This document shows positions 1 to 64,000 of a stretch of DNA of 64,000 nucleotides, in pieces. The translations under genes were made by a program, and so were the position numbers. The stretch spans positions 62,001-126,000 of the forward strand of contig JAHBVX010000014.1 in assembly GCA_019637295.1 (NCBI GenBank), written 5' to 3'. The DNA comes from Polyangiaceae bacterium (GTDB lineage Bacteria; Myxococcota_A; Polyangia; Polyangiales; Polyangiaceae). The notes beneath the pieces are model-generated. The model made no database searches, was not told where the DNA came from, and worked only from the letters and a program-made list of their open reading frames with translations. Numbering within the stretch: position 1 is the stretch's first letter; the number at the start of each line of letters is the position of its first letter.

Positions 1-622
1 CGTCCCGCGACAGCTCGAGCCGATTCTCCGAGCTCTCCATGCGCTCCTGCAGCCAGTGCTTCACGCTCAGATCGTCGATGTGCATGAACTGCACCCCGAT
101 CGAGCGGCAGTAGGTCGCGCGCAGCCGGTCGATGATTTGACGCAGCGTGAGCACCGCCGGGCCAGAGATGGTGCGGCTAGAGAACACCCGGTCCAGATCG
201 TCGTTGGTCAGGCCGTAGAACTGCGGGTCGAGCTCGGGCTGATCGGGCCGGAGCAGGCCGAGGGGATCGATCTGCGCGTTCATGTGGCCGCGCACGCGGT
301 AGGCCCGCACCAGCTGGTCGACGCGATCCTGGCGCACCGCGAGCTCGAAGGGGTCGGCCCCGGCGAGCACCGCCGACGCGCCGTTGCCCGAGGGGCCGGG
401 CGCGCCGTTGCCGCGGGCGGCCGGCACCCGTCCACCGTTGGGATTGAACACGCTGCGCGGCTGGAAGCTGGGGCCGAGCTGCAGCTTTGGCTCCGCGGGA
501 AGCTCCGCGAAGTAGTCGCGCCAGCTCGAGTCGACGGAGCTCGGATCACGCAGGTAGTCGGCGTACAGCGCCTCGACGAACGGGAGATTGCTGGGGTTGG
601 GCCAGCGTTTGGCCTGAGACAT
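1..622 (-). CDS. sucA: 2-oxoglutarate dehydrogenase E1 component, N-terminal part (runs off window)
   Basis: This is the first ~207 residues of the thiamine-diphosphate-dependent E1 subunit, which decarboxylates 2-oxoglutarate in the TCA cycle. The ATG at 622 gives MSQAKRWPNPSNLPFVEALY, followed by the family's N-terminal E2-binding-type helix (FVEALYADYLRDP), an Ala/Gly/Pro linker near residues 65-85, the VRAYRVRGHMNAQIDPLG segment and FYGLTNDDLDRVF. The catalytic domain lies beyond base 1. The gene is in the same direction as the lipoprotein gene ending at 743, with about 120 nt between them and no clear promoter visible. The E1 assignment is confident from these segments; completeness cannot be judged. 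Confidence 0.9.
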   Translation of the reverse strand, partial: MSQAKRWPNPSNLPFVEALYADYLRDPSSVDSSWRDYFAELPAEPKLQLGPSFQPRSVFNPNGGRVPAARGNGAPGPSGNGASAVLAGADPFELAVRQDRVDQLVRAYRVRGHMNAQIDPLGLLRPDQPELDPQFYGLTNDDLDRVFSSRTISGPAVLTLRQIIDRLRATYCRSIGVQFMHIDDLSVKHWLQERMESSENRLELSRD

Positions 623-742
623 GGGGCGCCAATGCTTGTGCTCCGCGGGGTGATGGGGGTCAAGGCCCGCCGCCGCGCACCACGAAAAACGCGCGACGCC
701 GAGGCGCACGGGGTCCTCGGCGGCGGCGGCTCGAGGGACTCG

Positions 743-2500
743 CTACTGCGCCGCGCACTCCGCGGCGTAGTCGCTGCAGCAGTCCCCGTACTGCGAGCAC
801 GCCGCGTCGCACCAGCAATTGCCGCTGGGCGCGGAGCCACCGCACGAAGCACGGCACGACGAGCCCATGGGCGAGTTGGGCGGGACGACGACCAGCTCGC
901 CGTCGTCGCTCGGATCCGCGGGCGGCGGCGCTGCGGGCAGGCGCGTCGCGGACAGGTGCACGCCGTGCCCGACGTACTTCAGCCCGAGCAGGCCGCCCGG
1001 GTGCTTGCCCTGAGCGACGACGTGGAACAGGCTCGGCGGCACGAAGTAGCCGGTGCCCGAGTCGTCTCGCGGACCGGTGACCTTGCGAGCCTGCTCGAGC
1101 AGCGGCTCGATGGCGGCGCGGAACGCGGCGTAGCTGGCGTGGGGCGTCTTGACGACGTTCACGAGCGCGCCGAAGAGCTGCTCCACTGCCTGACGGCGCG
1201 GATCCGACGCGGGCATCTGGTCCATGCTCATGGCCTCGAGGATGCCGGGCTTCATGGCCTCGAGCAGCTGACCTTGCACCGGGGCGAGCTGCTCGCCGAG
1301 CTGCTCGCGCGGCACGTGGGTGCGCAGGAACTGCTCGAGCATGTCCGCCATGGTCATGGGCTTGAAGGCGAGCTTCAGCCGCTCCACGGCCGGATCCGGC
1401 GAGTACGACCACGCGGACTTCAGCGTCTCGGGCGCCAGCGTGAGCTTGACGTACTTGACCTTGTCGTTGTCGTTCATGGTCGTGAACGCGCTGGGCTGAC
1501 CGGCGTTGTGCTTGTCCACCTCGGCCACGAACGCGTCCCACGTCGCCTGGCCCACGAGGGGCACGAAGGTGTCCGCGTTGAGCGGGAAATGCATGCCGGC
1601 GCTCATGCCCAGGAAGGCCAACTCCGCGCAATACACCAGGTTCTTGGGGTCTTCGAAGAACGCCTGGGCGTCCGTGTCGCCGGTGATGGCCTGCACCATC
1701 TTGACCACGTGGGTCTCGAGCCTGCCGATGTCGTGCGCGGCGAGCGGATCGCCGCCGTTGTAGTCGCCGGGGAAGTCGCTGACGGCGTTGAAGGCCGTGA
1801 TCATGGTGCGCAGGTTGTCGTTGAACGCCTTGATCTGATTGGCGTCGAGGTAGCTCGGCCAGGCGGGCTTCAAGAAGATCATGGAGTAGACCTTGTTGCC
1901 GAACAGGCCGCCCTCGTAGTTCTGCGGGTTGTTCAGCGTGATCGCGCCTGGCTGCCCGTCCCGCTCCACACCGACGACGATCTGGATGTGCGTGTCCTGG
2001 AGCTTCACCTGCTCCTTGATGTTCGACTGAATGTCTTGCGGGCTGAGGGTGCGGTGCTCGGGCCTGTGATTCTTCACCGAGATGCCGATCACGCCGGGCG
2101 GAAACGCCTGTGCGATGACGAAGTCCCCGCGGGCGTGGGTGACGCCCGCGGCGTCCACCACGTTGTCGTCGTTGGAGTAGGGGATGACGTTGACCGGCGC
2201 GCCGAACAGGTGAGTGGGCGCGGGGAACTTCACGTCGCCGAGATCCACGAGCACGGTGTAGGCGTCCTCGGCCTTGGTGATGGCGACCGGGCCGGGCCAG
2301 ATGGCGTTGGCCGCGGCGAGATCCATCTGCCACGGGCTGACGAACAGATCCGTGGGGCCATCGCACTTGCCGGTGCAGCCCTTGGGCTTCTCGCGCGGCG
2401 TGTCGCCGCCGGCCGGACCACCCGCCTCGTCCGCGCTGCAGGCGCCTCCGAGCGCCGCAAACAGCCCAATCAACAGCCCCTTGACCAAGAAATGCTTCAT
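743..2500 (-). CDS. Secreted lipoprotein with C-terminal somatomedin-B-like domain
   Basis: A 585-residue protein. The start is ATG 2500 (MKHFLVKGLLIGLFAALGGAC), giving a classic lipoprotein signal with Cys at about 21; a TAGGGT hexamer (2508-2513) 7 nt upstream supports it over the longer in-frame start at 2563. A Gly/Lys/Cys patch (KGCTGKCDGPTD) follows the anchor. Residues ~50-530 match no family I recognise. The last ~40 residues carry eight cysteines in the spacing C-x3-C-GG-x6-C-x-C-D-x2-C-x2-Y-G-D-C-C-x-D-Y-x3-C, the disulphide knot signature of somatomedin B, which in animals binds proteins extracellularly. Inference: a surface or periplasmic binding protein. It sits 66 nt downstream of the TetR gene and may be co-expressed with it. 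Confidence 0.8.
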   Translation of the reverse strand: MKHFLVKGLLIGLFAALGGACSADEAGGPAGGDTPREKPKGCTGKCDGPTDLFVSPWQMDLAAANAIWPGPVAITKAEDAYTVLVDLGDVKFPAPTHLFGAPVNVIPYSNDDNVVDAAGVTHARGDFVIAQAFPPGVIGISVKNHRPEHRTLSPQDIQSNIKEQVKLQDTHIQIVVGVERDGQPGAITLNNPQNYEGGLFGNKVYSMIFLKPAWPSYLDANQIKAFNDNLRTMITAFNAVSDFPGDYNGGDPLAAHDIGRLETHVVKMVQAITGDTDAQAFFEDPKNLVYCAELAFLGMSAGMHFPLNADTFVPLVGQATWDAFVAEVDKHNAGQPSAFTTMNDNDKVKYVKLTLAPETLKSAWSYSPDPAVERLKLAFKPMTMADMLEQFLRTHVPREQLGEQLAPVQGQLLEAMKPGILEAMSMDQMPASDPRRQAVEQLFGALVNVVKTPHASYAAFRAAIEPLLEQARKVTGPRDDSGTGYFVPPSLFHVVAQGKHPGGLLGLKYVGHGVHLSATRLPAAPPPADPSDDGELVVVPPNSPMGSSCRASCGGSAPSGNCWCDAACSQYGDCCSDYAAECAAQ

Positions 2501-2507
2501 GACTCTC

Positions 2508-2513
2508 ACCCTA
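2508..2513 (-). promoter_or_regulatory. Putative -10 box (TAGGGT) for the somatomedin-B lipoprotein
   Basis: On the minus strand TAGGGT ends 7 nt before ATG 2500, so transcription would begin at or next to the start codon (leaderless). No convincing -35 element is visible. Confidence 0.45.
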
Positions 2514-2566
2514 TCCCCCGAAGGAACAGCCTCCCTCTTACGGCAGGGAATCCCGTGGGCCAACCC

Positions 2567-3205
2567 CTATCGGTCGTCGCCGGGTTCGTCGCTGTCGCTG
2601 TCGCTGCCGGCAGCCTCGTCGGCCATGCCCGCCTCGCGCAGCGCGAAGTCCTGCCAGCGGCGCCGGAGCGTCGTGCTCTTGGACAGCTCGGGCACGACGG
2701 TGGCGGCCATGCCAATCGCGGCCAGGAAGGCCTCGGCGCTCGGGGCATCGTCGGGCAGCGCGCTGGGCGACTTCTTGGCGAGACGGCTGAGCCGACCGAT
2801 GATCTGGCGCGCCCCGACGCGAACCGCGTCGAGCTCGTCGTTCGAGAAGGCGGGGCGAGGATCGTGCTGAGCGGGATACAGCAGCGAAAACGCCGCGGGG
2901 CGGTGCTGCGAGAGCCGCACGGGCACGTCGAGCGCCTCCGGAAGGCCCGCAGCCGCCGCCACTCGCTCGGACAGATCCGCAAAGGCGTCCTGCGCCAGCG
3001 CGAGCACGAGCGCCTCGAGCGACTCGAAGTAGCCGTAGACCGTCGCCCGCCCGAGCTCCGCGTGGGCGGCGACCCGCTCGACGCTGAAGGTCGCCCAGCC
3101 ATCCCGCTCCGCGACGGCCCACGCCGCGGTGACGATGTCAGCCCGACGCTGCTCTCGTTCACGCGCGCGACGCTCGGCGATGCCCACGGCGGGATCGAAC
3201 GCCAT
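2567..3205 (-). CDS. TetR/AcrR-family transcriptional regulator
   Basis: 212 residues. The N-terminal helix-turn-helix is typical of TetR: RRADIVTAAWAVAERDGWAT, then FSVERVAAHAELGRATVYGYF at about residues 40-60. The C-terminal ligand domain is divergent and ends in an acidic Asp/Ser-rich tail (SDSDSDEPGDDR). The ATG at 3205 lies 3 nt from a palindrome (3209-3222) that could be its own operator. Its ligand is unknown. The downstream lipoprotein gene, 66 nt away in the same direction, is the most likely target besides itself. Confidence 0.88.
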   Translation of the reverse strand: MAFDPAVGIAERRAREREQRRADIVTAAWAVAERDGWATFSVERVAAHAELGRATVYGYFESLEALVLALAQDAFADLSERVAAAAGLPEALDVPVRLSQHRPAAFSLLYPAQHDPRPAFSNDELDAVRVGARQIIGRLSRLAKKSPSALPDDAPSAEAFLAAIGMAATVVPELSKSTTLRRRWQDFALREAGMADEAAGSDSDSDEPGDDR

Positions 3206-3208
3206 CGG

Positions 3209-3222
3209 TTGACATCCGTCAA
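3209..3222. promoter_or_regulatory. Candidate TetR operator palindrome TTGACATCCGTCAA
   Basis: A 5-bp perfect inverted repeat (TTGAC, 4-nt spacer, GTCAA) lies directly before the TetR start codon at 3205. Autoregulation through such a site is usual for the family; the assignment is inference from position and symmetry only. Confidence 0.4.
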
Positions 3223-3273
3223 GTCACTCGCGGCGGTGTAGGTGCAATCGCCGGGTCGGTCAGAGTTGGTCAG

Positions 3274-4746
3274 TCACTGCTCGGGAGGCGTCCCGCGGTA
3301 GGGGTTGGATGTGGTGATGCCGCCGCCGGCTGGGGGAGCGGGGACTGGCGGCGGCGGCGTGGTGGTCGGCGTCACGGCGGGCGTCGGCCGAGGCGCGGGG
3401 CGACGCGCAGCAGCGCCGGCAGGCGGGGCGGACAGAGCAGTGGGCGCGGCGTCGGCCGCGGGCTCGGCGGTCGCGACTTCGCGAGGGCTCTCGGGCGCGA
3501 GGGACGCGCTCGCAGTGGGCGACGCCTCCGCGACCTGCGACGCATCGGCCCTTGGCGCTCGGCGCAGCCAGGCGCTCACGGACAGCGCTCCAGCGACCGC
3601 AGCGACGGCGAGCCCGGCGATCACCCAGCCCGTGCGGCGCGGAGCGAGCGGCAGCGGGAGCGTCTCGCGAGTGGCGGAACGCGCGACCGCGCGCGCCGGC
3701 GACCTGGCCAGCGGCTTCCTGGTCGAGAGCAGCAGCGGCTCGTGCGCCGTCGCGCCTCGAGTGGCGCGGTGCTCGAGCAGCTCGGCGACGTGCTGGCGGC
3801 GCCGATCGAGATCGACGCGGCAGAGCGAGTCGACGACCGCGGCGACCTCGCGGTGCGTCGCGAGCCAGCCAGTCTCGCGCCCGATGCGCTCGATGGCGTC
3901 GCTCATCTCCTGCGCGGACTGGAAGCGCTCGGTCCGGTCCGGATGGCACGCGGAGGCGATCAGTGCGTCGATCTGGGGAGGGATCTCGAGCACGGTGCTG
4001 AGTCGGGGCACGCCGTCGACGATGCAGCGCGTGACCATCGTGGCCTCGTCCGCGTCTTCCCAGGGGGTGCTGCCCACGAGCGCGGCCCACAGCGACACGC
4101 CGAGCGAGTAGATGTCGAACTCCCGACCCACCGCCTCGCGACGCAGGTACTCCGGTGGAACATAGGCCAGCTTGCCCACCAGGTAGTTCCGATCCGTCAG
4201 CGCCGCGCCGAGTGCGCTCTTGGCGATACCGAAGTCCGCCACGCGAGTCACGCCGTCCACACCGACGAGCAGGTTCTGGACGGAGATGTCGCGGTGCAAG
4301 ATCTCGAGTGGTCGGCCCGAGTTGTCCCGAGCCGAGTGGATGGCGTGCAGGCCTGCGAGCGCGTCGAGCCCGAGTCGCAAGACGATGGGCGGCTCGAGGC
4401 GCTGTTGGCGCAGCGCCGCGCGATCGACGAGCTCCTCGACGCTGGCGCCCTCCACGTAGTCGAGCACCAAGAAGTGTCCAATGTCGTCTTCACCCACCAG
4501 CAGCGTCGAGACGACGTTGGCATGGCGCACATGCGCGGCCAGGTTGGCTTCGTCTCGAAAGCGCTGTAGCGACTGTGGGTTGTCGAGCAGGTGGGCGTGC
4601 AGGCGCTTGAGCACGACCAGCCGCTCGAAGCCGCCGGGCCCGACGGCGCGCGCGAGAAACGCCGCGCCCATGCCGCCGCTGCCGAGCGGAGCGAGCGTCT
4701 CGAAGGCGCCCAGGGCGGTGGAGAGCGGCTCGTCGTCGGCGACCAT
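3274..4746 (-). CDS. Transmembrane Ser/Thr protein kinase (Hanks type)
   Basis: 490 residues from ATG 4746 (MVADDEPLSTALGAFETLAP). The kinase domain spans ~14-290: glycine loop GSGGMG (22-27), ATP lysine K47 in VVLKRL, catalytic loop HRDISVQN with D153, and DFG at 171. The loop carries ISVQ where most kinases have LKPE. A single membrane segment lies at ~374-394, followed by an Ala/Pro/Thr-rich tail of ~95 residues that would be outside the cytoplasm and has no recognisable sensor fold. The gene begins 4 nt after the stop of the PEGA/TPR protein (4751-5710), so the two form a transcriptional pair. A longer frame extends upstream but overlaps that gene and lacks kinase features. Confidence 0.9.
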   Translation of the reverse strand: MVADDEPLSTALGAFETLAPLGSGGMGAAFLARAVGPGGFERLVVLKRLHAHLLDNPQSLQRFRDEANLAAHVRHANVVSTLLVGEDDIGHFLVLDYVEGASVEELVDRAALRQQRLEPPIVLRLGLDALAGLHAIHSARDNSGRPLEILHRDISVQNLLVGVDGVTRVADFGIAKSALGAALTDRNYLVGKLAYVPPEYLRREAVGREFDIYSLGVSLWAALVGSTPWEDADEATMVTRCIVDGVPRLSTVLEIPPQIDALIASACHPDRTERFQSAQEMSDAIERIGRETGWLATHREVAAVVDSLCRVDLDRRRQHVAELLEHRATRGATAHEPLLLSTRKPLARSPARAVARSATRETLPLPLAPRRTGWVIAGLAVAAVAGALSVSAWLRRAPRADASQVAEASPTASASLAPESPREVATAEPAADAAPTALSAPPAGAAARRPAPRPTPAVTPTTTPPPPVPAPPAGGGITTSNPYRGTPPEQ

Positions 4747-4750
4747 GGGC

Positions 4751-5710
4751 TCAGAACCGGCGCGTCCAGGTGAGCCGAGCACCGCCCGGATGGGGGGCGA
4801 GGGCCGCGGAGTCGCTGCCCCAGTCGACCAGCGAGAGACCCGCCAGCACCGTCGCTCCGGTGACGAGCACCGTGCCCGCGAGCAGCACGTCCGTGCGCAC
4901 GACGCGACCCTCGACGGCGTCCACCTGCTTCGTCGTGGGAGCAGCGCCGAGCTCCCGCTTCTTGGCCAGAGTGTCGAGCCCCGACCAGGTCGTGAGCCCC
5001 GCCAGCACGACGCTCGCGCCCACTCCGACGTAGAACACCGTGGGTGACAGCGGACGCGAGCGCGATGGTCCTCGGTCTCGGGCCTCGGGCTCGGGCTCGA
5101 GCGCCGGGCGCGCCGCAGCAGCAGGCGGACCACCCGTGCGCTGCACGGTGGTCGCGCGCGGCTGGGTCCCCTGCTCGACCCAGTGCAAGACGACGCGATA
5201 GCGCGCCCCGACGTCGAGCTTGAGGTTCTCTTCGACGCGGGCACCCGCGGCGCCGAGAGCCTCGAAGCGGTGAGTGCCCGGCAGCAGGTAGCGCTCACCC
5301 GCGATCACCTCGGTACCATCGACGCGCAGCGCGCAGGGCGTGGGCTGACACGACAGCTCCACCAAGCTGAGCTTCTGCGCCGCGACACGCAGCGCCTGGC
5401 GGGCCCGCGCGGCGAGCTCCGGGCTCGTGTCCTCCCGCGAAGTCGCCCGCTCCGCGGCCTCGACCACCAGCAAGTGCTCCCCGGCGCGCTCGGCCGCGAC
5501 CAACGCATTGGACAGGGCGTCGGGGTTGGGCACCGCGGCGTCAGCCAGCAGAAACGCGCGGGCCGCCGCGGCGTAGTCCGCCTTCTCGAACGCGGCGACA
5601 CCCCTGTCGAACGCCGACGCCGCGGAGACCTTGGAGTCCGTGGCTTGACCGTGGGCGCTCTGCGTCGCGAAAAGTGCGATGATCGCCAGGGCTCGTGTCA
5701 GCTTGCACAT
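4751..5710 (-). CDS. TPR/PEGA-type membrane protein, partner of the adjacent Ser/Thr kinase
   Basis: 319 residues. It has a signal peptide (MCKLTRALAIIALFATQSAHG), a TPR-like helical region (~30-110: FDRGVAAFEKADYAAAARAF), and a PEGA-like beta segment (~113-170) with the Cys pair LSCQPTPCALRVDG. After a Pro/Arg-rich linker come two C-terminal hydrophobic segments flanking the loop LDTLAKKRELGAAPTTKQVD. The same architecture recurs in the gene at 47495-48466, also beside a kinase. Inference: an envelope protein that works with, or is phosphorylated by, the kinase encoded 4 nt downstream. Its start codon overlaps, on the opposite strand, an ATG (5709) that I reject as the start of the next gene. 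Confidence 0.78.
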   Translation of the reverse strand: MCKLTRALAIIALFATQSAHGQATDSKVSAASAFDRGVAAFEKADYAAAARAFLLADAAVPNPDALSNALVAAERAGEHLLVVEAAERATSREDTSPELAARARQALRVAAQKLSLVELSCQPTPCALRVDGTEVIAGERYLLPGTHRFEALGAAGARVEENLKLDVGARYRVVLHWVEQGTQPRATTVQRTGGPPAAAARPALEPEPEARDRGPSRSRPLSPTVFYVGVGASVVLAGLTTWSGLDTLAKKRELGAAPTTKQVDAVEGRVVRTDVLLAGTVLVTGATVLAGLSLVDWGSDSAALAPHPGGARLTWTRRF

Positions 5711-5714
5711 GCGC

Positions 5715-5720
5715 TACGCT
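5715..5720 (+). promoter_or_regulatory. Putative -10 box (TACGCT) for the Cys-rich lipoprotein
   Basis: TACGCT ends 6 nt before GTG 5727, at the right distance for transcription to start on the GTG itself. It is the main reason for choosing GTG 5727 over ATG 5709. Confidence 0.45.
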
Positions 5721-5726
5721 CTCACT

Positions 5727-6326
5727 GTGACTCGACACTACCCCTCTTGGCTAGTCGCCTCCGCGCTGTTCGGGTTCGTTGGGTGCGCCCTGGTCGTGGG
5801 GGACTTGCCCGAGGGTCGCGATCCGAACGCCGCCAGCGGCGGGGCGAGCGGCAGCGGGGCCGCGAGCGCGGGCGGCGGCGGGGGAGCGGACGGCAGCGCG
5901 GGAGCAGCCGGCGCCGACGCGAGCGCGAGCGGTGGCGCGGGAGGCGTGAGCGCGGACTCGGGCGCCGGCGGCTCCAGCGCGGACGCCGCCGACGGCGCGT
6001 GCTGCGACTGCGACGGTGACGGCGAGAACGGTCCGCAGTGCGAAGGCAAGGACTGCGACGACGCAGATCCCAACGTATTCAGCACGCAGAAGAAGTACTT
6101 CACGACGCCGAGCAAGACGCAGGGCTACGACTACGACTGCAACCAGAGCATCGAGCCCGAGCACGGTCAGGTCGGCTGCACCCTGGGCTTGTGCAACCCG
6201 AACAACAAGGCCTTCTTGAACACGCCGCCTCCGTGTGGCCAGACGGGCGATTTCGGCCACTGCACGTTCTTGTCGGTGACCTGCAACAAGGTGAAGGAAG
6301 AGAACAAGACGCAGGCCTGCCGTTGA
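5727..6326 (+). CDS. Small Cys-rich lipoprotein with Gly/Ala/Ser linker
   Basis: 199 residues from GTG 5727 (MTRHYPSWLVASALFGFVGC), which gives a compact lipoprotein signal with the lipidated Cys at 20. Residues ~32-95 are a low-complexity Ala/Gly/Ser/Asp linker. The C-terminal ~100 residues contain about ten cysteines and the calcium-loop-like CDCDGDGENGPQCEGKDCDD followed by DADPNVF and YDYDCNQS, a pattern shared with myxobacterial MopE-like 'DxDxDG' metal-binding motifs. Function unknown; probably a surface-exposed, metal-binding anchored domain. An alternative ATG at 5709 would overlap the divergent gene's start codon. Confidence 0.72.
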   Translation: MTRHYPSWLVASALFGFVGCALVVGDLPEGRDPNAASGGASGSGAASAGGGGGADGSAGAAGADASASGGAGGVSADSGAGGSSADAADGACCDCDGDGENGPQCEGKDCDDADPNVFSTQKKYFTTPSKTQGYDYDCNQSIEPEHGQVGCTLGLCNPNNKAFLNTPPPCGQTGDFGHCTFLSVTCNKVKEENKTQACR

Positions 6327-6357
6327 CGCGCACGGCCCGCGACGCCATGCGCGCGAC

Positions 6358-8004
6358 ATGCGATCCCTCGATGAGCTGACCGGCGAGCTCGGACTCGGCG
6401 CCGAAGACTGGGTGCCCCAGGGCAGGCACGTGGCGAAGATCAGCCGCGCCGCGGACGCGCCGGGGCGCGCCAAGTACGTCGCGGTCACCGCCATCACCCC
6501 GACCCCCGCGGGCGAAGGCAAGACGGTCACCGCCGTCGGCCTGGCCATGGCTCTCTGCCGCCGGGGTCGCCGCGCGGTGGCCACGTTGCGCGAGCCGTCC
6601 CTAGCGCCAGTGCTCGGGGTCAAGGGCGGAGGCGCGGGCGGGGGGCGCGCGACCCTCGAGCCCTTCGACGAGATCAACCTCGGACTCACCGGTGATCTGC
6701 ACGCCGTCGCCGCCGCCAACAACCTGCTCGCCGCGGTGATCGACGATCACCTGCACCGAGAGCGCAGCCCGCGCCTCGATTCGGCGAGCGTGCAATGGAA
6801 GCGCGTCGTCGACGTCGGTGATCGCGCCCTCGCGCACGTGACCGTGGGTCTAGGCGGCAGCGCGTTCGGCCCCCCACGGGAGACGGGGTTCGAGCTGACT
6901 GCGGCGAGCGAGGTCATGGCGCTCCTCGCGTTGGCCCGCGATGCGCAGGACCTACGCGCTCGACTCGGGGCCATCGTCGTCGGCAGCGCAGCAGACGAGC
7001 TGCGGGTCACCGCCGAAGCCCTCGGCGCCGCCGGCGCCATGGCCGTGCTGTTGAAGCGAGCGCTGTCCCCCAACCTGGTCCAGACCTGCGAAGGCACGGC
7101 CGCGTTGGTGCACACGGGGCCCTTCGCGAACATCGCCCATGGCAACAGCTCCGTCGTCGCCGATCGCCTCGCGAGTCAGCTGGCTGACTACGTGGTGACC
7201 GAGGGCGGCTTCGGCGCTGACATGGGGGCCGAGAAGCTGTTTCACATCAAGTGCCGAGCCAGCGGCCTGGTGCCGGACGCGGCGGTGCTCGTGTGCACCG
7301 TGCGCGCGCTGAAGGTGCACAGCGGGCGCTTCGACGTTCGCCCGGGCAAGGCGCTGCCCGCCGCGCTGCTCGAGCGAGACCTGGATGCCGTGCGGGCCGG
7401 CGCGGACAACCTGCGGGCACACCTCGACGTGCTCGCGGCCTTCGGCGTCCCCGCGGTCGTGGCCATCAACGTGTTCCCCTCGGACACCCGAGCCGAGCTG
7501 GACCTGGTCGCCGAGCTGGCGCGAGACGCGGGCGCCTTCGCCGTCGCGGAGAGCGACGTGTTCGCGCGGGGCTCCGAGGGAGGCCTGGCGCTGGCCGATG
7601 CGGTCATCGCGGCGGCCGAGGCGCCGAGCGGGCTCCGGATGCTGTACGAGCTGGGGTCGTCAATCGAAGACAAGCTCACGGTGCTGGCCACGCGGCTGTA
7701 TGGCGCCGCGAGCGTCGAGCTGGCGCCCGAGGCGCGCGCGTCGCTGGCGCGCATCGACGCCCTGGGCGGCGGTCACCTGCCGGTGTGCGTGGCCAAGACC
7801 CAGTACTCGCTCTCCCACGATCCGAAGCTGCTCGGCCGGCCCACGGGCTTCGTCTTTCCAGTCCGCGATCTCAGGCTCTCTGCCGGCGCGGGCTTCGTCT
7901 ACGCGCTGGCAGGCAGCATTCGCACCCTCCCTGGTCTGCCGCCGAACCCAGCGCTGCGCCGCCTGGACCTGGCCCCCGACGGCACCATCCGTGGCCTGAG
8001 TTGA
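6358..8004 (+). CDS. fhs: Formate-tetrahydrofolate ligase
   Basis: 548 residues, the usual length for Fhs. It makes 10-formyl-tetrahydrofolate from formate, ATP and tetrahydrofolate in one-carbon metabolism. Visible landmarks are the P-loop TPTPAGEGKT (near 50-58), the REPSLAPVLGVKGGGAGGG segment, the substrate region FDEINLGLTGDLHA, TEGGFGADMGAEKL and the C-terminal VCVAKTQYSLSHDPKLLGRP. All are well conserved, so an active enzyme is expected. It follows the lipoprotein gene by 31 nt and ends 1 nt before the convergent TetR gene. The start MRSLDELTGELGL is the first that fits the family; a slightly earlier ATG exists. Confidence 0.95.
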   Translation: MRSLDELTGELGLGAEDWVPQGRHVAKISRAADAPGRAKYVAVTAITPTPAGEGKTVTAVGLAMALCRRGRRAVATLREPSLAPVLGVKGGGAGGGRATLEPFDEINLGLTGDLHAVAAANNLLAAVIDDHLHRERSPRLDSASVQWKRVVDVGDRALAHVTVGLGGSAFGPPRETGFELTAASEVMALLALARDAQDLRARLGAIVVGSAADELRVTAEALGAAGAMAVLLKRALSPNLVQTCEGTAALVHTGPFANIAHGNSSVVADRLASQLADYVVTEGGFGADMGAEKLFHIKCRASGLVPDAAVLVCTVRALKVHSGRFDVRPGKALPAALLERDLDAVRAGADNLRAHLDVLAAFGVPAVVAINVFPSDTRAELDLVAELARDAGAFAVAESDVFARGSEGGLALADAVIAAAEAPSGLRMLYELGSSIEDKLTVLATRLYGAASVELAPEARASLARIDALGGGHLPVCVAKTQYSLSHDPKLLGRPTGFVFPVRDLRLSAGAGFVYALAGSIRTLPGLPPNPALRRLDLAPDGTIRGLS

Positions 8005-8005
8005 A

Positions 8006-8689
8006 TCACGCCTTGCGCCCGCGGCGGCGCTTGGGGGGCGCGCCGTCCACGCGCAGGCAGCCCCGGCTGAGGAACGCATACAGCTGGGCGGTGAGCACGT
8101 CCACGCTCTCTTCGGAGAAGCCGAGGGTGACGGCCTGGTACAGGAGCTCCTTGAGGGCGCCGATGGTCATGTACGCGAGCACGCGCGGCTCGCCGTCTTC
8201 TACGATACCGAGGGCCTGACCCTCGCGGTAGCTCTCCGTCAAGAGCTGGGCGATGGCGTCGTAGAACGTGAGCAGCTTGCGATCGAACGCAGAGTCCACC
8301 CCGAGGGCGTCAGTGAACAGGATCTTCGTCATGGCACGCTCCGCCAGGCACACCCGCAGGATGCCCCGCATGTTGGCGCGGGCCTGCTCCTGCACGCTGG
8401 GCGCGCCGTCGCCCATGTCGATGCGCTGGATCACCATGGTCAGCTGCGTGAAATAGCGGTCGAGCAGATCGGCGAAGATGGCCCGCTTGTCCTCGAAGTA
8501 GAGGTAGTAGGTGCCGCGCGCGACGCCCGCTTCGGCCACGATGTCGTCGATGGTGGTCTGGTGGTAGCCGAGCTTGGCGAACACGTCGCGAGCCGCGACC
8601 AAGATGTCCTGACGCCGCTCGGTCTTGGACACGGCGCTCCGGCGCGCGGGGCGTCGAGGCTCGGGCTTGGTCTTGGCGCGGGTGGCCAC
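8006..8689 (-). CDS. TetR/AcrR-family transcriptional regulator
   Basis: 227 residues from GTG 8689. The N-terminus is basic (VATRAKTKPEPRRPARRSAV), followed by the TetR helix-turn-helix: RRQDILVAARDVFAKLGYHQ then TTIDDIVAEAGVARGTYYLY. The C-terminal half (VQEQARANMRGILRVCLAER onward) resembles TetR_C ligand domains of regulators of lipid or stress genes. A longer ATG start (8788) adds 33 low-complexity residues; GTG 8689 is preferred because TAACCT lies 7 nt upstream. The gene is convergent with fhs. Its target is unknown; no operator is obvious. Confidence 0.87.
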   Translation of the reverse strand: MATRAKTKPEPRRPARRSAVSKTERRQDILVAARDVFAKLGYHQTTIDDIVAEAGVARGTYYLYFEDKRAIFADLLDRYFTQLTMVIQRIDMGDGAPSVQEQARANMRGILRVCLAERAMTKILFTDALGVDSAFDRKLLTFYDAIAQLLTESYREGQALGIVEDGEPRVLAYMTIGALKELLYQAVTLGFSEESVDVLTAQLYAFLSRGCLRVDGAPPKRRRGRKA

Positions 8690-8696
8690 GGCGGCG

Positions 8697-8702
8697 AGGT
8701 TA
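8697..8702 (-). promoter_or_regulatory. Putative -10 box (TAACCT) for the second TetR gene
   Basis: On the minus strand TAACCT ends 7 nt before GTG 8689, suggesting a leaderless transcript. The rest of 8703-8915 shows no gene or repeat that I can support. Confidence 0.4.
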
Positions 8703-8915
8703 ACACCAACCGACGGCGCAGTGTCCGTTGCCGCTCGCGGCTCCGAGGGTCTGGTACGGGATGATGCCCTCGGGCGGGTGACCGGCACGGCGAAGTGGGG
8801 TCCATCTTCACCGGCGGGAACAACCTGGCCTTCGAGCGCCGCTGCATCCCCACCAGCTGCGCTGCTCGTCGCTCGAATACTCCAGTCCCGGCTCGGTCCG
8901 GTTCTGAGACCTGCT

Positions 8916-9503
8916 CTAAGCTCCGGCGTCGGTGCGCGCTTGCGTCAGTAGATCGGTCACGTTCAAGCGCTCGGCCCACGCGTTCAGGTAACCCTCGTCG
9001 AGCTGCGCTCCGGCGATCCGCAGCACCGATACGACATCTCTCCACTGCCGATCCGATACCCCTCCGCCCGCGCGATACCACAGCAACTTACGGAGCACCG
9101 TGTCCTCGGGAGCCTTGACCACGAGCGTCGCTCCGGAAGCGCGAACGACCACGGGGCGACGTCGAGCGAACTCCGATTCGTCGTAGCCCTCGTAGCCGCG
9201 ACCGAAGAAATCGATCTTGGTCACGCTCGGCAGGTGGAATGCGTTGGCGGACCCCGCCGTGCGGATCGCGTCGCGCAACATGTCGAGGTCGACCTCGAAC
9301 TCGTCCCCCAGCGCCTGGCAAAACTCGGACAGCCTCCCCAGCGGCAGGGCAACCACGAAGTCGATGTCGTTCGTGGCGCGAGGTTCTCCTTGCAGCGAGC
9401 TAGCGATGCTGCCCCCGACGAAGTACTCGCCGCCCGCACGCTCGATCGCGGCAGCCACCAGAAGCGCCACGTCCAGCGCGTCACTCGCCAGTTGGGACGG
9501 CAT
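8916..9503 (-). CDS. Nucleotidyltransferase-fold protein (possible toxin-antitoxin component)
   Basis: 195 residues. The N-terminal half has the minimal nucleotidyltransferase signature: GGSIASSLQGEPRATNDIDF, with the GS at 31-32 and the two metal-binding Asp at 46 and 48. Next come FFGRGYEGYDESEFARRRP and an AbiEii-like helical tail with EDTVLRKLLWYRAGGGVSD and RQWRDVVSVLRI. Proteins of this type act as the nucleotidyltransferase half of antitoxin/toxin pairs. Here the start overlaps the end of a small upstream gene (9481-9738) by 23 nt, so the two are translationally coupled. The role as a toxin-antitoxin pair is inference; the fold assignment is good. Confidence 0.75.
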   Translation of the reverse strand: MPSQLASDALDVALLVAAAIERAGGEYFVGGSIASSLQGEPRATNDIDFVVALPLGRLSEFCQALGDEFEVDLDMLRDAIRTAGSANAFHLPSVTKIDFFGRGYEGYDESEFARRRPVVVRASGATLVVKAPEDTVLRKLLWYRAGGGVSDRQWRDVVSVLRIAGAQLDEGYLNAWAERLNVTDLLTQARTDAGA

Positions 9504-9738
9504 TCGATGGCTCGACGGGGAACAGTCGGGTCGCGACGTCGCGGCCGTAGAGTCGGTCGGCGAGCATCCGTCGCACCGTGCGCTCTGAAGCCGTCGGCAG
9601 CTCGCTCCGGATCGCGGACTCGGCGAGCTCTCTCACCACCAGGCTGAGCCGAACCGCGATCTGCAGGCGCTCTACCGGCGACTTGGCGGCGAGCAGCTCG
9701 TAGTAGCGCTTCTCTGCTGCGGGCGAGGTATCCTGCAC
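9481..9738 (-). CDS. Small helical protein encoded with the nucleotidyltransferase
   Basis: 85 residues from GTG 9738 (VQDTSPAAEKRYYELLAAKS). It is largely helical and charged: VERLQIAVRLSLVVRELAES, then SERTVRRMLADRLYGRDVAT near the C-terminus. No named family is recognised. Size, charge and 23-nt overlap with the downstream nucleotidyltransferase gene fit the partner of a type II or type VII-like toxin-antitoxin pair. GTG 9738 is chosen over a longer Arg-rich start (9849) because a near-consensus TATACT sits 8 nt upstream. Confidence 0.65.
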   Translation of the reverse strand: MQDTSPAAEKRYYELLAAKSPVERLQIAVRLSLVVRELAESAIRSELPTASERTVRRMLADRLYGRDVATRLFPVEPSNAVPTGE

Positions 9739-9746
9739 GGCTACGC

Positions 9747-9752
9747 AGTATA
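9747..9752 (-). promoter_or_regulatory. Near-consensus -10 box (TATACT) for the nucleotidyltransferase pair
   Basis: TATACT on the minus strand ends 8 nt before GTG 9738 and is the closest match to the sigma-70 consensus among the -10-like boxes found. No clear -35 is visible. The remaining 9753-9960 shows no feature. Confidence 0.5.
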
Positions 9753-9960
9753 GCGCACCCGACCCGACCACGACTCGAGAGCATGCGCGCGCCGCGCGCC
9801 CTCGCTCCCGCCCTCGCCCTCGCGCCGAAGTCCGCCATCGCAACGCCAAGATCGGACTTTTCGTCGGTTCTCACGACGCTCACGCTTGGGCTCGCGTGTG
9901 GCACCGAGAGCGATTCGTCGCCGGCCCGTCGCCGCGACCGTTGAAAGCCAAAAGTATCGG

Positions 9961-10032
9961 AGCCAGCTTGGGGATTTGAACCCCAGACCTGCGGTTTACG
10001 AAACCGCTGCTCTACCACTGAGCTAAGCTGGC
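9961..10032 (-). tRNA. tRNA-Thr (anticodon CGT)
   Basis: A full cloverleaf can be read on the minus strand: acceptor stem GCCAGCT/AGCTGGC with discriminator T, D-arm GCTC-AGTGGTAGA-GC, anticodon stem GCGGT/ACCGC around loop TTCGTAA (anticodon at 9998-10000, reading ACG codons), variable AGGTC, and T-arm TGGGG-TTCAAAT-CCCCA. The 3' CCA is not encoded and must be added after transcription. Confidence 0.97.
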
Positions 10033-10164
10033 CAGTGTCCGAAAGGGGCGGAAAGCTGCCGCCTTTCACGCCCGAGGTCAAGGACCATCGCGGGCCGCGC
10101 CGGGCAGCGCAGGGCGCCCGGGGGCTTGGAGTCATGAGCGAGCGAGGCTAGCACTCGGCCCTCG

Positions 10165-11379
10165 ATGACTTTCTCTCGCGATCTCAGCCACGTTCCCGAC
10201 GATTTCCGTGTTGGTGGTTTTCGCTTCGCGGCCACGGCGGCGGGCATCCGGCGCGATGGTCGCATCGATGTGGGCTTGATCGTCGCGCCCGAGGGCACCA
10301 GCGCGGCGGGCGTGTTCACGACGAACCTCGTGCGCGCGGCTCCGGTCACGATCGCCGAACAGCGGCTGGCGCTCGGACGTGCGCGGGCGCTGTTGGTCAA
10401 CAGCGGCTGTGCGAATGCGTGCACGGGCCCCGCGGGGCACGAGGCCACGGCGCGCTCGACGCGCGCGCTGGCGGCGGCGCTCGGCGTCTCGGAAGCAGAG
10501 ATCTTGCCCGCGTCCACGGGTGTCATCGGTGCAGTGCTGCCGGCAGAGCGCATCGAGCAGTGCGCCACGCAGCTCGCAGGGCAAGCCGACGAGCGAGGCT
10601 TCGGCGACTTCGCGCGGGCCATCTTGACCACGGATCGCTGGCCGAAGGTCGCGTGGCGGCGAGTCCCCACCGGCTCAGGCAGCACCAACCTGTTGGTGAT
10701 CGCGAAGGGCGCAGGGATGATCCACCCGGAGCTCGGACCACCGCAGGCCACCATGCTCGCCTTCGCGGTGACGGACGCGGTGTTGCCGGCGGTCGCCCTG
10801 AAGCCCATGTTGGCCCGCGCCGTGGACGACACCTTCAACGCCTGCAGTGTGGATGGCGACACCTCCACGAACGACGCGGTGATCATCCTCGCGTCGGGCC
10901 AGAGCGGGCATCGCCCGGAGCCGGCGGAGTTCGAGCGGGCGCTGCAGGGCGCGTTCGCTGAGCTCGCGGCCTCGATGGTCGCCGACGGCGAGGGCGCCGA
11001 ACACCTCGCGACCATCCGAGTGAGCGGCCTCGAGACCCGCGACCAGGCGCGGCAGATCGCCAAGACCGTCGCCACCTCGCTCCTGGTCAAGACCGCGCTC
11101 TACGGCAAGGACATCAACTGGGGGCGCCTGCTGGCCGCGGCCGGTCGTGCGGGGGTGCCGTTCGACCCACAGCGCGCGTCGGTGCGCGTCGGTGGCGTGG
11201 AGATCGTGCGGGACGGCGGGCCCGTCGGCGCCGGCGCGGAGGCCCGCGCGAACGACGTGCTCGCGCAGCCCGAGTACGCGATCGAGCTCTGCCTCGGCGA
11301 TGGCCCGGGAGCGTTCGCCTACCGGACGAGCGATCTCGGGCACGGCTACGTAGACGTCAACGCGGGGTATCGTTCGTGA
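10165..11379 (+). CDS. argJ: Glutamate N-acetyltransferase / amino-acid acetyltransferase
   Basis: 404 residues, full length for ArgJ, which recycles the acetyl group between N-acetylornithine and glutamate in arginine synthesis. The conserved KGAGMIHPELGPPQATMLAF contains the self-cleavage site Ala195-Thr196; Thr196 becomes the nucleophile of the beta chain. Other family segments are LLVNSGCANACTG, PASTGVIGAVLP, DGDTSTNDAV and LYGKDINWGRLLAAAG. Absence of the rest of the arg pathway nearby is normal for a large scattered genome. The stop overlaps the next gene's GTG by 4 nt. Confidence 0.96.
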   Translation: MTFSRDLSHVPDDFRVGGFRFAATAAGIRRDGRIDVGLIVAPEGTSAAGVFTTNLVRAAPVTIAEQRLALGRARALLVNSGCANACTGPAGHEATARSTRALAAALGVSEAEILPASTGVIGAVLPAERIEQCATQLAGQADERGFGDFARAILTTDRWPKVAWRRVPTGSGSTNLLVIAKGAGMIHPELGPPQATMLAFAVTDAVLPAVALKPMLARAVDDTFNACSVDGDTSTNDAVIILASGQSGHRPEPAEFERALQGAFAELAASMVADGEGAEHLATIRVSGLETRDQARQIAKTVATSLLVKTALYGKDINWGRLLAAAGRAGVPFDPQRASVRVGGVEIVRDGGPVGAGAEARANDVLAQPEYAIELCLGDGPGAFAYRTSDLGHGYVDVNAGYRS

Positions 11380-11720
11380 CCACGCGCGCGGCGTGCGCGC
11401 TGCTCGTGCTCGCGAGCTGCGCCGTTCCGTCGCGCGGCACCGTGGGCGCGGTCTTCGCCCGCGACGCCGAGGGGCAGCTGGTGATCCACGAGACGCCGGA
11501 TGGACTCGCGGCCCACGACGCGGGCTTGCGCCCGGGAGACCGCCTCATCTTGGTGGACGGCATCGACGTTCGCGCCCTCGACGAGCAGGAGCTGAGGAAA
11601 GTGCTCGGCGGAGATGTGGGCCAGCCCGTGAAGCTCACGCTGCTGCGCGGCGAGGAGGTCGTGCGCGTCACGCTGAAGCGCAGCGCGGCCCGCCGGCTCG
11701 CGCCCGCCGCGGCGCGTTGA
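11376..11720 (+). CDS. Small secreted PDZ-domain protein
   Basis: 114 residues starting at GTG 11376, which overlaps the argJ stop (GTGA). A short lipoprotein-like signal (MTTRAACALLVLASCAVPSR, candidate Cys 15) is followed by one PDZ domain: GTVGAVFARDAEGQLVIHET, then DGLAAHDAGLRPGDRLILVD and VKLTLLRGEEVVRVTLKR. PDZ domains bind peptide termini; here there is no protease domain. Translational coupling to argJ suggests shared expression, but no functional link is evident. Confidence 0.75.
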   Translation: MTTRAACALLVLASCAVPSRGTVGAVFARDAEGQLVIHETPDGLAAHDAGLRPGDRLILVDGIDVRALDEQELRKVLGGDVGQPVKLTLLRGEEVVRVTLKRSAARRLAPAAAR

Positions 11721-11722
11721 GC

Positions 11723-12739
11723 TCAGCCCGGCAGCTCGTCGAGCAGCGCGCCCATGCGCGCGGTGATCTCGCCGACGTGCAGGGGGAAGGTCATGTGGCC
11801 GCCATCGATCCAGAGGATGTTCGGGCGACCCCAGGCCCGCCACTGCGCCTCGGCGATGGAGGCGTGGATGTACACGTCTTCGCGCGCCTGGATCCAGAGC
11901 TGACGCTCGGGCGCGAGCAACGGCTGGATCCCGGACAGTCCAATGCGCCGAAACAGATCCTGCCGCTGCCTGCGGTCGATGCCCCAGCGCTCGAGATCTT
12001 GCTTCATGCGCCACAGGATGGGCGCCTCCTCCACCGCGGACTCCAGCTCCAAGTGCGAGATGATCGGGATGACGAACTCCGGAAGCGGCTCGAGGCACGC
12101 CAGCAGCATGGTGATGGCGCCGCCCAAGCTGATGCCGGTGACGCCCACGCGACGGTAGCCCTGCGCGCGCAGCCAGCCAGCGAGCGCGCGGGCGTCGTAC
12201 ACCGCTTGCCGCACGCCCTCGATGCTGCGCACGAGATCCGCCGTCCAGAAGTACTCTCCCGAGAACAGCGCGCCACGCGGCTTGCGCGGTCCGTGGAAGG
12301 GCAGCGCGACGTGCAAGATGTCGACGTCGAGGGCCTTGGACCACTTGCGGAACAGCGTGGCCTCTTCGGCCCAGGAGCCCGGCTCGAGCCAACCGTGGAC
12401 GTAGATGAGCGCGGTATCGCGCTGCCGACCCGCGGGGCGGATCCAGCGAGCCCACGCCGTCAGGTTCTTGCGATACTCGGTGTGGTGCCGCTCGCGGTAG
12501 CGCGGGCAGAGGGGCTCGTGCCCGCTGGTCCAGCGCAGCGTGGAGGTGCGCGCCGCGCGATCGATCAACGTGCGCTCGATGCGCAGATCCGAGACAGCAG
12601 CCACCGCGGGGAAGAGCTGGCTGGGCGCCAGATCGAGGTAGCGGTGCAGGTAGCCGATGGTGTTGTCGCGTGCGCCGCGCAGGTGGAGCAAGCGAGACAG
12701 TACCCCAGCGACCTGATCTGCGTTCTTACCGTAGCCCAT
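11723..12739 (-). CDS. Alpha/beta hydrolase
   Basis: 338 residues from ATG 12739 (MGYGKNADQVAGVLSRLLHL), chosen because AGGAG lies 10 nt upstream; an earlier ATG at 12790 adds 17 residues without a ribosome site. The hydrolase core shows the oxyanion-region strand TALIYVHGWLEPGSWAEEA, the nucleophile elbow GISLGG (VGVTGISLGGAITMLLA) and the C-terminal histidine region LWIDGGHMTFPLHVGEI. The ~100-residue N-terminal part is helical and not recognised. Substrate unknown. It is convergent with the PDZ gene (2-nt gap). Confidence 0.82.
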   Translation of the reverse strand: MGYGKNADQVAGVLSRLLHLRGARDNTIGYLHRYLDLAPSQLFPAVAAVSDLRIERTLIDRAARTSTLRWTSGHEPLCPRYRERHHTEYRKNLTAWARWIRPAGRQRDTALIYVHGWLEPGSWAEEATLFRKWSKALDVDILHVALPFHGPRKPRGALFSGEYFWTADLVRSIEGVRQAVYDARALAGWLRAQGYRRVGVTGISLGGAITMLLACLEPLPEFVIPIISHLELESAVEEAPILWRMKQDLERWGIDRRQRQDLFRRIGLSGIQPLLAPERQLWIQAREDVYIHASIAEAQWRAWGRPNILWIDGGHMTFPLHVGEITARMGALLDELPG

Positions 12740-12841
12740 ACTGCTCGCTCCTGGCTTCCCTAGCAGGCTCGTCCGCGCCCGTGAAGCCATGAATGTTGCC
12801 GGTTCGACGCGAGCACGGTCGCCGAGCGTGCGTCGCTGAGG

Positions 12842-12847
12842 TAGCCT
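12842..12847 (+). promoter_or_regulatory. Putative -10 box (TAGCCT) for the CheA hybrid
   Basis: TAGCCT ends 7 nt before GTG 12855, predicting a leaderless transcript; no -35 match is evident. Confidence 0.45.
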
Positions 12848-12854
12848 CGCTCCC

Positions 12855-15446
12855 GTGAGCGACGGCTCCGAGCTGTACGAGCTGTTCTTGGCCCTGGCGC
12901 CCTCGCGCCTCGACGCCGCGCGGCGCGCTTTGGAGCAAGGCGAGCCGGTCGTCGTGACGCGGGAGCTCGAGGCCGCGCTGGTGCCGCTCGCGGTGGACGC
13001 GACGTTGCTGGGCGCCGACGGTCTGGCCGCGCTCGCGCTGGCGATCTGCCGCGCCCGCTCGACGTCCGGGAGCCAACGCGACGAGGCGCTCGACGCGCTG
13101 CAGGCCGCGACCGAGGCGCTCGGGCATCACGACGAGTCGGGCGCACGCGTCAACGAGTCCGAGCTGATCGCCCGGGCCGAGGCCCTCGCTGGGCCGAAGG
13201 AGGAGCCCGCGGCGGCACCCGAGCGCTCCGCCGCCGCCGAGGGCGGCGACGACAGCGTGTGGGAGCCCAGCCTGGCCGAGGACATGATCGCGGCGTTCCT
13301 CGACGAGTGCGTGGACCGGCTCGAGGGACTCGCGGAGCGCCTGCTCGTGCTGGAAGAGCGCCAGGATGACGTCGCCTTGATCGGCGAGATCTTCCGCGAC
13401 CTGCACACACTGAAGGGCTCGAGCGCGTTCGCGGGGTTGCGCCGGATGAATCGGGTCGCCCACCTGGCGGAGGACCTGATCGGCCAGCTGCGAGACGGCA
13501 AGCGCGCCGTGGATCGCGCCGTGATCGACGTGCTGCTCGAGACCCTCGACGTCCTGCGCGTGATCGTGGACAAGGCCCGCGCCCGCGAGCGCATCGACGT
13601 CTCGGTCGACGGCCTGCTCGAGCGACTGCGCGACCCCGGGCTCAGGCCGGCGCCAGCCGCCCCCGCGGGCCCAGCCGAGCGCCCAGCCGCGGCCAAGCCC
13701 GAGGCCGGCACGACGGCGGTCGCCGCCAAGGCGTCGGCGACGCTGCGCATCGAGTTCGAGAAGGTCGATCAGCTCCTGAACTTGGTGGGCGAGATCGTGC
13801 TGGCCCGCGGGCGCATCGGCGCTGTCCACGAGGTCAACGCCGCCGTCATCCGCGAGCTGTCCACGCTGCGCAAAAAGCTGGGCCAGCGCGGCGACGGCAG
13901 CGCGGACGGCCGCCCGGCGGCGTCACTGCTGGACGAGCTGGTGCGCACCGAGCGCGTCTTGGCAGAGTCCCACGCGGATCTCGACTCCGGGCTCGGGTCC
14001 CTGTCGCTGGCGGTCAGTCAGCTGCGCGACACGGTCATGAAGCTCCGGATGGTGCCCATCGCGCGCTTGTTCACCAAATACCAACGCACCGTGCGGGAGC
14101 TGGCCAACAAGCTCGGCAAGCGGGTGACCGTCGAGTTGGTCGGCGCCGACACCGAGCTCGACAAGGTGCTCGTGGAGCGCCTGGAGGATCCGCTGCTCCA
14201 CTTGGTGCGAAACTCCGTCGATCACGGCATCGAGCTGCCGGAGGCCCGCCGCGCGGCGGGCAAGCCCGAGGCGGGGACGGTGCGGCTCATCGCCAGCCAG
14301 CGGGGCGGGCAGATCGTCGTCGCGATCGAGGACGACGGGCGGGGCATGGACCCGACCGCGCTCGCGACCAAGGCCGTGGAGAAGGGCATCATCGGCGAAG
14401 AGGAGGCGCGCGCGCTCAGCCCGCGGGAGTGCTTCGAGCTGATCTTCCGTGCGGGCTTCTCCACCGCCGCCGAGGTGAGCGACGTGTCCGGGCGCGGCGT
14501 GGGCATGGACGTGGTGCGCGACACCATCGAGAAGCTCAAGGGCAGCATCGCCATCGACTCCAGCGCCGGACGCGGCAGTCGGATGGAGCTGCGGCTGCCG
14601 CTGACTCTGGCGATCACGCAGGTGCTCGCCGCCCGGGTCGGCGGGGAGCTGCTGGCCATCCCGCTCGACGCGGTGGTCAGCGCGCAAGCGGCCAGCGCCG
14701 TCGCGCTCGAGACCGTCGCCGACGGACGCTGCGTACGCGTCGCCGACCAGCTCGTCCCGGTGGTGGACCTGGCGGCGGTGCTCGGGGTCAGCGCCGAGGG
14801 CACCCTGGGCGACGGTGCGGAGGAAGCGATCGTGCTGGTCGACGTGGGGACCGAGCGGCTGGGCCTCCTGGTCTCGCAGCTCTTGGGCCGCCACGAGGTC
14901 GTGATCAAGTCCCTCGGCCCGCTGCTCGCGCGCGCGCCCTGCGCCGCCGGCGCGACCTTGATCGGGGATCGCATCGTGCTGGTGGTCGATCTGGGCCAAG
15001 TGGCGCAGCGCGCCAGCTCCAAGGTGGCGCCGGTGCGCCCACGCCGCCTCGAGGCCGCGAGCGCCCGAGGTGTGAAGATCTTGGTCGCCGAGGACAGCGA
15101 CGTGATCCGCGAGGCCGTTCGCCGGGAGCTCTCCCTCGCGGGCTTCGAGGTCGTCACCGCCGTCGACGGGCAAGAAGCGCTCGAGCGCGCCGAGCGCGAG
15201 CGCTTCGACGCCGTGTGCACCGACGTCATGATGCCGCGCCTCGACGGCTACGGCTTGGTCCGCGAGCTGCGGCGCCTGCCCGCCTTCGCCAGCGTGCCGA
15301 TCGTGATGCTCACCAGCAAGGACGCGCGGATCGACGCCATGCGCGGCGCCGACGCCGGCGCGGACGCCTACCTCACCAAGCCCGCCGAGGGGCGCGCGCT
15401 GGTGCGCACCCTCGAAGAGCTCTTGGCCCGGCGCAAGACCGCGTGA
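12855..15446 (+). CDS. CheA-type hybrid histidine kinase with receiver domain
   Basis: 863 residues. Order of domains: an N-terminal HPt-like segment (~10-65) in which the phospho-acceptor His appears lost (ALVPLAVDATLLGADGLAAL), an intact HPt with His184 in DLHTLKGSSAF, a dimerisation domain (~245-330), the CheA ATPase (LVRNSVDHGIELPEARRAAG, DDGRGMD, SGRGVGMDVV), a CheW-like domain (~560-700), and a receiver (~735-860) with Asp790 in VCTDVMMP and the TK pair in AYLTKPAEG. Such CheA-REC proteins run chemosensory or motility/development pathways in myxobacteria. No CheW, receptor, CheR or CheB gene is nearby, so it is an orphan or its partners are elsewhere. Confidence 0.92.
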   Translation: MSDGSELYELFLALAPSRLDAARRALEQGEPVVVTRELEAALVPLAVDATLLGADGLAALALAICRARSTSGSQRDEALDALQAATEALGHHDESGARVNESELIARAEALAGPKEEPAAAPERSAAAEGGDDSVWEPSLAEDMIAAFLDECVDRLEGLAERLLVLEERQDDVALIGEIFRDLHTLKGSSAFAGLRRMNRVAHLAEDLIGQLRDGKRAVDRAVIDVLLETLDVLRVIVDKARARERIDVSVDGLLERLRDPGLRPAPAAPAGPAERPAAAKPEAGTTAVAAKASATLRIEFEKVDQLLNLVGEIVLARGRIGAVHEVNAAVIRELSTLRKKLGQRGDGSADGRPAASLLDELVRTERVLAESHADLDSGLGSLSLAVSQLRDTVMKLRMVPIARLFTKYQRTVRELANKLGKRVTVELVGADTELDKVLVERLEDPLLHLVRNSVDHGIELPEARRAAGKPEAGTVRLIASQRGGQIVVAIEDDGRGMDPTALATKAVEKGIIGEEEARALSPRECFELIFRAGFSTAAEVSDVSGRGVGMDVVRDTIEKLKGSIAIDSSAGRGSRMELRLPLTLAITQVLAARVGGELLAIPLDAVVSAQAASAVALETVADGRCVRVADQLVPVVDLAAVLGVSAEGTLGDGAEEAIVLVDVGTERLGLLVSQLLGRHEVVIKSLGPLLARAPCAAGATLIGDRIVLVVDLGQVAQRASSKVAPVRPRRLEAASARGVKILVAEDSDVIREAVRRELSLAGFEVVTAVDGQEALERAERERFDAVCTDVMMPRLDGYGLVRELRRLPAFASVPIVMLTSKDARIDAMRGADAGADAYLTKPAEGRALVRTLEELLARRKTA

Positions 15447-15453
15447 CCAGCCC

Positions 15454-15493
15454 GCCACGGCAGTTTTCACCCATAGGTGAAAACTGCCGCGGC
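15454..15493. terminator. Strong stem-loop downstream of the CheA hybrid
   Basis: Arms 15454-15471 and 15476-15493 pair over 17 of 18 positions (single A/C mismatch at 15457/15490) around the 4-nt loop CATA; the inner 13 bp (GGCAGTTTTCACC) are perfect. It begins 8 nt after the cheA stop, so a terminator is the likeliest role, though no T-tract follows. It also abuts a decayed gene and might be an element end. Confidence 0.55.
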
Positions 15494-15506
15494 AGCATTT
15501 GACTGA

Positions 15507-16031
15507 GGGGGGTCGCCGCTCTCCGTCAATGCGCTGCGCGAAGACCTACAGGTGAGCCACAAGACTGTCGAGCGTTGGTTGGCCGTGCTCGAACGCTTGT
15601 ACGCCATCTTCCGCTTGGCGCCCTTCGGAGCTCCTCGCCTTCGTGCCGTCAGGAAGGAGCGTAAGCTGTATCAACTGGATTGGGGCCTGGTGAAGGAGCC
15701 GGCGGCTCGCTTCGAGAACCTCGTCGCCTGTCATCTGCTCAAGTGGGTGCACTACCTGGAGGACGTGGAAGGACGCGATCTCGAGCTGCGCTACTTTCGC
15801 GACCGGGATGGACGCGAAGTGGACTTCGTCGTGACCGAAGACCGGAGCCCGATCTTGTTCGTGGAGGCGAAGTCCGGGTCCACCCAAGCCGACCGTGGCA
15901 TCCGCTACCTGCATCAGCGGTTCCCTCTGGTGCCTGCGGTCCAAGTGACGGCGACGGGCGAGAAGGACATGGTGACGCACGAAGGGATCCGCATCTGCCC
16001 CGCCCTCGCCTTCCTGCAGACCTTGGTCTGA
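15507..16031 (+). pseudogene. C-terminal remnant of a DUF4143-type AAA ATPase
   Basis: An open frame starts right after an in-frame TGA (15504) and encodes GGSPLSVNALREDLQVSHKT, then VERWLAVLERLYAIFRLAPF and EVDFVVTEDRSPILFVEAKS. This is the helix-turn-helix plus DUF4143 (nuclease-like) C-terminus of ~400-residue P-loop ATPases. The ATPase half is absent, and no ribosome site precedes the first GTG (15552). It is read as a 5'-truncated remnant, although a 159-residue protein from GTG 15552 could still be made. It lies beside another remnant and a strong inverted repeat. Confidence 0.7.
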
Positions 16032-16156
16032 GGCCGACTCGTGCGCGATCAGCTGTTACCGCGTCGAACCGGCAATGCGCTGCGCCCGCACCGCGTCCTG
16101 TCCTGCGAGGTGCAACGAGCGCCGAGCTCGCCACCCGATCGCGGCTGACGGGCCAT

Positions 16157-16260
16157 GCCCCGCGATGCGATGGCTGAGAGCCTCATGCACGCGAGGTCGT
16201 CGAGGGACGCGACGCGCACGGCGTGCTCGGGAAGGACTGCCGCTGCCACAGGCGGAGGAT
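16157..16260 (-). pseudogene. Fragment of an AbiEii-like nucleotidyltransferase
   Basis: The minus strand encodes [20 protein letters not shown] followed by [15 protein letters not shown], matching the '[19 protein letters not shown]' segment of AbiEii/AbiGii-type nucleotidyltransferases. Neither the catalytic N-terminus nor the expected following 'KRDFIDLY' is present. It is interpreted as a leftover fragment in the ~400-nt stretch 16032-16439, which otherwise holds only the metK leader. Confidence 0.5.
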
Positions 16261-16374
16261 ACCACGGCCGTCGGCCGGAGCGACGCGCGCCGGAGCACAC
16301 AGGCCCACCCGCGGCGCTGCGTAGCCAGCGGTGGATGAGGGCCTCAGCGGGCTTTCCTTCGCGGCGCGCCATGC

Positions 16375-16380
16375 TAGGGT
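16375..16380 (+). promoter_or_regulatory. Putative -10 box (TAGGGT) for metK
   Basis: TAGGGT, with TTTCCT 16 nt further upstream as a weak -35, would give a ~53-nt leader before ATG 16440. The leader contains the self-complementary CCCCCGCGGGGG (16386-16397) but no SAM riboswitch that I recognise. GGAG at 16431-16434 is the ribosome site. Confidence 0.35.
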
Positions 16381-16439
16381 GCGCTCCCCCGCGGGGGCCC
16401 GGCCACTGCGCTGCCCCGCATCCATCCGTTGGAGAAGAG

Positions 16440-17696
16440 ATGAGCTACCTATTCACATCCGAGTCCGTCTCGGAAGGACACCCCGACAAGATTTGCGACC
16501 AGATCAGCGACGCGGTCCTCGACGCCGCCCTCACGGAGGATCCCAACAGCCGGGTCGCGTGCGAGACGCTGTGCAAGACGGGCTTCGTCGTCGTCGCCGG
16601 CGAGATCACCACCAAGTCCTTCATCGACTTCGGCACCGTCGCGCGCAACGTCATCAAGGACATTGGCTACACCTCCAGCGACATGGGCTTCGACGGCAAC
16701 ACCTGCGGCATCCTCACCGCCATCGAGCCGCAGTCGCCCGATATCTCGCAAGGCGTGACCGAGGGCGCCGGACTGCACAAGGAGCAGGGCGCCGGGGACC
16801 AGGGGCTCATGTTCGGCTACGCCTGCGACGAGACGCCGGAGCTGATGCCGGCGCCGCTCATGTTCTCGCACCAGCTGCTGCGCAACCTCGCGCAGCTACG
16901 GCGCTCGGGCAAGCTCGGCTTCTTGCGGCCGGACTCCAAGAGCCAGGTCACGATCGAGTACGAGAACGACCGTCCCAAGCGCATCGACGCGGTGGTGGTC
17001 TCGTCGCAGCACTCCCCAGACGTCAAGCACAAGCAGCTGAAGGAGGCCATCCTCGAGAGCTGCGTGTTCAAGACGTTGCCGAAGAACATGCTCGACAACA
17101 AGACGAAGTACTTCATCAACCCGACCGGGCGCTTCGTCATCGGCGGTCCATTCGGCGACGCGGGGCTGACGGGTCGCAAGATCATCGTCGACACCTACGG
17201 CGGCATGGGTCGCCATGGCGGCGGCGCGTTCAGCGGCAAGGACCCGAGCAAGGTCGACCGCTCGGCGTGCTACTACGCTCGCTACGTCGCCAAGAACATC
17301 GTCGCTGCAGGGCTGGCCCGGCGCGTGGAGGTGCAGGTCGCCTACGCGATCGGCGTCGCCAAGCCGATGGGCATCTACGTCAACACCTTCGGCACCGGCA
17401 AGGTGGACGACGAGAAGCTGCAGCAGTGCATCGCCGCGGAGTTCGACTTCCGACCCAAGGCGCTGATCGACGAGCTCAATCTGCTCCGGCCGATCTACCG
17501 CGGAACCGCGGCGTACGGTCACTTCGGTCGCAAGGAGTTCTCGTGGGAGCGCACCGACCGCGCACAGGCTCTCGCGAGCGACCTGCTCGGCGCCCGCCAG
17601 GCGCGCGGGAGCAACGGCACCAAGAACGGCTCGGCCACCTCCAAGAAGTCGGCCCGCTCGAAGCCCGCGCGCGGCGGCAAGTCGGCGCGCGCCTGA
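16440..17696 (+). CDS. metK: S-adenosylmethionine synthetase
   Basis: 418 residues from ATG 16440 ([20 protein letters not shown]), preceded by GGAGAAGAG. It makes S-adenosylmethionine from methionine and ATP. Hallmarks are the ATP motif [24 protein letters not shown] (methionine/K+ loop), the hexapeptide region [18 protein letters not shown], the P-loop-like [16 protein letters not shown] and the C-terminal [11 protein letters not shown]. An unusual feature is a ~30-residue Lys/Ser/Ala-rich tail ([20 protein letters not shown]) beyond the normal end of the enzyme. The longer frame upstream lacks family residues and is rejected as the start. Confidence 0.97.
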
Positions 17697-17728
17697 GTCC
17701 ACAGCCCGACTGGATTTTTCCAGCCACG

Positions 17729-17760
17729 CCCCACGGGTGCGCGCGCAGCGACCCGTGGGG
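17729..17760. terminator. Stem-loop downstream of metK
   Basis: The perfect 10-bp inverted repeat CCCCACGGGT / ACCCGTGGGG with a 12-nt loop is followed by TT, and preceded by a smaller hairpin CTGGA-TTTT-TCCAG (17710-17723). Position 32 nt after the metK stop fits a terminator. Confidence 0.6.
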
Positions 17761-17786
17761 TTCGTGACAGCGCGGTGTCCGTGAGC

Positions 17787-17792
17787 TAGTCT
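17787..17792 (+). promoter_or_regulatory. Putative -10 box (TAGTCT) upstream of the anchor-L lipoprotein
   Basis: TAGTCT in the context GAGCTAGTCT resembles the other boxes in the window but lies 46 nt before ATG 17839, implying an ordinary short leader rather than a leaderless message. Confidence 0.35.
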
Positions 17793-17838
17793 CACTCGGC
17801 CTCACGCCCGAGGCACGTCAACCTTCAGCTTGATCGGG

Positions 17839-18975
17839 ATGGCCATGAGAGAAGCGCTTCGGGGTGTCAGCGGGTTGGTTGCGGTCTCGGTCGTAGCTGG
17901 CCTGGGCTGCTCGAGCGCCAACAGCGGCGGCGGTGGCGGCGCGGGTGGCGCGGGCGCGGGCACGGGTCTCGGCGGCTCTGGCGCCAGCATATCCATCGGC
18001 GGCGCTGGCGGCGGCAGCGGCGGCGGCGGCCCCTTGGTCTGCGATCCGGGCGCCTTCGACATCCCCGGCAACAACTTCGACGACGATTGCGACGGAACAG
18101 CTGACAACGAGGTCGTCGGCTGCGACTCGGGCATCCCGGACATCGGCTACACGGATCCCATGAGCGCGGCGCACGCCATCGGCCTGTGCAAGGCGGCGCA
18201 GCCCGGTCAACCCGGCTGGGGCGTGCTCGAGGCCAAGTACGTCAAGGCGGACGGCACGGCCGGCGTCAACCCGGTGTCGCACGGCTTGCTCCCCAACTTC
18301 GGCCCCAACGTGCAGGTGCAAGAGGGCGTCAACATGCTCGTGCTCTCGAGCGGTACGGCGCGCCGCCCGGGGGACATCGGGTACTCCTCGCCCCAGGGCT
18401 TCGACTCGGGTACCACGAGTCAGCAGCCGGCGGGCTTCCCCATCGACACGCCGGCGTGCCCGGGCGTCACCACCGGCGGCCCAGCGAACAACCCTGCGGG
18501 CTTCGAGCTCCGCCTGCGTGCGCCCACGAACGCCAAGAGCTTCACGTTCAACTTCAATTTCTACACCTTCGAGTACCCGGCCTGGATCTGCTCGGCGTAC
18601 AACGACTTCTTCATCGCGCTGCAGAGCCCGGCTCCCAGCAACGCGGTGCAGGGCAACATCTCCTTCGACGCCGCGAGCAACCCGGTCAGCGTGAACAACG
18701 GCCTGCTCGAGGTGTGCAGCCCAGGCACCTACGGCGGAAAGTCGTTCGCGTGTCCGCTGGGCACCGCTCAGCTGCAGGGCACCGGCTTCGAGGGCCACGC
18801 CGCCACGGGCTGGCTCGAGACCCAGTCGCCGGTGGAGCCTGGCGGCGAGTTCACCCTGCGCTTCGTGGTGTACGACGTGGGCGACGAGATCTTGGACTCG
18901 ACGGTGTTGATCGACAACTTCAAGTGGTCGGTCGAAGAGTCCACGGGCTCGGTCACGAAGCCGGTTCCGCGCTGA
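17839..18975 (+). CDS. Lipoprotein with choice-of-anchor-L-type domain
   Basis: 378 residues from ATG 17839 (MAMREALRGVSGLVAVSVVA, lipobox Cys 24 in GLGC); ATG 17845 is equally possible. A ~40-residue Gly/Ser/Ala linker follows, then a MopE-like metal loop (NNFDDDCDGTADNE). The body has the features of choice-of-anchor L proteins: NMLVLSSGTARRPGDIGYSS, SFTFNFNFYTFEYPAWICSA, YNDFFIALQS and the closing VLIDNFKWSVE. These domains are found in secreted, surface-attached proteins. Ligand or partner unknown. Confidence 0.8.
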   Translation: MAMREALRGVSGLVAVSVVAGLGCSSANSGGGGGAGGAGAGTGLGGSGASISIGGAGGGSGGGGPLVCDPGAFDIPGNNFDDDCDGTADNEVVGCDSGIPDIGYTDPMSAAHAIGLCKAAQPGQPGWGVLEAKYVKADGTAGVNPVSHGLLPNFGPNVQVQEGVNMLVLSSGTARRPGDIGYSSPQGFDSGTTSQQPAGFPIDTPACPGVTTGGPANNPAGFELRLRAPTNAKSFTFNFNFYTFEYPAWICSAYNDFFIALQSPAPSNAVQGNISFDAASNPVSVNNGLLEVCSPGTYGGKSFACPLGTAQLQGTGFEGHAATGWLETQSPVEPGGEFTLRFVVYDVGDEILDSTVLIDNFKWSVEESTGSVTKPVPR

Positions 18976-19003
18976 GCCGACAGCGGCGGTCAGGGCGCGT
19001 ACG

Positions 19004-19897
19004 TCAACACACGCGGTTGCGCCCGCTACCCTTGGCCTGATAGAGCTGCGCGTCAGCGCGGCCGTAGAACGCGTCCGGCGTGGCGTCCGTAGGCAGGCGC
19101 TCTGCCACGCCCAGGCTGAGGGTGACCGGGATCTGCCGGCCGTCGAACTCGAAGGCCGTGGCCTCTACGGCCCGGCGCGCGTGCTCGGCCAGCTGGTAGG
19201 CCTGCGCGAGCCCGAGATTCTGAGCCACGATCGCGAACTCCTCGCCACCCACCCGCGCGAAGACCACGCCGGGGGGTAACACACCCGCGACCACGGCGGC
19301 CACCTGCCGGAGCACCGCGTCCCCCGCGGTGTGGCCGTGCGTGTCGTTGATGCGCTTGAAGAAGTCCAGATCGAACACGATCAGGCTGGTGGGGGAGGGA
19401 TCGACCCGTGCGCGCCAGACCACGTTGTGGAACGTCTCGTCGAAGTGGCTCTTGTTGTGGATGCCGGTGAGCCCGTCGTAGCGCATCAGGCGCTGCACCT
19501 CTTCGTGGTACGCGCTCTCGATGTTGGCGCCGGTGAGGTACTTGAGCAGCACCTTGCCTATTTGCACGCGATCCCCGTCCGACAGCAGGTGATCGGTGAT
19601 GCGCACCTCGTTGACGTAGGTGCCGTTGGTCGACTTCAGGTCCACGACGTGATGGGCGCTGCCGTCCCAGCGGATGCAGGCGTGCTGCCGGCTGACCGAG
19701 TCCGCGTCGAGCTGCAGGCCGCAGCTCGCGCCGCGACCGATGTCGAGATCCGTCTCCGCGAGCACCACGCGGTGCCCCAGGCGCGGCCCGGCGATCACCA
19801 CCAAGAAGGCCTGCCCGGGCAAATTGCGCCGCCAGGAACGCGTGAAGTCCCGCGTGACGGTGACTTCGACCGTGGTCTCGAGATGATCGTCGGGCAC
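19004..19897 (-). CDS. FHA-domain diguanylate cyclase
   Basis: 297 residues from GTG 19897. An N-terminal FHA domain (~30-120: DIGRGASC, SVSRQHACIRW, LKSTNGTYVNEVRI) binds phosphothreonine peptides. The C-terminal GGDEF domain (~135-297) has the active-site RVGGEEF (GGEEF 217-221) and DLDFFKRINDTHGHTAGD, so it should make cyclic di-GMP. The inhibitory RxxD site before GGEEF is missing (VLPPGVVFARV), so product feedback through that site is not expected. FHA control could link it to Ser/Thr kinases such as those in this window. The longer ATG start (20053) would run into glnA and is rejected. Confidence 0.9.
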   Translation of the reverse strand: MPDDHLETTVEVTVTRDFTRSWRRNLPGQAFLVVIAGPRLGHRVVLAETDLDIGRGASCGLQLDADSVSRQHACIRWDGSAHHVVDLKSTNGTYVNEVRITDHLLSDGDRVQIGKVLLKYLTGANIESAYHEEVQRLMRYDGLTGIHNKSHFDETFHNVVWRARVDPSPTSLIVFDLDFFKRINDTHGHTAGDAVLRQVAAVVAGVLPPGVVFARVGGEEFAIVAQNLGLAQAYQLAEHARRAVEATAFEFDGRQIPVTLSLGVAERLPTDATPDAFYGRADAQLYQAKGSGRNRVC

Positions 19898-19965
19898 GGA
19901 GGCCCAAGACGGTACCACGCGAGCCCGCGGCCGGGAAGCTCCCTGGCCGCGGCCCGCCTGCTCGC

Positions 19966-21378
19966 TCAGATGTCGTAGTACAAGAAGAACTCGACCGGGG
20001 TCGGGTGCAGGCGCGTCATCTTGAGGTCGTTCTCGCGCTTGTAGTCGAGCCACATCTCGATGGCATCCCGGGTGAAGACGTCCCCACGCAGCAAGAACTC
20101 GTGGTCGCGCTCGAGCGCGTCGAGCGCCTCCTCGAGCGAAGCGGGCACGCGAGCCACGTCCTTGAGCTCCTCCGGCGACAGCGAGTAGATGTCCTTGTCG
20201 AGGGGATCACCCGGGTCGATCTTGTTCTGGATGCCGTCGAGCCCGGCCATCAACATGGCAGAGAAGGCGATGTAGGGGTTACACGTCGGATCCGGGAAGC
20301 GCAGCTCCAGGCGCCGGGCCTTGGGCGACGGCGAGTAGGTCGAGATGCGGATGGCCGCGGAGCGGTTACGGCTCGAGTAGGCCAGGTTCACCGGCGCCTC
20401 GAAGCCCGGCACCAAGCGTCGATAGCTGTTGGTGGTGGGGTTGGTCAGCGCCGTGAGCGCCTTGGAGTGCTTGAGGATGCCGCCGATGTACCAGAGCGCG
20501 AGATCCGACAGACCCGCGTAGCCATCCCCGGCGAAGAGCGGCTTGCCGTCGGTCCACAGCGACTGATGGCAGTGCATGCCGTTGCCGTTGTCGCCGTAGA
20601 TGGGCTTGGGCATGAAGGTGGCCGTCTTGCCCCAGCGATGCGACACGTTCTTCACGATGTGCTTGAACCACATGAGCTTGTCCGCGCAGCGCACGAGTTT
20701 GTCGTAGCGCATGTCGATCTCGCCCTGGCCAGCGGTAGCCACCTCGTGATGGCTCACCTCGACCTCGATGCCCACCTTCTTCATCTCCAGGCAGATCTCG
20801 GTGCGCAGATCCATCTGTGAGTCCTGGGGCGGCACGGGGAAGTAGCCCTCCTTGTGCCGGATCTTGTGGCCGAGGTTGGGCTTCTCGTCGCGACCCGTGT
20901 TCCAGTCCGCCTCGATGGAGTCGATGTAGTAGTAGGCCTCGTTCGACGCCGCGTCGAAGCGAACGTCGTCGAAGATGAAGAACTCCGCCTCGGGTCCGAA
21001 GTAGACCGTGTCGGCGATGCCCGTGGACTTCAGGTAGGCCTCCGCCTTCGAGGCGATGTGGCGTGGATCTCGCGAGTAGTTCTGCCGCGTGATCGTGTCC
21101 TGAATCGTGCACTGCAGGCTGAGGGTGGGGTGCTTGGTGAAGGGATCCATCACCGCCGTGGCCGGATCCGGGATCAGGAGCATGTCGCTCTGGTTGATGG
21201 GCTGAAAGCCCCGGATGGACGAGCCATCGAAGCCGAAGCCTTCTTCGAAGCTCTCCACCTCGAGCCGCTCGAAGGGCACGCTGGTGTGCTGCCACTTGCC
21301 CGGCAGGTCGATGAACTTGAGATCGACCATGACCGCTTCGTTCTTCTTGCCCAGTTCGATGACTTCTTTCGGATTCAT
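19966..21378 (-). CDS. glnA: Type I glutamine synthetase
   Basis: 470 residues, typical of bacterial GlnA, which makes glutamine from glutamate, ammonia and ATP. Landmarks: the [19 protein letters not shown] loop, [28 protein letters not shown], the ATP/Glu-binding [20 protein letters not shown] and [20 protein letters not shown]. Tyr398 in DKDIYSLSP matches the adenylylated tyrosine, so control by an adenylyltransferase is possible. It lies 48 nt downstream of glnB in the same direction, forming a glnB-glnA operon. AGGGAG precedes the start. Confidence 0.97.
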
Positions 21379-21426
21379 GTGCCTGCTCGCTCCCTGTGCT
21401 GCGTTTCGTGCTCGCCCCCGCCGAAG

Positions 21427-21780
<354 letters not shown>

Positions 21781-21826
21781 TTACGCGGTGACGCGTTTCC
21801 GGAATGTTTCGGGCGTGGATTTCCGA

Positions 21827-21832
21827 TAGCCT
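21827..21832 (+). promoter_or_regulatory. Putative -10 box (TAGCCT) for the small membrane protein at 21839
   Basis: TAGCCT ends 6 nt before ATG 21839, giving a predicted leaderless transcript divergent from glnB. Confidence 0.45.
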
Positions 21833-21838
21833 GCGGCG

Positions 21839-22261
21839 ATGCGAGCCGCGCTGCAGGGAGGATTTGGCCCGCCGGGCTACGGCCCCCCGCCCTACCCACC
21901 GCCGGGCCCGCCGCTGCAGCGGACGGATCAGCTCGCGGTCATCGCGTTGGTCTCGAGCTTGCTCGGCCTGATCGGCGCCGTCTTGAACGGCGTCAGCGGC
22001 TTGTTCGGCGCGTGCTGCGTGCTGTGCACCGTGGGCACCACGGTGCTCGGGGTGCTCGTCTTGGTGCCCTCCCTCGCTGGCGCCGTGATGGGCGGCATGA
22101 GCATCGCGCGCATCAACCGTGAGCCCGAGCGACTGGGGGGCAAGATGCTCGCGGTCGCGGCGCTGGTGGTCGGCGTGCTCAGCTCCTTCGCCGCCATCGC
22201 CGAGATCGTGCTGCCGTGGTTCGGCCTGGCGTGCATGACCGCGGCGCAGGGACTACGCTGA
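21839..22261 (+). CDS. Small membrane protein, DUF4190-like
   Basis: 140 residues. A Gly/Pro/Tyr-rich cytoplasmic N-terminus (GFGPPGYGPPPYPPPGPP) is followed by three hydrophobic segments (VIALVSSLLGLIGAVL; VLGVLVLVPSLAGAVMGGMS; MLAVAALVVGVLSSFAAIA) and the 'INREPERLGGKMLAVAALVV' motif typical of DUF4190 proteins. Function unknown. The next gene starts 4 nt after its stop. Confidence 0.75.
   Translation: MRAALQGGFGPPGYGPPPYPPPGPPLQRTDQLAVIALVSSLLGLIGAVLNGVSGLFGACCVLCTVGTTVLGVLVLVPSLAGAVMGGMSIARINREPERLGGKMLAVAALVVGVLSSFAAIAEIVLPWFGLACMTAAQGLR
22254..22259 (+). promoter_or_regulatory. Putative -10 box (TACGCT) inside the end of the preceding gene
   Basis: TACGCT overlaps the last codons of the DUF4190-like gene and ends 6 nt before ATG 22266, so the DUF2752 gene may have its own leaderless promoter as well as read-through. 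Confidence 0.35.
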
Positions 22262-22265
22262 GCCC

Positions 22266-22646
22266 ATGCGCGCGTGGGTCAGAGCTCGAGATCGAGCAGA
22301 AGCGACGGGTGTGGGCGTGCTCGCCGGGTTCTTCTTCCTGGTGACCGTCGCTCCGCTGCTCGTCTCCGTCGCGCTCAGCCCGGACGACATCGACTCCGGA
22401 CGCGTGCGGCTCACGGGCCCCTGCCCCTACCTGGCCGAGACCGGAACGCCCTGTGGCAGCTGCGGGCTCACGCGCGCGTTCGCGTCCATGAGCCGCGGGC
22501 AGCTCGCGCGGGCCTCGGCCTACAATCCGGCAGGCCCGGTGTTGTGGGGTTTGTTCGTGGTCGGCGCGGGGACTTCCGGGTACACCGTCGCGCTCGTTCT
22601 CGCCCGACTGGCCCAGCTCAAGCGCCAAGGCGCCCTGGCTCACTGA
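22266..22646 (+). CDS. DUF2752 membrane protein
   Basis: 126 residues with two membrane segments (GVLAGFFFLVTVAPLLVSVA; VLWGLFVVGAGTSGYTVALV). The loop between them carries the family signature CPYLAETGTPCGSCGLTRAF plus the SRGQLARASAYNP segment. The conserved cysteines suggest metal or thiol chemistry at the membrane, but the family's function is unknown. It overlaps the end of the convergent phosphofructokinase gene by 7 nt. Confidence 0.85.
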   Translation: MRAWVRARDRAEATGVGVLAGFFFLVTVAPLLVSVALSPDDIDSGRVRLTGPCPYLAETGTPCGSCGLTRAFASMSRGQLARASAYNPAGPVLWGLFVVGAGTSGYTVALVLARLAQLKRQGALAH

Positions 22647-23818
22647 CCGACGGCGCCGGATTTCGGCGGAGAGAGCTCGACGAACGGCGGAGCCGGGATG
22701 CTGGGGTGGAAGGTCCCCTCGTTCTCGTCACCGAAACACAGGCCGAGATCCCTCCCGGTCTGCAGCACTCGGTCGTCCAGCGGGACCGTGCGCAAGCGCC
22801 GGGTTCCCTCTTCCAAGGGCACCAGCTCGATCTCGCCCCTCCTCACGGCCACCAGTCCGCTCTCGCTGCGCTCGGCGATGAAGCGGGTGGCGGCACAGCC
22901 GAGCCGCAAGGCGAGGACGCGATCGCTCGCGACAGGGCTGCCCCCGCGCTGCAGGTGGCCGAGCACCACCGTGCGGGTCTCCTTGCCGGTACGCGTCGCG
23001 ATCTCCTGGGCCACATACTCCGCGATGCCGCCGAGCTGTCCGTGTTCCTTGAACGCGTCCGCGCTCGCCCGATAGCGCATCTCACCACCCGCGGGGCGCG
23101 CACCTTCGGCCACGACCACGATCGAGAAGTGGCGGCCACGCGCCTCACGCCGCTGGATCTTCTCGGCCACCGCCCGTGGATCGAAGGGGATCTCGGGGAT
23201 CAGGACCACGTCCGCGCCGCCGGCGATCCCCGCGTACAGCGCGATCCACCCGGCGGTCCTGCCCATGACCTCGACCACCATGACCCGCTCGTGTGCCGCC
23301 GCGGTGGTGTGCAGCCTGCCGATGGCTTCGGTGGCGGTAGCCACCGCCGTGTCGAAGCCGAAGGTCACGTCCGTGCCAGGCAGATCGTTGTCGATGGTCT
23401 TGGGCACTGCCACCACGCGGGGCATGCCGCGCTCGAGCAGCTTCATGGCGAGGGCCGTCGAGCCGTCCCCGCCGATCGCCACGACGTCGTCGATACCGAG
23501 CTCGCGCATGCGACGCACTACGAGCTCCGAGACGTCCGTGGGAACCAACTTGCCGTCCGTCATGACGGGGTAGCGGAATGGATCGCCGCGGTTCGTCGAG
23601 CCGAGGATGGTGCCACCCAGGTGACCAATGCCCCGCACCGCGCTGCGGTCGAGCTCCAAGACGCCGTCGGTCCCGTGCTCGATGAGGCCGCGGTAGCCGT
23701 GGAGGATGCCGAGCACGCGCCAGCCCCGCCAGTGGGCGCTGACAGCCACCGCGCGAATGACCGCGTTGAGCCCGGGAGCGTCACCGCCGCCCGTGTTGAC
23801 GGCAATCGTTCTGGTCAT
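22640..23818 (-). CDS. 6-phosphofructokinase with mixed ATP/PPi signature
   Basis: 392 residues from ATG 23818 (MTRTIAVNTGGGDAPGLNAV). It phosphorylates fructose 6-phosphate at C1. The phosphoryl-donor site reads GGDGS (116-120), with the Gly typical of ATP enzymes, while the next motif is PKTIDND (139-145), with Lys140 where ATP enzymes have Gly and PPi enzymes have Lys; Asp143 is the catalytic base. The substrate segment VMVVEVMGRTAGWIALYAGI is also present. Donor (ATP, PPi or both) therefore cannot be settled by sequence. A TAGCAT box 8 nt upstream supports the start. Confidence 0.92.
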   Translation of the reverse strand: MTRTIAVNTGGGDAPGLNAVIRAVAVSAHWRGWRVLGILHGYRGLIEHGTDGVLELDRSAVRGIGHLGGTILGSTNRGDPFRYPVMTDGKLVPTDVSELVVRRMRELGIDDVVAIGGDGSTALAMKLLERGMPRVVAVPKTIDNDLPGTDVTFGFDTAVATATEAIGRLHTTAAAHERVMVVEVMGRTAGWIALYAGIAGGADVVLIPEIPFDPRAVAEKIQRREARGRHFSIVVVAEGARPAGGEMRYRASADAFKEHGQLGGIAEYVAQEIATRTGKETRTVVLGHLQRGGSPVASDRVLALRLGCAATRFIAERSESGLVAVRRGEIELVPLEEGTRRLRTVPLDDRVLQTGRDLGLCFGDENEGTFHPSIPAPPFVELSPPKSGAVGQ

Positions 23819-23826
23819 GGCGCCGA

Positions 23827-23836
23827 ATGCTAGTGT
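23827..23836. promoter_or_regulatory. Overlapping divergent -10 boxes (ATGCTAGTGT)
   Basis: Read on the minus strand, 23832-23827 is TAGCAT, ending 8 nt before the phosphofructokinase ATG (23818). On the plus strand, 23831-23836 is TAGTGT, ending 9 nt before GTG 23846. The two boxes share two base pairs, and the whole intergenic spacer is 27 nt. Confidence 0.5.
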
Positions 23837-23845
23837 CGTTGCCCC

Positions 23846-24871
23846 GTGACCGCGACCCCGCCGATGCTCCCCGAGCCCGCGCGCCTGCTCAGCGGGCCCA
23901 CCCCGGTGAGGCGCCTCGACGCCCTGTGCACGGAAAACGTCGAGCTGTGGCTCAAGGACGACGGCCTGACGCACCCCGAATACGGCGGCAACAAGGTGCG
24001 CAAGCTCGAGTTCATCCTGGGCGTGGCCCTGGCCCGGGGAGCGCGGCGCCTGGTGACGAGCGGCGCGGCGGGGAGCCACCACGTGCTGTGCACGGCGCTG
24101 ATGGCCAGGCACTTCGGCCTACCCGTAGCGGCGGTGCTGTGCCCCCAGCCGCACACCGAGCACGCCGAGCAGATGCTGCGCGCGATCCTGGCCTCCGGCG
24201 CCGAGGTGATACCGACGAGCTCCTACGCCGGCGTCGCGCTCGCCACCGCGCGGGTGCTGAGAGCGGGGGACCGGCTCATCCCCCCCGGGGGCTCGGACGT
24301 CTGGGGGACCCTCGGCTACGTTCGGTGTCTCCGCGAGCTGCTCGCCCAGGTCGACGCCGGAGAGCTGCCGCTCCCGGACGAGATCGTGGTGGCGGTGGGC
24401 TCCGGGGGAACGGCGGCCGGGCTGCTCGCCGGCTGCCTGCGGGAGGGCATACGAACCCGGGTCGTGGGGGTGGACGTCGCGACGTCACGCTGGGTGGCCC
24501 GCTCCGTCGTGCTGGGCCTGGCTCACCGGGCGTTGGCCCGCGACGGCGGGGCGCCCGACTGGGGGCGCCTGGCCAGCGGGCTCGTGCTCGACGGAGCGTT
24601 CAAGGGTGGGGGGTACGGGGAGCCCTCCGACGCGGGGCGACGCGCCGAAGCGGAGGCAGGGCGAGTGGGGCTGACGCTCGATCCGACCTACACCGCCAAG
24701 GCCTTCGCTGCCGCGCTGCGCCGCCGTGACCGCGCCGGACAAGCCCAAAAATTGTTGTATCTCCACACCTTGAGCAACGCGACCCCGGGCCCCGGGGCGC
24801 CCCCGACGGCGGTCTTCGGCGTCCCCGAGCTCCGCCGGCTGCTGACCCCGACCCGTGCGCTGGCACGCTAG
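23846..24871 (+). CDS. PLP-dependent D-cysteine desulfhydrase / ACC-deaminase family enzyme
   Basis: 341 residues from GTG 23846. A fold-type II PLP enzyme: the cofactor lysine is K50 in HPEYGGNKVRKLEF, followed by VTSGAAGSHHVLCTALMARH (phosphate/substrate loop), GSDVWGTLGYVRCLREL and the PLP phosphate cup VVAVGSGGTAAGLLAG. The C-terminal DPTYTAKAFAAAL is also typical. The family splits D-cysteine (to H2S, ammonia, pyruvate) or aminocyclopropane-carboxylate; the residues seen do not decide between them. It is divergent from the phosphofructokinase gene with overlapping -10 boxes. Confidence 0.88.
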   Translation: MTATPPMLPEPARLLSGPTPVRRLDALCTENVELWLKDDGLTHPEYGGNKVRKLEFILGVALARGARRLVTSGAAGSHHVLCTALMARHFGLPVAAVLCPQPHTEHAEQMLRAILASGAEVIPTSSYAGVALATARVLRAGDRLIPPGGSDVWGTLGYVRCLRELLAQVDAGELPLPDEIVVAVGSGGTAAGLLAGCLREGIRTRVVGVDVATSRWVARSVVLGLAHRALARDGGAPDWGRLASGLVLDGAFKGGGYGEPSDAGRRAEAEAGRVGLTLDPTYTAKAFAAALRRRDRAGQAQKLLYLHTLSNATPGPGAPPTAVFGVPELRRLLTPTRALAR

Positions 24872-25026
24872 CGCACCGCCCGTCGGTTTTCTGCGCCCGC
24901 CGCCCCCCGACCTGCTGGCATACTCGGGCGAACGTGGCTGGTACCTGCATCCGTGGTGCGCGGCGTGATCGGTCAATGCCTGGCCCCCTCGGTTCGTTCC
25001 GCCCTATGGTGGCTCGGCTAGTGTAG

Positions 25027-27576
25027 ATGGCGGCCCCCCAACCTCGCTCTCAAGTCCCCGCCGGCTCGGTGGTCGGGGAGAAGTTCCGCATCACCCGCGA
25101 GATCGGTCGAGGCGGGATGGCCGCCGTGTACGAGGCCGAGAACATCCACATCGGCAAGCGGGTCGCCGTCAAGGTCCTCAACCCGGAGCTGACGACCTCG
25201 CGCATCGTGCGCGAGCGGTTCCTGCGCGAAGCCCGGGCAGCGGCGGCCATTCGCAGCCCGCACATCTGCGACGTGTACGACTCGGGCGTGTACGAAGAGC
25301 GGCCGTTCTTGGTCATGGAGCTGCTCGAAGGCGAGAGCCTGTACGACATGATGACCCGCGTGCGGCAGCTCGACCTGGACACGACGCTGCGCGTCGCGAT
25401 CCACTGCTGTCACGGGCTGGGCAAGGCCCACGAAGCCAACGTCATTCACCGGGATCTCAAGCCCGAGAACATCTTCCTCACCAAGGACGGCGATGGCGAG
25501 CTGGTCGCCAAGATCCTGGATTTCGGCCTGGCGAAGTTCTACGAGACGAACGACGACTCGGCGCCGAACGTGAGGCTGACGCGAGAGGGCGCGCTCTTCG
25601 GCACCCCGGCATACATGAGCCCGGAGCAGGCCAAGGGGAAAGGTGACGTGGACCTGCGCGCGGACCTGTGGGCCCTCGGCTGCATCGTGTACGAGTGCCT
25701 GACCGGCCAGACGGTGTGGAACGTGGACCAGGGGGTGGCCATGATCCTGGCGCAGATCGCGGGCGCGCCGATCCCCAGTCCTCGCAAGCTGCGCCCGGAC
25801 CTGCCCGAGAGCTTCGAGGAGTGGTTCAAGAAGGCGCTGGAGCGCAACCCCGACAACCGCTTCCAGACCGCCAAGGAATTCGGCGACAGCTTGGCCCTCG
25901 CGCTCACCGGCGCGGCCCCGGTCCGACGCTCGGCGCCGAGCGCGCGGGAGAGCGCGCTGGTCGACGAGCTCGTCAGCCAGAGTCATGCGGCGCTGCCGAC
26001 TCCCCCGGGTGGGCGCCTGCCAACGCTGGATCTGCCCAGCGAAGAGCTGCTGACCGCGCCACCGCCGGCGAAGAAGTCCAGCGCCGCGGGCCCCGTCGCC
26101 TGGCTGCTCGGCGCGGCGGCGCTCGCCCTCGGCGGGTACGCCGTGTGGTTCTATGTGCTGCACCCCCCCGGCGCGGCCACGGCAGATCCGCCGCCTACGG
26201 CGAGCGCGCCGGACGCCGCGGTCCCCGAGGCCGGCGGCGAGCCCGTCGAGAAGCTCGCGCCGGTCGAGCAGGAGCCCTACGCGCTACAGATCGGCTCGGC
26301 GCAGAAGCTGCTCGTCGAGGGCCGACTCGAGCAATCCCTCTCGCTGTTCAAGGAGGCGTTCAACAACGGCGGCACGGGGGTCGCGCGCGCGCTGCTCAAT
26401 CACGCGTCCACCTCCCTGCCCTCGGCCGACGGACCGTGCCGCGTCACGGGGCTGAGTCGCCCGCGGCCCTTCGACGTAGTCGTCATGAGCTCGCGTCCCA
26501 CGGTGGCGCTGACCCCCGTCGGACCCGTCGCCGTGTGGGTCGACAACCATCAAGACCCGGCCCGGCGCCAGGCGTTCGCCGCGGTGCTCGACCGCGAGCT
26601 GCGCCGGATCAGCCCAGCGCGCCTGGTCACGCCGGAGGCCGAGAGCGTGCGCCACCCGCAGCTGCTCGCTGCAGACGAGAAGCTCGCGCTGATCTACTGG
26701 GACGGCGCCGGACGCGAGCCTGGCGTCTACCTGCGCATGCTCCACGCGGACGCGCGCATCGCCACCCGAGCCGAGCGACTGTCGGGGGTGGGCCGCAACG
26801 AGTTCTCACCGGCGCTCGCGCGCGCCAGCGACGGCTCGTTCTGGGCCGTGTGGGAGGAGAAGCTCGAGAGCGGCTCCGAGATCATGGCTCGGCGAGTCTC
26901 GTCGGAGGGCGCTCCACTCGGCGACGCCGTGCGCCTCACCGTGTTCGCTTCGTCGAGGACTGCGACCACTGACGCCGGCAAGCCGGATCTGTTCTTGAGT
27001 GAGCGACACATGAACGTCGTGTTCACCCTCGACCGCGACAAGAAGCAACAGATCATGCTGCTGCGCGTGGAGCTGACGGACCCAGGCCTCAAGACCGGCC
27101 TCACGCCGGAGCCGCCCGAAAAGGGCGCGAAGAAGAAGCGCACGGACCGCGTGCTGGGCACCCTCGAGCCGGTGAGCACCAGCCACGGCAAGAACTCGCA
27201 GCCGCGGATCACGTGCACCGCCAGCGGTTGTTTCGTGGTGTGGGACAACGAGCGCGGCGGCGCGCACGCTGCGTTCATCGAGGGGGACAAGGCTTCGACC
27301 CTGTGGCACCGCGAGTTCTCTCGCCGGGGCTCGCGACCCGCCGTCGGCGTCGCGGCCGCCGGCGCAGCAGTGACGTGGTACGAAGGCGGCCGGGTCAAGC
27401 TCGCCAAGCTGTCCCGAGATGGCGTCGATCGCCCGACGTCCATCGCGCGTGTGAGCGGATTCCAGCCCTATCCCGCGATCGCCGCGGGCGAGAAGGCCGG
27501 CGAGTGGTACGTGTCGTGGCGCGACTACGAGGCCGGCCACCTCGAAGCGTTCGTCGTTCGGAGCGAGTGTCCGTAG
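25027..27576 (+). CDS. Transmembrane Ser/Thr kinase with large extracytoplasmic repeat region
   Basis: 849 residues. Kinase domain ~18-292: GRGGMAAVY (28-36), ATP lysine K49, the canonical HRDLKPEN loop (D143), DFG at 165 and an APE-like YMSPEQ. A Pro-rich juxtamembrane stretch precedes one membrane segment (~356-378). The ~470-residue outer part has a short TPR-like piece (AQKLLVEGRLEQSLSLFKEA) and then repeated blade-like units (FSPALARASDGSFWAVWEEK; SQPRITCTASGCFVVWDNER; FQPYPAIAAGEKAGEWYVSW) consistent with a beta-propeller sensor. It is first in a run of eight co-directional genes. A TAGTGT box (25019-25024) lies only 2 nt before the ATG. Confidence 0.9.
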   Translation: MAAPQPRSQVPAGSVVGEKFRITREIGRGGMAAVYEAENIHIGKRVAVKVLNPELTTSRIVRERFLREARAAAAIRSPHICDVYDSGVYEERPFLVMELLEGESLYDMMTRVRQLDLDTTLRVAIHCCHGLGKAHEANVIHRDLKPENIFLTKDGDGELVAKILDFGLAKFYETNDDSAPNVRLTREGALFGTPAYMSPEQAKGKGDVDLRADLWALGCIVYECLTGQTVWNVDQGVAMILAQIAGAPIPSPRKLRPDLPESFEEWFKKALERNPDNRFQTAKEFGDSLALALTGAAPVRRSAPSARESALVDELVSQSHAALPTPPGGRLPTLDLPSEELLTAPPPAKKSSAAGPVAWLLGAAALALGGYAVWFYVLHPPGAATADPPPTASAPDAAVPEAGGEPVEKLAPVEQEPYALQIGSAQKLLVEGRLEQSLSLFKEAFNNGGTGVARALLNHASTSLPSADGPCRVTGLSRPRPFDVVVMSSRPTVALTPVGPVAVWVDNHQDPARRQAFAAVLDRELRRISPARLVTPEAESVRHPQLLAADEKLALIYWDGAGREPGVYLRMLHADARIATRAERLSGVGRNEFSPALARASDGSFWAVWEEKLESGSEIMARRVSSEGAPLGDAVRLTVFASSRTATTDAGKPDLFLSERHMNVVFTLDRDKKQQIMLLRVELTDPGLKTGLTPEPPEKGAKKKRTDRVLGTLEPVSTSHGKNSQPRITCTASGCFVVWDNERGGAHAAFIEGDKASTLWHREFSRRGSRPAVGVAAAGAAVTWYEGGRVKLAKLSRDGVDRPTSIARVSGFQPYPAIAAGEKAGEWYVSWRDYEAGHLEAFVVRSECP

Positions 27577-27579
27577 GTC

Positions 27580-28152
27580 ATGTTGAGCATTCCGGCCCGC
27601 TCCGACCTACGGCGAGCTCCGCTCGAGACCCAGCGCACCGTCCTGTTGCCCATCGAGCCCACCGACGCGGCCGAGCTGTGGGAAGCCGTCGACGGTTCGC
27701 GCTGGCACCTCGAGCGCTGGCTGCCCTGGGTACCGTTCAGCAACTCCCCCGAAGCCAGCCTCCGCTACGCCGAGGCCTGCTTGGCAGACTGGGACGCGGG
27801 TCGCGCCGTTCGTCTCGCGATTCGTGACCGACAGTCACGGCAACTGCTCGGGGTCGCCGGGCTAGACTCGTGTATCCACCTGCATCGCTCCTGCGAGCTC
27901 GGCTATTGGCTGCGGCGCGAGGCCACGGGCCGTGGACTGATGACCGAAGCGTCGCGCGTGTGTGTGGAGTTCGCTTTTCGGCGCATGAGCGTGCACCGCA
28001 TTCGCTGCGCCGCCGCCACGGACAACCACCCGAGCCTGCGTGTGATCGCGCGTCTCGGCTTTCGCTTCGAGGGCATCGCCCGCCAGGCGGAGTACGTCGG
28101 CTCGCGCTGGCTGGACCACGCCGTCTTCGCGCGCCTCTCCAGCGACCCATGA
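27580..28152 (+). CDS. GNAT-family N-acetyltransferase (RimJ/RimL-like)
   Basis: 190 residues, starting 3 nt after the kinase stop. GNAT motifs: ETQRTVLLPIEPTDAAELWE at the N-terminus, the acetyl-CoA loop YWLRREATGRGLMTEASRVC, and the C-terminal ATDNHPSLRVIARLGFRFEG. This subgroup acetylates protein N-termini or small amines. Its position between a Ser/Thr kinase and a histidine kinase suggests a role in modifying a signalling protein, but this is inference from context alone. Confidence 0.88.
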   Translation: MLSIPARSDLRRAPLETQRTVLLPIEPTDAAELWEAVDGSRWHLERWLPWVPFSNSPEASLRYAEACLADWDAGRAVRLAIRDRQSRQLLGVAGLDSCIHLHRSCELGYWLRREATGRGLMTEASRVCVEFAFRRMSVHRIRCAAATDNHPSLRVIARLGFRFEGIARQAEYVGSRWLDHAVFARLSSDP

Positions 28153-28161
28153 CGTGGACTC

Positions 28162-29616
28162 GTGACACGGTCCAAGCCGCTCCCCTCCTTCGTGCTGCTG
28201 GCGCCAGCTCTGGTGGTGGCCTTGGGGATCATCGCGGCGCTGGCCATGGTGTGGGTGGGGCGCGTCGAGCTGCAGGCGCAGAGCGACGCGGCCGCCCTCC
28301 TGCGCGCCCGGGTGCTGGCAGACACCCTGGCCGAGCGGCTGGAGCACGCGCCGACGGCGAAGCTCGACGCCATGCTCGACGCCGCGGCGCGCGACTCCGG
28401 CGCCGAGCTGGCGCTGCTCGCCACTGACGGCGAGGTGGTGGTCGATCGCACCCGCGACCTACCACCCTTCGCGCGGCGCCTCGAGATGCTGGTCCGCACG
28501 TCCGGGCTAGAGCAGTCCGAGCGACGTCGGCAGTTCGCCGTCAGCGTGGTCCACAGCGGCCCCAAGAACCTGCGCTTGGCCGTGCTCGTGGAGGCGCCGG
28601 ATCCGCCCGGCGCCGTCCGCACGCTGCTCGCCAGCGTGGCAGCCGTCACGGCCCTACTGGTCGGCGTCGCGGCGCTGGTCGCCTACGCGGTGGCCCGAGA
28701 CGTCCACGCGGACGTGGAGTTCCTGCGCGCGCGCATCGTGGCCATGGCGAGCGCGCGTGCGGGTCCACGACGCGAGGCGGTCCCCGTGCGCGCGATCGAT
28801 CAGATTGGCCTGCTCACCCATGCCTTCAACGCGTTGCTCGCTCGATTCACGGCAGCGGAGCAAGCCTACCGCCGAGATCTGCTGCTCGCGGAAGCGGCGG
28901 ATCGCGAGCGCGCGGCCTTCCTCGCCGCGCTGAGCCACGAGCTGCGCACACCGCTGAACGCCATCCTTGGCTTCACTGACGTGCTGCTCGCGGAGGTGGA
29001 CGGTCCGCTGTCGGCCGACGCCCGCGAGAACCTCGAGGTCGTACGCAACAGCGGGAGTCACCTGCGCGACCTGATCGGCGACATCCTCGATCTCTCGGCG
29101 CTGGAGAGCGGCGAGCTCGAGCTCTCGTGTCAGGCGGTGGACGTACGGCCGATCGCGGAGGAGGTGGCCCGAGAGCTGACCGTCGCCGCGCAGTCCAAAG
29201 GTGTGCGCCTGACCTTCACCGGCAACACTGCGGTGGCCTGGGCGGACCCGCGGCGTATCCGGCAGATCCTGAGCAACGTGCTGGGCAATGCCATCAAGTT
29301 CACGAACGAGGGCGAGGTGACCCTCGACGTCGACGCCGAGCCTGGGTTCGCTGTCTTGCGAGTCACGGACACCGGGCCCGGCATCGCCGACGAGGATCAG
29401 AGCGCCATCTTCGACGAGTACCGCCAGGTGGGCGACCTGCGCTCGCGGGGCGTGGGGACCGGGCTCGGGTTGTCGATCACGAGGCGCCTGGTGCAGATGC
29501 ACCGCGGCAGCGTGGAGGTCGAGAGCTCGGTCGGCGTGGGGTCGGCGTTCACCATCTGGCTACCCGCGGAGCCCAAGCCCGACGACGACGGCGAAGCGCA
29601 GGAGGACGCGCCGTGA
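28162..29616 (+). CDS. Membrane sensor histidine kinase (canonical)
   Basis: 484 residues from GTG 28162. TM1 ~10-32, periplasmic sensor ~33-152, TM2 ~153-178, HAMP-like linker ~180-235, then HisKA with His259 in AALSHELRTPLNAILGFTDV. The ATPase has all boxes: N-box LSNVLGNAIKFT, G1 VTDTGPGIADED, F-box FDEYRQV and G2 GVGTGLGLSITRRLV. It should be a competent autokinase. No response regulator is encoded anywhere in the neighbourhood. Its TGA overlaps the GTG of the next kinase, so the two are translationally coupled. Confidence 0.92.
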   Translation: MTRSKPLPSFVLLAPALVVALGIIAALAMVWVGRVELQAQSDAAALLRARVLADTLAERLEHAPTAKLDAMLDAAARDSGAELALLATDGEVVVDRTRDLPPFARRLEMLVRTSGLEQSERRRQFAVSVVHSGPKNLRLAVLVEAPDPPGAVRTLLASVAAVTALLVGVAALVAYAVARDVHADVEFLRARIVAMASARAGPRREAVPVRAIDQIGLLTHAFNALLARFTAAEQAYRRDLLLAEAADRERAAFLAALSHELRTPLNAILGFTDVLLAEVDGPLSADARENLEVVRNSGSHLRDLIGDILDLSALESGELELSCQAVDVRPIAEEVARELTVAAQSKGVRLTFTGNTAVAWADPRRIRQILSNVLGNAIKFTNEGEVTLDVDAEPGFAVLRVTDTGPGIADEDQSAIFDEYRQVGDLRSRGVGTGLGLSITRRLVQMHRGSVEVESSVGVGSAFTIWLPAEPKPDDDGEAQEDAP

Positions 29617-31472
29617 CCCGGGCTCGCGCGAGCCTCGTGACCCGGGTGTTCGTTCACCAGGTGCTGTTCTCGCTCGGTGCGGCGCTGGGCGTGTCGCTCA
29701 TCCCGCGGCTGCTCTTGCTCGAAGGGGCCGTCGCCCAGGAGGCGAGTCGGGCCTTGCTCGCCGCCCTCGCCGTCGGGGCGCTGCCCACCCTCGGACTGTC
29801 CGCCTGGGTGCTGCGGGGACATCGCTTCACGCTGCACGCGCTCTCGCGCGGGACTCGCCCGGTCGAGAGCTGGGAGGCGGAGTTTCTGTCCGAAGACGTG
29901 TGGCGCATCACGGTCGCGTGGCTCGTGCCGCCCATGGTCAGCCTGGGCCTGCTCGCCTCCGCGTGGCGCCCGGCGACCCTCGATCCCTTCACCGCCGTGA
30001 GCTCGGCGCTGCTCGGTTCGGTGTTCGTCGCCGCCGCGGCCCTCTCGCTGCACGCGGTCGTCCGCGCCGCGTTCGCGCGAACCGTCGAGGTGGGCCGACC
30101 CGAGACGCTGGGCGACGCCGCAGAGCAGTCCGAGCGCTCGGATCTGCCGCGCCGGCGCACCCATCTGCGACTGCTGCTCGCGGTCACGCTGCCGGTGGCC
30201 ATCGTGATCGTGGGCAGCGCGCTGATCACCAGCTCGCATCTACGCCGCGCGGACTCGGACTACCGCAGCGAGACCGCTCGCCTGCTCGCGCGCACCAGTT
30301 TTCGGCAGCACGGCGTGGCGGACCGGGAGGTCGGCGCACTAGCCACTCGTCACGGCTTCTCCGTGTCCAGGAGTCCAACGCCGCTGCCCGCAGAGGTGTC
30401 CCTGGGCGAAGACGGGGTGGCCGAGCTGAGCCTGTCGCTCGACTCCGCAGGCCTACGCGTGCGCTTCTCGGGCACGACCCTGGGCATCTTGTCACCTTCT
30501 GCCGTCGCGCTATTGCTCGCGTTCTTGCTGCTCGGCGGGCTGCTTGGCTCGAGCCTGGGCCGCGCGCTGGCTCGCGATCTGGCGCTGGCCACCGACAGCG
30601 TTCGCCTGCTCGGCACCGAGGCCCTGCTGAGCAGCGGCACCCGGGTGATGGAGGTCGCCCGCTTCGGCGACGTGCGCGCGCTCGGTGAGGCCATCGACGG
30701 TGTGGCGGCGCGCTTTCGCACCTTTGCGCGCGCCCAGGAGCGCGCGATCGCCGCACGCGAGCGCGCCGCGCGGATGCGAGGGCTGTTCTTCGCCAGCGTC
30801 AGCCACGACCTCAAGAGCCCGCTCAACGCGATCTTGGGCTTCACCGAGCTGGTGCGTCAGACGGAGCCGCTCACCGACGACCAGCTCGAGAGCTTGGACG
30901 TGATAGAGCAGCGGGGGCGGGAGCTCCTGGCGCTGATCGAGACGGTGCTCGATGCGGCCCGGGTGGACGCCGGTCAGCTCGAGCTGGTGCGCGAGGCGGT
31001 CGTCGTGAGCGAGCTCGTCACGGACGCCGTACGTCTCGGTCGCGACTTGGGCGGGGGGCGCGCCGTGGAGGTCGTGACGGAGGTTCACGAGGGAGTACCG
31101 CTGCTCCACGCCGACCGCACGCGCTGCGCGCGCGCACTCTCCACTCTGATTGGTCACGCCATCCGCACCGCGGACCGCGACTACCTGCGCATGCGCGTCG
31201 TCCCCTCGCGCACCGGCGGCGTGCGCATCGACGTCGAGGTCCCGGGCAGCCGACTCGAGGCATCCGAGCTGGCCGCGCTGCTCGATCCCAAGCGCGCTCC
31301 GCCGCGGGGTGAGCACCGCGGTTTGTCCCTCGGACTCGGCCTGGCCCGGGCCGTGATCGACCTGCACGGCGGCTCCATCGTCGTCTCGGACCGGGAAGAC
31401 AAGGGCAGCATCTTCACGGTCCGACTTCCTGCCGGGGCGCCGAACCCAAAGCGTGCTAACGAGCGACCATGA
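29613..31472 (+). CDS. Membrane histidine kinase with degenerate ATP-binding domain
   Basis: 619 residues from GTG 29613 (4-nt overlap with the previous kinase). The N-terminal half is membrane-rich, with hydrophobic segments near 20-36, 45-66, 100-117, 128-150, 187-206 and 290-313. HAMP-like ~315-375, then HisKA with His398 in FFASVSHDLKSPLNAILGF. The ATPase domain is damaged: the N-box reads STLIGHAIRTA with His515 in place of the Mg-binding Asn, and no DxGxG G1 box is present (VEVPGSRLE instead), while the G2 box GLSLGLGLARAVIDLHGGS survives. It may not bind ATP and could act as a regulator or phosphatase partner of the intact kinase. Confidence 0.87.
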   Translation: MTRARASLVTRVFVHQVLFSLGAALGVSLIPRLLLLEGAVAQEASRALLAALAVGALPTLGLSAWVLRGHRFTLHALSRGTRPVESWEAEFLSEDVWRITVAWLVPPMVSLGLLASAWRPATLDPFTAVSSALLGSVFVAAAALSLHAVVRAAFARTVEVGRPETLGDAAEQSERSDLPRRRTHLRLLLAVTLPVAIVIVGSALITSSHLRRADSDYRSETARLLARTSFRQHGVADREVGALATRHGFSVSRSPTPLPAEVSLGEDGVAELSLSLDSAGLRVRFSGTTLGILSPSAVALLLAFLLLGGLLGSSLGRALARDLALATDSVRLLGTEALLSSGTRVMEVARFGDVRALGEAIDGVAARFRTFARAQERAIAARERAARMRGLFFASVSHDLKSPLNAILGFTELVRQTEPLTDDQLESLDVIEQRGRELLALIETVLDAARVDAGQLELVREAVVVSELVTDAVRLGRDLGGGRAVEVVTEVHEGVPLLHADRTRCARALSTLIGHAIRTADRDYLRMRVVPSRTGGVRIDVEVPGSRLEASELAALLDPKRAPPRGEHRGLSLGLGLARAVIDLHGGSIVVSDREDKGSIFTVRLPAGAPNPKRANERP

Positions 31473-32899
31473 ACGACTTCAGCGACTACGATCTGACTGG
31501 CCTCGCCGAGCTGGTCCGGCTCGAGAAGGTCTCCTCCGCCGAGCTCGTCGAGCAGACCATCGCCAGCATCGAGCGGCTGAACCCGACGCTCAACGCCGTG
31601 ATCACCCCGATGTACGAGGCCGCCCGCGCGCGCGCGGCAGACCCGCCAGCGGGCCCACTCGCTGGCGTTCCCTACTTGCTCAAGGACATCTTCGGGTACG
31701 TGCGCGGCGTGCGCTCCACCTCGGGCTCCAAGCTGCTCGAGGACTTCGTCTCGGACCACGACAGCGAGCTGGTCGTCCGCCTGCAGCGCGCGGGGTTGAT
31801 CCTGGTCGCCAAGACCAATGTGCCGGAGTTCGGCTTCTTGCCCACCACCGAGCCCACCTGTTTCGGCGCGGCGAAGAACCCCTGGAACCTGGAGCGCACG
31901 ACGGGCGGCAGCAGCGGCGGGAGCGCAGCTGCCGTGGCGGCAGGCATCGTCCCCGCGGCGCACGCGAACGACGGCGGCGGCTCGATCCGCATTCCTGCCG
32001 CGTGTTGCGGCCTGTTCGGGCTCAAGCCCACGCGCGGGCGGATCACGCTGGCGCCGGATCTCGGTGACGTGATGGGCGGGCTGGTTTGCGAGCACGCGGT
32101 GACGCGCACGGTGCGCGACAGTGCGCTGCTGTTGGACCTGACCCACGGCCCGAGCGCCGGCGATCCGTACTTCGCTCCCCCGCCCGCGCGGCCCTACGTC
32201 GACGAGCTGCAGACGCCCCCGGGCAAGCTCAAGATCGCGCTCACCCGCGCATCGCCGACGGGCACCACCGTGCACCCGGACTCGGTCGCTGCCGTGGACG
32301 CGGCCGCGCGGCTGTGCGCGGAGCTCGGCCACGAGGTCACCGAGGAGGACTTCCCGATCTCGGGCGACCTGTTCGCGCAGTCCTTCATCGTGCTGTGGAC
32401 CGCGGGCGCGGCGCTGACGCTGGACGGCCTGGCCATGCTCACCGGGCGAGTGGCCGACGCGAGCAACGTCGAGCCGCTCACGCTGGCGCTCGCCGAGGCG
32501 GGCCGCAGTCACTCGGCCTCGTCGTATCTGCTCGCCACCGCGATGCTGCAGCGTCTGTGCCGCGAGGTCGGTCGCTTCATGCTGAAGTACGACGCTTGGC
32601 TCACCCCGACCCTGGCCGAGCCGCCGGTGCGGCTCGGTCACTTCGACGCGCCAGCCCATGAGCCGATCGCCGCGCTGACGCGCGCCGCCGAGTTCGCGCC
32701 GTTCACGCCGCTGCAGAACGCCACCGGTCAGCCCGCCATGAGCATGCCGCTGTTCGAGAACGCCGCGGGCCTACCCGTGGGCGTCCAGTTCGCCGGGCGC
32801 TACGGCGACGAGGCGACGCTATTTCGACTCGCGGCCCAGCTCGAGGCGGCGCGACCCTGGCGGGGCCGAGTACCCAAGGTGCACGTGACTCGCCCCTAG
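31469..32899 (+). CDS. Amidase-signature family hydrolase
   Basis: 476 residues, starting with ATGA overlap on the preceding kinase. The Ser-cisSer-Lys triad is intact: Lys72 (PYLLKDIFG), cis-Ser148 ([16 protein letters not shown]) and nucleophile Ser172 ([20 protein letters not shown]). The sequence is close to known amidases ([38 protein letters not shown]). No GatB or GatC gene is adjacent, so a general amide/ester hydrolase is likelier than tRNA amidotransferase subunit A. Substrate unknown. Confidence 0.92.
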
Positions 32900-32928
32900 T
32901 CGGTGGTGTCCTGTGCTACAGCGAGCTC

Positions 32929-33924
32929 GTGCACTCGAGCATCGCACCCTGCTTCGCGGAGCACGCCGAGGCGACCGACACCGACGGCGCTCGGGGCTCG
33001 GGGTACCTGGCCCGCAAGCTCGGCGCTCTCGACGATCGAGAGGGCGAGCGGGTGCCCGAGGGCCTGCCGGACGTCGTGGACTCCCACGTCCACGTGTTCC
33101 CCGACGGCTTGTTTCGCGCAATTTGGCGCTGGTTCGACCAACACGGGTGGCCCATCCGCTATCCGCTCTTGGCCGCAGAGGTCGTCCGCTTCTTGCAGTC
33201 GCGCGGAGTGAGCGAGCTCGTGCTCCTCACCTACGCCCACAAGCCCGGGATGGCCCGCGGGTTGAACGCGTTCGTCGCCGAGCTGTGCGCGGCGCATCCT
33301 CGAGTCCTCGGCTGCGGCACGGTGATGCCGGGTGAGCCCGACGCCGAAGCGATCGTGAACGAGGCGTTCGACGCCGGGCTGTCCGGGCTCAAGCTCCACT
33401 GTCACGTGCAGTGCACGGCGGTGGACGCGCCGGAGCTCGAGGCCGTGTACGCCATCTGCGAGCGGCGAGGGCGCCCGATCGTCGTGCACGCCGGTCGCGA
33501 GCCGAAGAGCCCAGGGTACGCGTGTGACCCCCACGCGCTGTGCTCGGCCGACCGCACACGCATCGTGCTCGAAGCGTTCCCCAAGCTCCGGCTCGTCGTC
33601 CCCCACCTCGGCGCCGACGAGTTCGACGCTTACGGTCGCCTGCTCGAGCGGCACGACAACCTGTGGCTCGACACGACCATGAGCGTCGCGGGCTACTTCC
33701 CGGGAGCGGTGCCCTGGTCGCTGGTGGAGGGCTTTCCCGGGCGCATCCTGTACGGCACCGACTTCCCCAACCTCCCCTTCGCGTGGGATCGAGAGCTCAC
33801 TCGACTGCTCGAACGACGCCTGTCGCCCCACGCCCTCGAGCTGCTGGTCGGCGGCACCTCACGAGGTCTGTTTCGGCGAGTCGATCCCGAGGTCGCCCCC
33901 GCCGGCGGCGGGCGCCTCGATTGA
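32929..33924 (+). CDS. Metal-dependent amidohydrolase (amidohydrolase-2 family)
   Basis: 331 residues from GTG 32929; a TACAGC sequence lies 6 nt upstream. After ~48 residues of unassigned N-terminus, the TIM-barrel metal site appears as VVDSHVHVFPDG (His53, His55), then GLSGLKLHCHVQ, GRPIVVHAGREPKSPGY, VVPHLGADEFDAYGRLLER and the catalytic Asp in LYGTDFPNLPFAWDRE. This family includes decarboxylases and hydrolases of small aromatic or lactone compounds. Substrate unknown. Confidence 0.87.
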   Translation: MHSSIAPCFAEHAEATDTDGARGSGYLARKLGALDDREGERVPEGLPDVVDSHVHVFPDGLFRAIWRWFDQHGWPIRYPLLAAEVVRFLQSRGVSELVLLTYAHKPGMARGLNAFVAELCAAHPRVLGCGTVMPGEPDAEAIVNEAFDAGLSGLKLHCHVQCTAVDAPELEAVYAICERRGRPIVVHAGREPKSPGYACDPHALCSADRTRIVLEAFPKLRLVVPHLGADEFDAYGRLLERHDNLWLDTTMSVAGYFPGAVPWSLVEGFPGRILYGTDFPNLPFAWDRELTRLLERRLSPHALELLVGGTSRGLFRRVDPEVAPAGGGRLD

Positions 33925-33962
33925 GCTTGCGGCGGCCAGTCGCCGGCGGAAAAGTGGGACGC

Positions 33963-34550
33963 ATGTGGGACGAGCGCTACGGCCAGCCGGGGTACGCCTA
34001 CGGCACCGAGCCCAACGACTTCTTGGTCGAACAGGTCGGCGCGCTGCCCGCGGGGGAGGTGCTGACGCTGGCCGAAGGGGAAGGTCGCAACGCCGTCTGG
34101 CTGGCGGAGCGAGGCTTCCGCGTCACTTGCATCGATCAGTCTGCCGTGGGGCTCGCGAAGGCGCGAGCACTAGCCGAGCAGCGCGGCGTTCAGCTAAAGA
34201 CGCAGGTCGCCGATCTCTCTACCCATGTGTTGGAGCCGAGTCGCTGGACCGCCATCGTGAGCATCTGGGCGCACATCGCGCCCGACGCACGGGCCCGACT
34301 TCACGCGCAGGTGGTGCGAGCGCTCGTCCCGGGCGGGGTGCTGTTGCTCGAGGCTTACACGCCAGAGCAGGTCACCTTGGGCACGGGCGGACCGCCCAAC
34401 CCCGAGCTGTGCATGACGCTGGTGGCGCTGCGGGCGGAGCTGCAGGGGCTCGACTTCGTCCACGCGGTGGAGCGCCGGCGCGACGTGCGCGAGGGCAAGT
34501 ACCACCAAGGCTCGAGCGCCGTGGTGCAGTTGGTGGCGCGCAAGCCGTGA
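33963..34550 (+). CDS. Class I SAM-dependent methyltransferase (TehB-like)
   Basis: 195 residues from ATG 33963 (MWDERYGQPGYAYGTEPNDF), a start typical of the TehB/tellurite-type family. SAM-binding motif I is VLTLAEGEGRNAVWLAERGF with the acidic motif II VTCIDQSAVGLAKAR. VSIWAHIAPDARARLHAQVV and GGVLLLEAYTPEQVTLGTGG complete the fold. Target unknown. The stop overlaps the next gene's GTG by 4 nt. Confidence 0.88.
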   Translation: MWDERYGQPGYAYGTEPNDFLVEQVGALPAGEVLTLAEGEGRNAVWLAERGFRVTCIDQSAVGLAKARALAEQRGVQLKTQVADLSTHVLEPSRWTAIVSIWAHIAPDARARLHAQVVRALVPGGVLLLEAYTPEQVTLGTGGPPNPELCMTLVALRAELQGLDFVHAVERRRDVREGKYHQGSSAVVQLVARKP

Positions 34551-35635
34551 GGGCGCCGGCTCTGCTCGTCAGCGCGCTGCTCGCGTGCGCGGCCTGCGAC
34601 GCCCCCGCGCCGGCGCCGCTGGCTCGCGCTCCGCTCGCTGCCCTGGCCAGCCGCGCGAGCGAGATCGCCGCCCGGCTGCGCGCGCAGCTCGCCGAAGCCG
34701 CGCTCGCGCCGCCGCCGCTGGGCGATGAGCTGCCCACCACCCTCGAGGCGCAGCGCGCGCGGTTGTTCGAGGTGCTGCGCGCGCACCTCGACCTGCCAGA
34801 GGCGGCGCTGGCGGAGCTGCGGCGGATCATCAGCGGCTCACCCGTCATCAGCCAAGGGCTGCCCAAGGTCACGCGTCATCCGCTCTCCCGCAGCGAGTGC
34901 ATCGCGCGACGCCGCGCCGCCGGGCTCGCGGATCGCCGCGACCGTGGCCGCTGCGGTCACCCGTACATGGCGCCCCTGTTCGACCCCGGACGCGGCCAGA
35001 CCGAGAGCGACGCCACCGCGTGCATCGATCGCTTCGAGTTTCCCAACGTGCCCTGCGAGTACCCCGTCACCTGGGTGAGCGCTCGGGAAGCCGCACTCGC
35101 GTGCACCGCCCTGGGCAAGCGGCTGTGCGACGCCCACGAGTGGGAGGGCGCGTGCGCAGGCGCGCTGCGCCCGGTCGAGGACGAGTATCCCTTCGGCAAC
35201 ACCCGCGCGACCATGCAGCTCTATCACAACCGCGACCGCGAGATCCGCTGGGCCTACGGACCGAAGAAGGACATGTCGCGCTGCGCCACGGACAGCACCA
35301 AGAGTGACGGCTGCGTCGCGTCCGGCTTCACCTGTGGCACGAACAGCTACCCGGCGGGCTCGTTCCCCGAGTGCGTGAGCCCCTTCGGAGTCTACGATCA
35401 ACACGGCAACGTCGCCGAGCACATGAACCTTCCGCGCCGGCGGAGCGAGCTGAGCGGCGAGGGCGGCATGGGCGAGACGGAGATGAAGGGCAGCTGGTTC
35501 ATCTTCGCTCGGTACGAAGCGCACATCGACGACTGTCGCTGGCGCGCCCCGAGCTGGCACGCCTCGCGCGTCATGGCGGCGCACAGCCACCTGAACTACC
35601 ACCTCGGTTTCCGCTGCTGCGCCACGGTGAAGTGA
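34547..35635 (+). CDS. Lipoprotein with formylglycine-generating-enzyme-like domain
   Basis: 362 residues from GTG 34547. Lipoprotein signal VRAPALLVSALLACAAC, then an Ala/Arg-rich helical stretch (~20-105). The C-terminal ~230 residues form an FGE-sulfatase (SUMF1/EgtB/PvdO) fold: CIDRFEFPNVPCEYPVTWVS, REAALACTALGKRLCDAHEW, FGVYDQHGNVAEHM, MKGSWFIFARYEAHIDDCRW and LNYHLGFRCC. The first of the two active-site cysteines of true FGE (the Cys three residues after GS) is Phe here, so sulfatase activation is doubtful. Numerous other cysteines suggest disulphides. It is the last gene in the run starting at 25027. Confidence 0.85.
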   Translation: MRAPALLVSALLACAACDAPAPAPLARAPLAALASRASEIAARLRAQLAEAALAPPPLGDELPTTLEAQRARLFEVLRAHLDLPEAALAELRRIISGSPVISQGLPKVTRHPLSRSECIARRRAAGLADRRDRGRCGHPYMAPLFDPGRGQTESDATACIDRFEFPNVPCEYPVTWVSAREAALACTALGKRLCDAHEWEGACAGALRPVEDEYPFGNTRATMQLYHNRDREIRWAYGPKKDMSRCATDSTKSDGCVASGFTCGTNSYPAGSFPECVSPFGVYDQHGNVAEHMNLPRRRSELSGEGGMGETEMKGSWFIFARYEAHIDDCRWRAPSWHASRVMAAHSHLNYHLGFRCCATVK

Positions 35636-35805
35636 AGCCCCTCTCCCGCTCGCGCGCCGAGGGTGGGCGCGGCGCGCGACCGCGCGTGGACCAGGTCGGC
35701 CGCCAGTTCGTCGCTCGCGCGAGCCTCGAGGGTTCGAACCTTACCTCTGGCGTCATGGCTTGACCGTCGTCAACGCCCCACTCTGGAGACTCAACGGGAA
35801 CGCGC

Positions 35806-35870
35806 CCACGAAACGAGGCAATTCTTGCCGAATTTCGTGGCGCGTGAAGCTGCCTCCGCGTGACGGAGGC
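35806..35870 (+). promoter_or_regulatory. Two consecutive stem-loops in the leader of the lipoprotein at 35886
   Basis: Hairpin 1: outer 8-bp stem CCACGAAA/TTTCGTGG (35806-35813 with 35833-35840), a 3x3 internal loop, then inner 5-bp stem GGCAA/TTGCC (35817-35821 with 35825-35829). Hairpin 2: perfect 7-bp GCCTCCG/CGGAGGC (35852-35858 with 35864-35870). GGAG (35873-35876) follows 9 nt before the ATG. They could be the terminator of the upstream operon plus a leader structure, or a regulatory RNA element; it matches no riboswitch class known to me. The rest of 35636-35885 holds no gene. Confidence 0.5.
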
Positions 35871-35885
35871 CTGGAGATCGAGTCG

Positions 35886-36995
35886 ATGAAGAGCAGTGGA
35901 CTGATGTGGGCAAGTGTGGTCTTGGCTTGTGTTGGCAGCACCGTGGCGTGCGGCGGCAGTGACTCTGACGGCGGTCCGGCGGCGGGCGGGGTGGCAGGCG
36001 CAGGTGCGACCGGCGGCAGCGGCGCCACCGGAGGTGGCGCGGGCGCGGGTGGCTCAGGTGCAACGGGCGGCAGCGCGGGTGCTGCGGGCAGCGGCGCGAC
36101 TGCAGGCAGCGGCGGGAGCAGCGGAGACACGACCCCACCGAGCATCGTGTCCATCTCGCCTTCGGACGGAGACACGGGCGTGGAGTCCGACGCGAACATC
36201 GTCATCCAGTTCAGTGAGCCGATGAACCAGGCAGCCGCACAGGCCGCGTATCAGTCAACGGACATTCCGAGCGGCAGCGTGGTGTTCACCTGGAACGCGG
36301 CCGGCGACGAGCTCACCATCAACCCCAACGCTGATCTGACCTACGCCGAAGGCACCGACCCAGCGCAGCTCGCGGCTAACGCGTACACGATCCAGCTCAC
36401 CACCACGGCCACGGATCTGGCAGGCAACCCGCTGGCCGTGGCCAAGGCGACGCAGTTCACGACCCTGCGGCGCATCACGCACTCGGCGCCTCTGATCGCG
36501 AACCTGACCAACGAGGTCCGCGCGGACGGCACCGTGGGTTCGGCGTGCGGCGGCAACTGCGTGGGTGACAGCGGAACGGCCGCGAACGCGCAGTACAAGG
36601 CCTTCATCAGCTTCAACGTGAGCGCCCTGGCCCCGGGCATCCACACCCTCGAGCAGGCGACGGTGACCTTCAACCAGTCGGTGCTCGGCAGCCCCTACAC
36701 GGATCTGGTCGGGACCGGCGGCGGGCTGCTCATGGACCACGTGAACACAGCCGAGCTGAGCTTGGCCGCGTTCAACGCCAGCGCGCTGGCGAGCCTGGGT
36801 GTCATCGCCACCAGCAACGCCGCGGTCAGCGTCGAGGTCGCGGACGAACTGGAGGACGACTACGTCAACCGCGCCGCGCGGGGTGACCGCAGCCAGTACC
36901 GCCTCAGCTTTCCGCTGGCGAGCGACTTCGACGGCGCACAAGACATCGTCCAGGTCACGTCGCCCAAGCTGACCGTCGTGTACTTGCTGCCCTGA
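35886..36995 (+). CDS. Lipoprotein with Gly/Ala linker and Big_5 (SbsA-like Ig) domain
   Basis: 369 residues from ATG 35886 with GGAG 10 nt upstream. Signal MKSSGLMWASVVLACVGSTV ending in ACGGS, with lipidated Cys at ~22. Residues ~24-78 are a Gly/Ala/Ser/Thr linker. TTPPSIVSISPSDGDTGVES and NIVIQFSEPMNQAAAQAAYQ open a Big_5 Ig-like domain, ending near FTTLRR. The C-terminal ~165 residues (FISFNVSALAPGIHTLEQAT; YRLSFPLASDFDGAQDIVQV) look like a beta-sandwich of the carbohydrate-binding-module type. Probably a surface adhesive or structural lipoprotein. Confidence 0.78.
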   Translation: MKSSGLMWASVVLACVGSTVACGGSDSDGGPAAGGVAGAGATGGSGATGGGAGAGGSGATGGSAGAAGSGATAGSGGSSGDTTPPSIVSISPSDGDTGVESDANIVIQFSEPMNQAAAQAAYQSTDIPSGSVVFTWNAAGDELTINPNADLTYAEGTDPAQLAANAYTIQLTTTATDLAGNPLAVAKATQFTTLRRITHSAPLIANLTNEVRADGTVGSACGGNCVGDSGTAANAQYKAFISFNVSALAPGIHTLEQATVTFNQSVLGSPYTDLVGTGGGLLMDHVNTAELSLAAFNASALASLGVIATSNAAVSVEVADELEDDYVNRAARGDRSQYRLSFPLASDFDGAQDIVQVTSPKLTVVYLLP

Positions 36996-37012
36996 CAGCG
37001 GTCGGCCCGTGA

Positions 37013-37050
37013 ACGAGCCCTGCATCCGGCATCCCGGGTGCGGGGCTCGT
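37013..37050 (+). terminator. Rho-independent-type terminator
   Basis: Arms 37013-37027 and 37036-37050 form a 15-bp stem (two G-U wobbles in RNA) with an 8-nt loop, followed by CGCGTTTCTG. It lies 18 nt after the stop of the lipoprotein gene ending at 36995 and would isolate it from the next gene. Confidence 0.75.
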
Positions 37051-37093
37051 CGCGTTTCTGATTCGGACTCCGTGGCAGGCCGGAGGGCCGTGC

Positions 37094-37099
37094 TAGTCT
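37094..37099 (+). promoter_or_regulatory. Putative -10 box (TAGTCT) for the repeat-containing lipoprotein
   Basis: TAGTCT, in the context GTGCTAGTCTGG, ends 7 nt before ATG 37107: a predicted leaderless start, just downstream of the terminator at 37013-37050. Confidence 0.5.
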
Positions 37100-37106
37100 G
37101 GAGCGG

Positions 37107-37523
37107 ATGGCGCGCTCGCGGTGGATTGGTCTCGTCGCCCTGATGTTCGCGCCCGGCTGCGGCGGCAGCGACGACGCCGGCGGTACGGGCGGCAGCGGGG
37201 CCCTGAGCGGGGATGCGGCGACGGGCGGGCACGCGGGAACCGGCGGGGGCGACGCCGCTACGGTGGACGCCGCGGGCGACGCCGCTACTGTGGACGCCGC
37301 GGGCGACGCCGCTACTGTGGACGCCGCGGGCGACGCTTCGGTCGCGACGTGCGCCGTGGCAACGGACTGCCGGCTGTACTCGAGCTACTGCGAAGGCTGC
37401 GTCTGCGTCCCGCTAGCTGCGGACGCGCCGGATCCGGTGTGCCGCGGCAGCCGGGTGAGCTGTCTGCTCGATCCGTGCGAGAACCACGTGCCATCGTGCA
37501 GCGCCGGCTCGTGTTCACTGTAG
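37107..37523 (+). CDS. Small lipoprotein with DAATVDAAG repeats and Cys-rich tail
   Basis: 138 residues. Signal MARSRWIGLVALMFAPGCGG with lipidated Cys 18, then a Gly/Ala/Ser/Asp linker that includes three tandem copies of a nine-residue unit (DAATVDAAG). The C-terminal ~60 residues hold ten cysteines (CAVATDCRLYSSYCEGCVCV; CRGSRVSCLLDPCENHVPSC), probably a small disulphide-bonded domain. Function unknown. Repeat number could vary by slippage without shifting the frame. Confidence 0.75.
   Translation: MARSRWIGLVALMFAPGCGGSDDAGGTGGSGALSGDAATGGHAGTGGGDAATVDAAGDAATVDAAGDAATVDAAGDASVATCAVATDCRLYSSYCEGCVCVPLAADAPDPVCRGSRVSCLLDPCENHVPSCSAGSCSL
37251..37331 (+). repeat. Three tandem 27-bp direct repeats in a coding linker
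   Basis: Units at 37251-37277, 37278-37304 and 37305-37331 are identical except for one base (G/T at the 12th position of the first unit), followed by a partial copy. They encode DAATVDAAG three times in frame, suggesting recent expansion. Confidence 0.9.
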
Positions 37524-37682
37524 CGGCTGCGCCCGTCGTGACCCGGTGGCGAGACGGGGAACGGTGATCCTAGCAGCGCGGCGCCGCTGACGAACGCGCC
37601 CTCGAGGAGCTGGTGGTGTCGCTCTGCAGCACCTCGCGCTGATCGATGCAGTGGCTCTACCTCGCCCACCGCCCATCGCGCA

Positions 37683-38327
37683 TCACTCGGGCGCCGTCCA
37701 CGGCATCTCGGCGACGAGCTTGCCGGTCCAGATGTGCGGGATGTCGCCGCCGTCGAACAAGGGCTTCGTCACGCCGTCGAGCGTGGTGGCGCCGCCCTCC
37801 CAGCGACGGATGGAGTTCTCGTAGAACCAGCGCACGAAGAGCGGGCGACCCGGCTCGAAGCCCGTGAGGCGCTCGGGGAGCGTGCCGCTCGCGGATAGCG
37901 GATCGAGGGTGAAGGACTGCGTGAAATCACGCGTCTCGCCGGCGGCCAGCAACGGGAAGTCGCGCTCGGTGATGACGTATCCGTGCGGGCGCGGCTCGGG
38001 CACCGACAGGGGCGCGCCGCCCTCGGCGTAGAAGTACAGCGTGCTGATCATCGCGCGGAAGGGCTCCGCCGTCGGCAAGTAGAGGCGCAGCGGCGCGCTC
38101 GTCAGGTTGCGGAAGCGCAGCACGGCGGTGCGCATCGGCACCCGCTCCATGCGCACCTCGGGCCGGACTAGCAGCGTGATCTCGAGACGTTCGTCGTGTG
38201 CGGGTTTGCTCTGGCTGCTCGCGGCGTTCACGGCACGCTCCTGGTTCGGGCTCTTGCGACAACCGGACACCCCGACGACCACCGCGATGGCAGCCACGGG
38301 TCCCCAGCGCCGGAGCGAGTCACACAT
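37683..38327 (-). CDS. Predicted lipoprotein of unknown function
   Basis: 214 residues from ATG 38327 (MCDSLRRWGPVAAIAVVVGV), signal ending in SGC with Cys 23. The mature part is beta-rich: LEITLLVRPEVRMERVPMRT, AVLRFRNLTSAPLRLYLPTA, YFYAEGGAPLSVPEPRPHGY and PLFVRWFYENSIRRWEG, resembling a single Ig-like or immunoglobulin-type sandwich. No named family is recognised. It is divergent from the tandem-AAA gene across a 144-nt shared intergenic region (38328-38471). A longer frame continues upstream but runs antisense through that gene and is rejected. The 159 nt from 37524 to 37682 hold nothing I can support. Confidence 0.7.
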   Translation of the reverse strand: MCDSLRRWGPVAAIAVVVGVSGCRKSPNQERAVNAASSQSKPAHDERLEITLLVRPEVRMERVPMRTAVLRFRNLTSAPLRLYLPTAEPFRAMISTLYFYAEGGAPLSVPEPRPHGYVITERDFPLLAAGETRDFTQSFTLDPLSASGTLPERLTGFEPGRPLFVRWFYENSIRRWEGGATTLDGVTKPLFDGGDIPHIWTGKLVAEMPWTAPE

Positions 38328-38471
38328 CCGGTCGCAGGATGGCCGAAGTCGCGTCTGACCGACAACGGAATACTCGGGGCCCCGCCAACTCGGACATTCT
38401 TCGACACACCCTGGCCTTGCGCGGAGCCGCGGCGTGTAGATTCTGTCAGGCGTCGATCGTAGGGCATCTGC

Positions 38472-40562
38472 ATGGTGGGAAGAAATCGAGACGGGGAGCG
38501 CAGGGCGCCCGAGGAGGCGCGCTCGCGCGTGGGTTTGTGGCTTCTGCGCATGCTGGTCCGAGGGGGTCTGCTGCGCCGGTTCTGGGCCAACGGCGACTGG
38601 CCGAGCCGGGAGATCGGCGCCGCCCTCGGCATCCCCAAGCGGGTGGTCCACTCGGGCCGCTCTGCAGGCTTCGCGGGAGAGCTCGCCGCCCTCGGCGCCT
38701 GGCTCGAGGACGTGGAGCGTGGCCCGCTGGACACGGAGCCCCGCGAGCGCAACGTGCGCTGGCTCGGGGAGCGGCTGGCTCTCTCGCCGGCGGAGTGCGA
38801 CGTGCTCGGCTTCCTGGCCTGCCTGGACGCCGAAGACGCGCTGCAGCACGCCCTCGGCGCGGCGGCTGGGCGGGAGCACGCGCGGCTGCACCTGATGGCG
38901 CACGCGCTCGGGCTGTCCGTGCGGGAGCTGCGCCCCATGCTCCGGCAGGGCGGCGCCCTCATGCGCACGCGGCTCGTCCAGGCGTACGCGCGTCCGTACC
39001 AACCGACGCTGCCGTTCTCGCTGATGGACGGCCTCGACGAGATCTTGGCGGCCGAGTACCCGAGCCCCGAGGCGCTGCTCGGCCACTTCTTCCGCCAGGC
39101 GCCGCCTCCCGCTCACACGCTCGGCGACTACCCGCACCTCGCGGCCAGCGCACAGGTCGCGGTGCGCCTGCTGGCGGGCGCCACGGCGCAGCGCACGGTG
39201 GGCGTGAACGTGTTGCTCTACGGTCCGCCGGGCACGGGCAAGACCCAGCTCGCGCGCACGCTCGCACGCGCGGCCGGCGCCGCGCTGCACGAGGTGGTCG
39301 TGGAGAACGCGCGGGGCGATACCCTCGGGCACGACGGTCGGATCGCTGCGTACGTGCTCTGTCAGCGCATGCTGGCCGACGCGCCGGGCGTCGTCGTGGT
39401 GTTCGACGAGGCCGAGGATGCGTTCCCGCACCTCTATCCGCTGCTGAAGCAGCGGGGCGCGGAGTGCGGCAAGGGCTTCATGAATCAGGTGCTGGAGACC
39501 AACCCCGCACCCACGCTGTGGATCGCCAACAGCGTGGAGCACATCGACAGCGCCCACCTGCGTCGCTTCGATCTCGCGATCGAGGTCGGCGCGCCCCCGA
39601 CCCACGTACGCCGCACCATCCTCGACTCGGCGCTCGGCCACCTGGGCGTCGGCTCGGAGTGGCTCTCGCGCCACGCGGACGACGAGCGCCTCCGCCCGGC
39701 GCACGTCGCGCGTGCCGCTCGCGTCGCCGCCATCATCGGTGCCACGGCGGGTGCGGACGCCGAACGCGCGGTGGAGCGCGTGCTCGAGTCGGCGCTGCGG
39801 GTGGAGCGCGCACACGCGCCGCGACGCAGCGCAGGCCACGATGCCTGCGCGTACGATCTGGCGTACGTCAACGCCAGCGTCGATGCCCAGCGGCTCATCG
39901 AGGGCCTGGCGCGCAGCGGGCGCGGCACGCTGTGCCTGCACGGTCCGCCGGGTACGGGTAAGTCGGCGCTGGTGTCCCACATGGCCAGCTGCCTCGGCGT
40001 GCCGCTGCACATCAGCCGCGCTTCGGACCTGCTCAGCATGTGGCTGGGCGGCACGGAGGCGAACATCGCGGCGGCGTTCGCCCGCGCGCGCGACGAGGGC
40101 GCCCTGCTGTTCATCGACGAGGCCGACGGCTTCCTCCGCGAACGCGCTCTCGCCACGCGCAGCTGGGAGGTCACCGGAGTGAACGAGCTCTTGGTGCACA
40201 TGGAGACGTTCGACGGCATCCTCGCGTGCGCCACCAACTCGCTCGAGACCCTCGACGCCGCGTCCCTGCGTCGCTTCGCCGTGAAGGTCCGCTTCGAGCC
40301 GCTGCGCCCGGACCAGCGCAAGCGCCTGCTGCTCGCCACGCTCGCCGCGCGCGGCGCCGTCAGCCGGGTCAAGCCCCGCGACCTCGCGGCCCTCGACCGG
40401 CTCAGCGCGCTCACCCCCGGGGACTTCGCGGCCGTCGCGCGCCGGGTCGACATCCTCGCCGAGCCGCTCACCCCGTCGCGCTTCATCGCCGAGCTCGCGG
40501 AGGAGCACAGGCTCAAGCCCGGTCAGGGCGCCCGCGCGATTGGCTTCGCCGTCAGCGGCTGA
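38472..40562 (+). CDS. Tandem AAA+ ATPase (two AAA modules)
   Basis: 696 residues. The N-terminal ~175 residues are helical and include a helix-turn-helix-like stretch (DWPSREIGAALGIPKRVVHS) and a winged-helix-like piece (LALSPAECDVLGFLACLDAE). AAA module 1: Walker A GPPGTGKT (251-258), Walker B FDEAED (311-316), sensor WIANSVEH and arginine-finger region LRRFD. AAA module 2: GPPGTGKS (491-498), FIDEADGF (548-555), CATNSLETLD, LRRF. Both modules look active. Similar two-AAA proteins act as remodelling ATPases; no substrate-binding partner is adjacent. The 3' end overlaps the convergent L,D-transpeptidase gene by 11 nt. Confidence 0.85.
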   Translation: MVGRNRDGERRAPEEARSRVGLWLLRMLVRGGLLRRFWANGDWPSREIGAALGIPKRVVHSGRSAGFAGELAALGAWLEDVERGPLDTEPRERNVRWLGERLALSPAECDVLGFLACLDAEDALQHALGAAAGREHARLHLMAHALGLSVRELRPMLRQGGALMRTRLVQAYARPYQPTLPFSLMDGLDEILAAEYPSPEALLGHFFRQAPPPAHTLGDYPHLAASAQVAVRLLAGATAQRTVGVNVLLYGPPGTGKTQLARTLARAAGAALHEVVVENARGDTLGHDGRIAAYVLCQRMLADAPGVVVVFDEAEDAFPHLYPLLKQRGAECGKGFMNQVLETNPAPTLWIANSVEHIDSAHLRRFDLAIEVGAPPTHVRRTILDSALGHLGVGSEWLSRHADDERLRPAHVARAARVAAIIGATAGADAERAVERVLESALRVERAHAPRRSAGHDACAYDLAYVNASVDAQRLIEGLARSGRGTLCLHGPPGTGKSALVSHMASCLGVPLHISRASDLLSMWLGGTEANIAAAFARARDEGALLFIDEADGFLRERALATRSWEVTGVNELLVHMETFDGILACATNSLETLDAASLRRFAVKVRFEPLRPDQRKRLLLATLAARGAVSRVKPRDLAALDRLSALTPGDFAAVARRVDILAEPLTPSRFIAELAEEHRLKPGQGARAIGFAVSG

Positions 40563-41991
40563 CGACGACGTAGGTCCCGGTACCCAGGGGGCCGACGGGG
40601 CCCGCGCCGTTCCAGCCTGCCGGCACCTTGGGATCGGACCAGTCGAACAGGTAGCGGCCGTCTTCGGGCGAGACGTTCACGCAGCCCGCGCTCATGGGCT
40701 CGCCGAAGTTCTCGTGCCAGTAGGCGGTGTGCAGCGCGAAGGGCGCGTGGAAGTACTGGGTGTAGGGCACGTCCGCGATCCAGAACGAGCGATTCTCACC
40801 CTGCTCGGGGCTCATGGTGGCGGCGCGATGCTTGAACGTCACTCGGTACACTCCGAGCGGCGTGGTGCTCATCTTCACCGGGTCTTTGCCCTTCACCGGC
40901 ACGCCCCCGGCGCCAGGCGACATCAGCGTGGCGTACACGGGCGCGAGGCCGTCGTACGCGACGAGGGTGCCCTGGGTGATGCTGATCAGCATCCACTTGT
41001 GCCCGGGCGCCACGCCGATGGGCAGCTTGTCTCGCGGCGCGATGACCGTGGCGTCGGACTGGAGGGCGTACAGCGCGCTCCCATCCGAGTGTCGCTCGCG
41101 CGTCTCGAGGAACTGCCGCTTGCCGTCGGCCTCGGGGGGAGCGCTAGCGTGGAGCGGCACGTAGGCCCGCGCCGCCCAGTTCGCGCCGGTGGGTTCGAAC
41201 TTGCCGTCGCTGGTGCGCCGATACTTGGGTCGCTCCCTGGCGCGGAAGAAGGCGATGGGCAGCTGGACACGAGCGCCGAGCTCGACGCCCCGGAAGGTGG
41301 AGGTCCGAAACGGCCGCACCCGATCCGCGGGCACGATGGTGCCGTCGGCGGAGAGCAGGAACGTCCGACCCTGGTGCTCGAAGGACCGGGTGTACGCGAG
41401 CATGGAGCCGAGCGGGATCTGACGACGCACGAGCTCGAGCGGCTTGTCCGTGCCGACCGAGCCGCCGTTCTCGAAGAAGTCGGGGACGGGGTGGCGCGCG
41501 GGCTCGGTGCGTACCTCGGCGAGCAGCTCGTGCCCGCGGTTTCCCCACGACAGCGGCTTGAAGCTGCCGGGCTTGCCCAAGAAGCGTTCTTCGCGCTCCC
41601 ACTCGCTGGGTGAGGGCAGACGCCGGTACATGGGCGTGCCGTTGGACAGCGCGAAGTGATAGGGCATGAGCCCGGGCAGGTAGCGGGCGAGCTGCATGCT
41701 CTGCAGGTAGCGCCCCTGCAGCCCGAGCGAGACGGTGCGATCCCCGCACACCCAGCCGAAGGGCTGCACCGGGTAGTAGTCGCTGGCGCAGCCGGGACCG
41801 CGAACCGGCGCTTCGTTCCGCAAGCGCACCGAGTCTCCGACGCGGATGTAGCCGAGCTGACGCTCCGTGCGCTTGGGCTCGGGATACACCCACGTCGTGT
41901 AGCCGGTGCTGTACAGCTCGCTGGGCCGAGCCGACGCGACGCTGATCGACGCGACGCCGGCCAGGGTGAGGAGGTACGCCGCGAAGCGCAT
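40552..41991 (-). CDS. L,D-transpeptidase (YkuD-type), secreted
   Basis: 479 residues from ATG 41991. Signal peptide [20 protein letters not shown]. The first ~300 residues contain SH3-like and unassigned beta segments ([20 protein letters not shown]). The YkuD domain (~330-479) ends in the catalytic motif [20 protein letters not shown] with Cys437. The family makes 3-3 peptidoglycan cross-links or attaches proteins to the wall. It is paralogous over its full length to the gene at 58579-60138. It is divergent from ruvB with a 75-nt spacer. Confidence 0.9.
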
Positions 41992-42052
41992 GGAATGGAC
42001 CGTGCCCCATCCGCCACGGGAGGTCCAGACTTCCGGGGGCGCCGGGTTGAGG

Positions 42053-42058
42053 TAGAGT
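42053..42058 (+). promoter_or_regulatory. Putative -10 box (TAGAGT) for ruvB
   Basis: TAGAGT ends 8 nt before ATG 42067; TTCCGG 16 nt upstream is a weak -35. Predicted leaderless or nearly so. Confidence 0.4.
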
Positions 42059-42066
42059 CCGGGCCC

Positions 42067-43128
42067 ATGGCGGCCAAGAAGCTCAACCCGGACGCGGCGG
42101 CCGCGGAGGTCGACCGAGTCCTCGCTCCGCTGCTGCACGCCGACGACGAGCGCTTCGACCGTCTGTTTCGCCCCAAGACGCTGGACGACTTCGTCGGCCA
42201 GGAGAAGCACAAGCACAACCTGCGGGTGTTCGTGGAGGCCGCAAAGAAGCGCGGCGAGCCGCTGGATCACATCCTGTTGTGCGGGCCGCCGGGTCTGGGG
42301 AAGACCACCCTCGCCTACGTGCTCGGCGCGGAAATGGGGGTCAACGTCACCGTGACGAGCGGGCCCGCGGTCGAGCACAAGGGCTCGCTGAGCAGCCTGT
42401 TCACGCGCCTGCAGCGGGGGGACGTGCTGTTCATCGACGAGATCCACCGGCTGAGCGCGGTGGTGGAAGAGTCGCTCTACCCGGCGATCGAAGACTTTCG
42501 CATCGACGTGATGATGGGGGACGGCGCCTTCGCCGAGAGCGTGCCCATCGACTTGAAGCCCTTCACGCTGGTGGCCGCGACCACCCGCACGGGGCTGTTG
42601 ACCAAACCGCTGCAGGAGCGCTTCGGCGTCACCCTTCGGCTCGACTTCTACCCAGTGGAGGACCTCACGCGCATCGTCCTCAGGAGCGCGCGTCTGCTCG
42701 GCGTCCCCTGCGACGAGGCGGGCGCCACGGCGTTGGCCGAGCGCTCTCGGGGTACGCCGCGGGTGGCCAACCGCTTGCTGCGTCGCGCGCGGGACTTCGC
42801 CGAGATCGAGGGCAGCGGCGGGATCGACCGCGCCATCGTGGACATCGCGTGTGAGCGGCTGGAGGTGGATCGCGCCGGTCTCGACGAGATGGATCGGCGC
42901 CTGCTCCGCACGCTGATCGACCACTACGACGGCGGCCCGGTCGGCGTGGAGACGATCGCGGCGGCGCTGGCGGAGCCGCGAGACACGGTCGAGGACGTCT
43001 ACGAGCCGTATCTCCTGCAGCAGGGCTTCTTGGGGCGCACGCCGCGCGGGCGCGTGGCCACGCGCCGGGCGTACGAGCACCTGGGCTTGCCCTGGGCGGA
43101 GAGCCGCGGGCAGAAGAGCTTGTTCTGA
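42067..43128 (+). CDS. ruvB: Holliday junction branch-migration helicase RuvB
   Basis: 353 residues from ATG 42067, the usual RuvB length. The hexameric motor drives branch migration with RuvA. Walker A GPPGLGKT (73-80), Walker [10 protein letters not shown] (DEIH 124-127), the RuvB-specific [12 protein letters not shown]-like opening ([20 protein letters not shown]), [20 protein letters not shown] (sensor I and arginine finger) and the C-terminal winged helix ([20 protein letters not shown]). ruvA and ruvC are not adjacent, unlike in many bacteria. Confidence 0.96.
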
Positions 43129-43177
43129 CGGGTTTGCTTGCCGCTCGCGCCCCGCTGAAGCATGCTCCAAGCAGTCG

Positions 43178-44287
43178 ATGCTGCGCCTTGCTCTGGTCAC
43201 CACGCTTCTCACGCTCGTGAGCGGCTGCAGCAACGTCCTGGGCTACGATGACGTGACCTTCGACGACGGCTCCGGCGGCGCAGGGACCAGTGGCGGCGGC
43301 GGCGCGCTCGGCGGTGGCCCCTCTGGGGGCGGCAGCGGGGCAGCGGCGAGCGGCGGCAGCGCCGGCGCGGGCGGCAGCGCTGCCGCCGGCGGCAGCGCAG
43401 CGGCCGGCGGAACCTCGGGCTCCGGGGGCAGTGGAACCGGCGGCACGCTCGCCACGGGCGGCACCACCGGCAGCGGCGGCGCCACCTCCGGGGCGGCCAT
43501 CTGCTCGAAGTGGAAGGCGGACCGCGGCAACCTGGACGAAGGCACCTGGTCCGGCAGCGTGGCTAGCTGCAACGCCGGCGACATCGGCCCGCCGGGCCGG
43601 GAGAACGCGCTGCGCTTGGTGAACCTGTATCGTCATCTCGTCGGCTTGCCCGCGGTCACCACCGCCACCGATCGCGATCAACAAGCGCAGGCCTGCGCGC
43701 TGATGATGCACGCCAACGGCTCGCTCTCCCACACGCCGCCGACCAACTGGGCCTGCTACAGCGCCGACGGCGCGTCGGCCGCGGGCAAGAGCAACATCGC
43801 CTCTACCGCCGGCGTGCGCGGCGTGGACTTGTACATCGCCGATCCGGGCAACGCGACCACGATGGGTCATCGCCGCTGGATCCTGTCGAACACCTTGGGC
43901 CCGATCGGCCTCGGCTCCACCAGCAACTACTCTTGCATGTGGGTGATCGGCGGCGCGGCCAGCGGCAACAACAAGTGGACCGCCTTCCCACCGCCGGGAC
44001 CGGTCCCCGCCGACCTGTTCACCGTGTCGTGGGCCAGCGTGGACTCGACGGGCTGGACCATCCAGAGCGACACCATCAGCCTCGCTGGGGCGCAGGTCAC
44101 GGTCACCTCGAGCGGGCAGAGCCTCCCGGTGACGGTGACGCAGCTGCAGAGCGGCTATGGCAGTAAGTATGCCATCTCGCTCCGGCCCAGCGGTTGGACG
44201 AGCCAGGCGGGCAACACCTACTCGGTGAACGTGACCGGCTTGAGCGAGCCAATCCAGTACGACGTCGAAGTCATCAGCTGTAACTGA
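43178..44287 (+). CDS. Lipoprotein with Gly/Ser linker and CAP (SCP/PR1) domain
   Basis: 369 residues from ATG 43178. Signal MLRLALVTTLLTLVSGCSNV with Cys 17, then a ~75-residue Gly/Ala/Ser linker. The CAP domain shows ENALRLVNLYRHLVGLPAVT, QAQACALMMHANGSLSHTPP, and the second histidine motif ATTMGHRRWILSNTLGPIGL. The C-terminal ~110 residues form a beta-rich extension (VTVTSSGQSLPVTVTQLQSG). CAP proteins are secreted and often bind lipids or act on neighbours' surfaces; enzymatic activity is not assured. Confidence 0.85.
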   Translation: MLRLALVTTLLTLVSGCSNVLGYDDVTFDDGSGGAGTSGGGGALGGGPSGGGSGAAASGGSAGAGGSAAAGGSAAAGGTSGSGGSGTGGTLATGGTTGSGGATSGAAICSKWKADRGNLDEGTWSGSVASCNAGDIGPPGRENALRLVNLYRHLVGLPAVTTATDRDQQAQACALMMHANGSLSHTPPTNWACYSADGASAAGKSNIASTAGVRGVDLYIADPGNATTMGHRRWILSNTLGPIGLGSTSNYSCMWVIGGAASGNNKWTAFPPPGPVPADLFTVSWASVDSTGWTIQSDTISLAGAQVTVTSSGQSLPVTVTQLQSGYGSKYAISLRPSGWTSQAGNTYSVNVTGLSEPIQYDVEVISCN

Positions 44288-44331
44288 CGCGAAAACTCCC
44301 GGAAACACGGCTCTGCCAGGGTGCCTCCCCA

Positions 44332-45780
44332 ATGCACCCGATCAGAGCGCGTCTCGTCCCGATCTCCACCTTGCTCGCTTGCTGTCTCCTGCCGGCCGTG
44401 GCGACGGCGGAGGAGGCCGCCGGTCCGACCCCCGAGAAGCTGCAGATGACCCTGGACACGGTCTGGGTGCTCTTGTGCGCCTTCCTCGTGTTCTTCATGC
44501 ACGCGGGCTTCGCGTTGCTCGAGAGCGGGCTCGTTCGCAAGAAGAACGTCGTCAACGTGCTCAGCAAGAACGTCATGATCGTGGCATCCACCTCGATCGT
44601 CTTCTGGCTGGTCGGGTTCGGGCTGATGTTCGGCAACGGCAACGCGATCGTGGGCACCGCCGGCTTCTTCGTCCCCGCCGACCCCTCGCTGTTCGAGTCC
44701 CTGTCCTGGTCGCAGATCCCGCTCAGCGTGAAGTTCTTCTTCCAGATGGTGTTCGCCGCAACCGCGGCGACCATCGTCTCCGGGGCGGTGGCCGAGCGCA
44801 TCCACTTCAAGGCCTTCCTGATCTTCGGCGTCGTGCTCGGAGCCGTCATCTACCCCATCGCCGGTCACTGGGTGTGGGGCGGCGGGTTCTTGGCGGGGCT
44901 CGGCTTCCTCGACTTTGCGGGCTCCACCGTCGTGCACTCGGTCGGCGGCTGGGCCGCGCTGGTGGGCGTGTGGATGCTGGGACCGCGCCGGGGCAAGTAC
45001 CGCAAGGACGGCACGATGAAGCCCATCCCGGGGCACAACATGACGAGCGCCGCCTTGGGCACGTTCGTGCTGTGGCTCGGCTGGTTCGGGTTCAACCCGG
45101 GCTCCACGCTGTCCGCGAACCCCGACGCGATTGGGCACATCGTGCTGGTCACCAACCTGGCCGCTGCGTCTTCCGCGCTGGTCGCGACGGCGTACACCTG
45201 GTGGCGCGCGGGCAAGCCCGACCTGGGGTTGACCCTCAACGGTGCGCTGGCGGGCCTGGTAGCCATCACCGCGCCGTGTGCGTTCGTCAGCGCGCCCTTC
45301 GCCATCGTCATCGGCGTGATCGCGGGAGTGCTCGTAGTGGAAGGCGTGCTGCTGTTCGACCGCGTGCGCGCGGACGACCCGGTGGGCGCCACGAGCGTGC
45401 ACCTGGTGTGTGGCGTGTTCGGGACCCTGGCCGTGGGCCTGTTCGCAGACCCGGCCATTGCCAAGAGCGTCGCGGGAGCGGAGGTCGCGTCGGCGGGGCT
45501 CTTCTTGGGCGGCGGAGCAGCGCAGCTGCTCGCGCAGCTGTGGGGTGTGCTGGCGGTTGGCGCTTTCGTGGTCGCGACCTCGAGCGCGGTGTGGTTCACG
45601 CTGCAGCGCACCATCTCGCTGCGGGTGGACGAAGAGGACGAGCAGCTCGGGCTGGATCTGGCGGAGATGGGCATGGAGGCCTACCCGGACGAGCTGCCGC
45701 GGGGGATGACGCTACCGGAGCAGGACAGCGCGCCGGCGCCGGCCCCGCTGACCGAACCCGAGACCTCCCAAGCCAGCTGA
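44332..45780 (+). CDS. amtB: Ammonium transporter (Amt/AmtB family)
   Basis: 482 residues with an N-terminal signal-like segment and eleven predicted membrane helices. Conserved: FFMHAGFALLESGLVRKKNV, the pore twin-His pair His202 (GSTVVHSVGGWAAL) and His357 (GATSVHLVCGVFG), GHWVWGGGFL and WLGWFGFNPGSTLSANPDA. It conducts ammonium across the inner membrane. The C-terminal tail is long (~50 residues after the last helix) and ends in Pro/Ala/Glu repeats. glnB is not adjacent (it is at 21.4 kb), so the common amtB-glnK pairing is broken here. Confidence 0.95.
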   Translation: MHPIRARLVPISTLLACCLLPAVATAEEAAGPTPEKLQMTLDTVWVLLCAFLVFFMHAGFALLESGLVRKKNVVNVLSKNVMIVASTSIVFWLVGFGLMFGNGNAIVGTAGFFVPADPSLFESLSWSQIPLSVKFFFQMVFAATAATIVSGAVAERIHFKAFLIFGVVLGAVIYPIAGHWVWGGGFLAGLGFLDFAGSTVVHSVGGWAALVGVWMLGPRRGKYRKDGTMKPIPGHNMTSAALGTFVLWLGWFGFNPGSTLSANPDAIGHIVLVTNLAAASSALVATAYTWWRAGKPDLGLTLNGALAGLVAITAPCAFVSAPFAIVIGVIAGVLVVEGVLLFDRVRADDPVGATSVHLVCGVFGTLAVGLFADPAIAKSVAGAEVASAGLFLGGGAAQLLAQLWGVLAVGAFVVATSSAVWFTLQRTISLRVDEEDEQLGLDLAEMGMEAYPDELPRGMTLPEQDSAPAPAPLTEPETSQAS

Positions 45781-45839
45781 ATCCGAGCGGAAACCGCGCG
45801 GCCGTCGAGGGCCTTTGGTCACCGCGTCGAGGTCGCGGT

Positions 45840-47501
45840 ATGGTTCTGGACCTCACCGCGGAGGCGATCGCGAACCCGACCAACACCGGACGAATGCTCG
45901 GAAAATACCGGCTGCTCGCGCGCCTCGGCCAGGGCGGCATGGCGGAGGTGTACCTGGCCGTGGTCGCGGGCCCCGGCGGCTTCAACAAGCTGCAGGTCGT
46001 CAAGGTGATGAAGCCCGAGCTGCTCGAGGAGCCGGAGCATCGCACCATGTTCCTGGAAGAGGGCCGGCTCGCGGCGCGCTTGAACCACCCGAACATCGTG
46101 CAGACCAACGAGGTGCAGATCGATGGCGATCACCACTTCATCGCGATGGAGTACCTCGACGGTCAACCGCTGCATCGCATCGTGCGCCGCGCCAACAAGA
46201 CGCCCGAGAAGGTGCCGCTGACCTGGCACTTGCACTTCTTGTGCGAGGTGCTCGCGGCCCTGGAGTACGCGCATGCGGCGGCGGACTTCGACGGCTCGCC
46301 CCTGGCCGTGGTGCACCGCGACGTCACTCCGCACAACGTGTTCATCACCTACACGGGGCAGGTCAAGCTGTGTGACTTCGGCATCGCGAAGACCATGAGC
46401 TCGTCGATCGAGACGCGGCACGGCGTGCTCAAGGGTAAGGTGAGCTACATGGCGCCGGAGCAGGTGCTCGGCACGCGCGTGGATCGGCGCGCGGATCTAT
46501 TCGCCGTCGGCATCATGCTGTGGGAGGCGGCGACCGCCAGCCGCATGTGGAAAGATCTCTCGGACGTCCAGATCATGCAGGCGCTCAGCCAGGGACGCAT
46601 CCAGAGCGCGCGCGAGGTCAACCCGGGACTGGACCGCGACCTGGAGCTCATCATCGAGCGGGCCCTGGCGCCGCGGCCGGAAGACCGTTACGCGTCAGCC
46701 GCCGAGTTCCGCCGCGAGCTCGAGGCGTTCCTCTTCTCGCACACCGCGCGCATCAAGCCCGATCAGATGGGCGCTTGGGTGGCCAGCCTGTTCGAACGCG
46801 AGCGCGAGAACCTCCAGAAGGTGATCCAGGAGCAGCTGGCGGGCAGCGACAAGGCGAGCCCCCCCGTCGCCCTCGATCCGCCCCGGCCCTCCGGCGGGGA
46901 CTCGAGCCCGTCCCGCTCGGGGATCCATGCCGGAACTGCAGAACCGAACCCGGGGCGCAGTCTCACCAACGCCTCCGTGGAACTGTCCACCCCGCGCCGG
47001 GCTCGGGGAACCTGGGCGGCGGTGCTCGGCGCGCTGGCCGCGTCGGTCGTGTTCCTGCTCGCCGCGGTGGTCGTGCTCGTGCTGCGCGGTCGCACCACGG
47101 AGCCGACGGTCGAGGCGTTGCCCCACGTCGCCGAGGCGCCCGTCGCCGCGCCGACGGAGGCGCCCGCCAAGACCATCAGGCTCCGGATCCAGGCCACGCC
47201 GCTGGACGCCAAGCTCACCCTCGCCGGTCGCGAGCTGGAAGACAATCCCTGGGTCGGCGAGGTGCCCGTCTCGGACGCCGAGCAGGAGCTGGTCATCACC
47301 CTCGACGGCCACCAGACCGAGCGACGCCTGTTACGCCTCGACGCCAATCAGCGCATCGAGATCACGCTCAAGCCGAGCGCTGCGCCTGCCGCGGCGACGC
47401 GGCGGGTGGTGGCGGACAAGCCCAAGCCCGAAGCGGTGGAGCCGACGCCTCCCAAGAAGAAGCCCCCGAGCAGGCCGCTAGACACGGAAGACCCATGGTG
47501 A
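45840..47501 (+). CDS. Transmembrane Ser/Thr kinase with PEGA-like outer domain
   Basis: 553 residues from ATG 45840. Kinase domain ~22-295: GQGGMAEVY (30-38), ATP lysine K55, HRDVTPHN with D161, DFG at 179, YMAPEQ. One membrane segment (~392-416) follows a Pro/Ser linker. The outer part holds a PEGA-like beta unit (IRLRIQATPLDAKLTLAGRE; TLDGHQTERRLLRLDANQRI) and a Lys/Pro-rich tail (KPKPEAVEPTPPKKKPPSRP). The stop overlaps the start of the TPR/PEGA gene by 7 nt. A frame extending upstream lies inside amtB out of frame and is rejected. Confidence 0.92.
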   Translation: MVLDLTAEAIANPTNTGRMLGKYRLLARLGQGGMAEVYLAVVAGPGGFNKLQVVKVMKPELLEEPEHRTMFLEEGRLAARLNHPNIVQTNEVQIDGDHHFIAMEYLDGQPLHRIVRRANKTPEKVPLTWHLHFLCEVLAALEYAHAAADFDGSPLAVVHRDVTPHNVFITYTGQVKLCDFGIAKTMSSSIETRHGVLKGKVSYMAPEQVLGTRVDRRADLFAVGIMLWEAATASRMWKDLSDVQIMQALSQGRIQSAREVNPGLDRDLELIIERALAPRPEDRYASAAEFRRELEAFLFSHTARIKPDQMGAWVASLFERERENLQKVIQEQLAGSDKASPPVALDPPRPSGGDSSPSRSGIHAGTAEPNPGRSLTNASVELSTPRRARGTWAAVLGALAASVVFLLAAVVVLVLRGRTTEPTVEALPHVAEAPVAAPTEAPAKTIRLRIQATPLDAKLTLAGRELEDNPWVGEVPVSDAEQELVITLDGHQTERRLLRLDANQRIEITLKPSAAPAAATRRVVADKPKPEAVEPTPPKKKPPSRPLDTEDPW

Positions 47502-48466
47502 AGCGCGCGTCCACCTGGCTTGCCCTGGGGTGCCTGGCTGTTGGCTCCCACGCTTTGGCCGCGGAGCCCAGCGCCGAGGACATCGCTCGAGCGCGACCCG
47601 TCTACACCCAGGCGCTCGAGCTCTACAACGAGGGAGCGTTCGACGCGGCGCTGGTGGAGTTCGAGAAGGCTTACGCGATGGCGCCGAGCTATCGGCTGCT
47701 CTACAACATCGCGCTGGTCAACGCTCAGCTCAACGACTTCGCCCAGGCGCTGCGCGCCTATCGCAGGTACCTGGAGGAGGGCGGGAAGAAGATCGACGCC
47801 AAGCGCCGAGCCGAGGTGGAGCGTGAGATCAAGAAGCTCGAGAGCCGCGTCGCCGAGATCACCCTGAGCGTGAGCGTGGACGGCGCCGAGGTCAGCGTGG
47901 ATGACCTGCCGGTGGGCACCTCGCCCCTCGACGGTCCGCTGCTCGTCAACTCGGGCCGGCGCAAGCTCTCTGCGGCCAAGGCGGGTCATACGCCGGTGAG
48001 CCGCGTGCTGGTGGTGAGCGGCGGAACCACCAGCGAGCTGTCGCTCGAGCTGCGCCCCACCGCCAGCCCACCGCGCGGCGACGGGCCCAAGCCCTCGCCG
48101 TCGGACCCGGCCCGCGGCGCGCCTCGGCCGGAGGAGGGTCCGACGCGCCCGATACCCTGGGTGTGGTGGGGCGTGACCGGAGCGCTCGCCGCCGGCACCG
48201 CCACCATCGGTCTGCTCACGCTCTCCGCGCAGAGTGACCTGGACGCCAAGCGCGAGTCCCCCGCCAAGAAGAGCGAGCTGGACGACGCCGCGACCAAGAC
48301 TCGTACCCTCGCGGTGGTCACGGACGTGACGCTGGTCGCCACCCTCGCCGTCGGGGGCTACGCGCTGTACCAGACCTTCTTCTCGCCGCCGCCCGAGCAG
48401 GAGGCGACGCGCAGCGTGGACGTGCTCGCGGGCCCCCGGTCGGTGTCCGTGGTCGGCCGGTTCTGA
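47495..48466 (+). CDS. TPR/PEGA-type membrane protein, partner of the adjacent kinase
   Basis: 323 residues from ATG 47495. Signal peptide MVKRASTWLALGCLAVGSHA, then a TPR region (YTQALELYNEGAFDAALVEF; YRLLYNIALVNAQLNDFAQA), a PEGA-like segment (ITLSVSVDGAEVSVDDLPVG), a Pro-rich linker and two C-terminal hydrophobic segments around the loop SDLDAKRESPAKKSELDDAA. Same layout and loop pattern as the gene at 4751-5710, also paired with a kinase but in the opposite gene order. Overlap with the kinase gene implies coupled translation. Confidence 0.8.
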   Translation: MVKRASTWLALGCLAVGSHALAAEPSAEDIARARPVYTQALELYNEGAFDAALVEFEKAYAMAPSYRLLYNIALVNAQLNDFAQALRAYRRYLEEGGKKIDAKRRAEVEREIKKLESRVAEITLSVSVDGAEVSVDDLPVGTSPLDGPLLVNSGRRKLSAAKAGHTPVSRVLVVSGGTTSELSLELRPTASPPRGDGPKPSPSDPARGAPRPEEGPTRPIPWVWWGVTGALAAGTATIGLLTLSAQSDLDAKRESPAKKSELDDAATKTRTLAVVTDVTLVATLAVGGYALYQTFFSPPPEQEATRSVDVLAGPRSVSVVGRF

Positions 48467-48469
48467 GGG

Positions 48470-50116
48470 TCAGTCGCCGACCAGGCCGGCGCACGCCGCG
48501 CGGGTGCCGACCATCGTGCTGGCGATCGAGTCGTAGTACTGCCCCGAGGTCACGAAGGTAGGCTTGTTCCCGGCGTCGATCTCCGTGCACCACACCACGA
48601 TATCCGAGGGCGCTTCACCCGTGGACACGTCGAAATCCAGCGGGCCCGAGACGCCATCGAAGTCGATGTTCGCTTGCTCACCGAGCAGCTTGAACGCGCT
48701 GTTGATGCCATCCGGACCCGACGGCACCTTGGTGCCGCCGACCATCTTCTTGAGCCCGGCGTTGAAGTCGCTGCCGGTGAGCTGGGACTTGCCGGCGGCC
48801 ACCGCCGCGTAGGCGAGCAGATAGGCCGCGTCATATGCGGTGTCCGCGTAGGAGCCCGGGTCCTTGTTCTGGTGAAAGCCCTTGTAGCTCGAGGCGAACT
48901 GGGCGAACAGCGCCGTCGTCCGCCCGGGCAACGTGCCGACGACACGCTGAGCCAGCGCCGGGGTGGCGCCGATCATCGGCAGCAGCTCTTCGTCCCGTCC
49001 GCCGTCGCCGAGCACGTACACCGGACGGTTGACGCTCGTCCACTGGCTCTCGATGCCGGCGAGCACCTTGGTGACGCTCTCCGTCGTGCCCAGCAAGAGC
49101 GTGATGTGCGGCTGGAACGCGACCAGCGACTCGACCAACGTCGCGAAGTCGTAGCTCGGCTGATCCGACGGGTCCGGATAATCCGAGCGCAGGAAGAACG
49201 GCGCGTTCTGCGAGCCGAGCGCCGGCTGGCCGTTGAACTGCAGCTGACCGAGCACCGCGCTCGCGAGCCCGAGGCCGTAGGCGTCCCCCTTGACCGTCAC
49301 CGCGACGCGGATGCGGTCCGTGGCTGCCAGGTTGAGCTGGGCGCGAACTCGGGCCTCGATCTCCGTGACGACGTGGGCGAGCGGGATGGCTTGGATCGCG
49401 TCGGACGGCGCGGTCCGCCACACCAGGCCGTTGTCCTGCAAATCCGTGATCGCGGTGCTCGTCGCCGACGGGGAGATGATCAGCGTGCCGGCCGGGATCG
49501 TCACTTTGTTGGCGACGTCCAGCGTGATGCCGCTGAACTGAGGACCCACGATGGCCCCCACCCGCACCACCTGTGCCAGGTGTCGCGCCGCGCGCAGATG
49601 ATCGTCGATGTCGTGGCAGGCGAGGAAGGCCACGCGACGGCGTGCCGCACTGCCCGGAAGCGGCAGCCCGTTGCCGAACTTGTCGAGCTCGTTGACCGCG
49701 AGCTGCACCCCCTCCCAGGGGGGGATGCCGCTGCTGGCGAACTCACCGCGCAGCGGCGCGAGCATTCCGAGCAGGAGCGTGTCGTCGTCCGCGATGGCGG
49801 CCTCGGGGAACACGTCCTGGCAGTCCGCGGTGCGCAGCGCGACACAGCTACGGTCCGGCTTGCGGCAAATGGCCAGCTGGCCATCGAAGCGGTCGATGCA
49901 CTCCTGATTCGTGAAGCAGTCTCCGCCCAGCGAACAGACCCGCTCCGGGGTGCACACCGCGGTCACGAACTGTCCGCCTTTGGCCACGCAGTCCGCGGTG
50001 GTGCGGCACTGCTCCACGTTGGTGTCTACCAGAGCGTTGCAGCTGGCCGAGACGCCGGCCATCGCCGCCAGGGCGGCGACCCAGCTCCGAACACTCGGCG
50101 TCTTTCCCTTCCTCAC
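48470..50116 (-). CDS. Periplasmic ligand-binding protein (ABC/branched-chain type) with Cys-rich N-terminus
   Basis: 548 residues from GTG 50116, chosen because TACGGT lies 8 nt upstream and the signal (VRKGKTPSVRSWVAALAAMA, then GVSASC) is well placed; ATG 50173 is an alternative. After the anchor comes a ~70-residue stretch with about eleven cysteines (CRTTADCVAKGGQFVTAVCT; CFTNQECIDRFDGQLAICRK). Residues ~100-540 form a type-1 periplasmic binding fold of the Peripla_BP_6 family: LGMLAPLRGEFASSGIPPWE, VGAIVGPQFSGITLDVANKV, AVTVKGDAYGLGLASAVLGQ and YADTAYDAAYLLAYAAVAAG. No ABC permease or ATPase gene is nearby, so sensing may be its role. Confidence 0.85.
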   Translation of the reverse strand: MRKGKTPSVRSWVAALAAMAGVSASCNALVDTNVEQCRTTADCVAKGGQFVTAVCTPERVCSLGGDCFTNQECIDRFDGQLAICRKPDRSCVALRTADCQDVFPEAAIADDDTLLLGMLAPLRGEFASSGIPPWEGVQLAVNELDKFGNGLPLPGSAARRRVAFLACHDIDDHLRAARHLAQVVRVGAIVGPQFSGITLDVANKVTIPAGTLIISPSATSTAITDLQDNGLVWRTAPSDAIQAIPLAHVVTEIEARVRAQLNLAATDRIRVAVTVKGDAYGLGLASAVLGQLQFNGQPALGSQNAPFFLRSDYPDPSDQPSYDFATLVESLVAFQPHITLLLGTTESVTKVLAGIESQWTSVNRPVYVLGDGGRDEELLPMIGATPALAQRVVGTLPGRTTALFAQFASSYKGFHQNKDPGSYADTAYDAAYLLAYAAVAAGKSQLTGSDFNAGLKKMVGGTKVPSGPDGINSAFKLLGEQANIDFDGVSGPLDFDVSTGEAPSDIVVWCTEIDAGNKPTFVTSGQYYDSIASTMVGTRAACAGLVGD

Positions 50117-50124
50117 GACCACCC

Positions 50125-50130
50125 ACCGTA
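50125..50130 (-). promoter_or_regulatory. Putative -10 box (TACGGT) for the binding-protein gene
   Basis: On the minus strand TACGGT ends 8 nt before GTG 50116. The spacer to the divergent acyl-CoA dehydrogenase gene (131 nt) therefore carries a -10-like box for each gene. Confidence 0.4.
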
Positions 50131-50212
50131 CCGCGCGCAGCCGCCGAACGCCAACCGACGTGACGCCGAGCATGACCAGACCGCCAGGACCGCCGGGGAC
50201 GGTCGCCGACTC

Positions 50213-50240
50213 TTGCCAGCCACCTTCGAACCGCTACGCT
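50213..50240 (+). promoter_or_regulatory. Putative promoter TTGCCA-N16-TACGCT for the acyl-CoA dehydrogenase
   Basis: The -35-like TTGCCA (50213-50218) and -10-like TACGCT (50235-50240) are 16 nt apart; the -10 ends 7 nt before ATG 50248, predicting a leaderless mRNA. This is the best-formed two-element promoter with that geometry here. Confidence 0.55.
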
Positions 50241-50247
50241 GCCCCCC

Positions 50248-51930
50248 ATGACGAGCGAAACCGACCTCGGGCGCCGCGACTTGCTGGCGTGGGAGAAGAG
50301 CCAACCCCAAGACGCCTACGCGGCGGATCCGAACCTGGACCGCGTGCTCGCGCTGCGCTTCGGCCAGGACCGCCTCGCCGGGGAGCGCGAGCGCCTGCAC
50401 GGCGCCGGACGGCTCGCCGCCGGGCGGCTACGCCAACTGTGCGCCGACACCAACCACGATCAGAACCTGCCTCGGCTCGAGCGTTACGACGGGCTCGGCG
50501 TGCGCCGCGAAGAGGTCGTGTTCCACCCCAGCTACCACGAGGCGGGGCGACTGGTGTGGAGCACGGGCGTCCTGAGCGACTACGCGACCCCGGGCAGAGA
50601 GGTCGTGCAGATGGCGCTGCTCTACCTGTTCGCTCAGGTCGGCGAGTACGGGCACCAGTGTCCGCTCGCGTGCACTGCCGGGCTGATCAAGCTGATCCAG
50701 CGCGTGGGCTCGGACGACCAGAAGCAACGCTACCTGCCGCGGCTGCTGCATCGGGACTACGCCCAGCGCCTGCACGCTTCCCAGTTCCTCACCGAGGTGC
50801 AGGGCGGCTCGGACGTCGGCTCCAACGCGATGGTGGCGGTGCGAGAGGGAGACCACTTCCGTCTGCACGGTGAGAAGTGGTTCTGCAGCGTCATTGACGC
50901 CGGTGCGTTCCTGATGACGGCACGTCCGGAAGGCGCGCCAGCGGGCACCAAGGGCCTGGGTCTGTTCGTCGTGCCCCGCGAGCTCGAGGGCGAGACGAAT
51001 CAGTTCTTCGTGCGCCGCCTCAAGCGCAAGCTCGGAACGCGCGCCATGGCCTCGGGCGAGGCGGACTTCCTGGGCGCGTACGCCGAACCCCTCGGCGAGC
51101 TCGAGCGCGGCTTCAAGAACGTGGTCGAGATCGTGCTCAACACGTCCCGCATCTACAACGCCGTCTGCTGCGCGGGCGGCATGCAGGCCGCCTATCAGCT
51201 CGCGCGCACGTTCGCCGCGCACCGGCGTGCGTTCGGTCAGACCATCGACCAGTACCCGCTGGTCCAAGAGAAGCTCGCCATTCTGCGCGCGGAGGCCCTG
51301 GGTGCCGTCGCCAGCACCTTCCGGCTGACGGCTCAGGCCGATCGCTTCGCGACCCAGGAGCCGAGCGGCGACGAGCTCTTGGCCTGGCGGGTGGGCGTGA
51401 ACGTGAACAAGTACTTCACTGCCGTGCGCAACACGGACTCGGTGCGCATGGCCGTCGAGGTGTTCGGCGGCAACGGCACGATCGAGACGTTCTCACCGCT
51501 GGTCCAGCTGTATCGGGACTCCATGGTGCTCGAGAGCTGGGAGGGCACGCACAACGTGCTGGTGCAGCAGGTGCTGAGGGACGCCGCCCGTTACGGCGCG
51601 CACCTGGCTTTCCTGCGAGAGCTGCGCGAAGGGCTCGCGCGCGCCCAGCTGCCGGCGGCGCACGCCGAGCTGCGTGAGCGCACGCGGCGAGGTCTGGATG
51701 CCCTGGCGGCGGGGTTCGAGCGCCTCGGCGGCGGCGATGGCGACCAGCGCTTTGGGCGCGTGCTCGTGGACCAGGCCGCTGCGCTGCTCGAGTGCACCGC
51801 CCTGCTCGAGGAGCTCGCTGCGACGCCGGAAGACACCGTCAAGGCCGCCGCCATCGGGCTCTTGCTGGAGCGCTACGTCGCCGAGCAGCTCGCACCACCA
51901 CCCGCGATCCCGGCGGCGCTGCTGAGCTGA
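50248..51930 (+). CDS. Acyl-CoA dehydrogenase, AidB-like
   Basis: 560 residues, longer than the ~380 of classical acyl-CoA dehydrogenases and close to the AidB/long-form group. FAD/substrate segments: QFLTEVQGGSDVGSNAMVAV, LHGEKWFCSVIDAGAFLMTA, LNTSRIYNAVCCAGGMQAAY, HRRAFGQTIDQYPLVQEKLA, AVEVFGGNGTIETFSPLVQL and the VLESWEGTHNVLVQQVLRD region bearing the family's conserved Glu-Gly-Thr. The C-terminal ~120 residues are extra helices. It could oxidise a fatty acyl-CoA or serve the alkylation-protection role proposed for AidB; sequence does not settle it. Confidence 0.9.
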   Translation: MTSETDLGRRDLLAWEKSQPQDAYAADPNLDRVLALRFGQDRLAGERERLHGAGRLAAGRLRQLCADTNHDQNLPRLERYDGLGVRREEVVFHPSYHEAGRLVWSTGVLSDYATPGREVVQMALLYLFAQVGEYGHQCPLACTAGLIKLIQRVGSDDQKQRYLPRLLHRDYAQRLHASQFLTEVQGGSDVGSNAMVAVREGDHFRLHGEKWFCSVIDAGAFLMTARPEGAPAGTKGLGLFVVPRELEGETNQFFVRRLKRKLGTRAMASGEADFLGAYAEPLGELERGFKNVVEIVLNTSRIYNAVCCAGGMQAAYQLARTFAAHRRAFGQTIDQYPLVQEKLAILRAEALGAVASTFRLTAQADRFATQEPSGDELLAWRVGVNVNKYFTAVRNTDSVRMAVEVFGGNGTIETFSPLVQLYRDSMVLESWEGTHNVLVQQVLRDAARYGAHLAFLRELREGLARAQLPAAHAELRERTRRGLDALAAGFERLGGGDGDQRFGRVLVDQAAALLECTALLEELAATPEDTVKAAAIGLLLERYVAEQLAPPPAIPAALLS

Positions 51931-51931
51931 G

Positions 51932-53383
51932 CTACAAGTACGGTTTGAACAGGCGCGCCACACCGTTGCGCAAGCGCAGAGCCAGCGGCAGCGCCGCGAG
52001 CTCGTCCCCCGACACCCGACGGGACTCGTTGATGCGCGCATCGACCATCGCGTCGAGCCGCTGGGCCAAGGCGGCGTCGTAGCACTCCACACCGAGCTCG
52101 AAGTTCAGACGCAGACTGCGCGGATCCCAGTTGGCGGAGCCGATCAGCGCCCAACCCGAATCGATCACCAGCAGCTTGGAGTGATCGAAGGGCGGCTTGG
52201 AGAGCCACACGCGCACGCCTCGGCCCAACATCTTCCACAGCTCGCCCCACATCGCCCACTCGACGAGGCGCAGGTTACCGCGCTCCGGGAGCACCACGTC
52301 CACCGTGACGCCGCGCAGCGCGGCCACGTTGAGCGCCGTGATCAGCGCCTCGTCCGGCAGGAAATAGGGCGTCAAGATGCGGATCGAGCGCTCCGCGCAC
52401 GCGATCGCGCCGAGCAGCGACCAGCGCAGCCTGTCCAGGTTCTCGTCCGGTCCATCCACGATCACCCGGCACAGGGTGGGGCCAGCGGGCCGCAGGTGCG
52501 GGAACCAGCGCTCCTCTTCCAGTGCTTCGCGCGTGGAGAACGCCCAGTCCTCGGCGAACACGTCCATCAGGTGCGTGACCACGGGGCCCTCCACTCGGAA
52601 GTGCAGATCCCGCGTCGGATAGCCGGGGTTGTCCGCCAGCACACAACCATGACGCACGTTCATGCCGCCGGTGAACGCCACCTCGCCGTCGACCACCATC
52701 ACCTTGCGGTGATTCCTCAGGTTGAAATACGCGAAGCGCCACGGCAAGAGCATCGGCATGAAGCGCGCAGTGCGTACCCCAGCGCGCCTGAGCAGCGTGT
52801 CGATGGGCGGACGGGAGTAGCGCGCCCCAGCGTCGTCGACCAGCACGCGCACGTCGACGCCGCGAGCCACCGCACGACCGAGCGCGTCGACGAATCGCCG
52901 ACCGGCCGCGTCGCTGTCGAAGATGTAGGTCTCGAAGGCGATGCAGCGCTCGGCGCCTTCGATGGCGTCGAGCATCGCCGGGTAGGCCTCGTCGCCATCG
53001 AACAGGGGCAGCACCTTGTTCCCGGGCAGCAGCGCGCGGGGGACGATGCCAGCCATCACGCGCGCCAGCTCGCCCAGGTGGGCGCCGCCAGGTCCAACGA
53101 AGTCCGGCAAGGTGGCGGCGGTGACCGGGCGTACGTCAGTGTCGTGCGCGTAGCGACGAGCGTCGCGGAACAGCTGCGCCGCGCGACGCCGGATACGATT
53201 GATCCCGAGCAGCATGTAGAGGATTGGCCCGGCCGCAGGTACCAGCAAGATCAGCCCTACCCAGCCGATGGCCGCTCGCACGTCGCGCTTGTTGAGCACC
53301 ACGTGGGCCGCGGCCAGCACCATCATGGCCAGCACCACAGCGCTCACGAGGTGAGGCCAGAGCGATGCGAGCACGTCGACCAT
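51932..53383 (-). CDS. cls: Cardiolipin synthase
   Basis: 483 residues from ATG 53383. Two N-terminal membrane helices (~10-30, ~38-60; VRAAIGWVGLILLVPAAGPI) then two phospholipase-D (HKD) motifs: His225-Lys227-Asp232 in NHRKVMVVDGEVAFTGGMN and His401-Lys403-Asp408 in HSKLLVIDSGWALIGSANWD. This is the two-HKD ClsA-like arrangement that joins two phosphatidylglycerols, or PG with another phospholipid. The 3' end is convergent with the acyl-CoA dehydrogenase gene (1-nt gap). TAGCAT 7 nt upstream supports the start. Confidence 0.94.
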   Translation of the reverse strand: MVDVLASLWPHLVSAVVLAMMVLAAAHVVLNKRDVRAAIGWVGLILLVPAAGPILYMLLGINRIRRRAAQLFRDARRYAHDTDVRPVTAATLPDFVGPGGAHLGELARVMAGIVPRALLPGNKVLPLFDGDEAYPAMLDAIEGAERCIAFETYIFDSDAAGRRFVDALGRAVARGVDVRVLVDDAGARYSRPPIDTLLRRAGVRTARFMPMLLPWRFAYFNLRNHRKVMVVDGEVAFTGGMNVRHGCVLADNPGYPTRDLHFRVEGPVVTHLMDVFAEDWAFSTREALEEERWFPHLRPAGPTLCRVIVDGPDENLDRLRWSLLGAIACAERSIRILTPYFLPDEALITALNVAALRGVTVDVVLPERGNLRLVEWAMWGELWKMLGRGVRVWLSKPPFDHSKLLVIDSGWALIGSANWDPRSLRLNFELGVECYDAALAQRLDAMVDARINESRRVSGDELAALPLALRLRNGVARLFKPYL

Positions 53384-53390
53384 GGGGCGA

Positions 53391-53396
53391 ATGCTA
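53391..53396 (-). promoter_or_regulatory. Putative -10 box (TAGCAT) for cls
   Basis: On the minus strand TAGCAT ends 7 nt before ATG 53383; predicted leaderless transcript. Confidence 0.45.
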
Positions 53397-53440
53397 GGGT
53401 CAGGCCGCCTCGGCGTCGCGCGAATCCGTACGCTTCCGGC

Positions 53441-54196
53441 TCAGGGAGCCGTGGCGGCGCCTGCGCCGAGCCTCGGCGACAGGGTGAGGACGGCGCTGAG
53501 CCGACCGAGAGCGGCCGGCACGCGGGCGCGGAGCTCGGTGCCGAGGGCCGTGGTCAGCCGCTGTTGGGTCTCGCTCTTGTGGCGTGACGTGAGGGGCGCG
53601 TCGGTCGTGTCGCCGATGACGAGGATGCGTGTCTGACAGAGACGCTCACCGCTCTGGGCGTCGTGAACGGCGAGCCAAGTCTCGAGGTGACCCGCCACCC
53701 ACTCGGGCCTCTTGCGGTCCAATCGCCAGATCCACTTCGGTTGCTGAAAGCGCGTGACGTGGAACACGCCCACGAAGCGCTGCTCTCCGAGGCGCCCCAC
53801 CTCGCGCTCGGCGCGCGCCGGGTCGATGCTCGTCGAGAGGCCGTGTAACCCTTCCTCGAGCTCGGCCAGGCTGACGGACTCGAGCTGGGCGTTGATGGAG
53901 AGCGGTAGCAACGTCCGCGCCTCGGCGCGCGCCTCGACCACGCGGGTGGTGAGCGCGCGGGCCGCCTCCCCGGGCGCCTGGAGCGCGAGCTCCGTGTCGT
54001 CGCAGGCGCGCTCCCGGGTCTCGATCGGATCGAGCTCGAGGCTGGCGAGCGCGCGGAGGTGGACCAACGCTTGGTCCCGGTCGCGCGACGACGCAGCCGG
54101 CTCGGGGGCCGTCGTGGTCGGCCCGGCGGCGCTCGGGTCCCCCGCGGGCTCGCCGCAGGCCGCACACAGGAAGATCGTCCACGCCGCTCGCTTCAC
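53441..54196 (-). CDS. Predicted lipoprotein of unknown function
   Basis: 251 residues from GTG 54196 (VKRAAWTIFLCAACGEPAGD), a very short signal with lipobox Cys near 14. An Ala/Pro/Thr linker precedes a helical and then beta-rich body (LVHLRALASLELDPIETRER; VGVFHVTRFQQPKWIWRLDR; QTRILVIGDTTDAPLTSRHK). No family recognised. It is divergent from the radical-SAM gene (80-nt spacer) and upstream of cls in the same direction (57 nt), so it may be co-transcribed with cls. Confidence 0.68.
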   Translation of the reverse strand: MKRAAWTIFLCAACGEPAGDPSAAGPTTTAPEPAASSRDRDQALVHLRALASLELDPIETRERACDDTELALQAPGEAARALTTRVVEARAEARTLLPLSINAQLESVSLAELEEGLHGLSTSIDPARAEREVGRLGEQRFVGVFHVTRFQQPKWIWRLDRKRPEWVAGHLETWLAVHDAQSGERLCQTRILVIGDTTDAPLTSRHKSETQQRLTTALGTELRARVPAALGRLSAVLTLSPRLGAGAATAP

Positions 54197-54276
54197 GGCT
54201 GCGACAGAGCGCGGTTTTCCGAGCCTGGGCCAACATTTCTGCGACTCGGGCGCCGTGGTACGCTGCGCCAACCGTC

Positions 54277-56097
54277 GTGAAGATCGCGCTGCTCTACGCC
54301 CCGCCTTGGAAGATCCCGCGCGCGGGCCAGCCTGCGTACCCGGCCGACGGCCCGCCCGCGGACTTCCGGCCGGGTGATCTGGACCCTGACTTTCACCAGA
54401 CGCCCTACGGCTTGTTCACCCTCGGCGCGCAGGCCATGCGCGAGGGTCACTCCGTCAAGGTCTTGAACCTCTCGGGCTTTGCCTGGGCAGAGATCGAAGC
54501 CGTCGCGCGCGAGCTGGACGCCGAGGTGTTCGGCTTCTCGTGTTGGACGGCGAATCGGCGCGGCGTCGCCTTGATGGCGGCGCTGGTGCGCCGGCTGCAC
54601 CCGTCGGCCACCATCGTCGTCGGCGGCCCACACGCGACCCCGCTCGCCCGGGAGATGCTCGAGCATCACGCGGCCATCGACGTCGTGGTGTGCGGCGAGG
54701 GCGAAGCGACTTTTGGCGAGCTGGTGGGACGGGTCGAGCGGGGCGAGTCCCTGGAGGGCCTGGCGGGCGCCTGGGTCCGCACGCCCGAGGGGGCGTCCGA
54801 GGGGCCACCCCGAGCCAGCATCGCAGAGCTCGACGGCCTGCCCTCGCCCCACGACTACTTCGACACCCACATCCTGATGACGAGCCGGGGGTGTCCCTGG
54901 CAGTGTACCTTCTGCGGCGCCGAGACGAGCTGGGGGCGTGGCTTCCGAGCCAACTCGGTCGAGTACGTGGTGGACGCGCTCGAGAGCGTGCTGCCGCGCC
55001 TGCCGGTGCGCATGATTCAGATCAAGGACGACACCTTCACCACCAACAAGAAGCGTGTGATCGAGCTTTGCCGGGCGATGAGAGCCCGCGAGCTCGGCTT
55101 CTTGTGGAGCTGCGACACACGGGTGGACGTCTTGAACCAGGAGCTGCTCCGGGAGATGCGCCTGGCGGGCTGCGAGCGGCTCTCGCTGGGCGTCGAGAGC
55201 GGCTCACAGCGCATCCTGGACGCCATCCAGAAGAAGATCGAAGTGCACGAGATCGTCGAGGCGACCCGGATGGCCAAGCGGGTGGGCATCAAGGTGCGCT
55301 TCTACATGATGCTCGGCAATCGCGGTGAGACCCACGAGTCCTTCGACGAGACCCTGGCGTTTCTGAACGAAGCCGCTCCGCACAGCTACATCTTCTCCTG
55401 TCTCAGCATCTACCCGGGGACCATCGACTACCAGGACGCCGTCAAGAGCGGCTTGGTCCGCGCCGAGGACTATTTCAGCGGGGACTTCCAGGAGCTCAAG
55501 ACCCCCTTCGATGCGCCACCCGAGCTGACGCGCGTACTCTCCGAGTGGTTCGCCGCGCATCGCGGCGTGCACGAGGTCTACCGCGCGAGCGCCGCCGAGT
55601 GCCGCGACATCTTGACACAGCTCGGCGAGGAGCATCCCCCCGCCGTGCTCGATCTCGCCGAGGCGCTCTATCGCGAGCAGGCCTACGCCGAAGCCATCGA
55701 ACAGGCGGAGCGCGCGCTCGAGCTCGGTCACCCGACGCCTGGACTCGTCTTCAACTCGATCGCGTGCAGCGCGTACGCGGCCGGCGACGTCGAGCGCATG
55801 AAGGCTGCGTTCTTGGAGGGCGCCCGGGTCGATCCGCAACACTGGGTGCTGATCGAGAACGTGCAGCGCGCGCGGCGCTGGTTCGCCGAGCGCGGCCCGG
55901 AGCGCGCCGAGCCGTTGATCCTGGATGCGCGCCACGACTTCGCGCTGTTCGAGCGCAACCTCCAGCCCACGCTGCCGGGTCCCTTGCCCGAGGGTTGGCA
56001 AGCCTGGGTCGAGCCGCCCGCCCCCCGGCGTGCACCGGCGCGCCGGGAGCCGCCCGAGCAATCTCGCACCCGGCTCAAGGTCGTGTCATCGCCCTAG
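54277..56097 (+). CDS. Radical-SAM protein with B12-binding-type N-terminus and TPR tail
   Basis: 606 residues from GTG 54277. N-terminal cobalamin-binding-type Rossmann region (~1-180: MKIALLYAPPWKIPRAGQPA; EVFGFSCWTANRRGVALMAA; ATIVVGGPHATPLAREMLEH) without the DxHxxG base motif. The radical-SAM core binds its 4Fe-4S cluster through Cys206, Cys210 and Cys213 in TSRGCPWQCTFCGAETSWG; IQIKDDTFTTNKKRVIELCR and RLSLGVESGSQRILDAIQKK complete the barrel. The last ~140 residues are TPR-like (DLAEALYREQAYAEAIEQAE). Members of this class methylate or rearrange lipids, peptides or natural products; substrate unknown. No biosynthetic cluster is adjacent. Confidence 0.88.
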   Translation: MKIALLYAPPWKIPRAGQPAYPADGPPADFRPGDLDPDFHQTPYGLFTLGAQAMREGHSVKVLNLSGFAWAEIEAVARELDAEVFGFSCWTANRRGVALMAALVRRLHPSATIVVGGPHATPLAREMLEHHAAIDVVVCGEGEATFGELVGRVERGESLEGLAGAWVRTPEGASEGPPRASIAELDGLPSPHDYFDTHILMTSRGCPWQCTFCGAETSWGRGFRANSVEYVVDALESVLPRLPVRMIQIKDDTFTTNKKRVIELCRAMRARELGFLWSCDTRVDVLNQELLREMRLAGCERLSLGVESGSQRILDAIQKKIEVHEIVEATRMAKRVGIKVRFYMMLGNRGETHESFDETLAFLNEAAPHSYIFSCLSIYPGTIDYQDAVKSGLVRAEDYFSGDFQELKTPFDAPPELTRVLSEWFAAHRGVHEVYRASAAECRDILTQLGEEHPPAVLDLAEALYREQAYAEAIEQAERALELGHPTPGLVFNSIACSAYAAGDVERMKAAFLEGARVDPQHWVLIENVQRARRWFAERGPERAEPLILDARHDFALFERNLQPTLPGPLPEGWQAWVEPPAPRRAPARREPPEQSRTRLKVVSSP

Positions 56098-56716
56098 GGG
56101 CGGGGAGCTCGCGCGCCAGCGCGGCGACGTGCGCCAACGTGGAGGCGTCGCCGTACGCGGCCGCCGCCCACAGCGCACGAAGCGTCGTCAAGACGCCGAG
56201 CACTGGCTCGCTGCGGGTGACGGCATGGAGCCGCAACGCGGCTTGCTCCGCTCGCGCGAGCGCGTCGAGCAGCTCCTTGTGAGCAGGCGCTGCGCCGGCC
56301 AGGCCAGTCCAGGTGCGATACTCCTCGCCGAGCTGCTCCGCGCTCACCGAGCCGAGACCGAGACGACCAACCAGCTCCGCGACGTAGTGCAGGTGCGCGC
56401 GGGACCCGGAGACTGCGTCTGCCCAGAGCGAGACCGCCGCGTCGAAGTCGGTGGTTGCCAGACGGTCGGCCAGATCGGGGCGCCGCGCGGCGAACGCCTC
56501 GACCGCGTCGCTGCCGCCCTTGCTCGCGGCGGCAGCGTCCGCGATGGCGTCGAGCAACCACACCCGCACGAGCCCGGCGCCCGACAGGCCGAGCAGGGCC
56601 GTCCACAGCTCCTCGGATCCAGGTTTGCGAAATCTCACACTCGCCGTCTCGCCGCTCGGCGGCGCGAGCCGGTGACCCTTGCGACCGCGGCGCAGCGCCT
56701 TGCGCTTGGCTCCCAT
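56075..56716 (-). CDS. Hypothetical helical protein
   Basis: 213 residues, not assigned to any family. A strongly basic N-terminus (MGAKRKALRRGRKGHRLAPP) is followed by predominantly Ala/Leu-rich helices (LLGLSGAGLVRVWLLDAIAD; HLHYVAELVGRLGLGSVSAE; HKELLDALARAEQAALRLHA). No signal peptide. Codon use and base composition match neighbouring genes, and a TAAGCC sequence lies 6 nt before the ATG. Its 3' end overlaps the end of the convergent radical-SAM gene by 23 nt. Likely real, but the function is unknown. Confidence 0.6.
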   Translation of the reverse strand: MGAKRKALRRGRKGHRLAPPSGETASVRFRKPGSEELWTALLGLSGAGLVRVWLLDAIADAAAASKGGSDAVEAFAARRPDLADRLATTDFDAAVSLWADAVSGSRAHLHYVAELVGRLGLGSVSAEQLGEEYRTWTGLAGAAPAHKELLDALARAEQAALRLHAVTRSEPVLGVLTTLRALWAAAAYGDASTLAHVAALARELPAPRAMTRP

Positions 56717-56816
56717 CCCGCCGGCTTACGCCAGGCCCGGCGTCGCCGCAAATCCGCGTGTTTCGCCGTATTCGCCCCGGAGGTCCGAGCCAGCTATCCT
56801 TGCCGCCGCAAGCGTC

Positions 56817-58562
56817 ATGTTGGTCCGTGCCATCGCCGTGGGAACCGAGCACAGCAACGCCATCGGCGTCGTGGAGCTCGACTGCGCACCACAGGGGCTC
56901 GTGATCGTCTACCTGGGCGTCGGCGCCTTCAGCGAAGGGTACGCCCCGGGGGCTCTGACCCACGGCACGAAGGTGCTGGTGCCGTGGCCCGCCGTGCTCG
57001 AGGCACGGGTCGAAGGCGACCGAGTCCTCTTGGCGGTCGACCCCAGCCTGACACCACACCACCGTCTGTGCCTGACGAAGTTCTCGAGCGGAGCTCTGCT
57101 CCATCCGCAGCAGGCGCAACGTCAGCGCTTCATTCTGTGGTCCGGCGCGCTGGGGACGGCGCTCGTCGGCGTTCTCATCGCGGTGCTCACGGTGCCACGC
57201 ATCGCTCCCCGCACGAGCGCCAGCGCGACCTTGATGCTCGCCCTGCTCACGGCGGCAACCGTCTTGGTGGCGGGGCTGCTGGCGGAGCGGCAGCTGGTGT
57301 CCAGGCCGGCAGACGAGGCGAGCGCGCGCGACGGCTTCGCCGCCGAGCTCGGCGGGTTCCTGCCCCAGCTCGGGCGTCTGCCCCAGGTTCCCGAGCGGCG
57401 CGTCAAGCCATCGGCGCTGCCGGACCTGGCGGGTTTCTTGCCCCGAACGACGGCCGCGGTCGTGATCACCCTGGCCGCGGGCCTGCTCGGGGTCCTGCTC
57501 ACGGGTCGCGCCTTGCTCTTTCCGAGCAGTGCCAAGCAGCCCGTCGCGCAGCAGGACGACGCTCGGCAGCTCGGCCCCATGCTCGAGCCTGCCGCGGCGG
57601 TAGCGGATCCCGCGCGCACGCCCGCTGCCGCGCCGGCCAGCCCGGCGGCCGCAACGACCGAGCCCACTCCGGCGGAGCCCGCCGCCATGACCGGCGCCAG
57701 CGTCGCGCTCGGTGGCCACTGCACGTGCGCGCGCGCCGACTCACCCCTGTGGCGTACGCCGCTACCGAAGCTGAGCGTGCTCGTGTTCGATCGCAAGCTC
57801 CTGCGCGGTCCCAACCGCACCCGGTTGACCGTAGAGGTCGCGGCCGTGAACAACGGCGAGGGCGAGGTGCGCGAGCTGGCGATGCGGGTAGCGTTCGTGG
57901 AGCAGGATCCGCCGCCCTCCAAGCGCCGCACCGCTGTGTCGCACCGCGCGGTGTTCTTCGAGGGCCCGCTGGGTCCGGGTCAAGCCATCAAGTGGACGGT
58001 AGAGGCGCGCGGCGAGGACGTGGACATCGAGGCGCCTGCCCTCGGGGACCTCGGCGCCGGGGGCGACGGCGCCGCGCCAACCAACCGCATCGCAGAGCTC
58101 TTGCGCGCCAACCATCGCCCAGTTCGCCTGCACGGCGCGATGATGCTCGCGTACCTGGGCGACCCGCGCGCGAAGGAGGCTGCGCTCGAGCTCAAGGAGG
58201 CCCTCCGAGACGACGAGTCGGCGTTCCTCGAGCGCGTGCTGCGTGCGCTCGCGGATGTTCGGGCCTGCGAGGTGCGCCTCTCGGGCACGGGTCCGGCCCG
58301 CCAGCTCGAGGCCTGCGTGTTCAACTCGGGCAACGAGCCGCGAGAGGGTCTGGGGATGAAGCTGCGGGTGCTCAGCGGTCCGGTGAGCACCCTCGAGCCT
58401 ACTCGGGACCCACCCCTGGTGGAGCGCGAGGCCAAGTGGAGCCTGCCTGGCTCGCTCGCCGCTCAGCAGGGCGCGCGAGTGCGCGCTCGGGTCGAGCTGG
58501 GCAGCACCGAGGGGGACCCGGTGATCGAGCTGGTGGTGGATCGCGAAGATCTGCTGCCCTGA
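56817..58562 (+). CDS. Multi-pass membrane protein of unknown function
   Basis: 581 residues from ATG 56817; a TATCCT box ends 16 nt upstream. The N-terminal ~95 residues are a soluble beta domain (VRAIAVGTEHSNAIGVVELD). Hydrophobic segments lie near 105-125, 132-152 and 220-240 (TTAAVVITLAAGLLGVLLTG), followed by an Ala/Pro/Thr linker. The C-terminal ~280 residues look like an Ig-type beta domain plus a helical repeat patch (MMLAYLGDPRAKEAALELKE; FLERVLRALADVRACEVRLS). No named family recognised. A longer frame starting at 56679 is rejected. Confidence 0.7.
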   Translation: MLVRAIAVGTEHSNAIGVVELDCAPQGLVIVYLGVGAFSEGYAPGALTHGTKVLVPWPAVLEARVEGDRVLLAVDPSLTPHHRLCLTKFSSGALLHPQQAQRQRFILWSGALGTALVGVLIAVLTVPRIAPRTSASATLMLALLTAATVLVAGLLAERQLVSRPADEASARDGFAAELGGFLPQLGRLPQVPERRVKPSALPDLAGFLPRTTAAVVITLAAGLLGVLLTGRALLFPSSAKQPVAQQDDARQLGPMLEPAAAVADPARTPAAAPASPAAATTEPTPAEPAAMTGASVALGGHCTCARADSPLWRTPLPKLSVLVFDRKLLRGPNRTRLTVEVAAVNNGEGEVRELAMRVAFVEQDPPPSKRRTAVSHRAVFFEGPLGPGQAIKWTVEARGEDVDIEAPALGDLGAGGDGAAPTNRIAELLRANHRPVRLHGAMMLAYLGDPRAKEAALELKEALRDDESAFLERVLRALADVRACEVRLSGTGPARQLEACVFNSGNEPREGLGMKLRVLSGPVSTLEPTRDPPLVEREAKWSLPGSLAAQQGARVRARVELGSTEGDPVIELVVDREDLLP

Positions 58563-58578
58563 GGCCCGCCGCCGAGCG

Positions 58579-60138
58579 TCACGGGCGCACGAACACGACC
58601 GTCCCGCGATCCTTGTTCAGCACCGAGTGCCAACCGTCCGGTACGGGTGGATCCGTCCACTCGAACAGCCACGCGGAGTCGATGGGCGACAGGTTGACGC
58701 AGCCGTGGCTCCGCACCTTGCCGAACTCGTCGTGCCAGTAGGTTCCATGCAGGGCGTACCCCTTGTGGAAGTACTGCACGAAGGGCACATCGAGCAGGTT
58801 GTACGAGTCGCTCTTGTCGTCGCTGCCGTCCATCGTGGCGGAGACGTGCTTGCTGTGCACCATGAACGTCCCCCGCGCCGTGGCGTGCGTCTTGTCCGGA
58901 TCCCCGAGTCCGCCGCGGCCAGTGCTGACGAGGGTGACGTAGACGGGCTTCTTGCCTTCGTAGGCGACCAGAGCCTGGTCCCGGATGGAGAGATCGATCC
59001 ACTTTCGGGTTCCGGTCGCGAAGCTCGCGTAGCTGTCCCGCGGCTGGATGATGCGCAGCCCCTCGCGCGCAACGTAGTCCCCATCCCGCGTCTCCAAGAA
59101 GCCGTGGTGAGCCTTGCCCGTGAGCTTGATGGCTTCGCGGTGCCGCAGACTGCCCTTGACCTGCATCTGTCCGGCCTCGTTCAGCGTGTAGCGCTGGCCG
59201 AAGTGACTCTGCATGAACGCGACCGGGAGCTCCTCCCCTACTCCGAGCTCCGCACCGTGAAACGAAGACGGCTTGACGACGCGAGTGCGGTCCATCGCGA
59301 TCAAGTCGAGCTCCGTCGTGAGCCCGAACACGCGCCCTTCATGCTCGAACACGCGCTGAATGGCGAAGCCGCTGTCGGGTGCGGCGCGACCGGCGTGCAC
59401 GGAGAAATGCAGGTGCTGCGGCACGCCGTAGGCCTTCTCGATCTTGCGCTTGTCCGCCAGGAACTCCGGCGGTCCGTTGATCTCCCCGAGCAGCTCCTGC
59501 ACGCCCTGCGCCGCGAGCCGCTGCTTCCAGGCAGGTACCCGCCCCAGCACGCCCTTGCCTTCGATGGTCTCCATCTCGGGCACGCTGGCGAGGCGGAAGT
59601 AGCGAAACGGCGCGACCTCCCCCGCCATCGCGTACAGGTACGGGAACCCTTGCCCGCGCACCGCGCGCACGGAGTTCGCGACGACGACGGGGTGGGTGAG
59701 GTCCTTGGTGGCACCCTTGCCCAGGCACACGAACCCGCGCGGGTTGATGCGAAGCCAGCCACCCTGGCACCCCGCGTTGACGATCACCGGGCCGCGCGCG
59801 TCGACGATCGCCCCCGCGCGCAGGTAGCCGTAGCGGGTGCGCTTGTTGCCGGTGTCGGTGTACGCCCAGGTGCGCCAGGCGATGCTCGCGATGCGCGTGC
59901 CATCCGGCTCGAACGGCAGGTTGTCCTGCTCGGTGCCGAGGATCTCCGCGGGGGGCGCGACACCCTTGGCCGTGCGCTGGTCGTCGCCGGGCTCGACGGA
60001 CCCGCCTTCGTCCGAGCTGCTCGCGGCGACGCGCACGGTCGCCGGCGGGGCCGACGGCTCGGCCCCGGGGGGCTCGCGCCGTTGACTGCAGCTCGGCAGC
60101 CACGCCGCGAGGCTGAGCACGAGGAGCGCTCGACGCAT
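58579..60138 (-). CDS. L,D-transpeptidase (YkuD-type), lipoprotein
   Basis: 519 residues from ATG 60138 (MRRALLVLSLAAWLPSCSQR, lipobox Cys 17). The N-terminal ~330 residues contain an SH3-like segment (RYGYLRAGAIVDARGPVIVN) and unassigned beta regions; the YkuD catalytic domain ends in HGTYWHDEFGKVRSHGCVNL with Cys480. Same length class and similar order as the gene at 40552-41991 (shared TDPPVPDGW / SDPKVPAGW-type ends), but this copy is predicted to be membrane-anchored. Expected role: peptidoglycan 3-3 cross-linking. The 217 nt from 60139 to the NUDIX start hold no other feature. Confidence 0.9.
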   Translation of the reverse strand: MRRALLVLSLAAWLPSCSQRREPPGAEPSAPPATVRVAASSSDEGGSVEPGDDQRTAKGVAPPAEILGTEQDNLPFEPDGTRIASIAWRTWAYTDTGNKRTRYGYLRAGAIVDARGPVIVNAGCQGGWLRINPRGFVCLGKGATKDLTHPVVVANSVRAVRGQGFPYLYAMAGEVAPFRYFRLASVPEMETIEGKGVLGRVPAWKQRLAAQGVQELLGEINGPPEFLADKRKIEKAYGVPQHLHFSVHAGRAAPDSGFAIQRVFEHEGRVFGLTTELDLIAMDRTRVVKPSSFHGAELGVGEELPVAFMQSHFGQRYTLNEAGQMQVKGSLRHREAIKLTGKAHHGFLETRDGDYVAREGLRIIQPRDSYASFATGTRKWIDLSIRDQALVAYEGKKPVYVTLVSTGRGGLGDPDKTHATARGTFMVHSKHVSATMDGSDDKSDSYNLLDVPFVQYFHKGYALHGTYWHDEFGKVRSHGCVNLSPIDSAWLFEWTDPPVPDGWHSVLNKDRGTVVFVRP

Positions 60139-60355
60139 GGGGGCGAGGGCGTACCACAAGATCTGTCGTGCGGAAGCGGCAATGGGGCGGAGCCCGGGGC
60201 TGGTGAAGGATCCGCGGGGTGTCGCGCTGCTGTCGGTCCGACGCGGGCACGACAGTCCAGCGCGAGGCCTCGCACGACGCGGCGCGAACGGCGAACCCCG
60301 CCGCCAGAGGGATTACGCCGGCGCCGAAACTGTCCTACCCTCGCGCTTCTGCATC

Positions 60356-60820
60356 ATGCGCGTGTGGTCGGGAGCCTTCGTCGTCGTCAAAGAGGTGGCT
60401 CGCCACATCCTGCGCCGGCCCGTGGTGGGCGTGGCGGCCGCCGCCCGCACGGCCGATGGACGCTGGCTGCTCATCCGGCGACGAGACACGGGCGAGTGGG
60501 CGCTCCCGGGCGGGACGCTGGAGTGGGGGGAGACCCTCCGAGAAGCCTGCGCCCGCGAGCTGTCCGAGGAGGCCGGCGTAGACGGCGTACAGCTCGGTGA
60601 GCTGGTGGGCGTCTACTCGGCGCCACATCGCGACCGGCGCTTTCACGCCGTCACCGTGGTCGTCCGGGCCACCGTGGATGCCCCCACCCGTCCGCCGATG
60701 AACCCCATGGAGATCGCCGAGGCTCGACTGTTCGCCGAAGCAGAGCTGCCACGCCAGCTATCCCACGGCATGACCGCGATGCTCCGCGACGCCCAGGCCG
60801 GAGGAGCTCACTGGGAATGA
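60356..60820 (+). CDS. NUDIX hydrolase
   Basis: 154 residues from ATG 60356; a TACCCT box with TTACGC 17 nt upstream precedes it (14-nt leader). The Nudix box is complete: G53-x5-E59-x7-R67-E68-x2-E71-E72-x-G74 within GGTLEWGETLREACARELSE. The protein hydrolyses a nucleoside-diphosphate-linked compound; the specificity region does not identify which. Its stop overlaps an in-frame ATG of the next gene, but the better start there is further downstream. Confidence 0.9.
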   Translation: MRVWSGAFVVVKEVARHILRRPVVGVAAAARTADGRWLLIRRRDTGEWALPGGTLEWGETLREACARELSEEAGVDGVQLGELVGVYSAPHRDRRFHAVTVVVRATVDAPTRPPMNPMEIAEARLFAEAELPRQLSHGMTAMLRDAQAGGAHWE

Positions 60821-60888
60821 CCGCCGCTTTCCGAACACTTGACGGATCTACTTGTGGCACCCGACTCGCCGCTGCAAAAGGGAGCGTC

Positions 60889-62031
60889 GTGCTCTGTCGT
60901 TGCCTCGTCCTGTTCATGCTGCTGCTGGTTCAGACCGGTTGCGGCGCGCTCTCCGGGATCTTCGGTGGCGGGCTGCGCGTCGAGACGGTGGATCACGGCG
61001 CGGCGCCCCCGGGCAACGTGGCGGTGTATCTCGCGGTGCGCGATGGCGACGAGCCCGTGACGGATCTGGCCGAGCAGGACTTTCACCTGTTCGAGAACGG
61101 CGTGAGTCTGGATCGCTCCAGCGTAGGGCTGACCCTGGCCGACCGCAGCTCGGTCGCGCTGCATCGAGCGGTGCTGCTCGTCGACACCTCCGGAGCGAAG
61201 GACGAGCTCACCCGCAAGCAGCTCTCCCGAGGAGCGGCTAGTTTCGTCACCGCGGTGCGCAAACATCAGGCCGTCAGCGTGTATGCCTTCGACGGAGCGA
61301 CGACCTTGGTGCACGTCGGCGACTACGCGCGCGGTGACGCGTCGGCGCCGGAGGAACTGCCGAAGCTGTCCTCGCACGCGCCCCGAGACAGCTCGCGCAA
61401 CCTCAATGGCGCCGTGCTCGAGGGGCTGAAGCAGCTCGATGCTCGCCTCATGACGGAGCGAAGACCCGTGCGCATAGGCACCCTGGTGGTGCTGACCTCG
61501 GGACCAGACATCGCCGCGCGCTCGACCCGCGAGGCAGTGGAGGCCGCGCTGGACGGCTCGACGCACCACCTCGTCGCCGTGGTGGTGGCGCCGGAGGACC
61601 AACCCGTGGACGTCGGTGCCCTGTCCCGCGACGGTCTGTTTCGCGCGCCCTCACTGGCGATGGCCGGCATCGGACTGGACGAAGCGGCGCGCCACGTGAG
61701 CGCGCTCGAGCAGAAGTACTACCTGGTGCAGTACTGCTCGCCAGCACGCGCGGGCACCCGGCGGCTGACGATCGAGGTCAGGCGCACCACGCTCGAGGGC
61801 AAGGAGCAGAAGGCGAGCGCGGACCTGGACTTCGACGCGACGGGCTTCGCCAGCGGCTGCGACGCGAAGCGAACGCCGCGCTTCGTCGGCAAGGCCGCCG
61901 CTCCGGCGAGCAAGCCCGGAGCAGGCACTCCGGCGAAGGGTAACAGCACGACCCCGACCCCCCCGCCCGACGACGACGAGGTCGCGCCGCCGCCCGACGC
62001 GCCGGGCTACGCGCCGCTGCCGGGGAAGTAG
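60889..62031 (+). CDS. Lipoprotein with VWA-like domain
   Basis: 380 residues from GTG 60889, preceded by AAAGGGAG at good distance; the ATG at 60817 would put 24 extra residues before the signal. Signal VLCRCLVLFMLLLVQTGCGA with Cys 18. The body resembles a von Willebrand A fold: FHLFENGVSLDRSSVGLTLA, HRAVLLVDTSGAKDELTRKQ (MIDAS Asp present but the DxSxS pattern is incomplete: DTSGA), IGTLVVLTSGPDIAARSTRE and HHLVAVVVAPEDQPVDVGAL. A Pro/Asp tail closes it. Metal binding is uncertain. Function unknown; likely envelope protein-protein contact. Confidence 0.78.
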   Translation: MLCRCLVLFMLLLVQTGCGALSGIFGGGLRVETVDHGAAPPGNVAVYLAVRDGDEPVTDLAEQDFHLFENGVSLDRSSVGLTLADRSSVALHRAVLLVDTSGAKDELTRKQLSRGAASFVTAVRKHQAVSVYAFDGATTLVHVGDYARGDASAPEELPKLSSHAPRDSSRNLNGAVLEGLKQLDARLMTERRPVRIGTLVVLTSGPDIAARSTREAVEAALDGSTHHLVAVVVAPEDQPVDVGALSRDGLFRAPSLAMAGIGLDEAARHVSALEQKYYLVQYCSPARAGTRRLTIEVRRTTLEGKEQKASADLDFDATGFASGCDAKRTPRFVGKAAAPASKPGAGTPAKGNSTTPTPPPDDDEVAPPPDAPGYAPLPGK

Positions 62032-62033
62032 CC

Positions 62034-62411
62034 GTGGCCCCACCCGTCCCCGCGCTGGTGACCCTCGAGCTGTCGGAGGTCGGCGCGGTGATCGCCGGAG
62101 GCACTCGCACGACGTCCTGGCGCGTGCGCCTCGACCGAGTCTGGCGTTCCGTGGCCGAGGCGCCGGGTGCGGAGGTCGAGCTGCAGCAGGCCGGTCCCGG
62201 GACCATCTGGGAGCGACGCATCCTCGTCGCCCTGCGGCCGGGCACCGAGCTCGAGCGCGTCGTCAGCGAGCCTGACCGCAGGGGCCCCCAGAGCCCACTT
62301 TCGCACCTCGAGGGAGCGCGCCAGCGGCCTCGCCGGCGCGTCCAGCGAGCGCGCTTTCGAGTCTCCGCGCACGGCGAACTCCTGGCGGAGGCCAGCGGCC
62401 GCGGCGACTGA
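62034..62411 (+). CDS. Small hypothetical protein
   Basis: 125 residues from a GTG start 2 nt after the preceding stop. Beta-rich N-terminal half (VPALVTLELSEVGAVIAGGT; TSWRVRLDRVWRSVAEAPGA) and a basic C-terminal half (RQRPRRRVQRARFRVSAHG). No family recognised. Spacing suggests co-transcription with the VWA-like lipoprotein. It could be a soluble accessory protein; the assignment as coding rests on position and codon bias. Confidence 0.55.
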   Translation: MAPPVPALVTLELSEVGAVIAGGTRTTSWRVRLDRVWRSVAEAPGAEVELQQAGPGTIWERRILVALRPGTELERVVSEPDRRGPQSPLSHLEGARQRPRRRVQRARFRVSAHGELLAEASGRGD

Positions 62412-62415
62412 GCGC

Positions 62416-62445
62416 TTGACCGACGGAAGCGAACCCGACTTAGCT
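62416..62445 (+). promoter_or_regulatory. Putative sigma-70 promoter TTGACC-N18-TTAGCT
   Basis: The -35-like TTGACC (62416-62421) and -10-like TTAGCT (62440-62445) are 18 nt apart and would give a ~14-nt leader containing the strong ribosome site GGAGG (62454-62458). This gene is therefore leadered, unlike many neighbours. Confidence 0.55.
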
Positions 62446-62465
62446 CCGGCTTTGGAGGAACGAGG

Positions 62466-64000
62466 ATGCGTGTTTGCCGATGGCTCGTCGCGACGCTCTT
62501 GGTGCTGCCTCGCGCAGCAACCGCGTCGAGCGCCGTGGAGTACCCCGACAACGGGCCCGCGCAGCTCTCGCGAGGCGGCGCCTGGCTGGCGACCGCCAGT
62601 GACCCGATCGCTGGCTACTACAACCCGGCCGCCCTCGCGACGCAGCCCTCGGGCGTGGGCCTGGGCCTGAACGTGGCGATGCAGAAGATCTGCTTCACGC
62701 GCCGCGGGCCGGGCGGCGGTGAGATTGGACCGAGCCCCGGGCTGGAGGCGACCGGCGCGACGTACGCCGAGGCCTGCAACACGGAGCGCGCCAACGTGGT
62801 CCCGAGCCTCGCGGGAGTGTGGCGCGCGTCGGAGAAGTTGGGTGTGGGCCTCACCATCACTCCACCGTCGTCCTACGGTCGTGTGTTGTGGCCTGACTTG
62901 GTCTCCACCGACGCTCGCCAGGCGCCCATCCCCGCGCCGCAGCGCTACCTCAGCCTGGAGGTGCAAGGCACGATCCTGTGGCCCACCCTGGCGGTCGGCT
63001 ACTCGATAACCGAGGACGTCCACGTCGGAGCTGGCTTCGTCGCGGGCATCGCGTTGCTGCGCCTGCAGTCGATGTCGATGGGGAACGTGCAACAGACCAA
63101 CCCACGCGACGAGTTCATCAATGACTCGAAGAGCCTGGTCGAAGCCAAGGATCTCTTCATTCCCGGCGGCGTGGCCAGCGTGCTGGTCGAGCTGAGCGAG
63201 AACCTGGACGTAGCGGCGTGGTTTCGCGCCAGCGACGCCATCCGCGCGAAGGGGGATCTGGAGGTGGTCGCGGGCTACTACACCCAGGGCGGGGTGCGCA
63301 GCACTCAGTGCACTACGGCGGGGCAGGCCGACTGCGCGCAGACCACCCGCAGCAAGGAACAAGTCGGAGAAGATGGCGCCAGCGTCACGCTGTCCATTCC
63401 GATGGAGCTGCGGGTCGGCGCGCGCTGGCACGTTCCTCGAGCTGCGGCCTCCGGCCTCGCCCGCGAGAGGCAACGCGTCGATCCCCACCCGACTCGCGAC
63501 CCGCTGCGCGACGACGTGTACGACATCGAGCTCGACCTGACCTGGGCCAACAACTCCGCCGCGGACGTGGCGAAGATCCGATTTGCCGAGGGCATCAACG
63601 TGCTCGGCGCGGCCGGCACCGTCCCGACCAACGCGGATCGACCCACGGGTTATCGCGACAGCTACGGCGCGCGTCTCGGCGGCCAGTGGAACGCCCTGCG
63701 CGATCGCGCCGCGCTGCGCCTCGGGACCTGGGTGGAGACCAGCGCCGTCCCCGACGACCACCTCACGGTCACGGGTGTCCCGGCGCTGCGCGGAGGCGTC
63801 GCCGGCGGCCTCGTGTTCCGGGTGGCGCGCACCGACCTCGAGCTGGGCTACATGCGAGCGTGGAACGCAGGCCTGGACAACGGCGGCGACGGCAAGCTGA
63901 AGGCCATCGCGGGCTCCGGCTCGGACGACAACCGCAGCTACCACGCGGTCAACGGCGGCAAAGTGAAGCAGAGTGCCCATGTGTTCTCCCTCGGCGGCGT
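62466..64000 (+). CDS. FadL/OmpP1-type outer-membrane transport protein, N-terminal part (runs off window)
   Basis: At least 511 residues from ATG 62466 with GGAGG 7 nt upstream; the C-terminus lies outside. Signal peptide MRVCRWLVATLLVLPRAATA. The mature start AVEYPDNGPAQLSRGGAWLA, followed by ATASDPIAGYYNPAALATQP, is the typical OmpP1/FadL N-terminal plug pattern (the family's 'RGGAxxAxxxDxxAxxxNPA'). Later segments alternate beta strands (VHVGAGFVAGIALLRLQSMS; YGARLGGQWNALRDRAALRL; VFRVARTDLELGYMRAWNAG). FadL proteins take up hydrophobic compounds across the outer membrane. Substrate unknown. Confidence 0.85.
   Translation, partial: MRVCRWLVATLLVLPRAATASSAVEYPDNGPAQLSRGGAWLATASDPIAGYYNPAALATQPSGVGLGLNVAMQKICFTRRGPGGGEIGPSPGLEATGATYAEACNTERANVVPSLAGVWRASEKLGVGLTITPPSSYGRVLWPDLVSTDARQAPIPAPQRYLSLEVQGTILWPTLAVGYSITEDVHVGAGFVAGIALLRLQSMSMGNVQQTNPRDEFINDSKSLVEAKDLFIPGGVASVLVELSENLDVAAWFRASDAIRAKGDLEVVAGYYTQGGVRSTQCTTAGQADCAQTTRSKEQVGEDGASVTLSIPMELRVGARWHVPRAAASGLARERQRVDPHPTRDPLRDDVYDIELDLTWANNSAADVAKIRFAEGINVLGAAGTVPTNADRPTGYRDSYGARLGGQWNALRDRAALRLGTWVETSAVPDDHLTVTGVPALRGGVAGGLVFRVARTDLELGYMRAWNAGLDNGGDGKLKAIAGSGSDDNRSYHAVNGGKVKQSAHVFSLGG

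Follow-up and report, generated by a model that had tools for sequence, protein, structure and literature searches.

A 27-nt spacer between divergent phosphofructokinase and PLP-enzyme genes of a Polyangiaceae bacterium as a probable bidirectional promoter with overlapping -10 boxes

Passages of a study on Escherichia coli (PMC12825309) describe bidirectional promoters in which opposite -10 elements overlap and of which the transcription start sites (TSSs) are commonly 18, 10 or 23 bp apart. According to the same passages, five of these promoters displayed little polymerase competition at basal transcription, and one direction can be repressed by a strong rise of the other. A related study (PMC10268837) uses divergent TSSs 7-25 bp apart as the criterion for a bidirectional promoter. 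In leaderless genes, in turn, a TANNNT box precedes the start by approximately 12 bp (Zheng et al. 2011, PMC3160421). Of the 33 delta-Proteobacteria genomes in a table of that paper, 8 are listed with such genes, the mean being 15.8%; the words Myxococc- and Sorangium are absent from its main text. Literature searches for leaderless combined with bidirectional, divergent bacterial promoters gave matches that were off topic by title and abstract; those for leaderless combined with promoters and transcription start sites in myxobacteria, and for leaderless in Sorangium, gave off-topic matches as well.

The window, i.e. the whole stretch of DNA that was analysed, comprised 64,000 nucleotides of a Polyangiaceae bacterium (contig JAHBVX010000014.1, positions 62,001 to 126,000). 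It contained the following features around a short divergent junction:

22640-23818, minus strand: phosphofructokinase (PFK) gene (PF00365), start codon ATG at 23818
23808-23813, plus strand: -35 position of the putative PLP promoter, GTTCTG, 17-bp spacing, poor match, within the PFK gene
23819-23845, no strand: spacer of 27 nt between the two start codons, GGCGCCGAATGCTAGTGTCGTTGCCCC
23827-23832, minus strand: PFK -10 box, TAGCAT, at 8 nt from ATG 23818, 6.5 bits
23828-23829, plus strand: TG of an extended -10 (TGC TAGTGT) in the PLP direction, inside the PFK box
23831-23836, plus strand: PLP -10 box, TAGTGT, at 9 nt from GTG 23846, 7.0 bits
23846-24871, plus strand: PLP-enzyme gene, D-cysteine desulfhydrase / ACC deaminase-like (PF00291), start codon GTG at 23846
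23850-23855, minus strand: -35 position of the putative PFK promoter, TCGCGG, 17-bp spacing, poor match, within the PLP gene

For the PFK gene, the top NCBIfam model was TIGR02483 (PFK_mixed; 400.6 bits, under its cut-off of 430.55), and the match to NF002872 was above the cut-off of that model. The PLP-enzyme gene matched 13 NCBIfam models, under the cut-off for each of them. The position of the PFK start codon was aligned with an ATG in six of the seven relatives; in the remaining one (G006), the start was a GTG two codons further upstream. The start of the PLP gene is putative, GTG 23846 being the pick of a home-made, codon-usage-based gene caller, with codon 7 as the next ATG in frame. The window genome (G000) also contained a second PFK homologue (C12:498045-499190) with 49% identity, so that the PFK of the window need not be the sole glycolytic one.

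The two boxes, TAGCAT on the minus and TAGTGT on the plus strand, overlapped by one TA step (23831-23832), the ten base pairs of ATGCTAGTGT at 23827-23836 spanning both. Their first T was located at -14 and -15, on both sides within the -15 to -12 peak of the genome. The original prediction, namely that a spacer of merely 27 nt holds a -10-like box per strand at a leaderless distance and that the boxes share two base pairs, was borne out by the coordinates, by the genome-wide signal and by a motif built with both genes held out (see below). Its placing of the -35 regions inside the opposite gene proved correct for both directions at 16-18 bp spacing. The hexamers found there were TTCTGG, GTTCTG and CGTTCT in the PLP direction and CGCGGT, TCGCGG and GTCGCG in the PFK direction; all of them are poor compared with TTGACA, which is a point against reading the spacer as a bidirectional promoter. 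As to the extended TG on the PLP side, G was the most frequent base at -2 of the motif of this genome. By eye, the Shine-Dalgarno motifs GGAG, AGGA and GAGG were absent from both strands of the 27-nt spacer. A Ser/Thr kinase gene elsewhere in the window has a second GCTAGTGT (25017-25024) that ends 2 nt before its ATG 25027, which is too near for a leaderless start there; for this gene, the gene caller favoured a start at 25069.

The best explanation of the spacer, to which a probability of approximately 0.7 was assigned, is that of a bidirectional sigma-70-type promoter giving rise to two mRNAs that are predicted to be leaderless. The housekeeping (sigma-70-type) RNA polymerase would read the spacer both ways and, through the shared TA step, the same ten base pairs (ATGCTAGTGT) would be opened by a polymerase bound in either direction. 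Both boxes would thus be used, each transcript being predicted to start at or a few nucleotides from its own start codon, so that, going by the distance of the boxes, both mRNAs would have no leader or hardly any. The predicted TSSs are 28 bp apart if both mRNAs are exactly leaderless, and less if either begins a few nucleotides earlier. The reading as a promoter has good support on the PFK side and fairly good support on the PLP side. The geometry further suggests that one polymerase would sterically exclude the other, and exclusion at initiation is plausible for this gene pair. The two directions would mostly act as independent weak promoters, not as a switch.

A double box of this kind is rare by chance. 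Indeed, sequences with a TANNNT on each strand, 6-10 nt from the respective end, made up 0.24% of 100,000 dinucleotide shuffles of the spacer and 0.24% of 300,000 random 27-mers of 69% GC. For the random sequences, multiplying the single chances underestimates the joint chance approximately sevenfold, since one TA can serve two boxes.

Furthermore, boxes at this distance occurred in excess across the genome. Genes were called with a codon-usage caller that was blind to promoters, in 1.57 Mb of the window genome (window included) and in 0.4 Mb of each of two relatives (G028 and G055). In the window genome, the first T of a TANNNT was found at -15 to -12 for 52 of 444 co-oriented starts with a gap above 25 nt and for 52 of 456 divergent starts (the two genes of the window counted), together 104 of the 900 starts that were divergent or more than 25 nt from the preceding gene, versus none of 285 co-oriented starts with a gap of at most 10 nt, i.e. 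within operons. The same count yielded 11/124 co-oriented (gap above 25 nt) and 9/96 divergent starts (20/220) versus 0/46 starts with a gap of at most 10 nt in G028, and 13/115 and 16/102 (29/217) versus 3/64 in G055. Among 114 box sites of the window genome, T, T and G were favoured 23, 22 and 21 nt before the first T (frequencies of 0.39, 0.32 and 0.46), which is -35-like, and G was favoured two positions before it (0.61). An expectation-maximisation motif, derived from 1343 starts in the three genomes after exclusion of the PFK and PLP genes, was a GnGCTAnnCT-like element with preferred positions -15 to -12 and reached a posterior above 0.5 at 363 of these starts (248/904 in G000, 53/221 in G028 and 62/218 in G055). 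With this motif, the PLP box scored 7.0 bits and the PFK box 6.5 bits, whereas 7 bits were attained by 0.048% and 6 bits by 0.117% of 60,000 background positions. Promoters of the leaderless type, their core resembling GnGCTAnnCT, are hence common in the three genomes sampled, which is relevant to start-codon annotation in this lineage.

Conservation was examined by searching for both proteins in 65 loci, 33 of which were fetched by PFK and 32 by the PLP enzyme; the family searches covered 98 genomes per protein (108 for PLP at a stricter cut-off) and the order search 183 genomes. The pair was kept in at least eight genomes from four genera of the family, a lower bound since at most 30 loci were taken per search: G000 and G021 (g1), G013, G055 and G075 (g14), G028 and G063 (g28), and G006 (g7). 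In G006, the contig end falls inside the PLP gene, the start of which was a GTG chosen between two candidates. The PLP gene was absent from the fetched PFK loci at 64% identity or less, these loci extending approximately 1.5 kb to either side and some of them ending at contig ends. Left out of the pair count were a PFK-alignment scan of genome contigs (at least 80 loci, with 56% as the best identity among the matches listed) and a scan of viral contigs (10 distant matches).

The TANNNT on the PFK side was intact in all eight pair-keeping genomes (TAGCAT, TACAGT in three, TACATT, TACCAT in two, and TAGCGT), 6-10 nt from the start and with scores of 4.7-8.9 bits. The exact shared core ANNNTANNNT was retained in five of them (G000, G006, G013, G055 and G075), in which the PLP-side box scored 5.4-8.5 bits, the shared-TA box on this side thereby being kept in three of the four genera. 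In G028 (TAGCTC) and G063 (TAGCGG), the PLP-side box had lost its final T (1.1 bits), its remnant still ending 6-7 nt from the start. In the congener G021, the overlap read ACTGTAAGAC and the PLP-side box was displaced; the best plus-strand site there was TAGGCT (9.0 bits), the first T of which preceded the PLP start by 72 nt, and the PFK box (5.3 bits) ranked second on its strand, behind a site at -114 (6.1 bits). The original prediction had named loss of the core in close relatives with the same gene order as its refutation test; the PFK half was kept in 8/8 genomes and the PLP half was lost or moved in 3/8, the congener included, so that the core is only partly kept. In the three g14 genomes, TAGACT was the best plus-strand site and was unchanged, but its first T was located 49-62 nt before the PLP start; PLP is therefore not leaderless there and would have a leader. 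In these genomes (loci L036, L037 and L038), a conserved GAGACA precedes the PFK -10 box by 17 bp (spacing by eye) and is likely to be a -35 element inside the PLP leader. In addition, GATGCTAGTGT occurred before a PFK orthologue of another genome (G009) with a Shine-Dalgarno-like AGGAAGGA leader and without a PLP gene in the fetched locus, which indicates that, in other places, this string can be promoter-like in one direction.

As to whether overlap is a preferred design, boxes were present on both sides of 7 of 327 divergent junctions of the three genomes at the called starts, and the window junction was the only overlapping case among these seven. No excess of double-leaderless junctions was found in the window genome (4/228, versus approximately 3.7 expected from the single rates). 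When alternative starts within 90 nt were allowed and start pairs with a spacer of 22-30 nt were considered, 19 of the 327 junctions offered candidate pairs. A shared-TA core at double-leaderless spacing was found for 3 of 21 such pairs, the window pair counted, versus a shuffle mean of 0.048, and none of 2000 shuffles reached three; the start codons of the other two cases are doubtful. Candidate further cases in the window genome, with uncertain start codons, were C12:192150/192177 and C12:528094/528123. At the former locus (C12:192150-192404), a small gene, antitoxin-like by eye, was preceded by another shared-TA core (ATGGTAGGCT); the start codon of the divergent neighbour of this gene is uncertain.

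In 259 divergent regions, a shared TA was observed 25 times (13.5 expected), TANNNTA 46 times (22.9) and other offsets of at most 12 bp 53 times (27.7), offset +2 alone accounting for 20 versus 6.6 expected. The corresponding numbers were 28 (21.8), 54 (38.9) and 67 (47.9) for 717 co-oriented regions, and 4 (4.9), 8 (8.4) and 10 (10.4) for 172 convergent regions. A specific enrichment of the shared TA was rejected, as the rise in the divergent regions was equal or larger for TANNNTA and for the remaining offsets up to 12 bp; this increase of all offsets indicates a general excess of promoters, with no preference for the shared-TA overlap. It seems distinctly improbable that leaderless-rich genomes of this lineage repeatedly shrink a divergent intergenic region to the least that is physically possible, a start codon and a discriminator per gene plus a -10 core common to both, with two leaderless mRNAs that are obligately mutually exclusive at initiation.

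The unequal fate of the two boxes may be explained by a single real promoter, serving PFK only, the plus-strand TAGTGT being a by-product of the near-symmetry of a -10 element and the PLP gene using a weak or other start. Indeed, the PFK box was intact in 8/8 genomes and the PLP-side box in 5/8, from three of four genera; the shared TA makes a second box cheap, as reflected by the sevenfold joint chance in random 69%-GC spacers; and the overlap offsets were not specially enriched in the 259 divergent regions. However, the PLP-side box outscored the PFK box in the window genome (7.0 versus 6.5 bits) and possesses the extended TG, the next-best plus-strand site listed for that genome reached just 1.3 bits, and TAGACT was the best plus-strand site, unchanged, in the three g14 genomes. 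This renders a promoter for PFK only rather unlikely. That neither box is a promoter and that both genes are read from elsewhere is hardly credible: the poor -35 hexamers would suit such a chance origin, and 19 of 327 junctions with start pairs 22-30 nt apart offer room for a rare match somewhere, but both boxes have a chance of 0.24% and the PFK box was kept in all eight genomes while much of the remaining spacer varied (by eye).

The original prediction went as far as built-in reciprocal control, a polymerase bound one way silencing the other gene and thereby coupling glycolysis to PLP-enzyme output. The coordinates would leave no room for two polymerases simultaneously, and passages of PMC12825309 report that the opposite RNA is repressed once transcription in one direction is strongly raised. 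Yet the five E. coli examples tested there displayed little competition at basal strength, the overlap was not specially preferred in the genomes studied here, the PLP-side box was changed in three of eight relatives despite the kept pair, and the genome contains a second PFK homologue (49% identity). Reciprocal control is therefore unsupported, and a switch of this kind is highly improbable.

The bidirectional promoter with two predicted leaderless mRNAs thus being the preferred reading, confirmation of both starts would make this an extremely compact natural divergent promoter, in which 27 bp serve two genes without leaders. It would also lend itself to clean tests of polymerase competition, a separate regulator site having little space in so short a spacer. 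As in the bidirectional promoters described by Warman, Grainger and colleagues (passages of PMC12825309 and PMC10268837), the oppositely facing -10 elements overlap; a TSS spacing of 23 bp combined with 7 bp between -10 element and TSS gives by our arithmetic boxes sharing 2 bp, which is the geometry of the window pair. In those promoters, polymerase binds one way at a time, which for the window pair is suggested by geometry. In contrast, the predicted TSSs of the window pair are 28 bp apart if both mRNAs are leaderless, outside the 7-25 bp of PMC10268837, and both transcripts are predicted to be leaderless, a word absent from the main text of either paper. Compared with the leaderless genes of Zheng et al. 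2011 (PMC3160421), the box and its distance are the same, while the passages concerned of that paper do not treat gene pairs sharing one element, unlike the window pair. The gene pair is not proof of a new control switch, but a neat, compact case of an arrangement already known in bacteria.
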